This document shows positions 1 through 64,000 of a stretch of DNA of 64,000 bases, piece after piece. The notes beneath the pieces were generated by a model, which had not been told where the DNA came from, ran no database searches, and saw nothing but the letters and a program-made list of their open reading frames with translations. Made by a program: the position numbers and the translations under genes. The DNA is taken from NCBI GenBank assembly GCA_022772735.1, contig JALEZD010000018.1, positions 186,001 to 250,000 on the forward strand. Direction: 5' to 3'. The stretch is from Erysipelotrichaceae bacterium (GTDB taxonomy: Bacteria; Bacillota_I; Bacilli_A; Erysipelotrichales; Erysipelotrichaceae). The first letter of the stretch is position 1. Every line of letters begins with the position of its first letter.

Positions 1-868
1 CAACTCTCACTTCTTTTTTTGCATTATAAATTTTAGTAACAGTTTTATTCCAGTCATTTAAATCAATTTTATTAGTTTTTATTCCTAACTCTTTACAAAT
101 TATTTCAGAAATGTTTTGTTTTTCTAACATTAATGGAGCTTCATACAAATCATTAACTGTTATATTTTCAATGACATTAGTTTTTTTCACATTACAAAAA
201 AGTGATATTTTATTTTTTATTTCTTCATCCAAATTATCATCACACCTTGCAACAATTATATCCGGTGAAATACCTGCCATCTGTAAATCTTTAACAGATC
301 TTTGAGTTGGTTTTGATTTTAATTCAGTTGAACCTGGAACAGTTAAAACAAGTGTTACATGAATATATATACATTCATTTTCTAAACCAACCTGTCTTAT
401 TGCTTCAATAAAAGGTTGTGCTTCAATATCTCCAACAGTACCTCCCACCTCAATAATTGCAACATCCGCAAAATTTGATTTACCTACAGAATAAATAAAA
501 TCTTTAATCTCGTTTGTAATGTGGGGAATAATTTGTACTGTTTCTCCAAGATACTCTCCACGCCTTTCCTTGCTTAAAACATTCCAATAAACCTTTCCTG
601 TGGTTATATTAGAATATTTATCTAAATTTTCATCAATAAACCTTTCATAATGACCTAAATCCAAATCAGCTTCTGCCCCATCTTCTGTAACAAAAACTTC
701 TCCATGTTGGTATGGTGACATTGTACCTGGATCCACATTAATATATGGATCTAGTTTTGATGATGCAACTTTTAATCCTCGTGATTTTAATAATCTTCCA
801 ATTGATGCCGCTGTTATCCCTTTACCAAGTCCTGAAACAACCCCTCCAGTAACAAAAATATACTTCAT
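1..868 (-). CDS. pyrG: CTP synthase, N-terminal part (runs off the left edge)
   Basis: CTP synthase makes CTP from UTP, ATP and glutamine in the cytoplasm. The visible ~289 residues are the N-terminal synthetase domain. It opens with [20 protein letters not shown], the family P-loop start, followed by [20 protein letters not shown] and [14 protein letters not shown], which are signature stretches of the nucleotide site. The C-terminal glutaminase domain lies outside the window. The ATG at 866-868 has a strong AAAGGAGAAT ribosome site at 871-880. The gene has its own promoter (960-988) with a hairpin in the leader (893-950), so expression is probably attenuated. No frameshift is seen. Assignment is very secure; only the 3' end is missing. 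Confidence 0.96.
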
Positions 869-892
869 AAATTCTCCTTTACAATTAAACAC

Positions 893-950
893 AAAAAAAG
901 AGGTTACAAAACCAAACGAACCAAATGTCGTTTTTTTTGAACCTCTTTTT
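893..950 (-). terminator. Hairpin terminator in the pyrG leader (candidate attenuator)
   Basis: On the minus strand, arms AAAGAGGTT (940-948 side) and AACCTCTTT (897-905 side) pair, and an inner AAACGA/TCGTTT stem lies within the loop. The 3' arm is followed by a run of seven T. It lies after the stop of the CcdA-TlpA gene but also downstream of a consensus promoter at 960-988. It can therefore end upstream transcripts and also act as an attenuator for pyrG. That pairing is seen directly; the regulatory role is inference. Confidence 0.75.
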
Positions 951-959
951 AACTCAACC

Positions 960-988
960 ATTATATGATAACAATTTTTCAATTTCAA
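960..988 (-). promoter_or_regulatory. pyrG promoter
   Basis: TTGAAA (983-988, read on minus), a 17-bp spacer and a perfect TATAAT (960-965) lie between the stop of the upstream gene and the leader hairpin. The predicted start is near 953. The first transcribed bases are not the GGGC run used in the known Bacillus pyrG reiterative-transcription switch. Confidence 0.75.
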
Positions 989-990
989 GA

Positions 991-2169
991 CTATTTTTTA
1001 CTTTTTTCAATAATTTCTTCTAACAATTCTTTAGGCATAAACCCAGGCAAATATCCTAGCATACTACCATCAGGTTTATACACATATGATGTTGGATATC
1101 CTGTAACTTGATAAAGTCTTTTAACATTAAAATCTTCATCGTAAACTACATTTAAAGTATACCCTCCATCTTTCATAAATTTTTCCACTTCATCTATGCT
1201 TTTTTCCATGCCATCATTTGGAGTTGCAACTAAAATTATTTCTATATCATCACGAGTATTTTTCACTTCTTCTAAAACTGGTAACTCTTGATTACAATAA
1301 TGACACCAAGTTCCATAAAAAGTAACCATAACTGTTTTGCCTTTAAAATCACTTAAGGTGATACTTTCTCCATTACCTTTTTTTAGCGTAAAATCATATT
1401 TTTCAATTTCAGTTTTCTTAGTATTTTCATTAACACTTTCAACAGATTGATTATTCGAAACTTTATTTCCATCAAGCAATTGTATAATTTCTTTAGATGA
1501 TTTATAAATCATATTTATTCCTAAAGCAATAATTATAACACCTGCAATTATTCCTGTTTTATTTACTACATTTTGATATTTTTTAAGTATTGAAAGGATA
1601 GTTTCAGTAAACAAACCTAACAATAAAAACATAAAAATAAATCCAAGAGTATAAAATCCAATATATATGAATCCTTCTACTCTTGATGCAGCATTTGCAG
1701 CCTTTAATATTGCAGAGGCAAGTAATGGGCCAACACAGGGTGACCAAGAAAAACTAAATAAAAAACCTAATAAATACGCAGTTAAAAAATTCATTTTATT
1801 TAAATTGATTTTAAATGGTAAGTTAAATCCAACATTTAAAAATGGAATTTCAATTACCTTCATCGCAATTAATCCAAAAAACAATAAAATAATCCCACTA
1901 AATAAAGAAAATAAAACCGAATATTTTGATGTAATGCTTTGTAAAGAAGAAACAGACAATGCAATCACAAAAAATACTGTAGAAATTCCTAAAACAAAAA
2001 ACAATGTTGTTAATAAAACCGTACTTTTTTTATAAACTGTATTACCATTTTCATCAACAGATTTTGAACCTTGAGTCAAATATCCCATATAAAGTGGAAT
2101 TACCGGTAAAACACAAGGTGAAAAAAACGATAAAACCCCTTCAATAAATAATGCTAAATAATTTCCCAT
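991..2169 (-). CDS. CcdA-like membrane protein fused to a TlpA/ResA-like thioredoxin domain
   Basis: A 392-residue fusion. Residues ~1-220 form a multi-span CcdA/DsbD-type membrane domain with the two conserved cysteine motifs [16 protein letters not shown] and [10 protein letters not shown], which pass electrons across the membrane. After a short hydrophilic linker (~235-255), residues ~256-392 form an extracytoplasmic thioredoxin-like domain with the active site TWCHYC and a cis-proline motif near GYPTSYVY. The fusion would carry reducing power from cytoplasmic thioredoxin to exported substrates in one chain. It starts 9 bases after uppP and is probably co-transcribed with it. Domain assignment is secure; the substrate is unknown. 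Cysteine-bearing exported proteins in this window, such as the M23 peptidase, are possible clients. Confidence 0.9.
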
Positions 2170-2178
2170 TGAAATCTC

Positions 2179-3018
2179 CTATATAACTTTAAAAATAGAA
2201 AATAAAATTACAACTATTCCTACAATTATTCTATAGTAACCAAATATTTTAAAGTCATTTTTACGAATGTATTTCATCAATTCTTTTATCGCAAAAATTG
2301 AAACAATAAAAGCTGTAATCATACCTATTAGTAACACAGAAATTCCAAACATATCAAGACTAATGCCCAATTTAATAAGTTTTAGTAAACTAGCACCAAA
2401 CATTACAGGAATAGATAAGAAAAATGAAAACTCTGTAGCTAAAGGCCTTGACACCCCAAGTAACAATGAACCTAAAATTGTTGAACCACTTCTTGATGTC
2501 CCTGGTATTAAAGCAAGCATTTGAAACATTCCTATAAAAGCTGCTGTCTTAAATGTCAATTTACCCATTGTTTCAATTTTAACTTGTGGTTTTTTCATTT
2601 CAATTATTATAAATGCAATACCATAAACAATTAATGCAATAGCAACAGGAATTGGTTTATAAAGTAAAGTATCTATATAATCATCGAATAATATTCCAAC
2701 AATTCCCGCTGGAATAGAAGCTATTAAAACTTTAATCCATAGTCTAATTGTTCTAACTTTTTCTTTTTCATCTTTATTTTTTGAAAAAGGATTTAATTTA
2801 TTAAAATATAAAAATAAAACAGCCAATATACTTCCTAATTGAATAACAACAAAAAACATATCTACAAATTCTTTATTAATAACCTCATCTGCATATACTT
2901 TCATTGATAATAATGAATCAATAATAATCATATGACCTGTACTACTAATTGGTAACCATTCAGTAATACCTTGAACAATACCTAATATTATCGCTTTTAT
3001 AATTTCAATAATAAACAT
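2179..3018 (-). CDS. uppP: Undecaprenyl-diphosphatase (UppP/BacA)
   Basis: A polytopic membrane enzyme that dephosphorylates undecaprenyl pyrophosphate to recycle the lipid carrier for cell-wall synthesis; it also gives bacitracin tolerance. Both family motifs are present: the glutamate-containing GITEWLPISSTGHMII near the N-terminus and PGTSRSGSTI in the middle, with about eight hydrophobic segments. I chose the ATG at 3016-3018 (279 aa) over the one at 3039. It has GAGG upstream, starts at the usual family position (MFIIEIIKAIILGIVQG), and the upstream ATG lies almost on the predicted transcription start (TATAAT at 3044-3049). A lineage that keeps this enzyme makes a peptidoglycan wall, unlike true mycoplasmas. 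Confidence 0.94.
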   Translation of the reverse strand: MFIIEIIKAIILGIVQGITEWLPISSTGHMIIIDSLLSMKVYADEVINKEFVDMFFVVIQLGSILAVLFLYFNKLNPFSKNKDEKEKVRTIRLWIKVLIASIPAGIVGILFDDYIDTLLYKPIPVAIALIVYGIAFIIIEMKKPQVKIETMGKLTFKTAAFIGMFQMLALIPGTSRSGSTILGSLLLGVSRPLATEFSFFLSIPVMFGASLLKLIKLGISLDMFGISVLLIGMITAFIVSIFAIKELMKYIRKNDFKIFGYYRIIVGIVVILFSIFKVI

Positions 3019-3043
3019 TACACATACCTCAATTTCCATAAAA

Positions 3044-3073
3044 ATTATATCATAAATTAAAAAAGGGATTCAC
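3044..3073 (-). promoter_or_regulatory. Promoter candidate for uppP and the CcdA-TlpA gene
   Basis: A perfect TATAAT -10 box lies at 3044-3049 on the minus strand. The -35 is weak (GTGAAT at 18 bp). It immediately follows the malQ terminator, so a separate transcription unit begins here. Confidence 0.5.
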
Positions 3074-3079
3074 ATCCCT
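3057..3079 (-). terminator. Terminator after malQ
   Basis: Stem AGGGAT/ATCCCT with a 4-base loop, followed on the minus strand by six T. The stem overlaps the malQ stop codon (TGA at 3070-3072). It closes the malE-F-G-amylase-malQ operon. Confidence 0.85.
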
Positions 3080-4521
3080 CTATAATAATTTTCATTCATT
3101 TCTTTAAGTGTTGGAACTAAATTTCTAAGTTTTTCAAAAGATTTTAGTTTAAATTGCCAATTTGGATTCCCTACAGTTCCAGGTGTATTTATTCTACAAT
3201 CATCATCTAAATTTAAAATGTCTACAATCGGTGCAATCGCAATTTCTGCATAGCTATCCAAAATCATCGCCACAAAATCTAATCCTATACTTCCATAATC
3301 ATATCCATGTTCATCTAAATATTCTCTTGCAGCACTTTTCTCTTTTTTACTTAATGAATTATACCAACCTTTTATCGTCTGATTATCATGTGTTCCAGTA
3401 TAAATAATCAAATTCTCTTTGTCATTTTCGTTTTTCTCAATGTCAAATGAAAATTGTAGTATTCTCATACCCTTAAAATTATAATGATCTCTAAGAGTCA
3501 AAACTTCTTTTCTTAAATCTCCTAAATCTTCAACCACAATATCAATATCTTCAATTTCCTCAAAAACCTTATCAAAAAACTCATATCCTGGTGCTTTTAT
3601 CCATTTCCCTTCAACTGCAGTAGGGCATGATGCTGGGATTTTCCAATATGTATCAAAAGCTCTAAAATGATCAATTCTAATAGTATCAAACAATTTTGAA
3701 TTGTATTTTAATCTATCAATCCAAAATTTAAAATCATCTTTTTTAATCGCATTCCAATTATAAATCGGATTACCCCATCTTTGACCTGTTTCACTAAAAT
3801 AATCTGGTGGTACACCTGCAATAAAAGTAGGTCTTCCATCTTTATCTAATAGGAACATTTTTTGGTTAAACCAGACATCATCACTATCAATCCCAACATA
3901 AATGGGCATATCCCCCATTATACTTATACCATTATTATTTGCGTATTCTTTTAAGCTCATCCACTGTTTGTATAATGTATACTGGATAAACATTTCAAAT
4001 TCTATATCTTCATTATATTGTTCAACATTAAATTTTTTATCTTTTGCCCAATTTTTTTGTTTGTTTTCCCATGTATTCCAACAATCAAGATTATTTTTCT
4101 TTTTTAAAGTTAAAAATACCGCATAATTATAAACCCAATCAAATTTGATAAATTCATAAAATCCTTCATCTTTTACAAATTTTTTAAATGCTTCTTTTAA
4201 ATATTTCTGTTTATAAATTCTAACATTTTCAAAATCAACACTATCACTATTTTTATTAAAAGGCTTTACTTTATTTATTAAACCTTCCTCTTGTAATAAA
4301 TCTAAAGAAACATATAAATCATCCATAGCCTTTGAAGAATATGGTTGATATGGTGAATTTCCATAACCAAGTGGATTAAGTGGAAGAATTTGCCAAATAG
4401 TAAATCCACTTTCCTTTAATAAATCTATAAATTCAAAACTAGATTTACCAAAATCTCCAACACCATAATTTGATGGTAATGATGAAACTGGCAACAAAAT
4501 ACCCGATTTTCTATCTCCCAT
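3070..4521 (-). CDS. malQ: 4-alpha-glucanotransferase (amylomaltase)
   Basis: A 483-residue GH77 enzyme that moves glucosyl chains between maltodextrins and releases glucose, giving chains long enough for phosphorylase. Visible motifs are the N-terminal SGILLPVSSLPSNYGVGDFG, the nucleophile region IRIDHFRAF, the acid/base region VVEDLGDLRKEV, and GTHDNQT for the third carboxylate. Length is typical of bacterial amylomaltase (~490). It starts 2 bases after the amylase stop and ends in a TGA at its terminator, being the last gene of the maltodextrin operon. Confidence 0.95.
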   Translation of the reverse strand: MGDRKSGILLPVSSLPSNYGVGDFGKSSFEFIDLLKESGFTIWQILPLNPLGYGNSPYQPYSSKAMDDLYVSLDLLQEEGLINKVKPFNKNSDSVDFENVRIYKQKYLKEAFKKFVKDEGFYEFIKFDWVYNYAVFLTLKKKNNLDCWNTWENKQKNWAKDKKFNVEQYNEDIEFEMFIQYTLYKQWMSLKEYANNNGISIMGDMPIYVGIDSDDVWFNQKMFLLDKDGRPTFIAGVPPDYFSETGQRWGNPIYNWNAIKKDDFKFWIDRLKYNSKLFDTIRIDHFRAFDTYWKIPASCPTAVEGKWIKAPGYEFFDKVFEEIEDIDIVVEDLGDLRKEVLTLRDHYNFKGMRILQFSFDIEKNENDKENLIIYTGTHDNQTIKGWYNSLSKKEKSAAREYLDEHGYDYGSIGLDFVAMILDSYAEIAIAPIVDILNLDDDCRINTPGTVGNPNWQFKLKSFEKLRNLVPTLKEMNENYYRGM

Positions 4522-4523
4522 AA

Positions 4524-5960
4524 TTAACCTTTACTTTCTAATATAACTACATCGTATTTATCGATTATCAATTTATTATTTTCAATACGACTTTTATATA
4601 ATTTATCTAAAATCTTATAACTATTTTCAACAACAATATCTTCATCACTCAAATTAATCAAAACAATGACATCATCATATTTAATTGAAAAAACTCTACT
4701 ATCTATATCTATAAAATTTACTTCACTAAAATTATTTACATAAGTATTTCTAAATTTTATTATTTTTTTATAATGATTTAATAATGAATTTTTATCTGAC
4801 ATCTGAATTTTTACTGATGTATCAATTTGGCTTTTGTAATCACTATTAAGTGGATTTTTAGTATCATTTCCTTCGCCCCAAAGCATAGACAAGCGTTTAT
4901 TTTCATCTTTTCCACTACCTTTTAACCCTATTTCTTCCCCATAGTATATAAAAGGAATTCCTGAAGATAAAATATATATACTGCTAGCCAATTTCTGTTT
5001 TTCTAAACTATTTAAATAACCTGCACTTCTTCCTTGATCATGATTAGATAAAAATATGCTTGGTTTATTAAATGCATTATAATTATCAACCATTCTTTTA
5101 GCTAAATCTCTGCCATTTTTGTTATTAATGGATTTTACAATCAATCCATCATTTCCACTTGCAGTAAAATCAAACAAGGAATCTATGCCACTATCATAAT
5201 GTGATTTAATTACCCCTTCACTTGAATAAACTTCTCCAACCACAAATGAATCTTCTTTTTTATCTTTAATTATTTTATTTAACCAACTAACAAATTCATT
5301 ATTTTTTTCTACATTATTAGAATAATAATATAAAACTGCATCTAATCTAAAACCCTTAACTCCCAAATCAAGCCAATATTCAACTATTTTTTTTATTTCT
5401 TCCCTAACAGTTAAATTATCTAAATTCAAATCAGGCATTCCATCCCAAAATCTTGCCTCATAATAATATCCATCTTTAATACTTGCATAACCAGATTTTT
5501 TTTCATTTGAAAAGTTATAAAATTTACACTTTGGATTAGATTCACACTCACCATTTAAAAAAGCATTTTTAGCTTCAATAAACCATGGATGTGTATCAGA
5601 AGTATGATTTAAAACCAAATCGATAATTACATCAATATTTTTTGATTTAGCTTTAGAAATTAAATTTTTAAAATCTTCTATATTCCCATATGATGTATCA
5701 ATTTCATAGTAATTATCCACATCATACTTATGATATGTTTCACTTGGGTTAATAGGCATTAACCATATCCCACCAACACCTAAGCCTGATAAATAATCTA
5801 GCTTAGCAGTTACACCGTTTAAATCACCTACACCATCATTATTACTATCATTAAATGATGCTACAAATATTTCATAATAAACATCACTTTTAATACTTTT
5901 TACATTACATGATGTAAGCATAATACAACAAACAAGTACAACAAAAAGTTTTTTTATCAT
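4524..5960 (-). CDS. Secreted GH13 alpha-amylase lipoprotein
   Basis: A 478-residue glycoside hydrolase family 13 enzyme that would cut extracellular starch or glycogen into maltodextrins. The start is the ATG at 5958-5960, which overlaps the malG stop as ATGA. The in-frame extension further upstream only reads through malG in another frame. The N-terminus MIKKLFVVLVCCIMLTSC is a lipoprotein signal ending in the lipobox LTSC, so the enzyme is tethered outside. Catalytic blocks are visible: DLVLNHTSDTHPWF, GFRLDAV (nucleophile Asp), VVGEVY (acid/base Glu) and LSNHDQGR. Its place between malG and malQ couples digestion to uptake. A neopullulanase- or cyclomaltodextrinase-like specificity cannot be excluded. 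Confidence 0.9.
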   Translation of the reverse strand: MIKKLFVVLVCCIMLTSCNVKSIKSDVYYEIFVASFNDSNNDGVGDLNGVTAKLDYLSGLGVGGIWLMPINPSETYHKYDVDNYYEIDTSYGNIEDFKNLISKAKSKNIDVIIDLVLNHTSDTHPWFIEAKNAFLNGECESNPKCKFYNFSNEKKSGYASIKDGYYYEARFWDGMPDLNLDNLTVREEIKKIVEYWLDLGVKGFRLDAVLYYYSNNVEKNNEFVSWLNKIIKDKKEDSFVVGEVYSSEGVIKSHYDSGIDSLFDFTASGNDGLIVKSINNKNGRDLAKRMVDNYNAFNKPSIFLSNHDQGRSAGYLNSLEKQKLASSIYILSSGIPFIYYGEEIGLKGSGKDENKRLSMLWGEGNDTKNPLNSDYKSQIDTSVKIQMSDKNSLLNHYKKIIKFRNTYVNNFSEVNFIDIDSRVFSIKYDDVIVLINLSDEDIVVENSYKILDKLYKSRIENNKLIIDKYDVVILESKG

Positions 5961-6799
5961 CCTTTTGCTCCACCAGCAGTAACTCCTCCAACATAATATT
6001 TTTGCATTGTGATAAACAATATTGTAATTGGTATTGCTATAATAACTGCTCCGGCACAAAATTGAGTAAAATATTGAGTGATATTCTCTCTACTAATCAT
6101 TTGGAATAATCCAAGTGCCACAGTATAACTTGAATAATTATCCTTCATAATTACAGAAACAAATATAAAATCTAACCATGGTGCAATAAAAGATGTTAAA
6201 ACTGTATAAACAATTATTGGTTTTGACATAGGTAATGTTATTTTCCAAAACACTTGATTTTTTGTTGCACCATCGATTAATGCAGCTTCATCTATTGCCT
6301 TAGGGATTGTATCGAAAAATCCTTTTGCAATATAATATCCCATTGCTGCTCCACCTGAATAAACTAGTATTAATGAAGTCAAACTTTGAACAAGTCCAAA
6401 AGCTTTCAAAATATGATATATTGCAATCATTGCCATAAATCCAGGAAACATACCTAAAACAAGTATTATATTCATTAATGGTTTTCTCATTTTAAATCTT
6501 AATCTTGAAAATGCATAACTTGTAAGTAAAACTATTATTGTAGTTATTATACATGTACACACCGCAACAAAAAGAGTATTCATAAACCATCTTGGAAAAT
6601 TAAATAACCTAGTATCTGTAAAAAGCTTTATATAGTTATCTAAAGTCCATTGTTTTGGAATAATATAAGAAGTAAATGCTCCTCCCTCTTTTCTAAATGA
6701 TTGCATTACTAGCCAAGCAATAGGGAAAATCCAAATAACACTTAAAACAGATAGAATAGTGTATATTAATAAATTAGACATTCTTTCTTTATTTTTCAT
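5957..6799 (-). CDS. malG: Maltodextrin ABC transporter permease, MalG type
   Basis: A 280-residue inner-membrane permease with about six transmembrane segments. The cytoplasmic EAA loop reads EAALIDGATKNQVFWKITLP, the ATPase-docking motif of carbohydrate (CUT1) permeases. It overlaps malF by 4 bases (ATGA) and overlaps the amylase start by 4, so the genes are translationally coupled. Pairing with the larger MalF partner and the MalE lipoprotein makes the maltodextrin assignment likely. No ATPase gene is present in the window, so a shared MsmX/MalK-like ATPase encoded elsewhere is inferred. Confidence 0.92.
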   Translation of the reverse strand: MKNKERMSNLLIYTILSVLSVIWIFPIAWLVMQSFRKEGGAFTSYIIPKQWTLDNYIKLFTDTRLFNFPRWFMNTLFVAVCTCIITTIIVLLTSYAFSRLRFKMRKPLMNIILVLGMFPGFMAMIAIYHILKAFGLVQSLTSLILVYSGGAAMGYYIAKGFFDTIPKAIDEAALIDGATKNQVFWKITLPMSKPIIVYTVLTSFIAPWLDFIFVSVIMKDNYSSYTVALGLFQMISRENITQYFTQFCAGAVIIAIPITILFITMQKYYVGGVTAGGAKG

Positions 6800-8187
6800 G
6801 AGAAATCATCCTCCTGTTTAACTGCACTTGTATTATTGTAAACAATAAGTGAAACTACACTTACAACAATAAATATTATGATTCCAATTGTACTTGCTAA
6901 AGAATAGTTTTGTTCATTAACAGTCAGTTTATAAAGCCATGTAACAAGTAAATCTGTTTCACCAGCTTGATAAAGATTTAATGATAATGGTCCTCCTCCA
7001 GTCAACAAATAAATAACATTAAAATTGTTTATATTTCCAACAAATTGAGTAATCAAATATGGAGTAGTTACATGTAACATATATGGCAATGTTATATAGA
7101 AAAACTGTTGTCTTGGACTTGCTCCATCTAATTTACTTGCCTCATATATATCTTCAGGAATATTTAATAGTACTCCACTTGTAATAAGCATTGTATATGG
7201 TATACCAACCCATAAATTAACAATAATTATTGTAACTTTAGCTAAAAACGGATCACTTAAAAACGGAATAAAATCAGAAACTAATCCTAAATTTTTCAAT
7301 AAAACATTTAATGCTCCTTGATCATGCAATAATTTTGCCATAAGCATTAAACTTACAAATTGTGGAACTGCAATTGTAGTTACAAATATTGTTCTCCACA
7401 TTTTCTTTAATTTAATACCTTTTTTATTAATAATAATTGCTAAAAGCATTCCTAAAAAATAGTTTAAGAATGTTGCAAATACTGCCCAAATAATTGTCCA
7501 TACAAATAATCTGGCAAATGTAGATGACCAAAGTGCATTTCCACCAAAAATATTTTGGAAGTTACTTAAACCAACCCATGTAAATAAATTCCCTGGAGGT
7601 TGATGATTTTTATCAAAGTTTGTAAATGCAATTAAAATCATAAAAATTAATGGCACAACAGTAAATAGGACTGTTAAAACTACTGGCACAAGCAAAATTG
7701 TTATGTGGAAGTTTTTGTCAAACATATCTCTATAATCTTGTTTAAAAGTAGGAAGTTTTTTACCCTCTTTAATAAGTCTTTCATTCCTAATCGCAATTTT
7801 TACTTGCCAAAAATAAAATCCAATTAAAACTATTGTGACTAAAATTGCACTAACACCAAAAAGAAGCAACAACATTGAGTTATCACCTTGTTGTACACGG
7901 AAAATCTGAGCTTTCTCATCCCAAACTTCACCTTGAGTATTAATTCCCAGTGTTTTTAACATACTTAAATAGTACCCACCAGAACTAACCATAAAAATTA
8001 TGTATAAAACTTGTATTAATAAGAAAAATAATCCTTTAACATATTGTTTTCTAGCTAAAGAACCAAATCCCATAACAAAATACGAAGTTTTTGTAATTAA
8101 ATCCCCTTTTATAAAATTTATAAAAAAGTTTTTTATTTCATATACAAACAAACTAAATATTTTATTAAAGGTACTTTTCACTTCCAT
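6796..8187 (-). CDS. malF: Maltodextrin ABC transporter permease, MalF type
   Basis: A 463-residue permease, longer than MalG because of an N-terminal extension with extra membrane segments and a hydrophilic periplasmic-type region (~75-120), as is usual in MalF. The EAA loop EASKLDGASPRQQFFYITLP near residue 355 is the ATPase contact. The ATG at 8185-8187 has an AGGAGG-type site just upstream. A strong inverted repeat (8210-8233) separates it from malE and probably sets the malE:malFG expression ratio. Confidence 0.92.
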   Translation of the reverse strand: MEVKSTFNKIFSLFVYEIKNFFINFIKGDLITKTSYFVMGFGSLARKQYVKGLFFLLIQVLYIIFMVSSGGYYLSMLKTLGINTQGEVWDEKAQIFRVQQGDNSMLLLLFGVSAILVTIVLIGFYFWQVKIAIRNERLIKEGKKLPTFKQDYRDMFDKNFHITILLVPVVLTVLFTVVPLIFMILIAFTNFDKNHQPPGNLFTWVGLSNFQNIFGGNALWSSTFARLFVWTIIWAVFATFLNYFLGMLLAIIINKKGIKLKKMWRTIFVTTIAVPQFVSLMLMAKLLHDQGALNVLLKNLGLVSDFIPFLSDPFLAKVTIIIVNLWVGIPYTMLITSGVLLNIPEDIYEASKLDGASPRQQFFYITLPYMLHVTTPYLITQFVGNINNFNVIYLLTGGGPLSLNLYQAGETDLLVTWLYKLTVNEQNYSLASTIGIIIFIVVSVVSLIVYNNTSAVKQEDDFS

Positions 8188-8209
8188 AAATTACCTCCTA
8201 TAAAAATAA

Positions 8210-8233
8210 AGGGTAAAACATAAGTTTTACCCT
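8210..8233 (-). terminator. Intercistronic hairpin between malE and malF
   Basis: Perfect 10-bp inverted repeat AGGGTAAAAC / GTTTTACCCT with a 4-base loop, then a T-rich stretch on the minus strand. In sugar ABC operons such hairpins partially terminate or protect the 3' end, leaving more binding protein than permease. That role is inferred from position. Confidence 0.7.
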
Positions 8234-8248
8234 AAAGCCTCAACCTAA

Positions 8249-9475
8249 TTAGTTAGAACTTGGTTTTGTAGAAATTTGTTCAACCATTGTATCTAATAAT
8301 GTTTTAAGATCAGTTGAATAATCCTTAGCTTCCATTGTAGCCCCAAATGCTTCTGCTGGTGCCCAATATGTACCTAATACATTCTTTTGAGATGTTCCAA
8401 ATGGATTTTGTGCTTGTAAAGCTGCAATCGCAACATCTTCACTTACTTCAGGCATACTTGCTGCATTAATATTTGAAGGAAGTAATTGTCTAGCTTCAAA
8501 TCTCTTCTTTTGATTGTCTTCATTAGTTAAGAAATCAGCTAAATCCATTGCTTGTTCAGGATATTTAGTTTGTGAGTTAACACCTAAAACTTTATAACCT
8601 ACAAATGAACCCATTTGTACTAAACCACTCTTAGTAGTAAATTCAGGAAGTTTAGTAGCCGCATAGTTATCACCTAACGCTTCTTTAATAGCTGCAGCAT
8701 TCCAAGTTCCAGATACACCAGCTGCAATAGTATCACCCATACCTGCAACTAAAATTGAATCATCACCAGTTAAGAATGCTGGATCAGCTGTAAATGCTTT
8801 TATTGCTTCTGCTGTTTCTAAACCTTTTTCATTATTGAAGTTTGTAACTTGTACTCCATCTTCAATTGTTAATGTTCCACCATTACCTAAGAAGAATGAA
8901 GCAATATACCAACCATTTGATACATCCATAAATACTTTTTTATTAGCTGCAGCAGCTTTTGCTAGCATTGCATCTAATGATTTAACATCTTCTTCAGTAA
9001 ATACACTTGAATCATAATATAAGAAATATCCATTATCAGCAGTCATAGGATATCCATATAGTTGTCCATCATAAGATGCTCCTTCAATAGAACCTTCTGA
9101 ATTGCGTGATTTAATTTCTTCAGCGTTTCTTGTAACTTTATATAATGCACCTGCACCAACTAAATCGTTGATTTGGTCATTCGCAAATGCAAATACATCA
9201 GCCGCAGCAGCTGGATCTTCTAAATATCTTGTTTTAGCATCTGCTTCACTTACAACACCTAATTTAATATCCCATTTTGTTTCTGGGTGTGCTTGAATAA
9301 ATTCATCTACCATTCCTTGTAAAACTGCTTGTTCTTCTTGTGAACCCCAAACAGTTAAAGATACTGTATCTCCAGTTTTTGTTTCTGTAGTAGTTGAATT
9401 ATTTGAAGATGGACTACATGCACTAACACTTAGTAGCATTAATGACGCAATCAAAGTTGATAGTAGTTTTTTCAT
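8249..9475 (-). CDS. malE: Maltodextrin-binding lipoprotein
   Basis: A 408-residue solute-binding lipoprotein of ABC uptake. Signal peptide and lipobox MKKLLSTLIASLMLLSVSAC put the mature N-terminal cysteine at residue 20, followed by a Ser/Thr/Asn-rich tether. The body carries SLTVWGSQEEQAVLQGMVDE, a typical start of family-1 sugar-binding proteins, and an alanine-rich second lobe as in MalE/MdxE. Codon use is richer in GCA/GCT than its neighbours, as in a highly expressed gene. It has a GGAGG site at 9484-9488. The promoter is covered by a LacI-type operator and flanked by a cre-like site. Confidence 0.93.
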   Translation of the reverse strand: MKKLLSTLIASLMLLSVSACSPSSNNSTTTETKTGDTVSLTVWGSQEEQAVLQGMVDEFIQAHPETKWDIKLGVVSEADAKTRYLEDPAAAADVFAFANDQINDLVGAGALYKVTRNAEEIKSRNSEGSIEGASYDGQLYGYPMTADNGYFLYYDSSVFTEEDVKSLDAMLAKAAAANKKVFMDVSNGWYIASFFLGNGGTLTIEDGVQVTNFNNEKGLETAEAIKAFTADPAFLTGDDSILVAGMGDTIAAGVSGTWNAAAIKEALGDNYAATKLPEFTTKSGLVQMGSFVGYKVLGVNSQTKYPEQAMDLADFLTNEDNQKKRFEARQLLPSNINAASMPEVSEDVAIAALQAQNPFGTSQKNVLGTYWAPAEAFGATMEAKDYSTDLKTLLDTMVEQISTKPSSN

Positions 9476-9497
9476 TAATTCTTACCTCCGTTTTCTT

Positions 9498-9511
9498 GGA
9501 AAACGTTTTCC
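9498..9511. promoter_or_regulatory. LacI/MalR-type operator at the malE promoter
   Basis: A 14-bp perfect palindrome, GGAAAACGTTTTCC, lies from about +4 to +17 of the predicted malE transcript. The identical 14-mer occurs at the maltodextrin phosphorylase promoter (12339-12352). The central CG and the arms are characteristic of LacI-family sites. The LacI-type gene between the two sites is the obvious ligand. Confidence 0.9.
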
Positions 9512-9521
9512 TTTCTATACT

Positions 9522-9550
9522 AAAATAACACTAATAAATAATTTTGTAAA
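9522..9550 (-). promoter_or_regulatory. malE operon promoter
   Basis: TTTACA (9545-9550), 17-bp spacer, TATTTT (9522-9527), read on the minus strand. The operator follows directly downstream. Confidence 0.65.
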
Positions 9551-9557
9551 GCAAAAA

Positions 9558-9571
9558 AGTAAGCGTTTGCA
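9558..9571. promoter_or_regulatory. cre-like CcpA site upstream of malE
   Basis: AGTAAGCGTTTGCA matches the cre consensus TGWAANCGNTNWCA at all but two positions and sits 7 bp upstream of the -35. The same bases can fold on the minus strand as TAAGTG/CGCTTA followed by CTTTTTT. A weak terminator for the glucosidase gene is therefore an alternative or additional role. Confidence 0.55.
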
Positions 9572-9593
9572 CTTATTAAAAATTAAAAAGTGT

Positions 9594-11279
9594 TTAAAAC
9601 CCTTTTATTTCAAGGAAAAAACACTCATATGGTCTTAATAAAATTTTTTTATTTTTTATATTTATGTCTTTATAATTATGTAAAATAATATCATTTTCTT
9701 GTATATAGTTATCAAACTCAACAATATAATCTCTAAAATTTGCAATTACCATAATTTTTTTATCAAAAGTTTTTGTATATGCAAAAACATCCTCATTGTC
9801 TAAATCAATAAATTCTAATTTACCTAATGTAGCTTCATTTTTATATTTAGTATTTCTTAAAAATATCATTTTTTTATAAAAATTTAAAATTGAATCATCG
9901 TCTTTTAATTCATTTTCAACATTAACAATTTTATAATTATCATTAACTTTAAAAACACTTTCAGAGTTTGTAAAACCACCATTTTCACTGTCGTTCCACT
10001 GCATCATCGTTCTTGCATTATCTCTAGATGTTCTATTCAAGAATCTAAGTATTACTTCTTTATCGTATTTACTTTTATACTCTTCAATAAAATTTTTCGC
10101 ATGAACATCATTAAACATATCAAAATCACTATAATTAACATTTGACATGCCTATCTCCTCACCTTGATATATAAATGGTGTCCCATATAAAAACAACAAT
10201 GTTAAACCAAGCATTTTACCTGACTCATTTCTATAGTTTATATTTCCATATTGAGATATAACTCTTGGATGATCATGATTTAACCAATATATTGGCATCC
10301 ACGCTTTATTAAAAATTCCATCATACCATTTCTTAAATAACAATTTTAAATTTTTTACATTTGTCTTAATTTCAGAATCAGCTTTATCAATTGAGCCATA
10401 TGCACCATTTTCCCAACAAGTATCAAAATTAAATACCATATTAAAATATCCGTTGTTGTAATCAACATATTTAAGTGCATCTTCAACACTTGCACATCCA
10501 CCAACTTCACCAATACTCATACAGTTGTATTTAGATAATACTTCTTCTTTAAATTCCTTTAAATAATCAAAAAGTTCATCTCTATTTGAAAACTTACTCG
10601 TATCCAAAACCAACTTTTCATCTAGTGGATAAGCATCTTTAAAACTTGTATCTTTAGCCAAATGTGCAATCGCATCCATTCTAAATCCATCAACTCCAAG
10701 ATCAAGCCAAAATCTTGCGACTGCATACATCTCTTCTCTTAAATCTTTATTATCCCAGTTTAAATCAGGCATCTTTTTAGAAAATATATGAAAATAATAT
10801 TTATCAATTTTTTCAACATATTCCCAAACACTTTCTTCAAAAAAACCTTTCCAGTTATTTGGCGGATATTTTATTCCATCTATAACTTTTGGCTCTTTAA
10901 AAATATAATAGTCTTTATATTTACTATTTACATTTTCACATGCATCAATAAACCATTCATGTTTATCAGATGTATGATTTAAAACTAAATCAAAAATAAC
11001 TTTAATTTCTCTTTTTTTACATTCTTTAAGCAACAATTTAACATCTTCTAATGTTCCATATTTTTCATCTATCTCATAAAAGTTACTTATATCATATCCA
11101 TTATCTACTTTTGGTGATTTATAAATTGGACCTATCCAAATCAAGCCAATTCCCAACTCTTTTAGATAATCTAATTTGTCAATTATTCCGACAATATCTC
11201 CAAAACCATCATTATTACCGTCTTTAAAAGTTGAGGGATAAATTTGATAACCAACTACATCTTTATACCAATTTTTCAT
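9594..11279 (-). CDS. malL: Oligo-1,6-glucosidase family GH13 enzyme
   Basis: A 561-residue cytoplasmic GH13 alpha-glucosidase with no signal peptide. The start MKNWYKDVVGYQIYPSTF at 11277-11279 fits the family and has AGGAGA upstream; the longer in-frame extension would run into the divergent regulator gene. Motifs are DLVLNHTSDKHEWF, GFRMDAIAH (nucleophile), SIGEVGG (acid/base), and NHDHPR (third acid). Length and motifs fit oligo-1,6-glucosidase or dextran glucosidase; trehalose-6-phosphate hydrolase is a close alternative. Its position beside malE and the LacI gene favours clearing of isomaltose-type branches from imported dextrins. Confidence 0.87.
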   Translation of the reverse strand: MKNWYKDVVGYQIYPSTFKDGNNDGFGDIVGIIDKLDYLKELGIGLIWIGPIYKSPKVDNGYDISNFYEIDEKYGTLEDVKLLLKECKKREIKVIFDLVLNHTSDKHEWFIDACENVNSKYKDYYIFKEPKVIDGIKYPPNNWKGFFEESVWEYVEKIDKYYFHIFSKKMPDLNWDNKDLREEMYAVARFWLDLGVDGFRMDAIAHLAKDTSFKDAYPLDEKLVLDTSKFSNRDELFDYLKEFKEEVLSKYNCMSIGEVGGCASVEDALKYVDYNNGYFNMVFNFDTCWENGAYGSIDKADSEIKTNVKNLKLLFKKWYDGIFNKAWMPIYWLNHDHPRVISQYGNINYRNESGKMLGLTLLFLYGTPFIYQGEEIGMSNVNYSDFDMFNDVHAKNFIEEYKSKYDKEVILRFLNRTSRDNARTMMQWNDSENGGFTNSESVFKVNDNYKIVNVENELKDDDSILNFYKKMIFLRNTKYKNEATLGKLEFIDLDNEDVFAYTKTFDKKIMVIANFRDYIVEFDNYIQENDIILHNYKDINIKNKKILLRPYECFFLEIKGF

Positions 11280-11299
11280 AAAATCTCCTATTTTTATTG

Positions 11300-11305
11300 T
11301 ATAAT
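11300..11305 (+). promoter_or_regulatory. -10 box for the LacI-type regulator
   Basis: A perfect TATAAT in the 46-bp divergent gap between the glucosidase and the regulator; no good -35 is visible at 17 bp. The gap contains no copy of the GGAAAACGTTTTCC operator. Confidence 0.45.
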
Positions 11306-11325
11306 TACAAAATGGGGGTACGTAT

Positions 11326-12318
11326 ATGGTAACTACAATTAATGATGTCGCAAAAAAAGCTGGTGTAACCATTGGTACCGTCAGCAAAGTATTAAATAAC
11401 TATTCTAATGTTTCAAAAGAAACAAAACAAAAAGTTTTAGATGCTGTAAGAGAATTAAACTACATTCCAAACACAATAGCAAGTGCTCTTTCTAGCAAAT
11501 CTAGTAATAGAGTTGCAGTTTATATTTATATTAACGATCAAAGACAAGCAATTGATGAAATTAATATGCAATATCTACAAGGGGCATTTTCAATTGCCAA
11601 TGAAGTAGGACTTAATATAATTACCGTATTCAATCACACTGTAAACAATATGGATGCGGATGAATTAATTCAATATTTAAAATCACAAGGAATTATTGGA
11701 TTATTAGTTTTTGGTTTAAACAAAGAAGATAAAATAATTCATGAAATTATTAAAAGAGAAATATTTTATAGTGTTGTTGTGGATGCTCCAATATTCAACA
11801 AAAAAACAACCTCTGTTTCCGTAGATCATTTTAATGGTCAATATGAAGTCGCAAGAAGAATTATTGAAAACAACAACATAAAAAACATTTTATATCTTGC
11901 AGGTAAATTAAATGGTTATGTTACAGATCAAAGATTAGAAGGAATAAAAAAACTCCAAAAAGATTTCAATTTAAATTTAACAATAAAATTTTGTGACTTC
12001 TCTGAAAAAAAAGCTTATGAAGAGACTTTAAACAATCAATCAGAACATGATGCAATAGTTTGTGCAAGTGATTTAATGGCAATTGGTGCTAAACATGCTC
12101 TACAATTTCTAAAAGTTGATAAAACAGTTTGTGGATATGATGGTATTACTCTTTTAGGGTATGCTGGAGAAAGTATATTGACTTGTAAACAAAATTTTTA
12201 TGCAATAGCTCAAACTGCTGTATTAGAAATGAAAAAATTAATGAATTTAAATGAAGGAACTCAAGTACTTTTAGGATATGAGATTTTAAAAATAACTTAT
12301 GATAAAGTTATTTTCTAA
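11326..12318 (+). CDS. malR: LacI-family transcriptional regulator (MalR-like)
   Basis: A 330-residue repressor. Residues 1-60 form the LacI helix-turn-helix and hinge: [20 protein letters not shown], then [16 protein letters not shown]. The rest is a periplasmic-binding-protein-like effector domain ([26 protein letters not shown]). The ATG has a GGGGG site 6 bp upstream. It is one of the few plus-strand genes, between the glucosidase and the phosphorylase. The two identical palindromes at the malE and phosphorylase promoters are its likely operators, with maltose or maltodextrin as inducer (inference). Confidence 0.88.
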
Positions 12319-12334
12319 ATCTTTTTTTATGCAC

Positions 12335-12363
12335 TTGTGGAAAACGTTTTCCTATGTTAACAT
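12335..12363 (+). promoter_or_regulatory. Maltodextrin phosphorylase promoter with embedded operator
   Basis: TTGTGG (12335-12340), 17-bp spacer, TAACAT (12358-12363). The operator GGAAAACGTTTTCC at 12339-12352 fills most of the spacer, so a bound repressor would block RNA polymerase directly. Confidence 0.75.
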
Positions 12364-12388
12364 ATTGACTTGTAAGGGAGAAAAACTT

Positions 12389-14653
12389 ATGAATTTAGAA
12401 AATCAATTAAAGAAAATTCTTGATAAAAAAATTAAAGATGCTTCTAATGAAGAACTTTATATTGCAACTTTGAAATTATGCAAAGAATTGTCTAATAAAA
12501 AACCTACAAATTCAAAAGATGAAAAAAAACTATACTATATTTCTGCTGAATTCCTAATTGGAAAATTACTTTCAAATAACTTAATTAATCTTGGTATATA
12601 CAAAGAATTAAAAGAAATTTTAGAAAAAAACAATAAAAATATTGTTGAAATTGAAGAAATTGAAAATGAGCCATCACTAGGAAATGGTGGACTTGGAAGA
12701 CTTGCAGCTTGTTTTTTAGATTCAATCGCAACACTTGGATTAAATGGTGATGGTATTGGTTTAAATTATCACTTTGGATTATTCAAGCAAACATTTAAAA
12801 ATAACAAACAAACTGAAGAAAAAAATGACTGGATTTCATCTGATTCTTGGTTAAACAAAACTGAAACATCATTTAAAGTTGATTTTAAAAACTTAAGTGT
12901 TACATCAAAACTATATGATATTGATGTTATTGGTTATAACAACAATGTAAATAAATTACATTTATTTGACATTGAAAGTGTTGATGAAAAATTAGTAAAA
13001 AAAGGAATTAGCTTTAATCAAACTGACATAAAAAAAGGATTAACACTATTTTTATACCCTGATGATTCTACAAAAGAAGGTCAACTTTTAAGAATATATC
13101 AACAGTATTTTATGGTATCTAGTGGTGCACAGTTAATCATTAAAGAAGAAAAAGAAAAAGGACATGATTTAAGAAATTTAGATAAACATGTTGCAATACA
13201 AATAAATGATACACACCCAACAATGGTAATACCTGAGCTAATAAGATTACTTTCTCTTGAAGGAATAGAAATGAAAGAAGCAATAAGAATTGTAACTAAT
13301 ACTTGTGCATATACAAATCACACTATTCTTTCAGAAGCACTTGAAAAATGGCCATATGAATACCTAAATGAAGTTGTTCCACAATTAATGCCAATTATTG
13401 AAGCTCTAGATGCTATTGTAAATGTAAAATATCCAAATAAAGAACTAGCAATTATTGATGAAAATAAAAGAGTACATATGGCTAGAATAGATATGCATTT
13501 CTCTCATTCAATAAATGGAGTTGCAGCTCTTCATACAGAAATATTAAAAAATGAAGAATTAAAACCTTTCTATGAAATATATCCTGAAAAATTTAACAAT
13601 AAAACAAACGGAATAACATTTAGAAGATGGTTGATGCACGCAAATTATGAATTAAGTGATTGGCTAGATAGCATGATTGGAGATTCTTGGAAGAAAAATG
13701 CATTTGATCTAGAAAAACTATTGTATTTCTATAATGATGAAGGTGCATTAAACGCAATTGAGCAAATAAAACTTAACAATAAAGTTAAATTAGCCAACTA
13801 TATCAAAGAACATGAAAATATTGATATTGATCCTAATTCTGTTTTCTTAATTCAAATAAAAAGACTACATGAATATAAAAGACAACAAATGAATGCATTA
13901 TATGTAATACACAAATATTTAGATATTAAATCTGGTAACATCCCTCAAAGACCAATAACATGTATATTTGGCGCAAAAGCTGCACCAGCATATACTATGG
14001 CAAAAAATATAATTCACCTATTATTGTGTTTACAAGATTTAATTAAAAATGATCCAATTGTTTCAAAACATTTAAAATTAGTAATGGTAACAAATTATAA
14101 TGTTACATATGCAGAAAAATTAATACCTGCATGCGATATTTCAGAACAAATTTCACTAGCTTCAAAAGAAGCAAGTGGTACAGGAAATATGAAGTTCATG
14201 TTAAATGGTGCTGTAACACTTGGTACAGAAGATGGTGCAAATGTAGAAATACATCAACTTGTTGGAGATGATAATATATTCATATTTGGTCAATCAAGTG
14301 ATGAAATAATTGAACACTACAACAAACATGATTATATTTCTAGACATTACTATGAAAAAGATGAAATCAAAAAACTAGTAGACTTTATTGTTAGTGATGA
14401 TGTAAGTAAATATGGAGATATAAATTTACTTAATGACTTAAGAAATGAATTAATCAATAAAGACTGGTTTATGACTTTGTTAGACTTACAAGATTACATA
14501 AACACAAAAGAATATGCACTTAAAGTTTATGAAGATAGAGAAAGATGGAAAAGAATGGCATTAGTTAATATTGCTAAAGCTGGATACTTCAGTAGCGATA
14601 GAACTATTGCAGAATATAACCACGATATTTGGAAATTGCCTGTAAAAAACTAA
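12389..14653 (+). CDS. malP: Maltodextrin/glycogen phosphorylase
   Basis: A 754-residue PLP-dependent GT35 phosphorylase that releases glucose-1-phosphate from alpha-1,4-glucan ends. I start it at [11 protein letters not shown] (12389), which has AAGGGAG upstream; an in-frame extension from 12299 overlaps the regulator gene and passes through the operator. Signature motifs are [16 protein letters not shown], the [12 protein letters not shown] block, [12 protein letters not shown] and [15 protein letters not shown] next to the PLP lysine. It is shorter than the second phosphorylase in this window (796 aa). Its control by the maltodextrin operator suggests imported maltodextrins, not stored glycogen, as the main substrate. 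Confidence 0.93.
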
Positions 14654-14684
14654 AAGATGAAACTTTTTTAAAGTTTCATCTTTT
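14652..14684. terminator. Bidirectional terminator between malP and the IclR gene
   Basis: A 15-bp perfect inverted repeat (AAAAGATGAAACTTT and its complement) with a 3-base loop, with A/T runs on both sides, between convergent genes. It touches both stop codons. Confidence 0.9.
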
Positions 14685-15430
14685 TAATTTGTTTTATTAC
14701 CTGAAATTTCATTGCTTATTTTTTTTGCATACTCTTTTAATAAATTAATATTTTCCTCTGTTAGAAAATTTTCTTTTTTAAGTGCAGTGAACGAAATAGA
14801 GCCTACAACATTATCATTACAATCAAATATTGGACAAGCAACACCTTGAACACCAACTTGCAGTTCTTCATCACTTTTTGCAAACCCATTTATTTTAACT
14901 AATTTTAACTCTTCAACAAATTCATCAAAATTTGTGACTGTATGCTCTGTAAGTTTTTCACTATTTCTTTGATATATTTCTTTAACCCTTTCAAAAGGAG
15001 TATACGCAAGTATACATTTACCAGCAGAGGTTGCATGCGGTGGCATTGCAACACCTGTTCTAACCCAAAACATAGAAGTTTCAAGTGTATTAATAAAATG
15101 TATACAAATTACATTATCACTTTCCAAAACACACAATGTAACAGTTTTATTTATAATCTTAGAAAGTTCTCTCATAAATGGATCAGAAGCAACAGTAAAA
15201 TTATTAACTTTTGAAACATTCCTTGTAAGAGTTAAAAGCTTATAGCCTAATCTATATTTTTTAGTATCTACAGCTTGAATTACAAAACTGTTATCTTTTA
15301 AACTAGTTAAAATTCTATGTGCAGCACTGTTTGAAATATCTGCTTTAACCGCTATCTCACTTAAAGATAAACCTTCAGCTTCATTACTTAAAATTGTTAG
15401 AATTGAAAGTGCTCTATCAATTAACTGCAA
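14684..15430 (-). CDS. IclR-family regulator of the nucleoside operon
   Basis: A 248-residue regulator. The N-terminal winged helix reads LIDRALSILTILSNEAEGLS then SEIAVKADISNSAAHRILTS. The C-terminal effector domain contains AMPPHATSAGKCILAYTPFE and GVQGVACPIFD, both typical of IclR. The start codon is TTG (15428-15430): the codon before it is a stop, and GGTGGG lies upstream. It is the last gene of the BMP-ABC-uridine phosphorylase operon, 6 bases after the phosphorylase stop. Autogenous control of that operon through the twin repeats at 20977-21008 is inferred. The ligand is unknown, perhaps a nucleoside or ribose phosphate. Confidence 0.87.
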   Translation of the reverse strand: MQLIDRALSILTILSNEAEGLSLSEIAVKADISNSAAHRILTSLKDNSFVIQAVDTKKYRLGYKLLTLTRNVSKVNNFTVASDPFMRELSKIINKTVTLCVLESDNVICIHFINTLETSMFWVRTGVAMPPHATSAGKCILAYTPFERVKEIYQRNSEKLTEHTVTNFDEFVEELKLVKINGFAKSDEELQVGVQGVACPIFDCNDNVVGSISFTALKKENFLTEENINLLKEYAKKISNEISGNKTN

Positions 15431-15436
15431 TCACCA

Positions 15437-16219
15437 TCACCCACCTAAATACTTATTATTAAATTCAACACATGCATCTAAAACAATTTTACACATGTTA
15501 AGTTGTGCTTGTTCAAAATCATACAACCATTCGTTAGTAATTCTATTCGCATGTACTGCACAAATACATCCAGAATAAACATCAAATAAACTACTCAATG
15601 TCAAAATTGTTTCAGATTCCATTTCCATGTTTATTATATTTAAATTTCTATATTTTTCAATTAAATTATCATCATAAAACTTTTTATTAATCGCATTTCT
15701 TCCTTGACCTGCAAAAAATGAACCAACTGAAGCACTTATACCCTTATGATAACCTACATTATTATTTTTACATGCATTTATTAAACTTTCAACGATTTCA
15801 AATGAAGCTATTGCTGGATATGTCTCAGGTGCATAAAATTTGCTGGCACCACCTTCTCTCATAGAACCTGTAGTAATTATCATTTCACCACAGTTTATTT
15901 CTTCTTTTAACACTCCACTTCCACCAATTCTGATTAAAGCCTTTGCACCAAGTTCAATAAGTTCAACAACTGCAATCTCGGTTGAAGGAGCTCCAATACC
16001 AGTTGAACAAATTGTGATTTCAACACCTTTGTATTTTCCCTTTGCTACTTTGTATTCTCTATTACACGCAAGAACTTCAAAATCTTCTAATAGATTTCTA
16101 AATTTTTCAACTCTACCAGGATCCCCAGGTAAAAGAACTATATCAGAAATATCACCTTTTTTAAGCAATAGATGTGGGACTTTTCCATCAAATTTTGGAT
16201 TATCTGCATTAACTTTCAT
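15437..16219 (-). CDS. udp: Uridine phosphorylase-type nucleoside phosphorylase
   Basis: A 260-residue NP-I family phosphorylase. LLPGDPGRVEKF is the phosphate-binding start. ALIRIGGSGVL and TTGSMREGGASKFYAPETYP resemble uridine phosphorylase more than purine nucleoside phosphorylase (DeoD), and MEMESETILTL is the nucleoside/ribose-binding block. It splits imported nucleosides to base plus (deoxy)ribose-1-phosphate. It stands directly behind the nucleoside permeases, which supports salvage of imported nucleosides. Exact base preference cannot be read from the sequence. Confidence 0.88.
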   Translation of the reverse strand: MKVNADNPKFDGKVPHLLLKKGDISDIVLLPGDPGRVEKFRNLLEDFEVLACNREYKVAKGKYKGVEITICSTGIGAPSTEIAVVELIELGAKALIRIGGSGVLKEEINCGEMIITTGSMREGGASKFYAPETYPAIASFEIVESLINACKNNNVGYHKGISASVGSFFAGQGRNAINKKFYDDNLIEKYRNLNIINMEMESETILTLSSLFDVYSGCICAVHANRITNEWLYDFEQAQLNMCKIVLDACVEFNNKYLGG

Positions 16220-16221
16220 TT

Positions 16222-17142
16222 TTAATTCTCCTTCTTAATTCTTTTTTCTTTGTATTTATTACTCATCCCAATAACCAATAAACCAATTAAAGTAATTAAA
16301 TAAGGCATCATAGATGCAAATTGAGAAGGCAATCTAAATGATTGTGCAGTATTTCCTAAAGCCATGGAAATACCAAAGATGATTGTATAAACAGTAGTCC
16401 AAATTGGATTACCTAAACCTAAATTTTGTGCTGCAATACCGATAAATCCTCTTCCAGCAGTCATATTCACTGTAAAATATGGAAGATATGCCATAGACAT
16501 AAATAACCCTCCAAATGCAGCAATAACACCACTAATAAGTATTGCGATAAATTTTGTTTTATTAACATTTATTCCAACAGCCATTGCAGAATCTGGATTT
16601 TCACCCACTGCTCTAATTCTCAAGCCAAGAGTAGTTTTATAAATCAAAAACCAAGCAAATAATACTGACAAAAACGCAAGATACGATAATATATTATGTC
16701 CAGATAACAATTTTCCAATAAAAGGAATATCTTTTATTATAAATAGTTCTACATTTGGAAAACGTAAACTATTTAGTGATGATGTATCAAGTTTCATTCC
16801 AGTAATTAAATAAATAATGTAAACTGTTCCACCAGTACCCAAAGTATTTAAGGCTAAACCTGCAAGTAATGGTTTTGTATTCAAATATAAAACAAAATAT
16901 GCAAATATTGAAGAAATAATTAAACCACAAAATATACCTGTAAACATTCCTACAAATAAATTTTGAGTAAGAGCACTTCCGATTACCCCACCAAGTGCAG
17001 AAAATAACATTACTGATTCATATGCAATACACAATACATTTGCTTTTGCACCGATAATTGCTGCCATCGCAACAAATATAAGTGGTGTACTCATTCTAAT
17101 AATCGCAAAGAAGAAGTCATAAGTTAAAATATAATCTAACAT
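16222..17142 (-). CDS. Nucleoside ABC transporter permease (NupQ-like)
   Basis: A 306-residue membrane protein of the BPD_transp_2 family (RbsC/NupQ type) with about nine hydrophobic segments. The motif GLRIRAVGENPDSAMAVGIN is the characteristic cytoplasmic loop, followed by GRGFIGIAAQNLGLGNP. It is the second of two permeases and lies one base from its partner. Both form the channel of a BMP-type nucleoside importer. Confidence 0.9.
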   Translation of the reverse strand: MLDYILTYDFFFAIIRMSTPLIFVAMAAIIGAKANVLCIAYESVMLFSALGGVIGSALTQNLFVGMFTGIFCGLIISSIFAYFVLYLNTKPLLAGLALNTLGTGGTVYIIYLITGMKLDTSSLNSLRFPNVELFIIKDIPFIGKLLSGHNILSYLAFLSVLFAWFLIYKTTLGLRIRAVGENPDSAMAVGINVNKTKFIAILISGVIAAFGGLFMSMAYLPYFTVNMTAGRGFIGIAAQNLGLGNPIWTTVYTIIFGISMALGNTAQSFRLPSQFASMMPYLITLIGLLVIGMSNKYKEKRIKKEN

Positions 17143-17143
17143 A

Positions 17144-18223
17144 TTATTTTACCTCCTCTAATTTTAAATTGTTTTTTGATGCTTCAACAATTTTTTTATG
17201 TTCTAATCCTGCAAGAAGCCTTTCTGCAGCGATAAATATTATTATTACTGCTTGAATAATACTTACAATTTCAATAGGAATACTTGAAGTCAAATTTAAA
17301 GAATCTGCAGCTGTTTTTATATATGCAAGAAATAATGCTGCAAAAGGAACACTTTTAGGATTATTTCTACAAAAAACTGCAATCATTATTCCATCCCATC
17401 CATGATTTGTAAAACCTGGATAAACGAATCTATTATAGTTTCCTAATATTTCAACACTACCTCCAATACCAGCAATTCCACCAGCTAAAAGAGAAGTTAA
17501 AATTATTACTTTATCTGTTTTTATACCTGATAATTTCGCAAACTTTGCATTTTGTCCAACAGTTCTTATTTCATATCCAAAAGGAGTTTTGAAAAGTAAT
17601 ACTACTCCAATAATTACAACCAATATACCTATAATAAGTCCTAAATGAATTCTTTCTTCATTAAACAATTTTGGTAAAATTGCATTTAAACTAAATGGTA
17701 AAGATGCCTCAAAACCTGCTTTACCATCTCTTAGTGGATTAAGAATTATATATAATCCACCATATAAAGCAACATAGTTAATCATTAAAGATGACACAAT
17801 CGTTACAACATCATATTTTACATGCATTATTCCTGGAATACCCATAACAATACTTCCAACAATAAAACCTGCAAGTAAACAAAGGGGTATATGAATTATT
17901 GGAGGTATATTTGGAATAATCGCAACACATGTTGCTGCAATACACCCTGAGAAAAACGCACCTTCAGCTGCTATATTAATTTGCCCAGCAGAATATATAA
18001 GCGAAACTGCAACTCCTGTAAATAAAAGAGGAATTGTTTTTGAAATTACTGTAATAATCCTACTTGTATTTTTAAGTGGACCAAAAAGCAATGTACTAAA
18101 ATCCTTAAATGGATTATCACTTACTGTATAAATCAATATAAATGCAATAATAAGTGCTAAAGATATTGAAAATACTGTTCTTAAAATACTAAATTGTTTT
18201 TCAATTTTACTAGATTTTAACAA
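17144..18223 (-). CDS. Nucleoside ABC transporter permease (NupP-like)
   Basis: A 359-residue permease, also BPD_transp_2 type, with GYEIRTVGQNAKFAKLSGIK as the conserved loop and about nine to ten membrane spans. The start is a TTG (18221-18223) with GGGGGT 8 bp upstream. It overlaps the end of the ATPase gene by 7 bases, so translation is coupled. The order ATPase, larger permease, smaller permease is the standard arrangement for BMP-family importers. Confidence 0.9.
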   Translation of the reverse strand: MLKSSKIEKQFSILRTVFSISLALIIAFILIYTVSDNPFKDFSTLLFGPLKNTSRIITVISKTIPLLFTGVAVSLIYSAGQINIAAEGAFFSGCIAATCVAIIPNIPPIIHIPLCLLAGFIVGSIVMGIPGIMHVKYDVVTIVSSLMINYVALYGGLYIILNPLRDGKAGFEASLPFSLNAILPKLFNEERIHLGLIIGILVVIIGVVLLFKTPFGYEIRTVGQNAKFAKLSGIKTDKVIILTSLLAGGIAGIGGSVEILGNYNRFVYPGFTNHGWDGIMIAVFCRNNPKSVPFAALFLAYIKTAADSLNLTSSIPIEIVSIIQAVIIIFIAAERLLAGLEHKKIVEASKNNLKLEEVK

Positions 18224-19800
18224 TGTAATACACCCCCAATTTCTTCATCACTTTGTTTTTTAATTCCTAACATATATTCTCCAAGCATTGTTTCTGTTAA
18301 ATTTGTTGTACTTTCAAAATATGCAACAATATTACCTTCATACATAACAATAATGCTATCACTCAAACTAATTAATTCAGTTAAATCTGCAGAAAATAGA
18401 AGTGTTGCTGTACCATTATCACGCAAATTAAGCATTTTTCGTCTTATTAAATCTGCTGCCCCGATATCTATACCTCTTGTTGGATGTGAAGCAATTAAAA
18501 GTTTAGGGTTATTGCTAAACTCTCTTGCTGCAACAACTTTTTGAATATTTCCTCCAGATAATGTTTTAATATCTGCACTTGCTCCATCACATTTAACAGA
18601 ATATTCTTTTATCAAATTTTCACTATCTTTTCTAACTTTTTTCCAATCTATTAGTCCCTTATCACAATATTCTTGTTTATAATATCTATCTGAAACTATA
18701 TTTTGTTCAATGCTCATTGTTTTACAAGCACCATAAATCATTCTATCTTCATGAACTATTGATACACCTTTTTCTCTTAATGTACGTATATCAAAATTTA
18801 TTGATGATTCTCCATTTATTTTTATATCGCCACCACTTTGTTTTAAAATACCTGCGATTACATTGGCAAGTTCTGATTGACCATTACCTTCAACCCCTGC
18901 AACACCAAGTATCTCTCCACCACAAACATCAAAATTTAAATTATGAAAATCATATAATCCAAATTTATTTTTATAACTTAAATTTCGAACAGACAACACA
19001 ACATCATTTATTTTTTTATCATTTTTAACAATGTTTAATTCCACATCTTTTCCGACAATCAACTTAGAAATATCATCTTCACTTAAATCTTTAACATCAG
19101 TTGTGATTTTAGATTCTCCTGATCTTAAAACAGTTATTCTATCGCAAATTTCTTTAACTTCATTTAATTTATGCGATATAAATACTATTGAAAATCCTTT
19201 GTTTTTTAATTCTTTTAACTGTTTAAAAAGCTCTTCTGTTTCTTGAGGTGTTAAAACTGCAGTTGGCTCATCAAGTAGTAATACTTTTGCACCATGAAGA
19301 AGCATTTTTAATATTTCAACTCTTTGTTTATACCCAATAGATAAATCTCTCACCAAAACATTTGGATCAACCTTAAGATTATAAAGTTTTGAAACCTCTT
19401 CGGTCATTTTTATTGCTTCTTTTTTATCGTATAAAATCCCTTTTTTAGGTTCTTTGCCTAAAACCATATTTTCTGCAACACTCAATGATTCAACAAGCAT
19501 AAAATGTTGATGAACCATTCCAATTCCTTTTTCAAGTGCTACCAATGGATTTTTAATTTGAAGGGGTTGGTTACAATAAAGTATTTCTCCATCATCTAAA
19601 TTTTCTTGACCAAATAAAACTTTCATTAATGTAGTTTTACCTGCACCATTTTCTCCAACCAAACCATGAATTTCACCTTTTTTAATACTAAAATTTACAT
19701 TTTTATTCGCAACAAATCCATTGCTATAAATCTTAGTAATATTTTTCATTACAAGTAAATCTTCACCTATTTGAATTTTATCAATTTCAAAATTACTCAT
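18217..19800 (-). CDS. Nucleoside ABC transporter ATPase, tandem domains (NupO-like)
   Basis: A 527-residue ATPase with two nucleotide-binding domains, as in sugar/nucleoside importers. In domain 1: Walker A GENGAGKTTL, the ABC signature as a degenerate DLSIGYKQRVEIL, and Walker B VLLLDEPTAVLTPQE. In domain 2: GVEGNGQSEL replaces a normal Walker A, as is usual for this family, and KTLSGGNIQKVVAAREF is the signature. It starts 25 bases after the BMP gene, with GAGG upstream of the ATG. Confidence 0.93.
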   Translation of the reverse strand: MSNFEIDKIQIGEDLLVMKNITKIYSNGFVANKNVNFSIKKGEIHGLVGENGAGKTTLMKVLFGQENLDDGEILYCNQPLQIKNPLVALEKGIGMVHQHFMLVESLSVAENMVLGKEPKKGILYDKKEAIKMTEEVSKLYNLKVDPNVLVRDLSIGYKQRVEILKMLLHGAKVLLLDEPTAVLTPQETEELFKQLKELKNKGFSIVFISHKLNEVKEICDRITVLRSGESKITTDVKDLSEDDISKLIVGKDVELNIVKNDKKINDVVLSVRNLSYKNKFGLYDFHNLNFDVCGGEILGVAGVEGNGQSELANVIAGILKQSGGDIKINGESSINFDIRTLREKGVSIVHEDRMIYGACKTMSIEQNIVSDRYYKQEYCDKGLIDWKKVRKDSENLIKEYSVKCDGASADIKTLSGGNIQKVVAAREFSNNPKLLIASHPTRGIDIGAADLIRRKMLNLRDNGTATLLFSADLTELISLSDSIIVMYEGNIVAYFESTTNLTETMLGEYMLGIKKQSDEEIGGVLHC

Positions 19801-19825
19801 TATAACCTCACCCCTAAAATTCTAA

Positions 19826-20953
19826 TTAATGTGCTTTTGCTTTTTCTTTTGCTGCATCTATTTCACTTGTTGATGCATTAAATGCTGTTGGAACTTCGAT
19901 TTCTCCATTAGCTAATTTTTCAGAAATTTCTTTATATTCCTTTAATATTTCTTCAGAAATAATATCTGTAGTATAGCTGTTTTCAATTAAATATACTCCA
20001 CCATCTTTAAATGATATGTAAGAATGTTTACCCCATTCAACACTTCCATTTCCAATGCTTTCTAAAATTGGATAAACCATTCCACGGTAATCTTTAATAA
20101 CAGATGTAATTACATGGCTAGCAGTTTCTGGACTTGTTTTTTCTAATCTTGCAGCATAGTCAAAATCTACACCAATTACATATTTATCAGCATCAAGTGC
20201 AGCTTCAGCAACACCCATACCATTTCCACCAACCGCAAATATTACATCTGCACCTTGTTGATATTGTGATAAACCTAATTCTTTTGCTAGTGCTGTGTCA
20301 GTATGATTTCCAACAAATGAGTATAATACTTCAATTGATGAATCTACATAATTTACTCCTTCAATATAACCCATTAAGAAATCTAATATAGCTGTAGATT
20401 CCATAGCACCTACAAATCCAACTTTTTTGTCTTCATTTGATAATTTTGCGCCACTTAATGTTGTTTTTGCAGCTAATACACCTGCTAAAAATCCACCTTG
20501 GTTTTGTAATACTTGAACTGATACTACATTTTGATTTTTACCATCTTCGTATTTCATTTCAGTATCGAAAATTAAATATTTTTGATTTGGAAATTTTTCA
20601 GCTGTTTTGCTTAAAGGTTCAATCATTGTTCCAAATCCTGTAACAATTAAATCATATTCACCTGTTTCTGATGCTTGCATAAGTGCAGTTTCATAAAGTG
20701 AAGTATCCATATTACATTCAAATGTATCGACATTTCCACCTACACCCTTAACGTAATCTGATATTGCTGCATAAACATCATCATTATTTGTACCACCACC
20801 TAATGAACCAGTAACTACGAACATAACATTTTTAAGTTTTGATTCTTCAGTTTTTGTACCTTCAGTTGATTCAGCAGTTTTATTTGCACTTGAACATGCA
20901 ACAAGCATAAATACAGTACAAATAATTGTTAGTAATTTCTTGAAAACCTTCAT
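19826..20953 (-). CDS. BMP-family nucleoside-binding lipoprotein (PnrA-like)
   Basis: A 375-residue lipoprotein, first gene of the operon. The signal MKVFKKLLTIICTVFMLVAC ends in a lipobox (LVAC). The body matches the BMP/PnrA family: VTGSLGGGTNNDDVYAAISD, ETGEYDLIVTGFGTMIEP, KVGFVGAMESTAILDFLMGY, DVIFAVGGNGMGVAEAA. PnrA-like proteins bind purine or pyrimidine nucleosides. It has AGGAGGG upstream and a strong regulated promoter (21016-21044). Confidence 0.9.
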   Translation of the reverse strand: MKVFKKLLTIICTVFMLVACSSANKTAESTEGTKTEESKLKNVMFVVTGSLGGGTNNDDVYAAISDYVKGVGGNVDTFECNMDTSLYETALMQASETGEYDLIVTGFGTMIEPLSKTAEKFPNQKYLIFDTEMKYEDGKNQNVVSVQVLQNQGGFLAGVLAAKTTLSGAKLSNEDKKVGFVGAMESTAILDFLMGYIEGVNYVDSSIEVLYSFVGNHTDTALAKELGLSQYQQGADVIFAVGGNGMGVAEAALDADKYVIGVDFDYAARLEKTSPETASHVITSVIKDYRGMVYPILESIGNGSVEWGKHSYISFKDGGVYLIENSYTTDIISEEILKEYKEISEKLANGEIEVPTAFNASTSEIDAAKEKAKAH

Positions 20954-20976
20954 AACTTTCCCTCCTATAGTTTTCT

Positions 20977-21008
20977 GTATTACGGAATACTTTTTCGTAT
21001 TACGGAAT
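20977..21008 (-). promoter_or_regulatory. Twin operator-like repeats downstream of the nucleoside operon promoter
   Basis: ATTCCGTAATAC occurs twice on the minus strand (20977-20988 and 20997-21008), exactly 20 bp apart, i.e. on the same helix face. Each copy continues as TTCCG-N5-CRRAA, close to the TTCCG-N5-CGGAA shape common for IclR-family operators. They sit across the predicted start of transcription, so repression is expected. The binder is probably the IclR gene at the end of the operon (inference). Confidence 0.75.
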
Positions 21009-21015
21009 TAATGTC

Positions 21016-21044
21016 ATTTTAACAACGCTTTTTACTATTGTCAA
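21016..21044 (-). promoter_or_regulatory. Nucleoside operon promoter
   Basis: Perfect -35 TTGACA (21039-21044), 17-bp spacer, -10 TAAAAT (21016-21021), the best -35 box in the window. Confidence 0.85.
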
Positions 21045-21052
21045 TATTTTTT

Positions 21053-21066
21053 TGAAAGCGCTTGTA
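21053..21066. promoter_or_regulatory. cre-like CcpA site upstream of the nucleoside promoter
   Basis: TGAAAGCGCTTGTA matches cre (TGWAANCGNTNWCA) at 12 of 14 positions and lies 8 bp upstream of the -35. A cre in this position is more often an activating site (as at Bacillus ackA) than a roadblock; this is inference. Confidence 0.55.
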
Positions 21067-21080
21067 TTTTTTGAAACTTA

Positions 21081-21114
21081 AAAAAATAACTTCGGTATAA
21101 ATACCGAAGTTATT
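21081..21114 (-). terminator. Terminator after eno
   Basis: A 14-bp perfect inverted repeat, AATAACTTCGGTAT and its complement, with a 2-base spacer, followed by T-rich sequence on the minus strand. It ends the pgk-tpiA-eno unit. Confidence 0.93.
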
Positions 21115-21119
21115 AAAAA

Positions 21120-22433
<1,314 letters not shown>

Positions 22434-22471
22434 TTACCATTAATATACAAACAGCTTATAGCTGAAAGTAG

Positions 22472-23221
22472 TTATCTTGTAGCTTCAATAATAGCTGTAA
22501 ATGAATCAACTTTTAATGATGCTCCTCCAATTAATGCACCATCAATATCTTCACAAGCCATATATTCTGCAATATTTTCTGGTTTTACAGAACCTCCATA
22601 TTGTACTCTAACTTTATTTGCAGCATCTTCTCCAAACATATTTTTGATTTCATCACGTACAATATGACAGCAATTTTGTGCAATTTCCTTAGTAGCAGAT
22701 TTTCCTGTACCAATAGCCCAAATTGGCTCATATGCAATAACAATATTCGCAACTTCTTCTTTATTTAAACTAGCTAAACTACCATTTAATTGAGTACGAA
22801 TAACTTTTTCTGTTAAACCTGAATCATATTCAGATTCACTTTCTCCAATACAAACAATTGGAACAATACCAGCATCAATTAATTTTTTTGCTTTTTTGTT
22901 TACACTTTCATCTGTATCATTAAACATACTTCTTCTTTCAGAATGTCCAATAACACAATGAGAAACATTAATATCTTTAAGCATTGGTACACTAACTTCA
23001 CCTGTGTATGCACCACTTTCTTCAAAATGGCAATTTTCTGCAGCTATTTTTAAATTTTTAGCATTATTAACAGAAATTTCTAAGCAAGTAAATGGAGTAG
23101 CAACACCATATTCAGCTTTTTCGCTACCATTTAATACTTTTTCAATTCCAACAACAAACTCTTCAGCTTCTTTACGAGTTTTGTTCATCTTCCAGTTTCC
23201 AAAAATAATAGGTTTTCTCAT
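22472..23221 (-). CDS. tpiA: Triosephosphate isomerase
   Basis: A 249-residue TIM-barrel enzyme interconverting dihydroxyacetone phosphate and glyceraldehyde 3-phosphate. It has FGNWKMNKT (catalytic Lys), VIGHSERR (catalytic His) and AYEPIWAIGTGKSAT (catalytic Glu and flexible loop), plus YGGSVKPEN. Its ATG overlaps the pgk stop (TAATG), so it is translationally coupled. A short inverted repeat lies in the 56-bp gap to eno. Confidence 0.98.
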   Translation of the reverse strand: MRKPIIFGNWKMNKTRKEAEEFVVGIEKVLNGSEKAEYGVATPFTCLEISVNNAKNLKIAAENCHFEESGAYTGEVSVPMLKDINVSHCVIGHSERRSMFNDTDESVNKKAKKLIDAGIVPIVCIGESESEYDSGLTEKVIRTQLNGSLASLNKEEVANIVIAYEPIWAIGTGKSATKEIAQNCCHIVRDEIKNMFGEDAANKVRVQYGGSVKPENIAEYMACEDIDGALIGGASLKVDSFTAIIEATR

Positions 23222-24420
23222 TAAGCTTTCTCCTGAATAATTGCAATACCAGGTAATTCCTTACCTTCCATATATTCTAATGATGCTCCTCCACCAGTAG
23301 AAATATGTGTAAATTTATCTTTAAATCCTAATTGAATTGCAGCAGCAGCAGAATCTCCACCACCAATAACAGTCATTGCATCATCTAAATTAGCAAGAAT
23401 TTTGCAAACTTCTTTTGTACCATTCGCAAATCTTGGATCTTCAAAAACTCCCATTGGACCATTCCATACTACAGTTTTTGCACCTTCAAGTTCTTTCTTA
23501 AATAATTCAATTGTTTCTTGACCAATATCAAGTCCCATAAATCCTTCAGGAATTTCAGATGATTTAACTGTTTTAATTTCTGTTGGATTTGCAAAATCAT
23601 TTGCAACAACATCATCAATTGGAAGAACTAATTTATCTTTTCCTTTTTCTAAAAATTCTTTTGCTAATTCTACTCTGTCTAATTCAAGTAAGCTAGTTCC
23701 TACACTATACCCTTTAGCATATAGGAATGTGTACGCCATTCCTCCACCAATTATTACTTTATCAGCAATTTTTAATAAATTTTCAATAACCGCAATCTTG
23801 TCAGAAACTTTTGCACCACCTAAAATCGCAACTAAAGGACGTTTAGGATTGTCGATTGCTGCACCTAAATGTTCTAACTCTTTTTGAACTAAGAAACCAC
23901 AAGCACTAGGCAAATGAGTTGCAATACCTACAGTTGATGCATGTGCACGGTGTACTGAACCAAATGCATCAGATACAAATAAGTCTCCTAAACTTGCCCA
24001 ATACTTTCCTAGTTCCTCATCATTTTTGCTTTCACCTTTTTCATAACGAGTATTTTGAACTAAAATAATTTCTCCATCATTAAGATTTTTAACCGCTTCT
24101 TCTAATTTAGCCCCTCTTGTTTCATCAACAAAAGTAACTTTATTACTAACAAGTTCAGCAAGTCTTTCTGCAACTGGAGCCATGTTATTTTTCTTTTTAC
24201 CTTCTTCAAGTTTAACTGGATCTTTATGATCAATTTTACCTAAATGAGATAATAGAATTACTTTTGCACCATTTTTTGTCAAATAATTGATTGTTGGAAG
24301 TGCAGCTTGAATTCTATTGTCATTTGTAATTTTCCCTTCCTTAATAGGAACGTTAAAGTCTACACGCACAATAACGCGTTTACCGCTAACTTCTAAATCT
24401 GTAACAGTTTTTTTAGCCAT
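23221..24420 (-). CDS. pgk: Phosphoglycerate kinase
   Basis: A 399-residue kinase forming ATP from 1,3-bisphosphoglycerate. It shows [20 protein letters not shown], the substrate-binding [20 protein letters not shown], and the nucleotide motif [10 protein letters not shown] near the C-terminus. It heads pgk-tpiA-eno; GAPDH and phosphoglycerate mutase are not adjacent here. Own promoter at 24444-24473. Confidence 0.98.
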
Positions 24421-24443
24421 AATTGCCTCCTTTTACCACAATG

Positions 24444-24473
24444 ATTATATCACTCTAACCCCTTTATAGTAAA
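24444..24473 (-). promoter_or_regulatory. pgk-tpiA-eno promoter
   Basis: TTTACT (24468-24473), 18-bp spacer, perfect TATAAT (24444-24449). It follows the glgA terminator. Confidence 0.75.
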
Positions 24474-24536
24474 TGAAAACACGTCAAAAATTATAATCAA
24501 ATTAAAATAATCACAATTAATGTTTAATAAATTCAA

Positions 24537-24575
24537 ACAAAAAAAAGATTTATAAAATACACTTTATAAACCTTT
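24537..24575 (-). terminator. Terminator after glgA
   Basis: 13-bp arms (24544-24556 and 24563-24575) that pair with a single G-U wobble, followed by a long T run on the minus strand. Confidence 0.8.
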
Positions 24576-24583
24576 TAATATTT

Positions 24584-26014
24584 TTAGATTGAATAGTATA
24601 ACCTTTCGTATAAATCCCCACTATGCATCCAGCTAACATCACTGTTCAATGCATTTTGTATTAACCCATTAAAACCATGTTTATTGTAATAATATTGCTC
24701 ACTAGCCCACTTTAAAACATTAAACATATCATTACTATTTTTAGAATTAAAACTAAACCCATTCCCATCACCAGTAAATATGTTATATGGAATAACCGTA
24801 TCTTTTAAACCTCCAGTTTCTCTTACAAGAGGTAAACTTCCATACCTTAATGCAATTAACTGCCCTATTCCACAAGGTTCATAAAGTGAAGGCATTAAAA
24901 ATACATCACAACCAGCATAAATTCTATGAGCTAACTCCTCATTGTATCCACAATAAAACACAGCCCTTCCTTTATAGTTATCTTCTAACCACTTAAATGA
25001 ATCTTCTGCCTGCTTTTCACCACTTCCAAGCACAACAAACTGAACATTTAAATCCATTATGTTTTTAAATTGCTCACAAATCTGATAAATACCTTTTTGC
25101 CATGTTAATCGTGACACAAGTCCAATAAGCATTACATTTTCATCAACATTTAACCCTAACTCTTTTTGCAAAGATATTTTATTTTGTTTTTTTCCTTCGA
25201 CATAATTATTAATATCATAGTTGCATGCTAGAAGCTTATCTGTACTTGGATTCCAATCATCAGTATCTATACCATTTACAATACCCCATAAATCATGTTG
25301 TCTAAGTTTTAATACTTCTTGTAAGTTTTCACCATATTCTTCAGTTAAAATTTCATTAGAATAAGTTAAAGAGACTGTAGTAACCTTATTCGCAAAAACT
25401 ATTCCCGACTTCATAAAACTTATTCCACTATGAAATCTCACATCACCATTTGTGTAATAATGCCAGTCAATACCCAAACAGCTTTCTAACATTTCAGATG
25501 GAAAATTACCTTGAAAAGCTAAATTATGAATTGTATAAATATGCTTTATATTATTATACCTTTCATCTTGATAGCACGCTTTACACATTAAAGGAATCAT
25601 CCCCGTATGCCAATCATGCGTATGAATAATTTCAGGAAACCAATCTATCACATATAATAAGTCTAATGCAGCTCTTTGGAAAAATGAAAATCTTTCACCA
25701 TCATCCGCATATCCATAAAGTGAACTTCTTTCAAAATAACCTTGATGTTCAACAAAATAATATTTAACACCATCAACATTACTATAATAATATGATGCAG
25801 GTTGATTTATCCATCCACTTCTAATTTGAACTGTAGAAAATTTTTCTAGTTTTTCAAAATGTTTGTCAATGATTCCTTGATAAAGTGGTAATACAACTCT
25901 AACATCATATCCTCTATTAACCAATATTTTAGGTAAACTTCCAATAACATCAGCCAAACCACCAGTTTTTATAAATGGTAATCCTTCAGATGCTACAAAC
26001 AATACACTTTTCAT
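24584..26014 (-). CDS. glgA: Glycogen synthase
   Basis: A 476-residue GT5 enzyme that elongates glycogen from ADP-glucose. The N-terminal FVASEGLPFIKTGGLADVIG carries the KTGGLADV ADP-glucose motif. HDWHTGMIPLM, SRLTWQKGIYQI and PSLYEPCGIGQLIALRYGSL (catalytic E-X7-E region) are the further family blocks. It is the last gene of glgC-glgD-glgA, 2 bases after glgD. Confidence 0.96.
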   Translation of the reverse strand: MKSVLFVASEGLPFIKTGGLADVIGSLPKILVNRGYDVRVVLPLYQGIIDKHFEKLEKFSTVQIRSGWINQPASYYYSNVDGVKYYFVEHQGYFERSSLYGYADDGERFSFFQRAALDLLYVIDWFPEIIHTHDWHTGMIPLMCKACYQDERYNNIKHIYTIHNLAFQGNFPSEMLESCLGIDWHYYTNGDVRFHSGISFMKSGIVFANKVTTVSLTYSNEILTEEYGENLQEVLKLRQHDLWGIVNGIDTDDWNPSTDKLLACNYDINNYVEGKKQNKISLQKELGLNVDENVMLIGLVSRLTWQKGIYQICEQFKNIMDLNVQFVVLGSGEKQAEDSFKWLEDNYKGRAVFYCGYNEELAHRIYAGCDVFLMPSLYEPCGIGQLIALRYGSLPLVRETGGLKDTVIPYNIFTGDGNGFSFNSKNSNDMFNVLKWASEQYYYNKHGFNGLIQNALNSDVSWMHSGDLYERLYYSI

Positions 26015-26016
26015 AA

Positions 26017-27129
26017 TTAAATCCTATCTCTTCTTTTTACATATGCTGGAATTTCTTCCTTACATATTAACTCTTTTACATTTGAAATGATTGCACCTTT
26101 ATCCACAATTATTCTTTCAATTGTTACATCCTCATTAACAGTTACATTATGCAAAAGTACACAATCCTTAACAACTGCACCTTTTTTGATTGTTACATTT
26201 CTTCCAACCACACAATTTTCAACAGTACCATCAATTTTACAACCATTCGCAATAATGCAATTTTTTATTTTACTATTTTCACCATATACAGTTGGTGCGC
26301 TATCATTTGTCATTGTATGAATTGGCCAAGAATCATTTCTTAAAAGACCAACACCAGCTTTTGAACAATACTTCATATTTGTGTCATAATAAGCCTTAAT
26401 ATTATTAATACATGAAACATTATTTTTAACAGAATATCCACCAACTTTATATTTATCTAAACTATCATTAAGTATATCTTTAAACCAATATAAAGAGCTA
26501 ACCTTTGCAGCATCTTTAACAAGTTGAATAAACAACTCTCTTTTCATTACATACGCTTCAAGAGATATTATTCTGCTTTTATATCTTCCTCTGTTTTTTT
26601 CAATACCAATAATTCTTTTATCTTTATTAAATGTTAAACAATCACATCCAATAAATTCATCTTTAGCACTATCAACACTTTTATATAAAACACTAATATC
26701 ATTTCCACTTTCAATATGGCTATTTAAAACATCTTTGAAATTTGTACGATATACCATATATGTAGGTGCTAAAACAACATATTCCTTATCACATTCTTCA
26801 ATATAAACCATATTTCTAATAAAATTTTCAATATCAGTATTATATAGTTTTGAAGAATAATCTTCACCAAATAAAATTTTCAACTTACCCTTTTTAGAAT
26901 TGATATTATAATGTAATCCTGTTCCTAAATGTTCAACTAAACTTCTAGGTTTCTCTTTGCAATAAACATGTATTTCTGAAATTTCAGAATTTGTATAATT
27001 ACTAAGTGTAAAATCTATTAGTCTATATCTACCAAATATACTTATAGCTGATAAAGGTCTATAATCTTGCAAGCCATACACTTTTACATCATTATCTTCA
27101 ATATTAACAATACCTAATGCATCTAACAT
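26017..27129 (-). CDS. glgD: GlgD, glucose-1-phosphate adenylyltransferase subunit homologue
   Basis: A 370-residue relative of GlgC with a nucleotidyltransferase-like N-terminus (SIFGRYRLIDFTLSNYTNS) and a C-terminal left-handed beta-helix of hexapeptide-like repeats (IKNCIIANGCKIDGTVENCV). It lacks the GGRGSRL loop that GlgC uses to bind nucleotide, so it is probably the non-catalytic partner known from Firmicutes, where GlgC-GlgD heteromers are more active. It lies 2 bases from glgC. Confidence 0.92.
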   Translation of the reverse strand: MLDALGIVNIEDNDVKVYGLQDYRPLSAISIFGRYRLIDFTLSNYTNSEISEIHVYCKEKPRSLVEHLGTGLHYNINSKKGKLKILFGEDYSSKLYNTDIENFIRNMVYIEECDKEYVVLAPTYMVYRTNFKDVLNSHIESGNDISVLYKSVDSAKDEFIGCDCLTFNKDKRIIGIEKNRGRYKSRIISLEAYVMKRELFIQLVKDAAKVSSLYWFKDILNDSLDKYKVGGYSVKNNVSCINNIKAYYDTNMKYCSKAGVGLLRNDSWPIHTMTNDSAPTVYGENSKIKNCIIANGCKIDGTVENCVVGRNVTIKKGAVVKDCVLLHNVTVNEDVTIERIIVDKGAIISNVKELICKEEIPAYVKRRDRI

Positions 27130-27131
27130 AA

Positions 27132-28268
27132 CTATCCCTCCAAAATGCTTTTTGCAACAAGCTCAATATGTTCACTTTTACTGTTTCCTACAATTACACC
27201 TTCACCAATTTCTACATCAGAGGCTACTATACACCTATTAATAACTGCATTACTCTTTATTTTCACCCCAGGCATAATGACACTATCTATAACCTTAGCT
27301 CCTTTTTCAATTAAGGTATCACTAAATATTACAGAATGTTCCACACTACCCTCAATAATACTTCCTTGGTTAATATACGAATTTGATACTTTTGCTTCTT
27401 CTCCAATATATTGAGGAATTGAATTGACATCCTCAGTGTATATTTTCCATTTTGGATCATTTAAATCTAGTCCGCTATCTGCTTTAAGGATATCCATATT
27501 TCCTTCCCAAAGACTATCTATTGTTCCAACATCTTTCCAGTATCCTTTAAAACGATAAGCAGCTAATTTTTTATTGTCATTTATATACGTTGGAATAATA
27601 TCATTTCCAAAATCATGAGAAGAATTTTCATTTTTCATATCATTAATCAAATATTTTCTTAATGCTTTGTAATTAAATATGTATATTCCCATACTTGCAA
27701 GATTACTTTTAGGATTTTTTGGTTTTTCTTCAAATTCAATAATTAAATCATCTTTATCTGTATTCATAATTCCAAATCTAGATGCTTCTTTCATACTAAC
27801 TTCTAATACTGCAATTGTTGCATCAGCTTCTTTTTGTTTATGATATTCAAGCATTGCAGAATAATCCATTTTATAAATATGGTCCCCAGATAAAATTAAT
27901 ACATATTCTGCTTCCATTTGATCTAAAAAATCTATGTTTTGTGTTATTGCATCTGCAGTACCACGATATTTTTCAAAACCACTTTCATCAGTTTCTCTTG
28001 GAGGTAATACAAAAACTCCACTATCTTTCGCATCTAATCCCCACCTTTGATCTCTTGCCACATATGAATTTAACAAAACGGATTCATACTGAGTTAAAAC
28101 ACCAACAATATCAATGTCTGAATTAGCACAATTTGATAATGGAAAATCTATAATTCTATACTTACCACCAAAATAAACTGCAGGTTTTGCAACCTTTTTT
28201 GTAAGCTCAAAAAGGCGTGACCCTCTACCCCCTGCAAGAATCATCGCAACCATTTTGTTATCTTTCAT
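27132..28268 (-). CDS. glgC: Glucose-1-phosphate adenylyltransferase, catalytic subunit
   Basis: A 378-residue enzyme forming ADP-glucose from ATP and glucose-1-phosphate, the committed step of glycogen synthesis. [20 protein letters not shown] is the catalytic nucleotide loop. [27 protein letters not shown] (metal and substrate) and [19 protein letters not shown] follow, then a beta-helix C-terminus. It is first in glgC-glgD-glgA, has its own promoter and an AGGAGG site. Confidence 0.97.
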
Positions 28269-28310
28269 AATAACTTCCTCCTATTATTAAATAGTCAACT
28301 TCTTAACTAC

Positions 28311-28339
28311 ATTATATAGTCTAAAAATCTATTTAACAA
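28311..28339 (-). promoter_or_regulatory. glgCDA promoter
   Basis: TTGTTA (28334-28339), 17-bp spacer, perfect TATAAT (28311-28316). The 105-bp gap shows no clear terminator for folC, only repeated AAAAGTTTT, so read-through from the upstream operon is possible. Confidence 0.75.
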
Positions 28340-28373
28340 TCAAGATTTATAAAAGTTTTATAATAAAAGTTTT

Positions 28374-29582
28374 TCACCTACAAAATTCATTTTTTATGTA
28401 ATTTCTAACCTCACTAATGAAATATAAAGAGCCACATATAATCAAAAAATTGTCCTCTATTTTTTTTATTCCATAATCAATGGCTTCTTTATAATCTTTA
28501 ATTTTTATTACATCAATACTGATTTCATCAATATTTTTCACTCTATAAAAATCAAACTCACACGCAATTAAAAATTCACTATTATTTTTTAATAGATTAA
28601 TCATTTCTTCAACTTCTTTATCTTTTAAAGCACTAAAAACAATTCCTATTTTCTTATTTAACTTTTTATATGAATTAATGAGCGCCATTACACCTTCTAC
28701 ATTATGTGCACCATCAATAATTATGTTTGGTTTTTTACTTAATGTTTCAAATCTGCCTAACCACTTACTTTTTTTAATAGCATTTTTAATAAAAATATTA
28801 TCAATATCTAACAATTTACATGCTTTTATAGCTATACAGGCATTACCCTTTTGATAATCAACAAAATCATATAGTTGATATATTTCATTTTCAAACTTAA
28901 AAGTAATATCATCTATATCAATGTATTCATCAATAAAATACAATTTTGAATTATTATTTATACAGACATCTTTAATTACTTTTTTACAACTTTCATTTAA
29001 ATAACCTATTACTACACTACTATCATTTTTTATTATTCCAGATTTTTCAAATGCAATTTCTTCAAGTGTATTCCCAAGCTTATCCATATGGTCAAAACCA
29101 ATAGTTGTAATAATTGATAAAAGGGTATCATCAAAAATATTTGTACAGTCTAATCTTCCACCAATACCAACTTCAATGATCCCATAATCAACCTTATTAT
29201 CGTTAAAATATTTAAGCATTATAAAAATATCTATCTCAAACATACTCATTTGATATTGTTCAAAAATGTGTATATTTTCATTTACATATTTCAAAAAATC
29301 TTCATCACTAATATATTCGCCATTAATTCTAATTCTATCTTGATGTTTTATTAAATGAGGAGATGTTAGAGTACCTACTTTAAACCCTGCTTCATATAAT
29401 ATATCCTTAATAAAGTTAGTTGTACTTCCTTTTCCATTTGTTCCTGAAATATGAATAACCTTGAAATTGTTCTTTAAATTATTTTTATTTAATAATTCTC
29501 TAAACTTTTCTATTCCTAAAAAAGTGCTTCTTTTTAAACTAACCCATTCAATAGCTTGTTCTATTTTATTAAATCTATTCAT
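28374..29582 (-). CDS. folC: Folylpolyglutamate synthase / dihydrofolate synthase
   Basis: A 402-residue Mur-ligase-like enzyme that adds glutamate to folates. HISGTNGKGSTTNFIKDIL is the ATP P-loop, TSPHLIKHQDRIRING the folate-binding stretch, and IIEVGIGGRLDCTNIF the catalytic region; DGAHNVEGV is the C-terminal domain hallmark. Length is typical. It overlaps ung by 8 bases at its start. It has no functional link to the glycogen genes upstream and seems to be carried in the same transcript. Confidence 0.95.
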   Translation of the reverse strand: MNRFNKIEQAIEWVSLKRSTFLGIEKFRELLNKNNLKNNFKVIHISGTNGKGSTTNFIKDILYEAGFKVGTLTSPHLIKHQDRIRINGEYISDEDFLKYVNENIHIFEQYQMSMFEIDIFIMLKYFNDNKVDYGIIEVGIGGRLDCTNIFDDTLLSIITTIGFDHMDKLGNTLEEIAFEKSGIIKNDSSVVIGYLNESCKKVIKDVCINNNSKLYFIDEYIDIDDITFKFENEIYQLYDFVDYQKGNACIAIKACKLLDIDNIFIKNAIKKSKWLGRFETLSKKPNIIIDGAHNVEGVMALINSYKKLNKKIGIVFSALKDKEVEEMINLLKNNSEFLIACEFDFYRVKNIDEISIDVIKIKDYKEAIDYGIKKIEDNFLIICGSLYFISEVRNYIKNEFCR

Positions 29583-30231
29583 CTAACTCCCAATCTATTG
29601 GACTAATTCCATTTTCAATCAAAAAATTGTTACATTTAGAAAATGGTTTACTATTAAAGAAACCATTATATGCAGATAAGGGAGAAGGATGTGCACTTGT
29701 GATAATTAAATGTCTTTTGTTTTTTATCAAGTTAGCTTTTTTCTTTGCAAAATTACCCCACAATATAAAAACTAATGGTTCTTTTCTATTATCTAAACAT
29801 TTAATTGCATTATCAGTAAATATTTCCCATCCAACATTCGCATGTGAAGAAGGTTTACTATCTTCTACAGTTAATATTGAATTCAATAAAAACACACCTT
29901 GTTTTTCCCATTTCATCAAATATCCATGTTTTGCCTCTTTGATTCCTAAATCATCATATAACTCTTTATATATATTTATTAGGCTTTTAGGAATTTTTAC
30001 ACCCTTATTCACAGAAAAAGATAAGCCATGAGCTTGACCTTTTTGATGATAAGGATCTTGTCCAATAATTATAACCTTAACCTTATCATATTCACAGTTT
30101 TTAAAAGCCTCAAACACAAGATTACTTGGAGGATATATTTGTTTTGTTTTATACTCCCTATCAACAAAATCTTTTAATTTGATAAAATAATCTTTTTTAG
30201 CTTCTGTGTATATAAAATCTTGCCAATTCAT
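29575..30231 (-). CDS. ung: Uracil-DNA glycosylase, family 1
   Basis: A 218-residue repair enzyme that removes uracil from DNA. It shows the catalytic motif GQDPYHQKGQAHGLSFSV (with the water-activating Asp) and the leucine-loop motif HPSPLSAYNGF. It sits between a DUF885 lipoprotein gene and folC in one minus-strand run. Confidence 0.96.
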   Translation of the reverse strand: MNWQDFIYTEAKKDYFIKLKDFVDREYKTKQIYPPSNLVFEAFKNCEYDKVKVIIIGQDPYHQKGQAHGLSFSVNKGVKIPKSLINIYKELYDDLGIKEAKHGYLMKWEKQGVFLLNSILTVEDSKPSSHANVGWEIFTDNAIKCLDNRKEPLVFILWGNFAKKKANLIKNKRHLIITSAHPSPLSAYNGFFNSKPFSKCNNFLIENGISPIDWELDE

Positions 30232-30243
30232 AGCTTACCTCTT

Positions 30244-31965
30244 TTATTTTTTACTACTTATATATTCATCAATATCTTCTTTTACAAGTTCAAATGGTCT
30301 ATCGCCATTATCTAATAAAATCTTATTAAATTCAATTTCATCAAACTTATCAGATAATTTATGTTCTACATAACTTCTTAAATTATCCATTTGTAAAAGT
30401 CCCATTCCATAAGGCACAAGCATTGTTGGAAACATTAAAGCTTGTTCATAAAGCCCTTCTGCAAAATCCTCAAATTTATACTTTGATAACCACTCAATTG
30501 TATCATCAAGAGTCCATCCTAGACCATTTACTCCAATATCAACTGCAGCACTTAAATAATAATTTAATTTAATATCCAAGTTATACACAAAAGCTTCACC
30601 TTCTGTTAAATCCAAATCATATGTAGCTCTTGTTTCAGTATACATAGCCCAGCCTTCAGTATATCCAATATGACTAACTACACTTCTAATTGGATTAGGA
30701 TTTGTATTTAAAAAATATGTTATTTGATAAAGATGCCCTGGAAATCCTTCATGGCTAACTGTCGTATAAAGTTTAATATTTTCTTGCCCAGAATTTGGAT
30801 TAACTTTAATTACATTTCTAGAAATATCGTCGATTGTTGGAGTCAAGTAATATGCCAAAGTACTTTCATTCGCAACTGTTGGATCTAAATATGATATTTC
30901 ATAATTAACATCTGGTCCTTTAGGGTAATGTTTACTCATATTTTCTATATTAAATTTTATTATACTTTCTGCATCAGAAAATTTAACACTAGAAAAATCA
31001 CTATCAAATACTTCAGGATTTGTCTGAGCCAAATTTGCTAGATAGCTGAACTCATCCATAATACCTTTTTCAATCTGTTTTAATTGTTCAGTTAAATCTT
31101 TAGAATTACTAGATTTGCTCTTTATTAAAGCGTTATAGTATTCTTTACCATTTTCAAAATTATAAATACCACCTTCATGTTTTCTTGAACCTTTTAAGCT
31201 TTCAAGTTCAGTTTGTACTTTTAAATAAGATGGAATAATTTCATTGACAATTAGGCTTTCATTACGTTTAATATATTCATTTTTTAAATTTGCATCTAAA
31301 TCGAATTTTTTAATTTCATTATTAAAATCAACAATAAGTTCATTATCATTAACCTTACTTGTAAATCTCACTATAGATTCTGCAACATATCCTACAGCAT
31401 CATCAGTCATAAAATAGCCTTCACTTGCCTGTTTCTTTGTAAATTCTAAAGCGCTATCTATATATGATGGAACACTCGCAAGTAATGTTAAATAATCATC
31501 AAAATCTTCTTTACTTCTAAATTCAAATTCACTAAATATTGTTATTAAGTTACTTGTAATACCTCTGTTTGGATCAAAATAGTTATCAAACATCGGATAT
31601 GAATTAATTTCAATATAATCTTTTAAATACTTTTCATATATTCTGTAATCAATAGCTTGTTTTTTTGATAAATCATTTAGTTTAAATGAGTTTAATTCTT
31701 TTAAAGACTCTTTTGCATCTAAAACCATTTCATCATACTCTTCAAAACTAACTTCGCTAAAAACAGGTTCTGGTTTTTTTATTCCATATGCTTCATAATC
31801 TTTCAAATTATAGTGAAGTGACACATAATCTGATTCCATGTTTTCGACAAATTCTTTCTTTAAAAACTCATTAAATTTTTCATTCTCTTTTTCAGCATAA
31901 CTTGTTTTAGAAGTACTACATCCAACAAGTAATACGAGTGTAAGTAACATTTTAATAATTTTCAT
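30244..31965 (-). CDS. DUF885-family lipoprotein, putative metallopeptidase
   Basis: A 573-residue exported lipoprotein: the signal MKIIKMLLTLVLLVGC ends in a lipobox. The DUF885 domain fills the rest. The motif SHEGFPGHLYQITYF resembles the HEXXH-like zinc site of this family (HEGXPGH), and GYTEGWAMYTE supplies the downstream glutamate region. DUF885 proteins are treated as M3-like metallopeptidases, but substrates are mostly undefined. It lies 1 base after the pullulanase stop, within a glycogen-degradation run, yet nothing in its sequence indicates carbohydrate activity. Domain secure, function open. Confidence 0.82.
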   Translation of the reverse strand: MKIIKMLLTLVLLVGCSTSKTSYAEKENEKFNEFLKKEFVENMESDYVSLHYNLKDYEAYGIKKPEPVFSEVSFEEYDEMVLDAKESLKELNSFKLNDLSKKQAIDYRIYEKYLKDYIEINSYPMFDNYFDPNRGITSNLITIFSEFEFRSKEDFDDYLTLLASVPSYIDSALEFTKKQASEGYFMTDDAVGYVAESIVRFTSKVNDNELIVDFNNEIKKFDLDANLKNEYIKRNESLIVNEIIPSYLKVQTELESLKGSRKHEGGIYNFENGKEYYNALIKSKSSNSKDLTEQLKQIEKGIMDEFSYLANLAQTNPEVFDSDFSSVKFSDAESIIKFNIENMSKHYPKGPDVNYEISYLDPTVANESTLAYYLTPTIDDISRNVIKVNPNSGQENIKLYTTVSHEGFPGHLYQITYFLNTNPNPIRSVVSHIGYTEGWAMYTETRATYDLDLTEGEAFVYNLDIKLNYYLSAAVDIGVNGLGWTLDDTIEWLSKYKFEDFAEGLYEQALMFPTMLVPYGMGLLQMDNLRSYVEHKLSDKFDEIEFNKILLDNGDRPFELVKEDIDEYISSKK

Positions 31966-34071
31966 TTAAATTTCCTTTCTACAAATAACCATTGAATATG
32001 AATCAACATCAATGTATTTATTCTTATTGTTGCAAATATTTTCCCCATCAAATATTACAGTATAATCAAAACTTTCATATTTTCGTTTATATTCAGTAGG
32101 ATTAATAATAACCTTAATGTTATCAATCATATATTCAATCACAACATTATCTAATACATTAAAGTTAACTTTTTTTTCTATTTCATCTGTTGAAACAAGT
32201 CTAAATTCATCATTCTCTTTTCTAATCTTAATAAGTTTTTTTGTGTACTCTACAACATCATAATAATTTACCATTCTAACCCAATCCATTTTATTAAAAT
32301 TATCATTCATATTGTAAGTATTTCCCATTGAATGTTTACTTCTACAAAATTCTTGACCTGCATGTATAAAGGGTACTCCTTGAGAAACCATAACACACCC
32401 AATTAATAACTTATGAAGTTTTTTTCTTATTTCTCTAGGATGTTCTTTGCAACATTCTTTCATCTTATCCCAACAAGTCATATTGTCATGTGCTTCAACA
32501 TAATTAATACTCATATTAGGATCAATAAATCTTTTAAAATAGTATGTATTAACACTATTACCAACAAGAGATGATAACATTTCATACATCATATTGAAAT
32601 TTCCAGTTATAAACCCTTTATCATATGCCTCATTATCAGAACTTTTACCTTTTATACTGTCTCTAAAATAATCATTAAAATGCCCAACATTTTTCATTAA
32701 ATAATTATTTTCTATTTTTGCTTTTTTATCATCATTTAAAAATGTAGGTAAATTCCAACCCTCTCCATAAATCATTACACTAGGATTTATACTACTTGCG
32801 ACATCATAAACCTCATTAATAGTATCAACATCAATAATACCCATCAAATCAAATCTAAATCCATCAATTTTATACAATGTAGACCACATTTTAATATTGT
32901 CGACAATTAACTTTCTAAACATTTTTTTAGTAGAATCTAAATCATTCCCACAAAAAGAGCCATTTGAAATCCCACCATTATCATCATATCTAAAATAATA
33001 ATATGGAACACACTTATGAAATGAAGAACTCTTTAAATCATAAATATGATTAAATACTACATCTAAATTAACTCTTATTCCTCTTTTATGAAATTCACAT
33101 ACTAGATGCTTAAAAGTTTTAATCCTATCGTATGGATCATCTGGATTATCACTATAAGAACCCTCTAAAGTAAAATATTGCATTGGATCATATCCCCAAT
33201 TATAACTTCTATCAATATGTTTTTCATCAACACTTACAAAATCATATACTGGCATTATCTGTACGTGAGTTACATTTAAGTCACTAATATAGTCTATACC
33301 TGTTTTATATCCTCTATAAGAAGTATTTGATTCACTAAGAGAAGAAAATTTACCATTTGTACTACTTCCAGACTCTTTTGAAATAGTCATATCTCGTATA
33401 TTTATTTCATAGATAATACTATCAACATTGTTTTTTAACTCTTCTAATTTATATTCATCTTTTTCACTAAATGCTTCATCAATATCAATTATTGCAGATT
33501 TTAAACCATTAGCATTACTACTCAATCCATATGGATCAACAATTTCATTTACTACTCCATTAACAAACACTAAATAATTATACAATCCATGTTTAAGATC
33601 ACCTTCAACTTCAGTTTTATAAACACCTTTGTCATATCTATCCATTTCTTTTATTATTGAAAAACCATTATTTTCAATAGAAACATAGACTTTATATGCA
33701 GTTGGAGCCCAAAGTGCAAAAGAAGTTTTTTCCTTTGAATATCTACTACCCAAATCATTTCCATCATAATAAAACATTTCATCAAATTTAGGATTTCTAA
33801 CAATATATCTTACTTCAACACTGCAACAAATACCTAAACTACAATAAAGTGAATATTCCTTTGAAAAATCATAATCAGTTGGAATTGTAAGTTGATATTT
33901 AACATTATCTTTATTTTCTACAATGCTATTTATAACACATTCTTTATAGTAACCATCCTTATTACTTAAATAAAAATAATCACTTTTACCATTGTAAAAA
34001 ATCTTTGAAATATAAACATTAATTAGACCAAAATCATCTAAATATGCTTTTAAATTTGTATTAATATTCAA
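31966..34071 (-). CDS. pulA: Type I pullulanase / glycogen-debranching GH13 enzyme
   Basis: A 701-residue cytoplasmic debranching enzyme cutting alpha-1,6 links. An N-terminal beta domain (~1-100) and a CBM48-like module (SFALWAPTAYKVYVSIENNG) precede the GH13 barrel. YNWGYDPMQY is the type I pullulanase signature; GFRFDLMGI holds the nucleophile, YGEGWNLP the acid/base, and VEAHDNMTCWDK the third acid. There is no signal peptide. The start is a TTG (34069-34071) with GAGG 8 bp upstream; the nearby ATG is out of frame. It sits 5 bases after glgP, and the pair would complete glycogen mobilisation. Confidence 0.92.
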   Translation of the reverse strand: MNINTNLKAYLDDFGLINVYISKIFYNGKSDYFYLSNKDGYYKECVINSIVENKDNVKYQLTIPTDYDFSKEYSLYCSLGICCSVEVRYIVRNPKFDEMFYYDGNDLGSRYSKEKTSFALWAPTAYKVYVSIENNGFSIIKEMDRYDKGVYKTEVEGDLKHGLYNYLVFVNGVVNEIVDPYGLSSNANGLKSAIIDIDEAFSEKDEYKLEELKNNVDSIIYEINIRDMTISKESGSSTNGKFSSLSESNTSYRGYKTGIDYISDLNVTHVQIMPVYDFVSVDEKHIDRSYNWGYDPMQYFTLEGSYSDNPDDPYDRIKTFKHLVCEFHKRGIRVNLDVVFNHIYDLKSSSFHKCVPYYYFRYDDNGGISNGSFCGNDLDSTKKMFRKLIVDNIKMWSTLYKIDGFRFDLMGIIDVDTINEVYDVASSINPSVMIYGEGWNLPTFLNDDKKAKIENNYLMKNVGHFNDYFRDSIKGKSSDNEAYDKGFITGNFNMMYEMLSSLVGNSVNTYYFKRFIDPNMSINYVEAHDNMTCWDKMKECCKEHPREIRKKLHKLLIGCVMVSQGVPFIHAGQEFCRSKHSMGNTYNMNDNFNKMDWVRMVNYYDVVEYTKKLIKIRKENDEFRLVSTDEIEKKVNFNVLDNVVIEYMIDNIKVIINPTEYKRKYESFDYTVIFDGENICNNKNKYIDVDSYSMVICRKEI

Positions 34072-34076
34072 AACAT

Positions 34077-36467
34077 TTACCTCATTTTTCTAATATTCCA
34101 TATATCCTTTGCATACTCATCAATTGTTCTATCACTTGAAAAAACATATGACTTTGCAATATTTATTAAACAAGATTTTGCCCAAGCATTTTTATTTGAG
34201 TATCTTTTTTCAATTTCTTTTTGTGCTTTTACATAACTATCAAAATCTGCGAATAACATATACTCATCATTTTTAGACATTAATTCATCAAAAATCACTC
34301 TAAATTCATTAGCATCATTTGACCATGTTAAATCAATTAAAGAATCAACTGCTTTTTTAAGCTTTTCATTATTAATGTAGTAATCAAACGCATTATAAGA
34401 CTCTTTTAGCTTATTAACTTCATCAACAGTCAAACCAAATATAACATCATTTTCTCTGCCTACTTGTTCATCAATTTCGACATTTGCGCCATCCAATGTA
34501 CCAAGAGTTATTGCACCATTCATCATAAATTTCATATTGCCAGTACCACTCGCTTCTTTACCAGCAAGAGAAATTTGTTCTGAAACATCACTTGCATTAA
34601 TCAATATCTCTGCAATAGATACTGAATAATTTGGTATAAACACAATCTTAATCATTCCTCTTACATAAGGATCATTATTAATAACATTGGCAATTTTGTT
34701 AATTAGTTTTATTACATTTTTCGCAAAACTATATGATGGCGCTGCTTTTGCTGCAAAAATAAATGTTCTAGGAGTAATTTCAAATTCAGGGTTTGAAACA
34801 ATTTCTTGATAAAGCATTATTATATGCAAAACATTTAAAAGCTGTCTTTTATACGCATGTAATCTTTTAGCCTGTGTATCAAAAATAGAGTTCACATCAA
34901 CTTTAATTCCTGTTTTCTCAAAAATAAATTTTGCAAGGATTTCTTTTCTTCTTTTTTTAACATTTAAAAATTCATTTTGAGTATTTTCGTCATCAACAAA
35001 CTCAAGTAATTTTCGTATACTATCAAACTCAGTATGGTAATGTGTACCAATTTTATTATCAATTAAATTTCTTAATTCAGGATTCGAATATAAAAGCCAT
35101 CTTCTTTGTGTTATTCCATTTGTTTTATTATTAAATTTTTCAGGATAAATAATACTAAATTCTTTAAACAAATCTGTCTTTATTAAATTAGAATGAATTT
35201 TTGCAACACCATTAACACTATGGCTACCAACTATAGCTAAATTTGCCATATGAACTTGACCATCTTTTAAAATTGCTACTGCATTTTCAAGTCCGTAATG
35301 TTTATGTCTTACATAACTTAAAAATCTTCTATTTATTTCATCAATTATCAAATAAATTCTTGGCAAAAGCTTTTCCATTAAATTTATTGGCCATCTTTCA
35401 AGTGCTTCAGATAAAACTGTATGATTTGTATAAGCCATTGTATTTACAGTTATATCCCATGCTTCATTCCACTCATAATCATAATCATCCATTAAAACTC
35501 TTAAAAGTTCTACAATCGCAAGAACAGGATGAGTATCATTTAGTTGTATAGCAACTTTACTGGCTAAATTATCTAATGTTTTATATGTTTCTAAATGAGT
35601 TTTTATAATTGAAGCAATTCCTGCACAAACAAAAAAGTATTGTTGTTTTAATCTTAAAACTTTACCTTCCATTGTTGAATCATCAGGATATACATTTAAG
35701 TTGATTGCTTTTGTATCTGCAATATACTTTTGAAAATCAATATTATGAGGTAATTTTTCACTTGCCTCTGCTGACCATAATCTTAGAGTATTTGTTACTT
35801 TAGTATTTTGTCCAATAATAGGCATATCGTAAGGAATTGCAGTAATATGTTCAGCATCATGCAATTTAAATTTCATTTTACCCTTACTATTAACATCCAT
35901 TGTCAAATGTCCCCAAAAAGAAACATCAACCGCATGTTTAGGTTTCCTAACTTCCCAAATATTTCCAAGTTTTAACCATTGATCTGGAACTTCAATTTGA
36001 TTACCATTTTCATCAATTATTTGTTTAAAAAGTCCATACTCATATCTAATACAATTCCCATTACCCAAATAATTATTTGAAGCTAAAGAATCCATAAAAC
36101 ATGCTGCAAGTCTTCCAAGTCCACCATTACCAAGTCCAGCATCTGATTCCAATTCTTCTAATGCAGCAATATCGATACCTAAATCATTTAATCCATCTTT
36201 TACAACTTCATATATTCCTAAATTCATCAAATTGTTGCTCATTAGCCTTCCAATCAAAAATTCCATTGAAAAATAATACATCTGTTTTTCATTATTCTTA
36301 ACTGTTTTTTCTTTAGAATCCATCCAATTTAAACTAGCATAATCTCTTATTAAATTCCCTAAAACAATATATTTTTCAGTTATGTCTGTTGTATCAATAT
36401 GTCTTCCATAAGTTTCTTCTATTCTTCTTTTAAATATTTCTTTGAAAGTTTCTTTATTTTTAAACAT
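34077..36467 (-). CDS. glgP: Glycogen phosphorylase
   Basis: A 796-residue GT35 phosphorylase, full length for the glycogen type. It shows [52 protein letters not shown] and [20 protein letters not shown] (PLP region). The start is the ATG at 36465-36467, which overlaps the glgB stop by 8 bases with GGGG upstream; the longer in-frame reading only covers the glgB end. Standing between glgB and pullulanase, it most likely acts on stored glycogen, whereas the shorter paralogue at 12389 is tied to maltodextrin import. Confidence 0.95.
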   Translation of the reverse strand: MFKNKETFKEIFKRRIEETYGRHIDTTDITEKYIVLGNLIRDYASLNWMDSKEKTVKNNEKQMYYFSMEFLIGRLMSNNLMNLGIYEVVKDGLNDLGIDIAALEELESDAGLGNGGLGRLAACFMDSLASNNYLGNGNCIRYEYGLFKQIIDENGNQIEVPDQWLKLGNIWEVRKPKHAVDVSFWGHLTMDVNSKGKMKFKLHDAEHITAIPYDMPIIGQNTKVTNTLRLWSAEASEKLPHNIDFQKYIADTKAINLNVYPDDSTMEGKVLRLKQQYFFVCAGIASIIKTHLETYKTLDNLASKVAIQLNDTHPVLAIVELLRVLMDDYDYEWNEAWDITVNTMAYTNHTVLSEALERWPINLMEKLLPRIYLIIDEINRRFLSYVRHKHYGLENAVAILKDGQVHMANLAIVGSHSVNGVAKIHSNLIKTDLFKEFSIIYPEKFNNKTNGITQRRWLLYSNPELRNLIDNKIGTHYHTEFDSIRKLLEFVDDENTQNEFLNVKKRRKEILAKFIFEKTGIKVDVNSIFDTQAKRLHAYKRQLLNVLHIIMLYQEIVSNPEFEITPRTFIFAAKAAPSYSFAKNVIKLINKIANVINNDPYVRGMIKIVFIPNYSVSIAEILINASDVSEQISLAGKEASGTGNMKFMMNGAITLGTLDGANVEIDEQVGRENDVIFGLTVDEVNKLKESYNAFDYYINNEKLKKAVDSLIDLTWSNDANEFRVIFDELMSKNDEYMLFADFDSYVKAQKEIEKRYSNKNAWAKSCLINIAKSYVFSSDRTIDEYAKDIWNIRKMR

Positions 36468-38307
36468 TTTTTGTCCCCACTTTCTTTTTTTTATACAAAA
36501 ATATACTTGCACTAAATGGTGCAATATTTACTTTTATTGTATTTTCATACCCATGTCTATATATTTTTTCACTATTTACGCAATATGTTGCAAAATTAAT
36601 TCCACCATAAATATCCCATTCACTATTTAATATCTCTTTATATTCCCCACTAAATTTAACACCTATCTCATAATTACTATATGAATTTGGACACATGTTA
36701 AATAAACAAACAATATACTCTTTTTCATCTTCTCTAGTATAAGAATAAATGCTCTGTGCACTATTATCTGCATCAATCCATTTAAACCCATCATATTGAT
36801 AGTCATATTTGGATAATGCACTATGTGCTTTATATATTAAATTTAAATCCTTAAAATACCTTGCAAACTTTTGATGTGTTTCAAAATTTAATATGTCCCA
36901 ATCTAAACCTCGATTTTCATCAAATTCCCTAAACATTGCAAATTCATTACCCATAAAGTTTAACTTTTTACCTGGATGAGTAAACATATACGCATATAAA
37001 TTTTTTACTTGAGAAAACTTTTGATTATAATCTCCCCACATCTTATCTATTATTGTTTTTTTGCCATGAACTACCTCATCATGTGATAAAGGTAATATAA
37101 ATTTTTCACTATAGAAATAAGCCATAGAAAATGTAAGTTTATGATGTTCCCATATTCTATATATTGGATCAATTTCATAATACTTTAGTGTATCATTCAT
37201 CCACCCCAAATCCCACTTATAATCAAAACCTAAACCACCATATATTGTCGAATCACATACTTTTTCAAAATCACTACTATCTTCTGCAATAAGCATAACA
37301 CTTGGATATTTTTGATTTAAATAAAAATTCATTCTCTTTATAAAAGCAAGAGCACCTTCATTTGTTCCTCTATCTTTATTTCCATCCCAAAATATTAAGT
37401 TTGAAACTGCATCAAACCTTATTCCATCAACATGATAAGTATCACACCAAAAACTTGCGCTACTCATCAAAAAACTTCTCACTTCTTCATTCCATAAATT
37501 AAAATTTAATGTTCCCCATTGACTATTCGCATCAAATTCATTTGGATATTCATACAGTGGTTTCCCATCAAATAACCTTAAACCATGAGAATCCTTAACA
37601 AAATGCACAAAAGCCATATCTATTATTATTCCTATGTTTTTTTTATGTGCTTCGTTAATAAATTCGGCAAGTTCATGTGGATTACCAAACCTACTTGTGC
37701 ATGAATAATATCCACTTGCTTGATATCCCCAAGAACCATCAAATGGAAATTCATTTAATGGCATAAATTCAATATGTGTAAATCCATTTTCTAAAACGTA
37801 TGGAATTAACTCTTCTTTTAGCTCCACAAAAGAATAATATCTTCCATCTTTTCTTTTCCAACCACCTGCATAAACTTCATATATATTTACAGGCTTGTCA
37901 AAATTTTTACTTCTCTTATTTAGCCAGCGTTTATCACTCCATTTAATAGTTGATAAATCATACAAAAAACTACTTGTATTTGGTCTAAGTTCATTAAAAT
38001 ATGAATATGGATCTGCTTTATCAGAATAATTATCATTTTCATCAAAAATACGATACTTATACATATCATATTGTTTTAATCCAGCAATAAAAATACTAAA
38101 TACCCCATCTTCTAACTTATTCATCATGTGGGTATTTTGCCAATCATTAAAACTCCCAACAACAAATACTTTTTTTGCATTAGGAGCATATACGTTAAAC
38201 CTTACACCATTAATTCCTTTTTCTTTAACAAAATGTGAACCAAAAACTTTATACGCATCTAAACAATGACCTTCATGAAAGCTTTTAATAATATTTTTAT
38301 CGACCAT
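36460..38307 (-). CDS. glgB: 1,4-alpha-glucan branching enzyme
   Basis: A 615-residue GH13 enzyme making alpha-1,6 branches in glycogen. The CBM48 module GVRFNVYAPNAKKVFVVGSF precedes the barrel. Catalytic blocks are GIRFDAVSNL, LIAEDSSDF and LSHDEVVHGK, and YAGGWKRK with ELIPYVLENGFTHIEFMPLN is typical of GlgB. It is the first gene of a glgB-glgP-pullulanase run with its own promoter, apart from glgCDA. Confidence 0.95.
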   Translation of the reverse strand: MVDKNIIKSFHEGHCLDAYKVFGSHFVKEKGINGVRFNVYAPNAKKVFVVGSFNDWQNTHMMNKLEDGVFSIFIAGLKQYDMYKYRIFDENDNYSDKADPYSYFNELRPNTSSFLYDLSTIKWSDKRWLNKRSKNFDKPVNIYEVYAGGWKRKDGRYYSFVELKEELIPYVLENGFTHIEFMPLNEFPFDGSWGYQASGYYSCTSRFGNPHELAEFINEAHKKNIGIIIDMAFVHFVKDSHGLRLFDGKPLYEYPNEFDANSQWGTLNFNLWNEEVRSFLMSSASFWCDTYHVDGIRFDAVSNLIFWDGNKDRGTNEGALAFIKRMNFYLNQKYPSVMLIAEDSSDFEKVCDSTIYGGLGFDYKWDLGWMNDTLKYYEIDPIYRIWEHHKLTFSMAYFYSEKFILPLSHDEVVHGKKTIIDKMWGDYNQKFSQVKNLYAYMFTHPGKKLNFMGNEFAMFREFDENRGLDWDILNFETHQKFARYFKDLNLIYKAHSALSKYDYQYDGFKWIDADNSAQSIYSYTREDEKEYIVCLFNMCPNSYSNYEIGVKFSGEYKEILNSEWDIYGGINFATYCVNSEKIYRHGYENTIKVNIAPFSASIFLYKKKKVGTKNV

Positions 38308-38331
38308 TTATAACTCCTACCATTTTACTAA

Positions 38332-38361
38332 ATTATAACCTTTTAATTGTAAACATACCAA
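38332..38361 (-). promoter_or_regulatory. glgB operon promoter
   Basis: TTGGTA (38356-38361), 18-bp spacer, perfect TATAAT (38332-38337), with an AGGAG site shortly before the glgB ATG. Confidence 0.65.
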
Positions 38362-38397
38362 CAAAAAAATCTATGTATCATTTAATTTAAGAAAAGT

Positions 38398-38428
38398 AAA
38401 AAATGTTGATTTTAAACATCAACATTTT
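38398..38428 (-). terminator. Terminator after pgm
   Basis: Inverted repeat AAAATGTTGAT (38400-38410) and its complement (38418-38428), 7-base loop, with six T following on the minus strand. It overlaps the pgm stop. Confidence 0.85.
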
Positions 38429-40118
38429 ACTTTGTTAACTCTATCATTGAAGCCTTATATTTTTCAACTTTATCATTTGCTTCAAAGCTTGAATTACCTT
38501 TAATACAATAATATATCTTACACTTTGGCTCTGTTCCACTTGGTCTAATAGCTACCCAAGAACCATCTTCTAAGAAAAATTTAAGAACATCAGATTTTGT
38601 AAAACCTTCTATAGTATTAATATTACCATCTTCATATTTTTCAAATGTTCCATAATCTTCCCATTTAACAACTTTATATCCAGCAATATCAACAGGTTTA
38701 TTTTTTCTTAAATTATTAATTATTTCTTTTATTTTTAAGGCTCCTTCTTGCCCTTTTAAAGTTATTGATGTTTGTGTTTCAACATAATATCCCAATTCTT
38801 CATATAATGAATTTAAAACATCTACTAACGTTTTATTTAAATGTTTATAATAACAACATGCTTCTGCAAGCATCAAACAAGCTTGCGGTGCATCTTTATC
38901 TCTTACAAAAGGACTTATAAGCGAACCATAACTTTCTTCATAACCAAAAACATATTGTTTTTCGTTATTAACTTCATATTTCGCAACTTTTTCACCGATA
39001 AATTTAAAACCAGTCAAAGTTTTTTCAGTTTCAACTCCATATTTTTTAGCAGCCATCTCTCCCAAATCACCTGTAACAACTGTATTGAACATTACAGGAT
39101 TTTTAGGCATTTTACCTTGTTTTTTCATTTGAGAGAATATGTATTCAATTAAGATTGCTCCAGATTGATTACCAGATAAAATAACATATTCACCATTGTG
39201 TAAAACTCCAACACCCATTCTATCTGCATCTGGATCACAAACAAGAATTAAATCAGCTTTATTTTCTTTAGCATAAACTATTGCCTTATCATATGCTTTA
39301 TTTTCTTCAGGATTTGGTGATTCAGTATTTGAAAAGTTTGGATCAAAAGTTGTTTGCTCTTCAACATTAATAATTTTATAACCAGCCTTTTTAAATATTT
39401 CATTTACTGGTATAAAAGCAGTTCCATGTTCTGGAGAAAAAACTGTACATATATTACTTTTATCTTGATTTTTTTCAAATTGAATACTCAAAACATTTTT
39501 ATAATATTCTTCATCAACTTCATTCCCAATTATATTAATTAGTTTTTCTTGTTCATCTGTTAATGAATAACTTAAACTCAACTCATCTTCAATTTCATTC
39601 ACATAGCTAACAACTTTATTCGCAATACTTGGAATTAATTGACAACCTTTATCATCATAAAGTTTATATCCGTTATATTCTTTTGGATTATGAGAAGCAG
39701 TTATCATTATTCCACCAAAACATTTGTAATATCTAAGTGCAAAGCTAAGTTCAGGGGTAGGTCTTAAGCTTTCAAAAACATATGTTTTAATACCATACGA
39801 TGCTAAAAATTTTGCACTATCAAATGCAAATTCTTTAGACATGTGTCTATTATCATAGCCAATCGCAATTCCTTTGTTTTGACCGTCATTTTCTAATATG
39901 TACTTTGCAAAACCTGCATTTGCTTTTCTTATAGTATGAATATTAATTCTATTAATTCCTGCACCTAATATTCCTCTCATTCCAGCAGTTCCAAACTCAA
40001 CATTAGTATAAAAAGCATCGTTTATTTCTTTTTCATTCATGTTTTCAAGTTCACTAATCAAAGCTTTGTCAGTATTTTTGTTGTTAAGCCATCTATAATA
40101 TATTTCTTTGCTATTCAT
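38427..40118 (-). CDS. pgm: Phosphoglucomutase / phosphomannomutase (alpha-D-phosphohexomutase)
   Basis: A 563-residue phosphohexomutase interconverting glucose-1-P and glucose-6-P, which links phosphorylase and glgC to glycolysis. The phosphoserine loop is MITASHNPKEYNGYKLYDDK, the metal loop VCDPDADRMGVG, the sugar loop FGYEESYGSL, and the phosphate site SGTEPKCKIY. Length fits the Bacillus PgcA-type enzyme (~580). Mannose activity cannot be ruled out. Confidence 0.93.
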   Translation of the reverse strand: MNSKEIYYRWLNNKNTDKALISELENMNEKEINDAFYTNVEFGTAGMRGILGAGINRINIHTIRKANAGFAKYILENDGQNKGIAIGYDNRHMSKEFAFDSAKFLASYGIKTYVFESLRPTPELSFALRYYKCFGGIMITASHNPKEYNGYKLYDDKGCQLIPSIANKVVSYVNEIEDELSLSYSLTDEQEKLINIIGNEVDEEYYKNVLSIQFEKNQDKSNICTVFSPEHGTAFIPVNEIFKKAGYKIINVEEQTTFDPNFSNTESPNPEENKAYDKAIVYAKENKADLILVCDPDADRMGVGVLHNGEYVILSGNQSGAILIEYIFSQMKKQGKMPKNPVMFNTVVTGDLGEMAAKKYGVETEKTLTGFKFIGEKVAKYEVNNEKQYVFGYEESYGSLISPFVRDKDAPQACLMLAEACCYYKHLNKTLVDVLNSLYEELGYYVETQTSITLKGQEGALKIKEIINNLRKNKPVDIAGYKVVKWEDYGTFEKYEDGNINTIEGFTKSDVLKFFLEDGSWVAIRPSGTEPKCKIYYCIKGNSSFEANDKVEKYKASMIELTK

Positions 40119-40137
40119 ATTATCCCTTTCTTGTAAT

Positions 40138-40166
40138 AAAAAACAGGAAGATTCGCACCCTCCTGT
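40138..40166 (-). terminator. Terminator after ptsH
   Basis: ACAGGA / TCCTGT arms (40143-40148, 40161-40166) with a T run after the minus-strand 3' arm. No separate pgm promoter is obvious in the remaining gap, so partial read-through into pgm is possible. Confidence 0.8.
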
Positions 40167-40180
40167 ATCTTTTTTACATT

Positions 40181-40447
40181 TTACGCAATAACTTTTTGTG
40201 CGCGTAGAACTTCTTCAATTGTTTTAATTGCTAATTCTTCATCGTCACCTTCGCAAGTTACAGTAACTTCTGATTGAGTAGGAATGCCTAGTGACATAAC
40301 ACCCATAATTGATTTCATATTTACTGTACGACCTTTATAGGCAACTTTGACTTCACTCTTGAATTTACTTGCAGCATTTACAGCAACTGTTGCTGGACGT
40401 GCATGTAATCCAACAGGGTCAATAACTAATACTGAAATTTGTTTCAT
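40181..40447 (-). CDS. ptsH: Phosphocarrier protein HPr
   Basis: An 88-residue PTS carrier. GLHARPAT holds the His-15 phosphorylated by Enzyme I. NMKSIMGVMSLG holds the Ser-46 site used by HPr kinase in Firmicutes, so HPr(Ser-P) can serve as CcpA co-repressor. This supports the cre-like sites seen elsewhere in the window. It is monocistronic with its own promoter and terminator, unlike the common ptsHI operon: Enzyme I is not adjacent. Confidence 0.96.
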   Translation of the reverse strand: MKQISVLVIDPVGLHARPATVAVNAASKFKSEVKVAYKGRTVNMKSIMGVMSLGIPTQSEVTVTCEGDDEELAIKTIEEVLRAQKVIA

Positions 40448-40477
40448 CGCAGATTTCTCCTCCTGTTAACTATTACA

Positions 40478-40506
40478 ATTCTACCCCATATTTAGCTAAC
40501 TTACAA
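40478..40506 (-). promoter_or_regulatory. ptsH promoter
   Basis: TTGTAA (40501-40506), 17-bp spacer, TAGAAT (40478-40483). An AGGAGGAG site precedes the ATG. A 10-bp inverted repeat (40488-40515) covers the -35 and spacer. Confidence 0.7.
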
Positions 40507-40515
40507 GCTAAATAT
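40488..40515. repeat. Perfect inverted repeat over the ptsH promoter
   Basis: ATATTTAGCT and its complement AGCTAAATAT are separated by 8 bases. No T run follows on either strand, so a terminator is unlikely. Its overlap with the -35 suggests a protein-binding site; this is inference. Confidence 0.7.
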
Positions 40516-40537
40516 ATTATCAAAAACAAAGCAATAT

Positions 40538-41011
40538 CTACTTGTGATAAGGCAAATTATGTTTGATTGATAACAAACGATAAATTTGTTCCACAACTAA
40601 TAATCTCACAATTTGATGTGGAAATGTACAACTAGATAACTTCCATCTAACGTTAGCTCTATTAACAACACTACTTGATAACCCTAATGAGCCACCTATG
40701 ACAAATGTGATTTTACTTGTTATATTAAAATTATCATTCAGATTTTTTGATAAAACTTCTGAACTATAATCTTTACCGTGTAAATCTAATAAATATACAA
40801 ATTCATCATCTGATATATGTTTTAAAATATTGTCACCTTCAATATTTTTTATTTTTTCATTAATGGCTTCCTTCGCATTTTTAGGAATTGGTTCATCATT
40901 TACTTCAATAATATTTATTTTACTAAATTGAGTTATTCTTTGAACATATTCATCAATAAGAGATTTTAATGCTTTTTCTTTTATTTTTCCTACTGCAATT
41001 ATTTTTATCAT
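40538..41011 (-). CDS. rlmH: 23S rRNA pseudouridine-1915 N3-methyltransferase
   Basis: A 157-residue SPOUT-fold enzyme methylating pseudouridine 1915 in helix 69 of 23S rRNA. FVIGGSLGLSSSVVNRANVR is the knotted SAM-binding region, and LVVEQIYRLLSIKHNLPYHK is the nearly invariant C-terminus. It overlaps the HtrA-like gene by 4 bases (ATGA). The adjacency walJ-htrA-rlmH is conserved in many Firmicutes. Confidence 0.96.
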   Translation of the reverse strand: MIKIIAVGKIKEKALKSLIDEYVQRITQFSKINIIEVNDEPIPKNAKEAINEKIKNIEGDNILKHISDDEFVYLLDLHGKDYSSEVLSKNLNDNFNITSKITFVIGGSLGLSSSVVNRANVRWKLSSCTFPHQIVRLLVVEQIYRLLSIKHNLPYHK

Positions 41012-42057
41012 AACTCAACTTCTACTTCTAATGTTTCATTATTTCTGTTATACACTATTTTAATTTTTTCCTGTGCATTTAATTTATATATTGCATCATA
41101 ATATGATTTTATATCAGTAACATCAAAACCATTTATACTCAAAATTATATCTCCAACCTTTAATCCTGCTTTAGCAAGAGGACTACTTTCTTGTACTTGA
41201 CTTAAATACACTCCATTTGTTGTATCCAAACTAATTCCAAAATTACTTTTTTCATAAGAACTCATGTTATATATCGAGCCTGCATCAATCCCAAGATATA
41301 CCCTTTGAAGATTACCAGTTTCAATTATTTTTTCAACAATAGGAAATAATTCTTCTCTACTTAATGCTATATTTTTAAACTCACTACTTACTCTAGTTAG
41401 ATTAAGTCCAATAAGTTCCCCATTTAAATTAAGCATTGCACCACCATTGTTGTCATTATTTATAGTTGCATCACTTTGCAACATATTAAACTTCCAATCA
41501 ATAGCACTATCACTATTTAAATCAATTCCTACACTATTATTTAATCCTGTTATTATTCCAAATGAAACAGCATTTGAATACGATTTAAAACCAAGGGACA
41601 AAATATATTCTCCAACCCTTGAATTACTATAATTATTTGAATAAAAAGATTCGACATTAAAATCAGGTTTTACCAAAATAACACTAACTCCGCTTTCAAT
41701 ATCACTACCAATAATGTTTCCATTAATTAAAGCACCATTCGCAAATTCAACAGTAACACTACTACTGCCATCAACAATAAACTCACTGGTAACAATATAC
41801 ACTCCATCTTCAATTTGTTTATAAACAATTCCGCTTCCTTCTCTAAATTCAACATCATTTTTAAAAGACTTTACTTTTACTATTTTTGATTCACTGGCAT
41901 TCACAAGTTCTGTAATATTTGTTAGTACACCATTTAAAACAGTTATTTTCGCCTCATTTGTACTTTGATTTGAATTTTCTATCTTGTTTAATTTATACGT
42001 TAAATACCCATTCCACACAAGAAGAGATGCTATAATCGCTATTAAAACTTTCTTCAT
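41008..42057 (-). CDS. HtrA-like PDZ protein with an inactive protease domain
   Basis: A 349-residue membrane-anchored HtrA homologue: one N-terminal transmembrane segment, a linker (~25-55), a trypsin-like fold (~60-245) and a PDZ domain (~250-349, YLGIDAGS, SSPLAKAGLKVGDIILSING). All three catalytic positions are changed when aligned with DegP. The histidine motif TNNHVV reads TSEFIV (His to Phe). The aspartate motif SDIAL reads SGVSV (Asp to Gly). The serine motif GNSGGAL reads DNNGGAM (Ser to Asn). The fold-defining NLNGELIGLN is intact and the frame is open, so it looks like a maintained pseudoprotease, not decay. GGAGG lies before the ATG; it overlaps walJ by 65 bases. Confidence 0.87.
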   Translation of the reverse strand: MKKVLIAIIASLLVWNGYLTYKLNKIENSNQSTNEAKITVLNGVLTNITELVNASESKIVKVKSFKNDVEFREGSGIVYKQIEDGVYIVTSEFIVDGSSSVTVEFANGALINGNIIGSDIESGVSVILVKPDFNVESFYSNNYSNSRVGEYILSLGFKSYSNAVSFGIITGLNNSVGIDLNSDSAIDWKFNMLQSDATINNDNNGGAMLNLNGELIGLNLTRVSSEFKNIALSREELFPIVEKIIETGNLQRVYLGIDAGSIYNMSSYEKSNFGISLDTTNGVYLSQVQESSPLAKAGLKVGDIILSINGFDVTDIKSYYDAIYKLNAQEKIKIVYNRNNETLEVEVEL

Positions 42058-42808
42058 AATCTATTCCTCCAGAAACTATTTCAAATTGCCTTGCTGCAAC
42101 AATTTTTAAATCATTGTTTAAATCACATCTTTTATTTTCTAACAAGTAATCAACATTTGTTTTAAGTGCTAATTCATATGTGTTTGTTTCTTCTGAAATA
42201 TGTGCCAATATTATTTTTTTTGTTTTTTTACTTACAATTTTTTCTAATACAACTGCACAATCTTCATTACAAAGGTGCCCTGTATCTGATTTTATTCTAG
42301 ATTTTAAATACTGTGGTCTTGAGCTATTCATAAGCATTGTTAAATCATGATTACTTTCAATTACAATATAATCTGCATCTTTCATTAACTCAATATTACT
42401 ACTATGAACATATCCTGTATCAGTAACATAAACAAGTTTTTCATTATTACACTCAAAAATATAACCAACAGTTATACCACTATCGTGAGATAAAGGTATA
42501 GGTGTTACAACCATTTTATCAATTTTAAAAGTTTGTCTTGGTCTTAATATTTTTGCATCTTCCCTTTTTTCTAAATAAACTGGAGAATATACTAAACAAT
42601 TCTTAAAAACGGGTAGTTGACTTATATGATCACTATGACTATGAGTTATAAGCAATAAATCAATTTTATTAATATCAATTCCCAGCTTATTAAAACTAGA
42701 TATTAAATGTCTTCTTGTTCCACCACAATCAATCACAATAACTCTTTTATCATTTTGAAGGATAAAACAATTCCCTTTTGAACCACTCGCAATTAAATGA
42801 AATTTCAT
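41993..42808 (-). CDS. walJ: WalJ/YycJ-type metallo-beta-lactamase-fold protein
   Basis: A 271-residue MBL-fold hydrolase. MKFHLIASGSKGNCFIL is the family N-terminus, LLITHSHSDHISQL the metal-binding HxHxDH, and VYVTDTGYV and ESNHD follow. I start at the ATG 42806-42808, which lines up with YycJ; the in-frame extension upstream only overlaps the M23 gene. The ribosome site is poor (GAGG about 18 bp away), so translation may be coupled to the M23 gene. In Bacillus, WalJ belongs to the walRKHIJ cluster and has been linked to cell division and DNA metabolism; here walRKHI are absent locally. Confidence 0.9.
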   Translation of the reverse strand: MKFHLIASGSKGNCFILQNDKRVIVIDCGGTRRHLISSFNKLGIDINKIDLLLITHSHSDHISQLPVFKNCLVYSPVYLEKREDAKILRPRQTFKIDKMVVTPIPLSHDSGITVGYIFECNNEKLVYVTDTGYVHSSNIELMKDADYIVIESNHDLTMLMNSSRPQYLKSRIKSDTGHLCNEDCAVVLEKIVSKKTKKIILAHISEETNTYELALKTNVDYLLENKRCDLNNDLKIVAARQFEIVSGGIDYEESFNSDYSISSCVEWVFNV

Positions 42809-42809
42809 A

Positions 42810-44312
42810 CTAACAAGGTAAATAACCCTCGCAAGGGTTTCTCCTTTCTCCATTTTCCATAATAAAGAAGTGTACATGTGGTCCAGATGCTTTTCCAGTC
42901 ATACCTATTTGACCTATAACATCTCCCTTATCAACAATATCTCCAATCTTTAAAAATGTAGGTTTATTCATATGACCATAATATGTTTGGAATCCATTAC
43001 CATGATCAATAATTATGTAGTTACCATTAATAGAAGTATAACCGACTTCAAAAACCCTTCCTCTATCAGAAGCATACAATTCTCCATAACGATTATAACT
43101 ATTTTGAATATCAATAGCCCTATGATTGTAATAACAACCCCATCTACATGAAATAAATGGATTATCAACTGGCCATCTAAATGTACCAGTTCCTTCTCCC
43201 GGTATCTCTAAAGTTCCAACCTTTATTATTTCCTGTACAGGCTGTTTTGTTATAACACTAGATATTTCACTACCACTAACTAAAACCCCGTTTATCCATT
43301 TTTCGTTATATAAAACATTTTTACTTCCTAGTACTTCAGCCTGAATACTTTGTTGTTCACCTTTTTTCATACTTGCATCTTCAACAAGAATTGCAGAATC
43401 AGGATAAACATTTTCTTCAACTACACTTTCTCTATTAACAATAATATCTAATGGAGAAGTAAAATATGTAACATTTAATACTGTTCCTGCCTCTAAAACC
43501 TGTTCAGTACTTTTTATAATATCACTATTAATATTCATAACTTGAGTTGCACTTAAACCAAAATTCTTAGAACCTACCCCTTCCACAGTATCGTATTTAA
43601 TAACAGTGTAGTATTTTCTTTCTGTATTTTTTCCGTATTTTAAATATTCCAAAACTTCTTCTTTTGTTGTTTTGATATTATCTGGATTTGTATATGCCTT
43701 TTTATTACTAATACTTTGAACAATTTCTATACCAGTCACCCTAGAACCAAAGCCACTAATCGCTCCTGTAACTTGATTATTTCTTATTAGTTTTAATGAA
43801 TTTTCATCAACAAAGTATTTTAAATAATCGTTTAATGCATCATCAAAAATAGATTTATCACTCACATAAATAATGTCATAAACCCCTTCGTTATTAGAAA
43901 ACTCTATTGCATTGGCAGATATAGTAAAAAGATTTCTTTCTTGTAAATACTTAAAAATTTCATCATCAATATTCTCAAAATCATAATAACTTAATTCATT
44001 TATGATATAAACATCTTGTCCAATATCTATAGACGCATTAGGATATTTTTCTTGATATCTTTCTTTATATATTTCTTCTAATTTACCATCAATAAATTCA
44101 TTATCACTAATTACACCTACTAATTTACCTGAGTCATATAATTTTGAAATTTGTTTACTTGTATCGTTAACTTTTATAATTTTTTGACTTAACACTTGAG
44201 AATTACCGTTTATTTGTGCATCTAAAGTATAACCAAAATTTTTATTATTAAAATAAAAACCTAAACCTATCGCAAATAATAGAGAAATTAATATTGGTAT
44301 ATATTTTTTCAT
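42810..44312 (-). CDS. Membrane-anchored G5-domain M23 peptidase
   Basis: A 500-residue cell-wall endopeptidase. One N-terminal transmembrane segment (MKKYIPILISLLFAIGLGFY) leads to a long extracellular stalk (~35-270). A G5-like domain follows (~290-365, containing VVEENVYPDSAILVEDASMK and VITKQPVQEIIKVGT), then a C-terminal M23 domain (~370-500). Zinc ligands are visible in NHRAIDI (HxxxD) and GPHVHF, so the domain should be active on peptidoglycan cross-bridges. Four cysteines cluster in the M23 domain (SCRWGC and NPCEGYLPC), possibly forming disulfides. It follows dnaB by 2 bases and precedes walJ, taking the place of walH/walI. Confidence 0.9.
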   Translation of the reverse strand: MKKYIPILISLLFAIGLGFYFNNKNFGYTLDAQINGNSQVLSQKIIKVNDTSKQISKLYDSGKLVGVISDNEFIDGKLEEIYKERYQEKYPNASIDIGQDVYIINELSYYDFENIDDEIFKYLQERNLFTISANAIEFSNNEGVYDIIYVSDKSIFDDALNDYLKYFVDENSLKLIRNNQVTGAISGFGSRVTGIEIVQSISNKKAYTNPDNIKTTKEEVLEYLKYGKNTERKYYTVIKYDTVEGVGSKNFGLSATQVMNINSDIIKSTEQVLEAGTVLNVTYFTSPLDIIVNRESVVEENVYPDSAILVEDASMKKGEQQSIQAEVLGSKNVLYNEKWINGVLVSGSEISSVITKQPVQEIIKVGTLEIPGEGTGTFRWPVDNPFISCRWGCYYNHRAIDIQNSYNRYGELYASDRGRVFEVGYTSINGNYIIIDHGNGFQTYYGHMNKPTFLKIGDIVDKGDVIGQIGMTGKASGPHVHFFIMENGERRNPCEGYLPC

Positions 44313-44314
44313 AA

Positions 44315-45682
44315 CTATTCACCACCCATATAATCATCCGCTTCAGCAGTGAAAATTGAGTTTGTTGAGCCTTGGAATGCAAACCTAATAACTCCTGTTT
44401 TTCCATTTCTATGTTTTGCAATATCAATCTCTAACGGTTGCATTGCATTTGGATCAGGCTTTTCGTTTTGATCTTCTTTTCTATCATAATATTGACTTCT
44501 AAAAAGTAACATTATGATATCTGCATCTTGTTCAATTGCACCTGATTCTCTTAAATCTGACATCATAGGTCTTTTATCTGTACGTGATTCAACATTTCTA
44601 CTCAATTGTGAAAGTGCGATTACTGGAACATTTAGCTCTCTTGCCAGTGCCTTCAAATTTCTAGAAATTTCTGAAACTTCTTGTTGTCTGTTTTCTTTAT
44701 TATTTCCTGAACCACTTATCAATTGAATATAATCAATAAAGATTGCAGCTAAACCCTGTTCACTTTGCAATTTTCTGCACTTTGAAAAAATCTCTGTAAC
44801 TCTAATTCCAGGAATATCATCAATATACATTTTTGTATTTCTTAAAGTTGCGGCAGCCTCATTTAGCTTTTGCCAATCACTATCACTTAATTTACCTGTT
44901 TTTATTTTCTCAATAGGAACAGAAGATTTTGAACTTAATATACGCTCAAGCAATTGTTCAGCAGCCATCTCCAAAGAAAATATAGCTACTGCTTCATTTG
45001 ATTGATATTGCGCTATTTTTGATGCGAAATTCAACGCAACTGCAGTTTTACCCATAGATGGTCTAGCTGCCAAAATAATTAAATCTCCTCTTTGAAATCC
45101 ATGGGTATAATTATCAAGATGTTCAAATCCTGTTTTCAGACCAGTTATACCACTTTTGTTACCTGACATTTTTATTATTCTTTCAAGAACATTGTTTACT
45201 ACAGTCGCACTACTTTTAAAATCTGTAGTTCTTCTACTTCTTGTAACATTTAAAACAGATTTTTCTGCCATATCTAAATAGTCATCTATATCTGTTTGCC
45301 CATCAAATCCCTCTTCAACAACCTTTTGACAAGCCTCAATCATATTTCGCATATATGCTTTATTTTGAATAAGCTCTACATATGCTTTTGTATTAAAACT
45401 TGAAACTGATGTGTCACAAAGAGTCATTAAATACTCAACTCCACCAATACTACCTAAAATACCCAAGTCATTTAACCTTGTTCCAAGTGTAGTAATATCT
45501 ACAGGTTTTTGTTCATTATATAAATCGTTAATGGCATAAAATATTTTTTTATGATTTTCTAAAAAAAGGTACTCAGCTCTCATACCAGCTTCTATTGCGA
45601 TTTGAGCTGAATTTGGATAAACCATGATTGTACCTAAAAGACTTTGTTCTGCATCTATTGCATTTGGTAAAGTTTTTACCAT
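44315..45682 (-). CDS. dnaB: Replicative DNA helicase
   Basis: A 455-residue hexameric helicase that unwinds DNA at the fork (called DnaC in Bacillus). The N-terminal domain opens with LPNAIDAEQSLLGTIM. The RecA-like C-terminal domain has Walker A AARPSMGKTA, LAAIFIDYIQLISG (Walker B), LSQLSRNVESRTDKRPMMSD and ESGAIEQDADIIM. I prefer the ATG at 45680-45682 over an in-frame GTG at 45697 that lies inside rplI. The rplI-dnaB pair is conserved in Firmicutes. Confidence 0.96.
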   Translation of the reverse strand: MVKTLPNAIDAEQSLLGTIMVYPNSAQIAIEAGMRAEYLFLENHKKIFYAINDLYNEQKPVDITTLGTRLNDLGILGSIGGVEYLMTLCDTSVSSFNTKAYVELIQNKAYMRNMIEACQKVVEEGFDGQTDIDDYLDMAEKSVLNVTRSRRTTDFKSSATVVNNVLERIIKMSGNKSGITGLKTGFEHLDNYTHGFQRGDLIILAARPSMGKTAVALNFASKIAQYQSNEAVAIFSLEMAAEQLLERILSSKSSVPIEKIKTGKLSDSDWQKLNEAAATLRNTKMYIDDIPGIRVTEIFSKCRKLQSEQGLAAIFIDYIQLISGSGNNKENRQQEVSEISRNLKALARELNVPVIALSQLSRNVESRTDKRPMMSDLRESGAIEQDADIIMLLFRSQYYDRKEDQNEKPDPNAMQPLEIDIAKHRNGKTGVIRFAFQGSTNSIFTAEADDYMGGE

Positions 45683-45683
45683 A

Positions 45684-46130
45684 TTATTCAATTCCACTTA
45701 AATGGCATTTAATGTTGCCAATAACATTTTTATATAATTCAACTTTTACAACTGTTGTTCCAAGTGTAGCAATAGGTTGTGTATCAATAATTTTTCTTTT
45801 ATCTATGTTTATTCCTTGTTTTGCAAGCTCTTCAACAATAGCTTTTGTAGAAATAGAGCCAAATACTCTTCCTTCTTTACCTGATTTAACCTTAAATTCA
45901 AAAACCATATTTTCAAGTTTTTCTTTAATAATTTCAGCTTCTTTTTTTAATTCCTGTTGATTCAACTCTTCTTTTTTCTTTTGGTCTTCTAATATTTCTC
46001 TACTTTTATTTGACTCTTGAACAGCAAGTTTTTTTGCAAGTAAAAAATTTCTAGCGTATCCATCCGCAACTTCTACAACCTCGCCTTTTTTACCAACTTT
46101 TTTTACATCACTAAGCAATATTACTTTCAT
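45684..46130 (-). CDS. rplI: Ribosomal protein bL9
   Basis: A 148-residue large-subunit protein. MKVILLSDVKKVGKKGEVVEVADGYARNFLL is the conserved N-terminal domain (given here only as landmark from residue 1), followed by a long helix rich in Lys/Glu and a C-terminal domain with GSISTKAIVEELAKQGI. The ATG at 46128-46130 has AGGAGG upstream; a GTG just before it is in frame but less likely. It overlaps gdpP by 20 bases. Confidence 0.96.
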   Translation of the reverse strand: MKVILLSDVKKVGKKGEVVEVADGYARNFLLAKKLAVQESNKSREILEDQKKKEELNQQELKKEAEIIKEKLENMVFEFKVKSGKEGRVFGSISTKAIVEELAKQGINIDKRKIIDTQPIATLGTTVVKVELYKNVIGNIKCHLSGIE

Positions 46131-48084
46131 CACTTTTTTCCTCCTTTAAACTTTCATTTAACACATCTAAAAGTTCTTCTTTTATCCTAGAAACACTTTC
46201 ATTTTTTCTTTGAACTCCAGCAGCAGTCATATGCCCACCACCATTCATTGCTTCCATAATAACTTGAACATTTATTTTACCATTACTTCTAGCACTAATT
46301 CCAACCTCATCATTTGAAATTTTAGAAATAATAAACGCTGCTTCTATATCCTTTACTCCTAAAAGACTATCCCCAACCTGAGAAATAATACTTCTAGAAA
46401 TAATTCTATCGTCAACACAAACAACAACTATACCACTATCGTATTTTTCAACTTTACTTAACATATAAGATTTCATTTCAAAATCGTTAAATGAATCTTT
46501 TATATATTCATCTACTAAAATAGGATCAGCACCAAGCCCCCTTAAATAACTAGCAGCATCATATGTTCTTGAACCAGTTCTAACTTTAAAATGATTTGTA
46601 TCAATGGTCATTCCTGCTAACATGATTGTAGCTTCAATATCATTTATATCAATTCTATTACTTAAATATTGAACAAATTCACTTACAAGCTCACATGTAC
46701 TTGAAGCACCTGCTTCAATATATATTAAAGATGGTTTTACTTGTATATTAGCTCCTCTTCTGTGATGATCTATTATTGCAATTTTCTTGGCTTTTTCTAA
46801 AATAGATGGACCATTCGATTGTTTCAAGCTATGATGATCAACCATTATAACCAATGTGTCGCTTCTAAGCTGGTTAATTGCTTCATTTTCACTAATAAAG
46901 TTAAATCTTTTTGACAATTCTTCTTTATGTAACTCTAATGTATTTTTGAGTTTTTCTTCAATTCCACCAGTTTTTGAAATAATACTAACCTGTTTATTGT
47001 ATGCACTAATAATTCTACTTACACCAATTGCAGCACCCATGCAATCAAAATCTGCCTCTTTATGACAACAAATTATTACATTTGAACTTTTTTGTATCAA
47101 GTCTCTTAATGCATGTGCAATAATTCTAACTCTTACTCTACTTCTTTTTTCTAATGCCTCACTAGAGCCACCAAAATATTTTACATCTTCACCAACTTTT
47201 TTAATCGCAACTTGATCTCCACCTCTATTTTGTGCCAAATCCATAAGTTGAATTACAAGTTCATCTAATTCCTCTAGTTTGTTAGAGCCTCTAGCAAATG
47301 CCATTGATAAAGTTATATTTACTTCAAGTTGATTTGCTGCCTTTTTTACAGTATTTAAAATGCTAAAATGGTCATTCATCAACTCATTAAAAATTCTTTC
47401 ATTTAAAACAAGCAAATAACGATAATTATTTATTCTTCTAATTAAAATTCCTTTTTCCCTAGCATACTCAACAACTGGAGTTCTAATAGAACTGTTAATA
47501 TTAGCAATAACAGTTTCTTCTTCATATTGCGTAGATTCTTCATAATTATCAAAATTAACCATCCCAATAACTACTTTTTCCTGCTCATACGCATTTTTAT
47601 AATTATCAGTATTTGTAACATCCTTAAAAAATAACATTGGGGCATTTTCTCTACGCTTTATTTCATATCGTCTTTCATCTAAAGTAACATAAACAACTTC
47701 CTCTTGCCCGCTAATCAATGCTTCAACCTCAGGAAGCCATACTAAAACTTTTTTACCAACTCTGTTAATAAATCTGTCATTAAATAAATCACTCATCCAA
47801 GTAATAACATAGTTTTCATCATATGAAACAATTCCAACCTCACCAAATAAAAACGCATCTTTTGCACCATCTCCTAATAATGAAGACATTTGTTCAGAAT
47901 GAAGATTAATCTCATTTTCAAAAACCATAAATAAATAATATATTAAAAAAGCTTCAATTATTAAAACACCAATCGCACTAAAAATCCCTCTATCAAATAG
48001 AAGTTTTAATATTATAAGAATAATAATTTGTGCAATTATTATCGCAAATATTCTCAGTTTAATTTGATCTATTTTATGACGCAT
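46111..48084 (-). CDS. gdpP: Cyclic-di-AMP phosphodiesterase
   Basis: A 657-residue membrane enzyme hydrolysing c-di-AMP. Two N-terminal transmembrane helices are followed by a PAS-like domain (~65-150), a degenerate GGDEF domain (~170-300) and a DHH-DHHA1 catalytic part (~330-650). Metal-binding motifs are CHKEADFDCMGAAIG, VMVDHHSL and AIIDHHRRGAN; the C-terminal GGGHMTAAG is the DHHA1 substrate motif. Its presence implies that c-di-AMP is made and controls potassium or wall homeostasis. It overlaps the DUF2232 gene by 11 bases. Confidence 0.95.
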   Translation of the reverse strand: MRHKIDQIKLRIFAIIIAQIIILIILKLLFDRGIFSAIGVLIIEAFLIYYLFMVFENEINLHSEQMSSLLGDGAKDAFLFGEVGIVSYDENYVITWMSDLFNDRFINRVGKKVLVWLPEVEALISGQEEVVYVTLDERRYEIKRRENAPMLFFKDVTNTDNYKNAYEQEKVVIGMVNFDNYEESTQYEEETVIANINSSIRTPVVEYAREKGILIRRINNYRYLLVLNERIFNELMNDHFSILNTVKKAANQLEVNITLSMAFARGSNKLEELDELVIQLMDLAQNRGGDQVAIKKVGEDVKYFGGSSEALEKRSRVRVRIIAHALRDLIQKSSNVIICCHKEADFDCMGAAIGVSRIISAYNKQVSIISKTGGIEEKLKNTLELHKEELSKRFNFISENEAINQLRSDTLVIMVDHHSLKQSNGPSILEKAKKIAIIDHHRRGANIQVKPSLIYIEAGASSTCELVSEFVQYLSNRIDINDIEATIMLAGMTIDTNHFKVRTGSRTYDAASYLRGLGADPILVDEYIKDSFNDFEMKSYMLSKVEKYDSGIVVVCVDDRIISRSIISQVGDSLLGVKDIEAAFIISKISNDEVGISARSNGKINVQVIMEAMNGGGHMTAAGVQRKNESVSRIKEELLDVLNESLKEEKSDESNIA

Positions 48085-48988
48085 CTATTAACCTCTTTAA
48101 TAATGTTTTTCTTAAGTTTGTAGTAATATACAAAAATCCTATCATAATAATTGTAACATTGAATATAAAAATACCAAATAAAGTTATTAAAAATATAGCT
48201 ATTTTTGCGTTTGGTATTATTGTTTTTAAGAAAAGTATTAATGCAATACTTCCAAAAATTATTAAGTAAGTAACAGAAAGAATACCTAAAAAAACTAAAA
48301 TATATTGTACATTTTCACTAAAAATATCTTTATTCACCACAACAAAAAATAAACACGCAAATACAATTGCAATATACCCTGTATATGATGGAGGATTGTA
48401 CTCTACAATTGTTTTAGGTTTTTCAATTTGAAATCTTAATCTAATTAGCAATAATCTTGAAAAATAATGTGTCAAATAACCTTCAAAAATACCATTTAAA
48501 GGAATAGCCGCAAACACAAATATTTTTATTAATCTTGTAAAATCCAAACCTGTCGCAAGTTTTAAATCTAATAAAGACATTGTTTGAACTAACATATCAA
48601 TATCATCATTAATATCATATCCAAATAACTTGCTTAATAAAACAGTTGAAATTAGCTGTATTGAAATAGAAAATAAAATTGTTTTTAAAAGTAATATTGT
48701 ACTACTTTCTTTTTTTCTTAAACCTTCTCCATATACAATACCCAAAGCACTTTGTAAAAATGTTATAAGAGATAATGTTAAAGAAGAAAACATAAAAACT
48801 AAAATAACACTTGAAAAAAGTGGGACTAATCCATGTTTAAATCCATATTTAAAAGTAAAATACATAAGGGGAAGTGGTAATAAAAAAATTACATAACCAA
48901 GTATTCCTCCAAGCTGTAAATTTACAAGCATAAATGTACAAATAATCGCACTGACAAGTGCTCCTTCAACTATTTCTTTTGTTTTCAT
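48074..48988 (-). CDS. yybS: DUF2232 membrane protein (YybS-like)
   Basis: A 304-residue protein with about eight hydrophobic segments and no enzymatic motif. The start MKTKEIVEGALVSAIICTFM at 48986-48988 has AAAGGAG upstream; a longer in-frame start overlaps the rpsR terminator. DUF2232 proteins stand beside gdpP and rpsR in many Firmicutes (Bacillus yybS); their function is not established. The fold may be related to S-component transport proteins, but I see no proof of that here. Confidence 0.83.
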   Translation of the reverse strand: MKTKEIVEGALVSAIICTFMLVNLQLGGILGYVIFLLPLPLMYFTFKYGFKHGLVPLFSSVILVFMFSSLTLSLITFLQSALGIVYGEGLRKKESSTILLLKTILFSISIQLISTVLLSKLFGYDINDDIDMLVQTMSLLDLKLATGLDFTRLIKIFVFAAIPLNGIFEGYLTHYFSRLLLIRLRFQIEKPKTIVEYNPPSYTGYIAIVFACLFFVVVNKDIFSENVQYILVFLGILSVTYLIIFGSIALILFLKTIIPNAKIAIFLITLFGIFIFNVTIIMIGFLYITTNLRKTLLKRLIDAS

Positions 48989-49007
48989 ACTATCTCCTTT
49001 AAAGCAT

Positions 49008-49030
49008 AAAACCTCCTTCAATGAAGGAGG
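49008..49030 (-). terminator. Terminator or attenuator between rpsR and yybS
   Basis: Stem CCTCCTTCA / TGAAGGAGG with a one-base spacer, followed on the minus strand by only four T. The weak U-tract suggests partial read-through into yybS-gdpP. Confidence 0.75.
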
Positions 49031-49040
49031 CTATTTTATA

Positions 49041-49271
49041 TTAGTCTGCAATATAAGGTAATAAAGCCATTTGACGAGCACGTTTAATTGCAACAGCTAA
49101 AATTCTTTGATATTTAGCACTTGTTCCAGTTACACGGCGAGAAATTATTTTTCCATTTGCAGAAATAAATTTCTTTAATAGCTCCACATCTTTATAATCA
49201 ATGGTTTTAACGTTATTTTTTGTGAAATAACATACTTTTTTACGTCCCATTCTTTGTTTTTTGAATGCCAT
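49041..49271 (-). CDS. rpsR: Ribosomal protein bS18
   Basis: A 76-residue small-subunit protein with the conserved core [19 protein letters not shown] and [20 protein letters not shown]. Last member of rpsF-ssb-rpsR before the hairpin; S18 pairs with S6 on the platform of the 30S subunit. Its start lies 17 bases after ssb with AAAGGAG upstream. Confidence 0.97.
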
Positions 49272-49288
49272 CTTTAAACTCCTTTCAC

Positions 49289-49744
49289 CTAAAACGGTAA
49301 ATCATCGCTGGAAATATCTAAACTAATTCCAGAGTTAAAATCATCGAAGTTATTATCAACTTCATATGAATTATTGTCATTATTAAATTGAACCATTTCA
49401 TCATTAGTTCTATTTAATGAAGTACTACGACTTTCAAGTAATTGGCAAGTATCACATAAAACCTCAGTTACATAAACTTTTTTTCCATCAACACCATCAT
49501 AATTTCTTGTTTGAATCTTTCCTTCAACACCAATCAAAGCACCTTTTCTAGCATAAGCCCCCATAAAATCTGCAGTTTGTCTCCAAGCTACACAATTTAT
49601 AAAATCTGCTTGTCTTTCCGGTGCATCTTTTGATTGACGTCTATTCACAGCAATTGTAAATGACGCAACAGATAAACCACTTTGAGTTTTTTTAACTTCA
49701 ATATCTTTTGTTAATCTTCCAACCAATATAACTCGATTTATCAT
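49289..49744 (-). CDS. ssb: Single-stranded DNA-binding protein
   Basis: A 151-residue OB-fold protein: [20 protein letters not shown] at the start, then [20 protein letters not shown]. It has a low-complexity Asn/Asp-rich linker and the acidic tip SSDDLPF that recruits repair and replication partners. It lies between rpsF and rpsR as in most Firmicutes. Confidence 0.97.
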
Positions 49745-49755
49745 AAAAATACCTC

Positions 49756-50046
49756 TTATTCTTCGTCTAATTTAATATTCATATAACGAACAACATTTGC
49801 ATTAATTCTCATCAAACGATCGAATTCTTTAACTGTTTCGTTATCAGCTTCAAATGTAGTAACTACATAATAGCCTTTTTTCATGTGTTCAATTTCATAC
49901 GCAAATTCACGAATTCCCCAATCGTCAACCTTCTCAATTTTACCTCCGTTATCAGTAATAATTGCATGTAGACTGTCGATTAAAGCAACACGCTTTTCAT
50001 CTTCTAAAGATGCATTTAGTATGTACATGACTTCATATTTTTTCAT
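49756..50046 (-). CDS. rpsF: Ribosomal protein bS6
   Basis: A 96-residue small-subunit protein: MKKYEVMYILNASLEDEKR, then DDWGIREFAYEIEHMKKGYY. First gene of rpsF-ssb-rpsR, with AAGGAGGTG upstream and a structured leader. Confidence 0.97.
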   Translation of the reverse strand: MKKYEVMYILNASLEDEKRVALIDSLHAIITDNGGKIEKVDDWGIREFAYEIEHMKKGYYVVTTFEADNETVKEFDRLMRINANVVRYMNIKLDEE

Positions 50047-50053
50047 TTGTACA

Positions 50054-50118
50054 CCTCCTTATGGTCTTTTGGGCATTTTTGCCAAGGAGCAAGCAACACA
50101 AAAAGTAGCCTGTCCGTG
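50054..50118 (-). promoter_or_regulatory. Structured rpsF leader, candidate S6:S18 autoregulatory element
   Basis: Read on the minus strand, GGACAGGC pairs with GCTTGCTCC (one bulged C). A second hairpin, TTGGCA / TGCCCAA, follows, then the AAGGAGGTG ribosome site. Many bacteria have an S6:S18-binding leader at exactly this place; I could not confirm the diagnostic CCG internal loop by eye. Confidence 0.55.
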
Positions 50119-50124
50119 CTTAAC

Positions 50125-50153
50125 ATTATATCAAAAGTAATACAATGTGTAAA
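50125..50153 (-). promoter_or_regulatory. rpsF-ssb-rpsR promoter
   Basis: TTTACA (50148-50153), 17-bp spacer, perfect TATAAT (50125-50130). Predicted start near 50118, giving a leader of about 70 nt. Confidence 0.85.
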
Positions 50154-50158
50154 CTAAC

Positions 50159-51319
50159 TTATAATCTATTTAAAAATTTCTCAATTCTAGATAAAGCTTC
50201 TTTAATCTCTTCAATACTATACGCATAAGAAATTCTAATATAACCTTCTCCACACTTACCAAACGCATTACCAGGTACAACTGCCACCTTTTCTTCATTA
50301 AGTAATCTTTCACAAAATTCTTCTGATGTTAAACCTGCCTTTTTTATGCTTGGAAAAACATAGAATGCTCCTTCTGGCAAATGGCAAGTAAGTCCCATTC
50401 TATTTAATCCACTCACAATAAAGTTTCTTCTTTGCATAAAAGACTCTTTATGAATTTCACAATCTCTATCACCATTGTTTATAGCTTCAATACCTGCATA
50501 TTGACTTATTGTACTTGCACACATTATTCCATATTGATGAATAATATTTATTTCTTTAACTAAATCCTTATGTGCCAAAAGATACCCTAATCTCCAGCCC
50601 GTCATAGAATAAGCTTTTGAAAATCCATTTAAAATAATCACTTGGTCTTTTATTTCATCAAAGCTTGCGATTGAAGTAAACTTTTTCCCATAAGATAATT
50701 CTGCATATATTTCATCAGATAAAACAACTAAATCATATTTTTTTATTATTGGAATTAATTTTTCATAATCTTCTTTATCCATAACTCCACCAGTAGGATT
50801 ACTAGGAAAGTTAATAAATAACATTTTTGTTTTATCTGTAATTGCTGCCTCTAAATCTTCAGGTAACAATTTAAATCTATTTTCTTCTTTCAAATCAATT
50901 GGTACAGGAACTCCTTTTGCTAATCTAATGCATGGATCATACGCCACATAGCTAGGGTTTAATATTATAACTTCATCACCTTCATCAAGTATGCTTCTCA
51001 TAACTAAATCTATACCTTCTGAAGCTCCCACAGTTATAATACAATTTTCATTTGGATTGTAATTTAAATCATATCTTCTTTTATAGTAGTCACAAATTCC
51101 TTTTCTTAATTCATATAAACCAAGATTATTTGTATAATATGTTTTACCATTTTCTATCGCATAAATCGCAGCTTCTCTAATATGCCATGGAGTTTCAAAG
51201 TCAGGTTCTCCAACACCTAAAGATACAACCCCCTCAATCTGACTGGCAAGATTAAAAAATTTTCTAATTCCAGATGGAGGTATTGTTTGTATCGCCTTAT
51301 TTAAATATTTTTTACTCAT
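50159..51319 (-). CDS. Class I/II aminotransferase, AlaT-like
   Basis: A 386-residue PLP-dependent aminotransferase of fold type I. SGIRKFFNLASQIEGVVSLG and GEPDFETPWHI are the N-terminal substrate region. FPSNPTGGVM and VLSDEIYAELSY hold PLP-binding Asn and Asp/Tyr, NGFSKAYSMTGWRLGYL holds the Schiff-base lysine, and YIRISYA the carboxylate-binding Arg. The sequence and the overlapping Lrp-type gene resemble Bacillus alaT (yugH)-alaR (yugG), which suggests alanine transamination. Aspartate or aromatic specificity cannot be excluded. Confidence 0.88.
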   Translation of the reverse strand: MSKKYLNKAIQTIPPSGIRKFFNLASQIEGVVSLGVGEPDFETPWHIREAAIYAIENGKTYYTNNLGLYELRKGICDYYKRRYDLNYNPNENCIITVGASEGIDLVMRSILDEGDEVIILNPSYVAYDPCIRLAKGVPVPIDLKEENRFKLLPEDLEAAITDKTKMLFINFPSNPTGGVMDKEDYEKLIPIIKKYDLVVLSDEIYAELSYGKKFTSIASFDEIKDQVIILNGFSKAYSMTGWRLGYLLAHKDLVKEINIIHQYGIMCASTISQYAGIEAINNGDRDCEIHKESFMQRRNFIVSGLNRMGLTCHLPEGAFYVFPSIKKAGLTSEEFCERLLNEEKVAVVPGNAFGKCGEGYIRISYAYSIEEIKEALSRIEKFLNRL

Positions 51320-51801
51320 GGTGTAACAATCATTCTTTCATCTTTAACATCATCTTCTAAAAGAATGCCTTCCACTTTATATTGTTTTAATATAAAACAT
51401 GTTACTGTCTGACTTACACCCTCAATTGGTGCTAACTTTTGTCCAACAAAGTCTGCAATTTCTCTCATTGTTTTGCCATTAATAAAAACCATAAATTCAC
51501 TTTTACCACTCATAAGATATAAATCGCTAACTTCTGGATATCTAGCAATTTTGCTCGCAACTTCATCATACCCTTTATTTCTTTCAGGCTTTGAGCTTAC
51601 TTCAATTATTGCTGAACAATGGTCGCTATTTGTTTTATCCCAATTTATAACCGTATGATAACCACAAATAACTTTATCTTTCTCAAGTTTTTCTTTTCTA
51701 GCAATTATTTCATCTTCAGCTTCATTTAAGATATCAGCCAAGTCCATTGTTGATATTCTTGGATTATCTTTTAATAAATTTAACAACTTAATATCATCCA
51801 T
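51316..51801 (-). CDS. Lrp/AsnC-family regulator, AlaR-like
   Basis: A 161-residue regulator. The N-terminal helix-turn-helix is DIKLLNLLKDNPRISTMDLA plus DILNEAEDEIIARKEKLEKD. The C-terminal RAM ligand-binding domain (~65-145) contains VSDLYLMSGKSEFMVFING. It overlaps the aminotransferase by 4 bases (ATGA), so the pair is co-expressed. Amino-acid-responsive control of that gene is likely. Confidence 0.88.
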   Translation of the reverse strand: MDDIKLLNLLKDNPRISTMDLADILNEAEDEIIARKEKLEKDKVICGYHTVINWDKTNSDHCSAIIEVSSKPERNKGYDEVASKIARYPEVSDLYLMSGKSEFMVFINGKTMREIADFVGQKLAPIEGVSQTVTCFILKQYKVEGILLEDDVKDERMIVTP

Positions 51802-51823
51802 ATACTTTTACCTCTTGAAAAGA

Positions 51824-51854
51824 ATTTTATCATCTTTTTATTTTTATTTGTAAA
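51824..51854 (-). promoter_or_regulatory. Promoter candidate for the Lrp-aminotransferase pair
   Basis: TTTACA (51849-51854) and TAAAAT (51824-51829) with a long 19-bp spacer. The -35 falls in the T run of the upstream terminator. Confidence 0.4.
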
Positions 51855-51895
51855 AAAAATTATGATTTCATTTTTTAAAACGACTTCATAATTTT
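51852..51895 (-). terminator. Terminator after the SHIRT surface protein gene
   Basis: Arms AAAATTATGA (51856-51865) and its complement (51886-51895) with a 20-base loop, followed on the minus strand by eight T. Confidence 0.75.
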
Positions 51896-51903
51896 TTAAT
51901 TAA

Positions 51904-53721
51904 CTATTTCTTATTGTTTATTAAAACAAAAATAGAGCTAAATATTATTAAATAATTAATAAAATAAGTATTTCCACTTGATGTATCAGGAACTTTATAA
52001 TTGTTTACTATTTTTTTATCAGTATCAGTATTTACTACTGTTTTTATTGGTTCAGGTATTGAAGAAGGTGTAGGTGAAACAACAACTTTATCTTCTACAA
52101 ATTCCCATTTACCAACAAATGTACCATTTGAATTATTGATTGTTATTGAAGATAAATCATATCCTTTAAAAACCCACTTACCACCCTCTACAATAACTTC
52201 ACTAACAGAAGGGTTTAAAGCATCAACAGTATTTCCATTTTCCAAATCAGCAATACTTTGATTAATAAGTTTAATTACTGCCTCTGGCAATTCTTTACCA
52301 CTTGTTAAACTTTCAAAAACATAATTAACGCTATATTTACCTAAAACAATTACCTTTGCAGTTTTACTAACAAACTTATCTACATCTACTTGATGAGAAT
52401 ATTTAACCCAATACTCCCCTGGAACCATATTATTTACATTATGAGTAACCAAAACTTCATCATCACTTAAAACATGAGAACCAGCACCTCTATCAGATAT
52501 TGATTGTCTGTATATTAAATTATCATATATATTCCATGCATCACCCACATAAATTGTAATATCTTTTGTATCTAACACTTTATGTAATTCAACATAAAAT
52601 TTTGATAAATCAACTCCAGATTCTGCATCAGTTTGTCCCAAATTCACTGCATTACCATCATTATCAGTAAATACTAAATTACTTCCCATATAATATGCAT
52701 AAGAATTCCACAATCCTCTTATTCCATCTGCATATACACTGTATCCCTCATCTTTTACAGCATCAAAAATTCTATTAGTATCTATTAAAAATACTGAATG
52801 GTCATAAGCCACTTTATCACTAGCTTGAGTTAAATCTGCTTGTTGTCCATTTTTATATAATGTTGTAAACATATTGTACACAAAGTCACTCTCTTGTACT
52901 GTTGGCATTAACTTTTGAATATGTGCAGGTATTTTTTTGTAAGTATCTACTCCATTAATAGTTTCTCTATATGCACCTGCATAAACTCCATACATTAAAT
53001 CACTTAAAGTATACATATATTTTGAAAGTTTCATTCTTACATATGTACTTTTTCTAAGTGGAGAATAAGAACGAACTCTTAAATTCATAGTTTCATTACC
53101 ATTTGAAACTATATTTACTGGAAGACTTAAATTAACTTCTTCATTAGGATTTAATTTACCTGAGATACTTATTGCACTAACACTTTCCCAATTAAATGTT
53201 GTATCCTGTAAAGCTTCTGAAATAAGTTTGTTTCCTTTAGAAAATAAAACTTTTACTACTGTTTCAGAAGTAAAATTACCTGAGATAATGTCAGTTGTTA
53301 TTCTACTTACATCAACAACAGATAATGACTGTGGAGGTAATTCTACTGACATACTTATTGAAATAGGATTTGATGTTGTATTTTTAAAAGAACCTTCTAT
53401 TTTTAAATCAGATGTAATTTCTTTATCAAAAACATCTGCGTTATTTGCTACTAAACTATAAATATTTATATTACTTGATGTATCCCAGTTTTTACTTGAA
53501 TACTCTATTTGGTTAGTTATTGTATTTAAGCCAGAATATCTAACAAAATATTCCAAACCATTATCATTCATAGAAAGTTCAGGATTTGAATTTGCGGGAT
53601 TTGTATAGAACGAATGTCTAGTCGTAGTATCGCTTAATGCTTGTGGATTAATACTAAACATGGGAACTAATATCAAAATCAAAACAAAACACAAAATAAT
53701 TTTTAATACTCTATTTATCAT
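51904..53721 (-). CDS. Large cell-surface protein with SHIRT-like domain and C-terminal anchor
   Basis: A 605-residue exported protein of unknown role. A signal peptide (MINRVLKIILCFVLILILVP) is followed by ~400 residues with beta-rich, invasin-like character (repeated Ser/Thr/Asn stretches, no cysteine cluster). Residues ~460-545 resemble a SHIRT-type adhesin spacer (VNYVFESLTSGKELPEAVIK, and GGKWVFKGYD with GTFVGKWEF). A Pro/Thr/Val linker leads to VPDTSSGN, a hydrophobic segment and a short NNKK tail. This looks like a cell-wall sorting signal in which VPDTS replaces LPXTG. Adhesion or wall-surface function is inferred. The gene is monocistronic with a strong promoter carrying two palindromes. 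Confidence 0.8.
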   Translation of the reverse strand: MINRVLKIILCFVLILILVPMFSINPQALSDTTTRHSFYTNPANSNPELSMNDNGLEYFVRYSGLNTITNQIEYSSKNWDTSSNINIYSLVANNADVFDKEITSDLKIEGSFKNTTSNPISISMSVELPPQSLSVVDVSRITTDIISGNFTSETVVKVLFSKGNKLISEALQDTTFNWESVSAISISGKLNPNEEVNLSLPVNIVSNGNETMNLRVRSYSPLRKSTYVRMKLSKYMYTLSDLMYGVYAGAYRETINGVDTYKKIPAHIQKLMPTVQESDFVYNMFTTLYKNGQQADLTQASDKVAYDHSVFLIDTNRIFDAVKDEGYSVYADGIRGLWNSYAYYMGSNLVFTDNDGNAVNLGQTDAESGVDLSKFYVELHKVLDTKDITIYVGDAWNIYDNLIYRQSISDRGAGSHVLSDDEVLVTHNVNNMVPGEYWVKYSHQVDVDKFVSKTAKVIVLGKYSVNYVFESLTSGKELPEAVIKLINQSIADLENGNTVDALNPSVSEVIVEGGKWVFKGYDLSSITINNSNGTFVGKWEFVEDKVVVSPTPSSIPEPIKTVVNTDTDKKIVNNYKVPDTSSGNTYFINYLIIFSSIFVLINNKK

Positions 53722-53739
53722 ATTTTCTCCCCATCATAT

Positions 53740-53757
53740 GATTGCGTTTTTTAAAGC
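53740..53757. repeat. Inverted repeat in the 5' leader of the surface protein gene
   Basis: ATTGCG and CGCAAT arms around a 10-base AT-rich spacer, located between the predicted start site and the ribosome site (GGGGAG). It could be an operator or a 5' stem-loop that changes mRNA stability or access to the start codon. Confidence 0.65.
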
Positions 53758-53768
53758 GCAATGAGTTG

Positions 53769-53797
53769 ATTATATTATTTTCAATATTAAAAATCAA
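53769..53797 (-). promoter_or_regulatory. Surface protein promoter
   Basis: TTGATT (53792-53797), 17-bp spacer, perfect TATAAT (53769-53774). Confidence 0.8.
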
Positions 53798-53807
53798 ACA
53801 GTTTGAT
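53793..53807. promoter_or_regulatory. 15-bp palindrome over the -35 of the surface protein promoter
   Basis: ATCAAAC-A-GTTTGAT is a perfect inverted repeat with a single central base and overlaps the -35 box. Operator role is inferred. Confidence 0.6.
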
Positions 53808-53834
53808 AAAAAAACATTCACTATTTAGTGAATG
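53808..53834 (-). terminator. Terminator after nrdF
   Basis: CATTCACT (53815-53822) and AGTGAATG (53827-53834) with a 4-base loop, then seven T on the minus strand. Confidence 0.88.
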
Positions 53835-53846
53835 CCTTTTATACAA

Positions 53847-54809
53847 TTATTTAAACCATTTAATATAGTCTTCATCATCCATTGCCTCTACTGCACCAAG
53901 AAGATATCCATTACCTACTTGTGAAAAGAAATCATGGTTACTTGTTCCAGTAGATATACCATTCATTACAATTGGATCTACATCATCAGCAGTGTCAGGG
54001 AAAAGTGGATCAAACCCTAAATTAGACAACGCTTTATTGGCATTATATCTAATAAAAACTTTTACTTTTTCACTCCAACCAACTTTATCATATATTTCTT
54101 GAGTAAACTTTGTTTCATTTGAATACAATTCAAAAAGTGTTTCAAAAACCCAATTTTTAAGTTCTTCTTGTTCTTTTTCGTTTAATTGGTTATAGCCAAT
54201 TTGAAATTTATAACCGATGTATGTTCCATGTACTGATTCATCTCTTAAAATAAGTTTTATTATTTCAGCAACATTCGCAAGCTTATTGTTGCCTAAATAC
54301 CATAGAGGTGCATAAAATCCCGAATAAAACAAAAATGATTCTAACATAACACTTGCAGCTTTTTTCTGTAATGGACTTCCATTTGTGTATATATCATTTA
54401 TTTTATTAGCTTTCCATTGTAACAATTCATTAGAATTAACCCAAGCAAATATTTCTTCAATCTCTGCTTTGGAATTAAGTGTACTAAATATAGAAGAATA
54501 ACTTTTCGCATGTACTGATTCCATAAATTGAATATTATTTAAAACAGCCTCTTCATGTTGAGTTTTTATATCTTTTCTGATTGCATCTACTCCATCTTGA
54601 GATTGAAGTGTGTCTAAAAGAGTTAATCCTCCAAAAACTTTTGCAATCATATCTTGTTCTATTGCAGATAAAGTTCTCCAATCATCTAAATCATTTGACA
54701 AAGGAATACGAGTGTCTAACCAAAATTGTTCAGTAAGTTTTTCCCAAGTCAATTTATCAATCATATCCTCTATGTTATTCCAATTGACTGCTATATAATT
54801 TTCATTCAT
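53847..54809 (-). CDS. nrdF: Class Ib ribonucleotide reductase, small (radical) subunit
   Basis: A 320-residue ferritin-like subunit that holds the metal-tyrosyl radical cofactor. NWNNIEDMIDKLTWEKLTEQ starts the domain. Metal ligands lie in DTLQSQDGVDA, HEEAVLNNIQFMESVHAKSY (E, E, H) and ILRDESVHGTYIGYKFQIGY (E, H). Gene context with nrdI and nrdH makes this the NrdF type, probably with a dimanganese cofactor loaded through NrdI. Last gene of the nrdI-E-F run, with its own terminator. Confidence 0.94.
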   Translation of the reverse strand: MNENYIAVNWNNIEDMIDKLTWEKLTEQFWLDTRIPLSNDLDDWRTLSAIEQDMIAKVFGGLTLLDTLQSQDGVDAIRKDIKTQHEEAVLNNIQFMESVHAKSYSSIFSTLNSKAEIEEIFAWVNSNELLQWKANKINDIYTNGSPLQKKAASVMLESFLFYSGFYAPLWYLGNNKLANVAEIIKLILRDESVHGTYIGYKFQIGYNQLNEKEQEELKNWVFETLFELYSNETKFTQEIYDKVGWSEKVKVFIRYNANKALSNLGFDPLFPDTADDVDPIVMNGISTGTSNHDFFSQVGNGYLLGAVEAMDDEDYIKWFK

Positions 54810-54821
54810 TTGCTTTACCCC

Positions 54822-56999
54822 CTAAATTGAACAACTTTCACACGCATTACTTCCAACTTCATCATTATTTTCAGTAAATGTTCTAATGTAGTAAATTGAT
54901 TTAATCCCTTTATGCCATGCATAATTTCTTAGAATATTTAAATCTCTAGTAGTTAACTTTGAAGTTCTACCATTTTTCCATTCATATATTCCTTCTGGTA
55001 TATCACTTCTCATAAATAATGTTAAACTCATACCTTGATCAATATGTTTTTGAGCAGAAGCATATACATCTATCACCCTTCTCATATCTATATCATATGC
55101 TGATTTATAAAACTTCATTGTTTCATTTGATAAATATGGTGCAGGATAATATGTTTTTCCTGTTTTCTTTTCTTGTCTTTCCTCAATTAAGCGTGTAATA
55201 GGATGTAAACTAGCACTTGTTTCATTTACATAACTTATTGATCCTGTAGGAGCTATTGCCATTCTATTTTGATGATATAAACCATTTTTTTTAACTTCTT
55301 CTTTTAATGCTTGCCAATCTAAAGAAGTTGGAACTTTAATATTTTTAAATATCTCTTTAACTTTTTCAGATTTAATTTCAAAGTTTTCATTAATATAACT
55401 ATCAAAATATTCTCCTGTAAAATATTTTGATTTCTCAAAATTTTTAAAAGTTTTATTTCTTTCTTTTGCTATTTTAGAACTAGCGATTAATGTATAGTAA
55501 TTCAAAGTTCTAAAATACACATCTGTAAATTCTATAGAATCTTCATCTCCATACTCCATTTGATTTAAAGCAAAGAAGGTATGTAATCCCATCGCACCTA
55601 AGCCTATAGTATGCGCATTATCATTACCATTTTTGATTGTTGGAACAGCATTAATACTAGAATGATCAGTAACATAAGTTAAAGCTCTAACTGCAACCTC
55701 TACCGATTTAGCAAAATCTGGTGATTTCATTAAATTAACAATATTTGTAGAGCCTAAATTACAACTAATATCGCTGCCTAAAACTTCATATTCTTGTGCA
55801 TCATTTATTACAGATGGAACTTGTACTTGTAATATTTCAGAGCACAAATTACTCATAATTATTTTACCATCAATCGCATTTGCTTTATTTGCAGTATCAA
55901 TATTTACAATATATGGATATCCTGATTCTTGTTGAAGTTTGCTTATTTCATTTTCCAAATCACGAGCTCTAATCTTAGATTTTTTAATTTCCGCATTATT
56001 AACTAAATTATCATATTCTTTGCTTATATCAACATAAGAAAAAGGAACACCATAAACTCTTTCAACATCATAAGGACTGAATAAATACATCATGTCATCA
56101 TTTTTTACAAGTTCATAAAATTTATCAGGTACTATCAATCCTAAAGATAAAGTTTTAACTCTTATTTTCTCATCAGCATTTTCCTTTTTAGTAGATAAAA
56201 AAGATACTATATCTGGATGGAATACATTTAAATAAACTGCACCAGCACCATTTCTTTGTCCCAACTGATTAGAATAACTAAAACTATCTTCTAGAAGTTT
56301 CATAACTGGCACAACTCCACTTGAAGCATTTTCAATTTTCTTTATTGGATCACCTGCAGCACGGATGTTTGATAATGCTACTCCTACTCCACCACCAATT
56401 CTTGAAAGCTGTAATGCAGAATTAATAGTTCTTCCAATACTGTTCATATCATCTGTTGCTTGTATTAAAAAACAAGAAACAAATTCCCCTCTTCTTTTTC
56501 TACCTGCGTTTAAAAAAGTAGGAGTCGCAGGTTGATATCGTTGAGTGATAAGCTCTTCAGCTAAATCAATCGCAAGGTTTTCATCCCCATCCGCAAGATA
56601 TAATGCGTTAAAAACTATCCTATCTTCAAATCTTTCAAGATATCTTTGATTATCATTTGTTTTTAATGCATATTGTTTATAAAACTTAAATGCAGCCATA
56701 AATGACTTAAATCTAAACTTTTTTTCATAAGTTTTTTGCATTAATTTTTTAACAAATTCTCTATCATATTTATCTAAAAATTCTTTTTCAATGTAATCAT
56801 GTTCAATTAAATAATCAAGTTTTTCATCAAGTGTATAGAAAAAAACTGTATTTGGATTTACATGCTCTAAAAAAAACGCTCTAACTGCTTCTTTATCTTT
56901 ATGTAATGGAATTTTACCATCAACCGGTCTGTTTAATTCATTGTTTAATTCAAAATATGTTATATTATGAGACTTTGTTACTTGTTTAGGACTTTCCAT
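54822..56999 (-). CDS. nrdE: Class Ib ribonucleotide reductase, large subunit
   Basis: A 725-residue catalytic subunit reducing ribonucleoside diphosphates. Catalytic blocks include FVSCFLIQATDDMNSIGRTI (first redox Cys), NLCSEILQVQ (N-C-E radical relay), MAIAPTGSISYVNETSASLH, and the C-terminal redox tail SNACESCSI that is re-reduced by NrdH. I prefer the second of two close ATGs (56997-56999), which has GGAGG at the usual spacing; the first at 57005 gives only two more residues. It overlaps nrdI by 14 bases. Confidence 0.95.
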   Translation of the reverse strand: MESPKQVTKSHNITYFELNNELNRPVDGKIPLHKDKEAVRAFFLEHVNPNTVFFYTLDEKLDYLIEHDYIEKEFLDKYDREFVKKLMQKTYEKKFRFKSFMAAFKFYKQYALKTNDNQRYLERFEDRIVFNALYLADGDENLAIDLAEELITQRYQPATPTFLNAGRKRRGEFVSCFLIQATDDMNSIGRTINSALQLSRIGGGVGVALSNIRAAGDPIKKIENASSGVVPVMKLLEDSFSYSNQLGQRNGAGAVYLNVFHPDIVSFLSTKKENADEKIRVKTLSLGLIVPDKFYELVKNDDMMYLFSPYDVERVYGVPFSYVDISKEYDNLVNNAEIKKSKIRARDLENEISKLQQESGYPYIVNIDTANKANAIDGKIIMSNLCSEILQVQVPSVINDAQEYEVLGSDISCNLGSTNIVNLMKSPDFAKSVEVAVRALTYVTDHSSINAVPTIKNGNDNAHTIGLGAMGLHTFFALNQMEYGDEDSIEFTDVYFRTLNYYTLIASSKIAKERNKTFKNFEKSKYFTGEYFDSYINENFEIKSEKVKEIFKNIKVPTSLDWQALKEEVKKNGLYHQNRMAIAPTGSISYVNETSASLHPITRLIEERQEKKTGKTYYPAPYLSNETMKFYKSAYDIDMRRVIDVYASAQKHIDQGMSLTLFMRSDIPEGIYEWKNGRTSKLTTRDLNILRNYAWHKGIKSIYYIRTFTENNDEVGSNACESCSI

Positions 57000-57354
57000 A
57001 TTCATTAACCTCCCTATTTACTATATCTACATCCATTTCTCGTCCATGAAATTCAAAGCAATGGATAAGTGGTACATTGTATTTTTTCGATAAATTTTTT
57101 GCACTAAAACAAAACATCTTATTAAAATTTAAATTACCACTACCACACACACCTTTTAAATATTTCAAATTATCTTCAAAATCAATAAACTCGTCCATAA
57201 TACTTGTTATTTCATATGCATATGTCGGAACAATCAAAATATATGGCTCATTAATTTTAAAATAATTATCTTTCTTTATTTCAATAGCTTCAGATGATAA
57301 CTTACTAACAAATTTTCGTGTTTGTCCTGTTAAAGACATATATACTACTTTCAT
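56986..57354 (-). CDS. nrdI: NrdI flavodoxin-like protein
   Basis: A 122-residue flavoprotein that provides the oxidant for assembling the Mn-tyrosyl cofactor of NrdF. VVYMSLTGQTRKFVSKL is the FMN phosphate loop; IVPTYAYEITSIMDEFIDF and KGVCGSGNLNFNKMFCFSAK match the NrdI flavin loops. Own -10 box (57382-57387) and GAGGTG site. Confidence 0.93.
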   Translation of the reverse strand: MKVVYMSLTGQTRKFVSKLSSEAIEIKKDNYFKINEPYILIVPTYAYEITSIMDEFIDFEDNLKYLKGVCGSGNLNFNKMFCFSAKNLSKKYNVPLIHCFEFHGREMDVDIVNREVNEYGKS

Positions 57355-57381
57355 TTAACACCTCTACATACACTTACAGCT

Positions 57382-57387
57382 ATTATA
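57382..57387 (-). promoter_or_regulatory. -10 box upstream of nrdI
   Basis: Perfect TATAAT on the minus strand, without a convincing -35 at 17 bp. Short AT palindromes surround it, but none fits the NrdR box. Confidence 0.4.
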
Positions 57388-57427
57388 CTAATATATTACC
57401 TATAATAACAGTAATTGTATTTCACAA

Positions 57428-57465
57428 TAAAAAATGACTAACTAAAGTTATGTTAATCACTTTTT
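57428..57465 (-). terminator. Terminator after nrdH
   Basis: 13-bp arms (57430-57442 and about 57452-57465) pair with two G-U wobbles in RNA, followed by T-rich sequence. It makes nrdH a separate transcript or allows partial read-through to nrdI-E-F. Confidence 0.65.
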
Positions 57466-57470
57466 AAAAA

Positions 57471-57698
57471 CTAAATTATTTTATCAAGCATATCTGGTCT
57501 AAACCCAGAAAAAGCTTCAAATCCTTCTGCAACAACAACAGGTAATGATTGAAATCCAAGTGCTTTAACTTCTTCTAATGCTTCATTAGATTTTTCAACA
57601 TCCCTAACTTCAAAATCAATCTTTTTATCTTCTAAATACTTCTTTGTAAAATTACATTGCATACAATTAACTTTTGAATAAATTATTATTTTAGCCAT
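57471..57698 (-). CDS. nrdH: NrdH-type glutaredoxin
   Basis: A 75-residue redoxin that donates electrons to NrdE. The active site is CMQC within YSKVNCMQCNFTKKYL, SLPVVV contains the cis-proline, and GFRPDML is the NrdH-specific thioredoxin-reductase contact near the C-terminus. The start MAKIIIYSK at 57696-57698 has GAGGTGG upstream; the longer in-frame start would lie on the promoter. Confidence 0.92.
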   Translation of the reverse strand: MAKIIIYSKVNCMQCNFTKKYLEDKKIDFEVRDVEKSNEALEEVKALGFQSLPVVVAEGFEAFSGFRPDMLDKII

Positions 57699-57720
57699 AT
57701 TCCACCTCACAACAAACTGT

Positions 57721-57749
57721 ATATTACAATATGTAACATTTTCATTCAA
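57721..57749 (-). promoter_or_regulatory. nrdH promoter with a short palindrome
   Basis: TTGAAT (57744-57749), 17-bp spacer, TAATAT (57721-57726). TTACA-TAT-TGTAA (57724-57736) overlaps the -10 and spacer. It is not a good match to the NrdR box. Confidence 0.6.
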
Positions 57750-57767
57750 GTATGATACTAATTGTTT

Positions 57768-59987
57768 TTATTCACTTCTAAATGTTTTTAACCAATAATG
57801 ATTATTATAAATGTCAGTTAGTCTATAACTATAAATTAAATTTGGATTATTTATATAAATATTACTTAAAGTTAAATCATTTGAAACAACATATACATCA
57901 TTTAAAAAATGTTTCTCAACTTTTTTACCATCATAACTATGATAATCACAAACAAACTGAAGTTTATCACCTTCAACAATGTCAATTAATCCTTTTGCCT
58001 CTTGGTGTGCATCATCATAAACTTTTCTAGCACCTAAAACAACACCATTTTCATTTTCACTTGAAAATTCAACCATAATATTTACAAATTCATCATTCAA
58101 ATATGCTGGAATATATCCTTGTATCTTATAATAATCCCCATTAACCTCTGTTGATAACATTTTGTATGAGACTATATTATCATTTAATGCTAGCCAAGAT
58201 TTATCATAATCAATAATTAAATCTCCATTTTCATTAAAATCAAAAGTATTATCAAGTCCCAAATCAATAAATCCATTTCCATCATCAATAAACACATTTA
58301 ATTCAATATCTTTAATAAGTTTCCATTCCTCTTCACTTAAAGATAAAACATTTTTACCATTTATTTGACTTATTTCAAAAGAAGATTGATTAACACTATT
58401 TCTTCCTATTATTTGCGCTATATCAGATAAACTTGAAATATCTAGCCAATCACTACCCCCAAGTAACTGTAAAAAATCTCCATTTAATGCATCATTTAAC
58501 ATTGAACTAATATCTACATTTGTTTGACTTGAATAAGTATTATTTAATAAAGTATCAATTAATGAAGTATGACTTGAACCAGAATTATTTACAACAATTT
58601 GTCCACTACTTGTTAAAGTGGCAAAGTTTTTAACTGCCATACTATAATCTTCATCAATATCAATGTTGTCATAAATTTTAACCATATTATTCATTTTATT
58701 CAAACTAGAATATGGAAAATAAATACTTAGTCCATGTGCATTAGAGATATTTTTACTTCGATTATATTTAACAGCACTTTTTATTACATTAGCTAATGCC
58801 AGGCTTTCTTCACTATTAATTTTTATCGCAAAATCATATAAATCAATTTGATCTAATCTTGATGACTTTGAAAATTCTTTAGACAAACTTCTGGCATCAC
58901 TCACAACTTTAAAGTTATCACTCTTAATTGTTTCAGATAAATTTTTTGAAAAATCTTTTAAACTTTTTACCAATGTAGATTCAAGTTCAGATAAATCAGT
59001 AATTGATAATGTTAACTGATCTTTTGTTGATGTAGAAGAAGATATATAATCATCTATTAATAATTTTGATAAATCCAATGTTGAAATAGATGTATTATCA
59101 TTAAGTGCACTAATCCAATTTGTGTAATACCACCCTGTACCAGGCTCAACTTCTTCTGATGCAATTAAATAATCTGCATGTGCTTTTAATGAAATTGCAT
59201 TTTCCAAAGTAGCCATCAAACAAGCATCAAATCCAACAAAATCAAATTTCACTCCACCTTTTTTAAGCGCACTTGATATCTCATCAATACTCATTGTGTT
59301 CCCTGGAAAATATTCATCATATCCAAATCCATTAACTGAACCTGCACCATGATCCCACATTATTAAGATATTTCTATTTGCAGGATACTTTTTTGAAGCA
59401 AAATTGATAAAATCACTCAAAGTATCTGGTTCACTCATGTTTTTCAAGCCAACTTTATCATCAATTAAACTCATACCTTTATTGTTGATTAAATACCTTT
59501 GGTTTTTACCACTTTTGATAACACTATTTTGCCAAGTCTTAGCACCACCTGTTTCAACAACAATATTTAAATTTTCATTATTAATTTTCGCATATAAAAT
59601 CTCATTCAAATCTTTAGTAGCCATTCCATATCTACTCTCTAGATCTGAACCTACCATATAAATCATTATTGTAACTTTATCACTACCATCACCATTTAAA
59701 ATAGTATATTTTTCTCTTGATAAATCATCAACAGAATAATTTACTTCTTTATCATTTACTATGTTATATTCTGCACTAGAAACAGGCAAAGTATTAATTA
59801 TTGACTGTGTATTTGTAGTAGGTTGTTTAAAAACTAAACTATAAATAACAAACAAAACAATACCAATCAAACTTAAACCAGAACCACCCCTAATAATATT
59901 TGAACCACTGTTTGATGTACTGCTTGAAAAAACTGAAACTGATTTGCCTGAATAATTTCTTTTTCTTGATTTAGGTCTATTTTCCAT
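57768..59987 (-). CDS. Membrane-anchored clostripain-family (C11) cysteine protease
   Basis: A 739-residue protease. A basic cytoplasmic start (MENRPKSRKRNYSGK) and one transmembrane helix (~35-52, SLIGIVLFVIYSLVF) put the rest outside. The C11 core has TIMIYMVGSDLESRYGMATK, ILIMWDHGAGSVNGFGYDEY (catalytic His) and DFVGFDACLMATLENA (catalytic Cys), followed by YLIASEEVEPGTGWYYTNWI. The C-terminal ~300 residues lack a recognised domain. Clostripain relatives cleave after Arg or Lys and are common in gut bacteria; the substrate here is unknown. Confidence 0.89.
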   Translation of the reverse strand: MENRPKSRKRNYSGKSVSVFSSSTSNSGSNIIRGGSGLSLIGIVLFVIYSLVFKQPTTNTQSIINTLPVSSAEYNIVNDKEVNYSVDDLSREKYTILNGDGSDKVTIMIYMVGSDLESRYGMATKDLNEILYAKINNENLNIVVETGGAKTWQNSVIKSGKNQRYLINNKGMSLIDDKVGLKNMSEPDTLSDFINFASKKYPANRNILIMWDHGAGSVNGFGYDEYFPGNTMSIDEISSALKKGGVKFDFVGFDACLMATLENAISLKAHADYLIASEEVEPGTGWYYTNWISALNDNTSISTLDLSKLLIDDYISSSTSTKDQLTLSITDLSELESTLVKSLKDFSKNLSETIKSDNFKVVSDARSLSKEFSKSSRLDQIDLYDFAIKINSEESLALANVIKSAVKYNRSKNISNAHGLSIYFPYSSLNKMNNMVKIYDNIDIDEDYSMAVKNFATLTSSGQIVVNNSGSSHTSLIDTLLNNTYSSQTNVDISSMLNDALNGDFLQLLGGSDWLDISSLSDIAQIIGRNSVNQSSFEISQINGKNVLSLSEEEWKLIKDIELNVFIDDGNGFIDLGLDNTFDFNENGDLIIDYDKSWLALNDNIVSYKMLSTEVNGDYYKIQGYIPAYLNDEFVNIMVEFSSENENGVVLGARKVYDDAHQEAKGLIDIVEGDKLQFVCDYHSYDGKKVEKHFLNDVYVVSNDLTLSNIYINNPNLIYSYRLTDIYNNHYWLKTFRSE

Positions 59988-60010
59988 AATGCTCCCCTTT
60001 TTTTCTTTAT

Positions 60011-60016
60011 ATTATA
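60011..60016 (-). promoter_or_regulatory. -10 box for the clostripain gene
   Basis: Perfect TATAAT on the minus strand; the -35 region is only T-rich. AAGGGGAG precedes the ATG. Confidence 0.45.
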
Positions 60017-60062
60017 ACAAACTTATCTCATAATAAAAAATTTCTATAACAATTGAAAATAA

Positions 60063-60068
60063 TATAAT
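60063..60068 (+). promoter_or_regulatory. -10 box for phoB-phoR
   Basis: Perfect TATAAT with no clear -35, as expected for an activator-dependent promoter. The predicted start at about 60075 leaves a leader of only ~13 nt before the ATG, with no Shine-Dalgarno sequence. Confidence 0.5.
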
Positions 60069-60087
60069 TTTAAACTATTATTTGTGT

Positions 60088-60750
60088 ATGATATATTGCG
60101 TAGAAGACGACATTAGTATATTGGAATTACTTACTTACACACTTAACCAAACAGGCTATGAAGTAAAAGGTTTTAATAATGCATCAAGTTTTTTTTCTGA
60201 GGTACATAATAATAAGCCTAAACTTGTATTACTTGATTTAATGCTTCCCGATATTAGTGGAGTTGACATTTTAAAAAAACTTAAAGATGATGTTAATACA
60301 AACAATATTCCAGTAATTATACTAACCGCAAAAAATAGCGAATATGAAAAAGTTAAAGGTCTTGATTTAGGTGCAGACGATTATATTACTAAACCATTTA
60401 GTATGATTGAACTTATAGCTAGAATTAAAGTTGTTCTTAGAAGGTATGAAAAAGTTAAAGAAATAATAAAATATAAAGAAATTATATTAGACACAAAAAA
60501 ACATTCTGTATACATTAATGACAATAAAGTTCAATTAACTTTAAAAGAATTTGAAATATTAAAAAAGCTTATGCAAAATATCGGCATAGTTTTAACAAGA
60601 GAAAGACTTTTAGAAGATATTTGGGGTTATGAATATTATGGAGAAACAAGAACTGTAGATGTTCATATAAGAACTTTAAGAGCTAAATTAACTCCAAGTT
60701 TTGATTATATTGAAACTATTAGAGGAGTAGGATATAAACTAGGTGAATAA
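60088..60750 (+). CDS. phoB: PhoB/PhoP-type response regulator
   Basis: A 220-residue OmpR-family regulator. The receiver domain (~1-115) has the acidic pair in YCVEDD, the phospho-acceptor Asp in LVLLDLMLPDISG and the Lys in DDYITKPF. The winged-helix domain (~125-220) ends in RTVDVHIRTLRAKL and ETIRGVGYKLGE. I use the ATG at 60088; a TTG two codons earlier is in frame. There is no ribosome site. It overlaps phoR by one base (TAATG). Neighbouring phoU-pst genes make phosphate control likely. Confidence 0.92.
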   Translation: MIYCVEDDISILELLTYTLNQTGYEVKGFNNASSFFSEVHNNKPKLVLLDLMLPDISGVDILKKLKDDVNTNNIPVIILTAKNSEYEKVKGLDLGADDYITKPFSMIELIARIKVVLRRYEKVKEIIKYKEIILDTKKHSVYINDNKVQLTLKEFEILKKLMQNIGIVLTRERLLEDIWGYEYYGETRTVDVHIRTLRAKLTPSFDYIETIRGVGYKLGE

Positions 60751-62039
60751 TGAAAAAAAATATTTTTAAAACTATTTTAATTACTTCGATTACAATTAGT
60801 ATATCTGCATTTTTGATGAGCTCTTTTATAATTTACAATCAAGCAATTGAAAAAGTTAAAATGGTTGTATTTAATCATGCATCAACATTAAAAGAAATAC
60901 TAGATAACAATCCAAGTTATTTAACACAAAATAATCTTCAATCTAATTTAAGAATAACACTAATAGATAAAGAAGGATTTGTTTTATATGATAACTTTGT
61001 TGATACAAAAAACTTAGATAATCATTTATTAAGAGAAGAAGTACAAGAAGCAATAAATAACAAACAAGGTTACTCAATAAGAGATTCAAACACTACAAAC
61101 ACCAAATATATATACTTTGCGACAATATTAAAAAATAACAATATAATAAGAGTTTCGTATGAATTTAACACATTATCAGATAACTTAAAAGTTCAAATAA
61201 TTCTAGTTTTTTTAGTAATAGTAATACTTTTAATAATATGTTTGATTTTTTCAAGTTATAAAATAAATCAAATTATTAAACCAATTAATACTTTAGATTT
61301 ACAAAATCCATTAAACAATAAAACATACCCAGAATTAAGAGAATTACTAGAAAGTTTAGAAACACACAATAATTTAAGAAAAGAATTTAGCGCAAATGTA
61401 TCTCATGAGTTAAAAACACCTTTGACATCTATTTCTGGTTATGCTGAAATAATGGCAAATAATATTGCAAAAATTGAAGACCATCAATCAATAAGTAAAA
61501 AAATATATGATGAAGCACAAAGACTTTTAGAAAAAATAAACAACATTATTAAAATATCTAAACTTGATGAAAATAAAGTTGATACAGACTTCACTCAAAT
61601 AAACTATAAAAATCTAATTTTAGAAATAGTAAATAATCTTCAAAGTTTAATAAATAAAAACAATTTAAAATTAGAGCTAGAATTAGAAGAAATAACAGGA
61701 AATGGTATTTCTTCATTAATATTTGATGCAATATACAATATAATACAAAACTCAATAAAATATAATAAACCTAATGGTTTAATAAAAATCAAATTACACC
61801 AATTAGATAATAATATTTATATACGAATAAAAGACACAGGTATTGGAATAGATAAAGAAGAAATACCACGAATATTTGAAAGATTTTATAGAGTAGATAA
61901 ATCAAGGAGTCAAATTATAGAAGGAAGTGGCTTAGGCTTAGCAATAAGTAAACATGCAATTTTACTCCATAATGGTAAAATCAATGTATATTCAAAAATA
62001 AATGAAGGTTCAACATTTGAAATAATCATCCCAAAATAA
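60750..62039 (+). CDS. phoR: PhoR-type sensor histidine kinase
   Basis: A 429-residue membrane kinase. Two transmembrane helices (~8-28 and ~148-170) flank an extracellular sensor of ~115 residues. The HisKA domain carries the phospho-His in NVSHELKTPLTSISGYAEIM. The ATPase domain shows the N box NIIQNSIKYN, G1 DTGIGIDKEEIPRIFERFYR and G2 GSGLGLAISK. There is no obvious PAS domain, unlike larger Bacillus PhoR. It pairs with phoB and converges on phoU-pstBA. Confidence 0.92.
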   Translation: MKKNIFKTILITSITISISAFLMSSFIIYNQAIEKVKMVVFNHASTLKEILDNNPSYLTQNNLQSNLRITLIDKEGFVLYDNFVDTKNLDNHLLREEVQEAINNKQGYSIRDSNTTNTKYIYFATILKNNNIIRVSYEFNTLSDNLKVQIILVFLVIVILLIICLIFSSYKINQIIKPINTLDLQNPLNNKTYPELRELLESLETHNNLRKEFSANVSHELKTPLTSISGYAEIMANNIAKIEDHQSISKKIYDEAQRLLEKINNIIKISKLDENKVDTDFTQINYKNLILEIVNNLQSLINKNNLKLELELEEITGNGISSLIFDAIYNIIQNSIKYNKPNGLIKIKLHQLDNNIYIRIKDTGIGIDKEEIPRIFERFYRVDKSRSQIIEGSGLGLAISKHAILLHNGKINVYSKINEGSTFEIIIPK

Positions 62040-62095
62040 AAGGAGTATTAGTAAATAGTAAACATATGTTTATCTATTACTATTAACTCCTTTTT
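62038..62095. terminator. Bidirectional terminator between phoR and phoU
   Basis: AAAAGGAGT (62038-62046) pairs with ACTCCTTTT (62086-62094), and GTAAACATATGTTTA forms an inner palindrome. T runs on both strands serve the convergent genes. Confidence 0.82.
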
Positions 62096-62741
62096 AGTTA
62101 AATTCAAATCTTTGACCTTTTTCTTGATAAATGATGTGTTCACAAATATTTTTAGTATGATCTCCTGCACGTTCTAAATTTTTAATAAGTCGCATAACAT
62201 TTACAGTTTCATCTAAAAATTCTTTGTTATTTTCACTCAACTTATTTTTAATAATTTCAACAATTTCATTATAAACACCATTTATTTGTAAATCTTCTTC
62301 TGCAATTTTAAATGCCCAATCTACATCTGCATTTTCATATGCTTCCATTGCATGAGTAAACATTTTCAAAAACAATTCATTTAAAGTATTTATCTTTGAT
62401 AAAATATCCGCATCTATCTTTTCATGTTTAATCGCAAACTTTGCGATACCTTTTGCATAATCACCAATTCTTTCTAACTCATTGGCAATTTTAATACTAG
62501 AAATTACAATTCTAACATCAATTGCAACTGGTGAGTATAGTACAACTGTTTCTAAAGCAACATCATTTATTTCAGTTTCTTGTTTATTTATATAATCATC
62601 TGTTTCGATAACCTTCAAAGCTTTTTCTATATCATGATTATTTAATGAATCAATAGCCATTTCATATAAATTAACAACTTTTTTTGCCATTGAAGAAACT
62701 AAATTTTTAAGAATAATATTTCTTTCGTCTAATTTGTTCAT
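62094..62741 (-). CDS. phoU: Phosphate transport regulator PhoU
   Basis: A 215-residue all-helical protein with two PhoU repeats. Metal-binding-type motifs are ELERIGDYAKGIAKF and NLERAGDHTKNICEH. It mediates Pst-dependent inhibition of PhoR under high phosphate. Its ATG overlaps the pstB stop (TAATG), with GGGAGG upstream. Confidence 0.95.
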   Translation of the reverse strand: MNKLDERNIILKNLVSSMAKKVVNLYEMAIDSLNNHDIEKALKVIETDDYINKQETEINDVALETVVLYSPVAIDVRIVISSIKIANELERIGDYAKGIAKFAIKHEKIDADILSKINTLNELFLKMFTHAMEAYENADVDWAFKIAEEDLQINGVYNEIVEIIKNKLSENNKEFLDETVNVMRLIKNLERAGDHTKNICEHIIYQEKGQRFEFN

Positions 62742-63496
62742 TATCCAAACCTCCCTGTAATATAATCTTCTGTTCTTTTATCTTTTGGATTTTGAAATAT
62801 ATTTGAAGTGGTATCAAACTCTATTACTTCTCCCATCAAGAAAAATGCAGTATAATCACTTATTCTTTTTGCCTGTTGCATTGAATGTGTAACAATTATT
62901 ATTGTATATTTTTCTTTTAATTTATCTATTAAATCTTCAATTTTTTTAGTTGATATTGGATCTAAAGCACTTGTTGGTTCATCCATCAAAATAACTTCAG
63001 GTTCCATTGCGATAGCTCTTGCAATACATAGTCTTTGTTGTTGTCCACCAGACAATCCTAATGCATCATCATTAAGTCTATCTTTTATATCATCCCATAA
63101 TGCAGCATTTTTTAATGATTCTTCAACAATTTTATCAAGAATTTTCTTATCTTTTACTCCTTGACACTTTGGACCATACGCAACATTTTCATATATACTC
63201 ATCGGAAAAGGATTTGGTTTTTGAAAAACCATACCAACTCTACTTCTCAAATTAACTACATCCATTTTCCCACTATAAACATTTACATCATCTAAAAAAA
63301 CATTTCCATTTACCCTACAATTATCAATTAAATCATTCATCCTATTTAAACACCTTAAAAATGTAGACTTACCACAACCAGACGGTCCTATAAAAGCTGT
63401 AACTTTATTAGAATAAATATCCATTTCAATATTTTTTAAAGCTTGTTTATTTCCGTAATATAAATTTAAATCTTTTACGCTAAGTGCTAATTTCAT
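62741..63496 (-). CDS. pstB: Phosphate ABC transporter ATPase
   Basis: A 251-residue ATPase: Walker [20 protein letters not shown], PstB-type Q-loop [19 protein letters not shown], signature [16 protein letters not shown], Walker [15 protein letters not shown]-loop IVTHSMQQ. It overlaps pstA by 4 bases. Confidence 0.97.
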
Positions 63497-64000
63497 ACTA
63501 ATTTCCTTTCGAATTTTTTACCAAATACCCTTAAAATTACATTTAATATCATTACAATAATAAGTATTATTATTGAAACTGCTGAAGCTAGCTCCATGTT
63601 TGGATTTTCTTGAACCATAAATGAATAAATCATCACAGCTAAACTACTACCACTAGAAGATATTTTAGGTGCATCATTTACAAATGTTCCCATTGTATAT
63701 ATAAGTGCCGCAGATTCTCCAATTACCCTTCCTATACTTAACAAAACACCTGTTAAAATTCCATTTATACAACAAGGTAAAACTACCTTATAAATTGTTT
63801 GAAAATTAGTTGCGCCTAAAGACAAACTCCCTTGTCTTAAAGAATCAGGAACGTTATCTAAAGCATCATTTGTTGCCTTAATTATAGTTGGCAACAAAAT
63901 AATACTCATAGTTAATCCACCTAATAATATACTTGTAGAATTAATATTTACAAGCTGAGTTATTGGAAACAAAACTGTAACTCCAACTAATCCATAAACT
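63493..64000 (-). CDS. pstA: Phosphate ABC transporter permease PstA, C-terminal part (runs off the right edge)
   Basis: The visible ~169 residues are the C-terminal half of a membrane permease. The loop [20 protein letters not shown] and [20 protein letters not shown] is the EAA-type ATPase contact, then [16 protein letters not shown]. The frame stays open to base 64000, so the apparent start at 63972 (a TTG) is not the real one. The pstS and pstC genes are expected just outside the window. Confidence 0.93.

Follow-up and report, generated by a model that had tools for sequence, protein, structure and literature searches.

On the minus strand of the window (the whole 64,000-nt stretch of DNA analyzed here), an unbroken ORF at 41008–42057 with an ATG start encodes a 349-aa HtrA-like protein in which all three catalytic residues have been replaced. 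We consider it probable that this protein, referred to below as the query, is an HtrC-type HtrA that has lost catalysis and now serves as a membrane-anchored, non-catalytic PDZ adaptor beside an intact paralogue. Its assignment draws on the ORF, Pfam, an alignment to DegP, an AlphaFold2 model and a fold match. When the query is aligned to the solved structure of DegP (2zle), TNNHVV becomes TSEFIV, SDIA becomes SGVS and GNSGG becomes DNNGG, just as a preliminary description of this DNA had read the three motifs. The alignment, the relatives (in which the triad columns of the query align identically) and the codons place Phe93 (TTT, 41779–41781) at the catalytic His, Gly123 (GGA, 41689–41691) at the catalytic Asp and Asn204 (AAT, 41446–41448) at the catalytic Ser. 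Oxyanion Gly202, close to Asn204, is an Asp in the query, in which the FAIP substrate loop has also been replaced. The protein has neither a His nor a Cys anywhere in its length, and since it lacks any His, a Ser-His-Asp triad is ruled out at every position; a shifted triad was rejected for this reason, and the intact triad elsewhere in the protein that the preliminary description had named as a refutation is absent. Judged from its residues, triad-based proteolysis by the query is impossible.

The rest of the protein retains the layout of the HtrA/Deg family. Pfam identifies a trypsin-like domain at residues 74–218 (Trypsin_2, E 5.9e-12; 41404–41838, minus strand) followed by a PDZ domain at residues 278–349 (PDZ_2, E 4.6e-15; 41011–41226, minus strand), the latter spanning about 257–349 in the AlphaFold2 model, and sequence matches in the PDB and the fold match give the same order, so the earlier reading of an intact frame and PDZ domain stands. 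The structure prediction proposed in that description gave a confident HtrA fold (pLDDT 85.2, pTM 0.79), closest among solved structures to M. tuberculosis HtrA and DegS with Z of about 30 over about 280 residues. This predicted fold supports the residue equivalence of the triad positions and says nothing on function; an HtrA fold without a working triad is that of a pseudoprotease. The top NCBIfam match is to the Do/HtrA family, at 141 bits and well under the cut-off of 416. A putative hydrophobic N-terminal anchor, proposed from sequence and conservation, covers residues 4–20 (VLIAIIASLLVWNGYLT; 41998–42048, minus strand); the hydrophobic N-terminus is conserved across intact and triad-less relatives and has low pLDDT in the model. 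PADLOC returned for the locus just a weak domain-level match to RT-Protease_XI (E 1.4e-5), an identity that we discounted and attribute to the common trypsin fold.

The query sits in a run of minus-strand genes ordered dnaB, M23/G5 peptidase, metallo-beta-lactamase (MBL), htrA and rlmH. The dnaB replicative helicase gene (44315–45697), an ORF named from sequence and kept as a neighbor in relatives, and the M23 peptidase gene with a G5 domain (42810–44312, Pfam) lie upstream, followed by the walJ/yycJ-like MBL gene (41993–42808, ORF and Pfam), whose start was taken as MKFHLIASGSKGN. Downstream, rlmH (40538–41011; SPOUT_MTase, E 5.8e-50) overlaps htrA by 4 nt (ATGA), an overlap that is almost universal at this locus. 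Because a number of Gram-positive species are known to have an HtrA gene beside rlmH, B. subtilis htrA3 (HtrC) being one example (PMC12826053), the position of the query, adjoining rlmH and downstream of a walJ/yycJ-like gene, is the HtrC position. At the other end of the gene, the 3′-end of the MBL gene overlaps the anchor codons of htrA by 65 nt (window 41993–42057), such that the anchor is coded in two frames; this overlap is 65–101 nt in genus g31 and 65 nt in g30, while several other genera show a 4-nt overlap or a gap at the junction. No walRK genes adjoin htrA within the 64-kb window, and Rfam gave no match at the locus. Elsewhere in the window, genes named from sequence form a glycogen cluster, in a genome of 1.8 Mb, with two glycogen phosphorylase genes (12299–14653 and 34077–36524) together with glgA, glgC/glgD-like and glgB genes (24584–28268 and 36460–38307), and a 739-aa protein at 57768–59987 resembles a clostripain-type (C11) peptidase with a putative membrane anchor.

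To place the loss in context, we surveyed relatives in the query's family (f1), its genus (g1) and another family of the same order, Erysipelotrichales (f2). In both other g1 species the locus copy, 43–44% identical to the query, has a canonical triad, which indicates that the query's triad loss is recent. Across f1, 116 locus copies among the matches listed comprise 66 with H-D-S, 46 that have lost the Ser and 4 more that have lost the His or Asp; at least one triad residue is therefore missing in 50 of the 116, and the preliminary description's view that loss at this locus is unusual does not hold. Matches were taken best-scoring first, so weakly matching copies are under-sampled. Losses among the matches listed fall in g1 (the query), g6, g18, g20, g30, g31, g62, g64 and g68, including 3 of 4 copies in g20, all 40 in g31, 1 of 9 in g62 and 1 of 2 in g64. 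A tree built without the motif columns requires 10 switches between the intact and the lost state, of which well-supported branches force at least 7; this count is approximate given the quick method and some long branches, and the contrasts within g1, g20, g62 and g64 are independent of the deep branches. The losses in g30 and g64 are Ser to Thr alone with His and Asp kept, a pattern with which some activity might remain. The F/G/N combination occurs in the query alone among the copies surveyed (among the matches listed), and replacements differ by lineage and vary widely inside g31, so we dropped the idea of a conserved replacement signature, and the consistent F/G/N positions anticipated earlier for relatives did not materialize.

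Several further observations come from the same survey. The locus copies of g3 and g66 keep H-D-S; in the g3 copies (L115, L136, L137, L140, L141, L144–L148 and L151), which would be candidate proteases, GYSG replaces GNSGG, and no MBL gene was found at the g3 locus. The closest 16 HtrAs read in f2, which was grouped with Thomasclavelia cocleata (the L154 protein is identical to the L022 protein), are all canonical. A motif scan of named genomes returned mostly distant canonical HtrAs, because the pattern held GNSGG. A literature search on HtrA in Erysipelotrichaceae found nothing relevant.

The query genome has one other HtrA, with motifs TNNHV, SDLAV and GNSGG and an intact triad, which is predicted to be the active HtrA of the same cell. 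All 31 genes of this paralogue that were examined, one of them covered by two overlapping loci, have an intact triad. A second HtrA is present in 46 of the 50 genomes with a triad-less copy among the matches listed; the remaining 4 are three g31 assemblies of limited completeness and G199, which has an intact locus-type duplicate. G199 (g62) has no usual second HtrA: its locus copy L106 is without the Asp and lies on a very long branch, and the intact copy, L072, is elsewhere. Triad loss was seen in 0 of 24 tree rows from single-HtrA genomes versus 40 of 81 rows from genomes that have another HtrA. A plain Fisher test of the link between loss and a second HtrA, which ignores shared ancestry, gives p 0.0002; with shared ancestry counted, the link is not significant, and the tree-aware pair test was without power. 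The tie between triad loss and a second HtrA is thus suggestive, and redundancy can reasonably be inferred as the cause of loss.

Evidence that triad-less copies can be maintained comes from g31, where none of the 40 locus copies among the matches listed has an intact triad. Measured by simple counting, and with dS near saturation in some pairs, dN/dS between close triad-less g31 pairs is 0.02–0.30 over the whole gene and 0.014–0.27 over the protease domain, with 0.04–0.15 for rlmH of the same pairs; for pairs with dS under about 1.5, the median is near 0.15 in triad-less copies and near 0.10 in intact ones. The low values within the protease domain indicate that the dead domain is still constrained, and at the level of codons the g31 triad-less copies are clearly held by purifying selection. 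The low dN/dS that the preliminary description had looked for at this locus is therefore found in triad-less g31 pairs, separately from the shared F/G/N positions it had coupled to it. Conservation shared by intact and g31 copies covers structural glycines, the anchor and PDZ positions; at the triad, the oxyanion loop and the FAIP loop it has been lost in g31. Per-column entropy of the protease domain is 1.29 for intact copies and rises to 1.94 for g31, and it stays at 1.9 in the PDZ domain, for two sets of unequal taxonomic breadth. In g31 the dead HtrA probably serves as a binding or scaffold protein beside its active sister protease.

The query itself shows a more ambiguous history. In quartets of the query, its two g1 mates and G068, the ratio of the query branch to the path between the mates is 2.3 for htrA and 0.4–1.6 for eight other informative genes (rlmH 0.79, M23 0.68, dnaB 0.90, the paralogous HtrA 0.76), the highest of which is a phosphomutase-like gene at 1.56; the MBL gene was left out, as was HPr for being too conserved. 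The acceleration affects the protease and PDZ domains alike and spares the anchor, though the anchor overlaps the MBL gene. Of 36 protease columns that are almost invariant, 15 are no longer kept in the query, and most of these surround the active site. This htrA-specific acceleration, together with the canonical g1 copies, is what would be expected if the query were in early neutral decay, in which the paralogue made it redundant and the triad drifted away before the frame was broken. Such decay also has precedent: two small genomes of g31 carry just remnants of the gene, G032 a short ORF with an HtrA match limited to the anchor (L272, 1196–1498) and G071 an anchor followed by stops (L273, about 1974–2190), and in other genera the gene is absent, with rlmH coming after MBL and no htrA recognized between them in G014, G065, G140 and G147. 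These remnants and absences show the fate of the gene once it is truly released, and contrast with the open-frame triad-less copies of 40 g31 species (among the matches listed), which persist under selection.

Several lines of evidence weigh against decay of the query. When an HtrA frame was drifted neutrally in simulation to 64% identity, it was stop-free in 0 of 2000 runs, such that the excess divergence of the query is too great for a neutral frame without stops, and under neutral drift its frame would probably have been broken by now. The full fold is still predicted with confidence, and the query keeps half the protease columns that are 70%-conserved as well as 10 of the 12 anchor columns, the latter again within the stretch shared with the MBL gene. 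Early decay accordingly strikes us as somewhat unlikely, though it carries real weight. As known from a single sequence, the query appears less constrained than its intact relatives, yet not plainly dead. The selection for a non-proteolytic role that the preliminary description had proposed thus agrees with the missing triad, the retained frame and fold and the purifying selection in g31, and sits less well with the acceleration of the query; conversely, its second refuting pattern, canonical relatives beside a relaxed copy, is partly present, in that the g1 relatives are canonical and the query is accelerated in both domains. We infer such selection on the query mainly by analogy with g31.

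A quite improbable alternative is that the frame is kept just as a translational bridge, with ribosomes reading through htrA to rlmH across the near-universal 4-nt overlap and the protein itself being dispensable. Since rlmH is found without htrA in the four genomes above, htrA is not required as a bridge, and in several genera rlmH follows immediately on MBL or on a different gene; moreover, coupling leaves the amino-acid-level purifying selection in g31 unexplained, which argues strongly against it. That the query still cleaves through another nucleophile or an unusual site is very improbable indeed: we found nothing in its support, and the lack of His and Cys, the Asp at the oxyanion position and the replaced substrate loop all speak against it. 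A sequencing or assembly artefact, for which nothing speaks, has a negligible chance given that three codons have changed separately while the frame is unbroken, that the assembly is 97.5% complete with 0.03% contamination, and that similar losses occur in many other genomes.

We therefore return to the non-catalytic adaptor as the best explanation. The intact paralogue would presumably carry out proteolysis, freeing the locus copy, which as an N-terminally anchored protein would be expected at the cell surface. There, the trypsin fold and PDZ domain could bind stretches of other proteins or their C-termini and leave them uncut. The role of the protein may be that of an adaptor, scaffold or holdase whose clients are secreted or belong to the envelope, or it may partner the active HtrA. 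On this basis the query copy would be functional and not on its way out. It is possible, and we suggest it only tentatively, that within f1 the HtrA of the dnaB–rlmH locus repeatedly became a non-proteolytic surface adaptor, fixed across g31 and paired with an active HtrA paralogue or the adjacent M23/G5 peptidase, and that the query is a separate recent switch. Provided that the copies of g31 and of the query are functional, the locus offers a natural series of intact, triad-less but conserved, decayed and deleted genes. To annotate the rlmH-locus gene as a serine protease is incorrect for a large fraction of f1.

HtrA pseudoproteases are already known in MamO, PflC and plant Deg proteins, and the query is thus a new member of this class. 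The nearest parallel to its history is in magnetotactic bacteria, where the triads of MamO and inactive MamE were broken several times independently, with redundancy proposed as the cause, and where MamO binds metal and activates MamE (PMC4794232); as there, a broken-triad HtrA relative stands beside an active HtrA paralogue and loss has recurred independently. MamO, however, binds metal through two surface histidines and has a TauE transporter domain, whereas the query has a plain anchor–protease–PDZ layout at a core chromosomal locus and no histidines, which rules out a MamO-like di-histidine metal site. PflC of the Campylobacter jejuni flagellar motor uses a triad-less HtrA protease–PDZ fold, as the query has, as a motor scaffold (PMC12222027), but it has two PDZ domains, lies in a Gram-negative periplasm and builds a motor disk, and the query has no tie to a motor. 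Plant Deg proteins have likewise lost triad residues in Deg/HtrA domains, such as the second domain of Deg7, which serves trimerization, and Deg16 (PMC3473262), though these are eukaryotic and have other domain layouts. By position and layout the query is closest to the HtrC/YycK-type HtrAs next to rlmH in Bacillus, Streptococcus, Listeria and others, which are active-type proteases, B. subtilis HtrC acting on YpeB (PMC12826053). The copies of its g1 mates and most other f1 locus copies are canonical members of this type; the query differs from it in being without all three triad residues.
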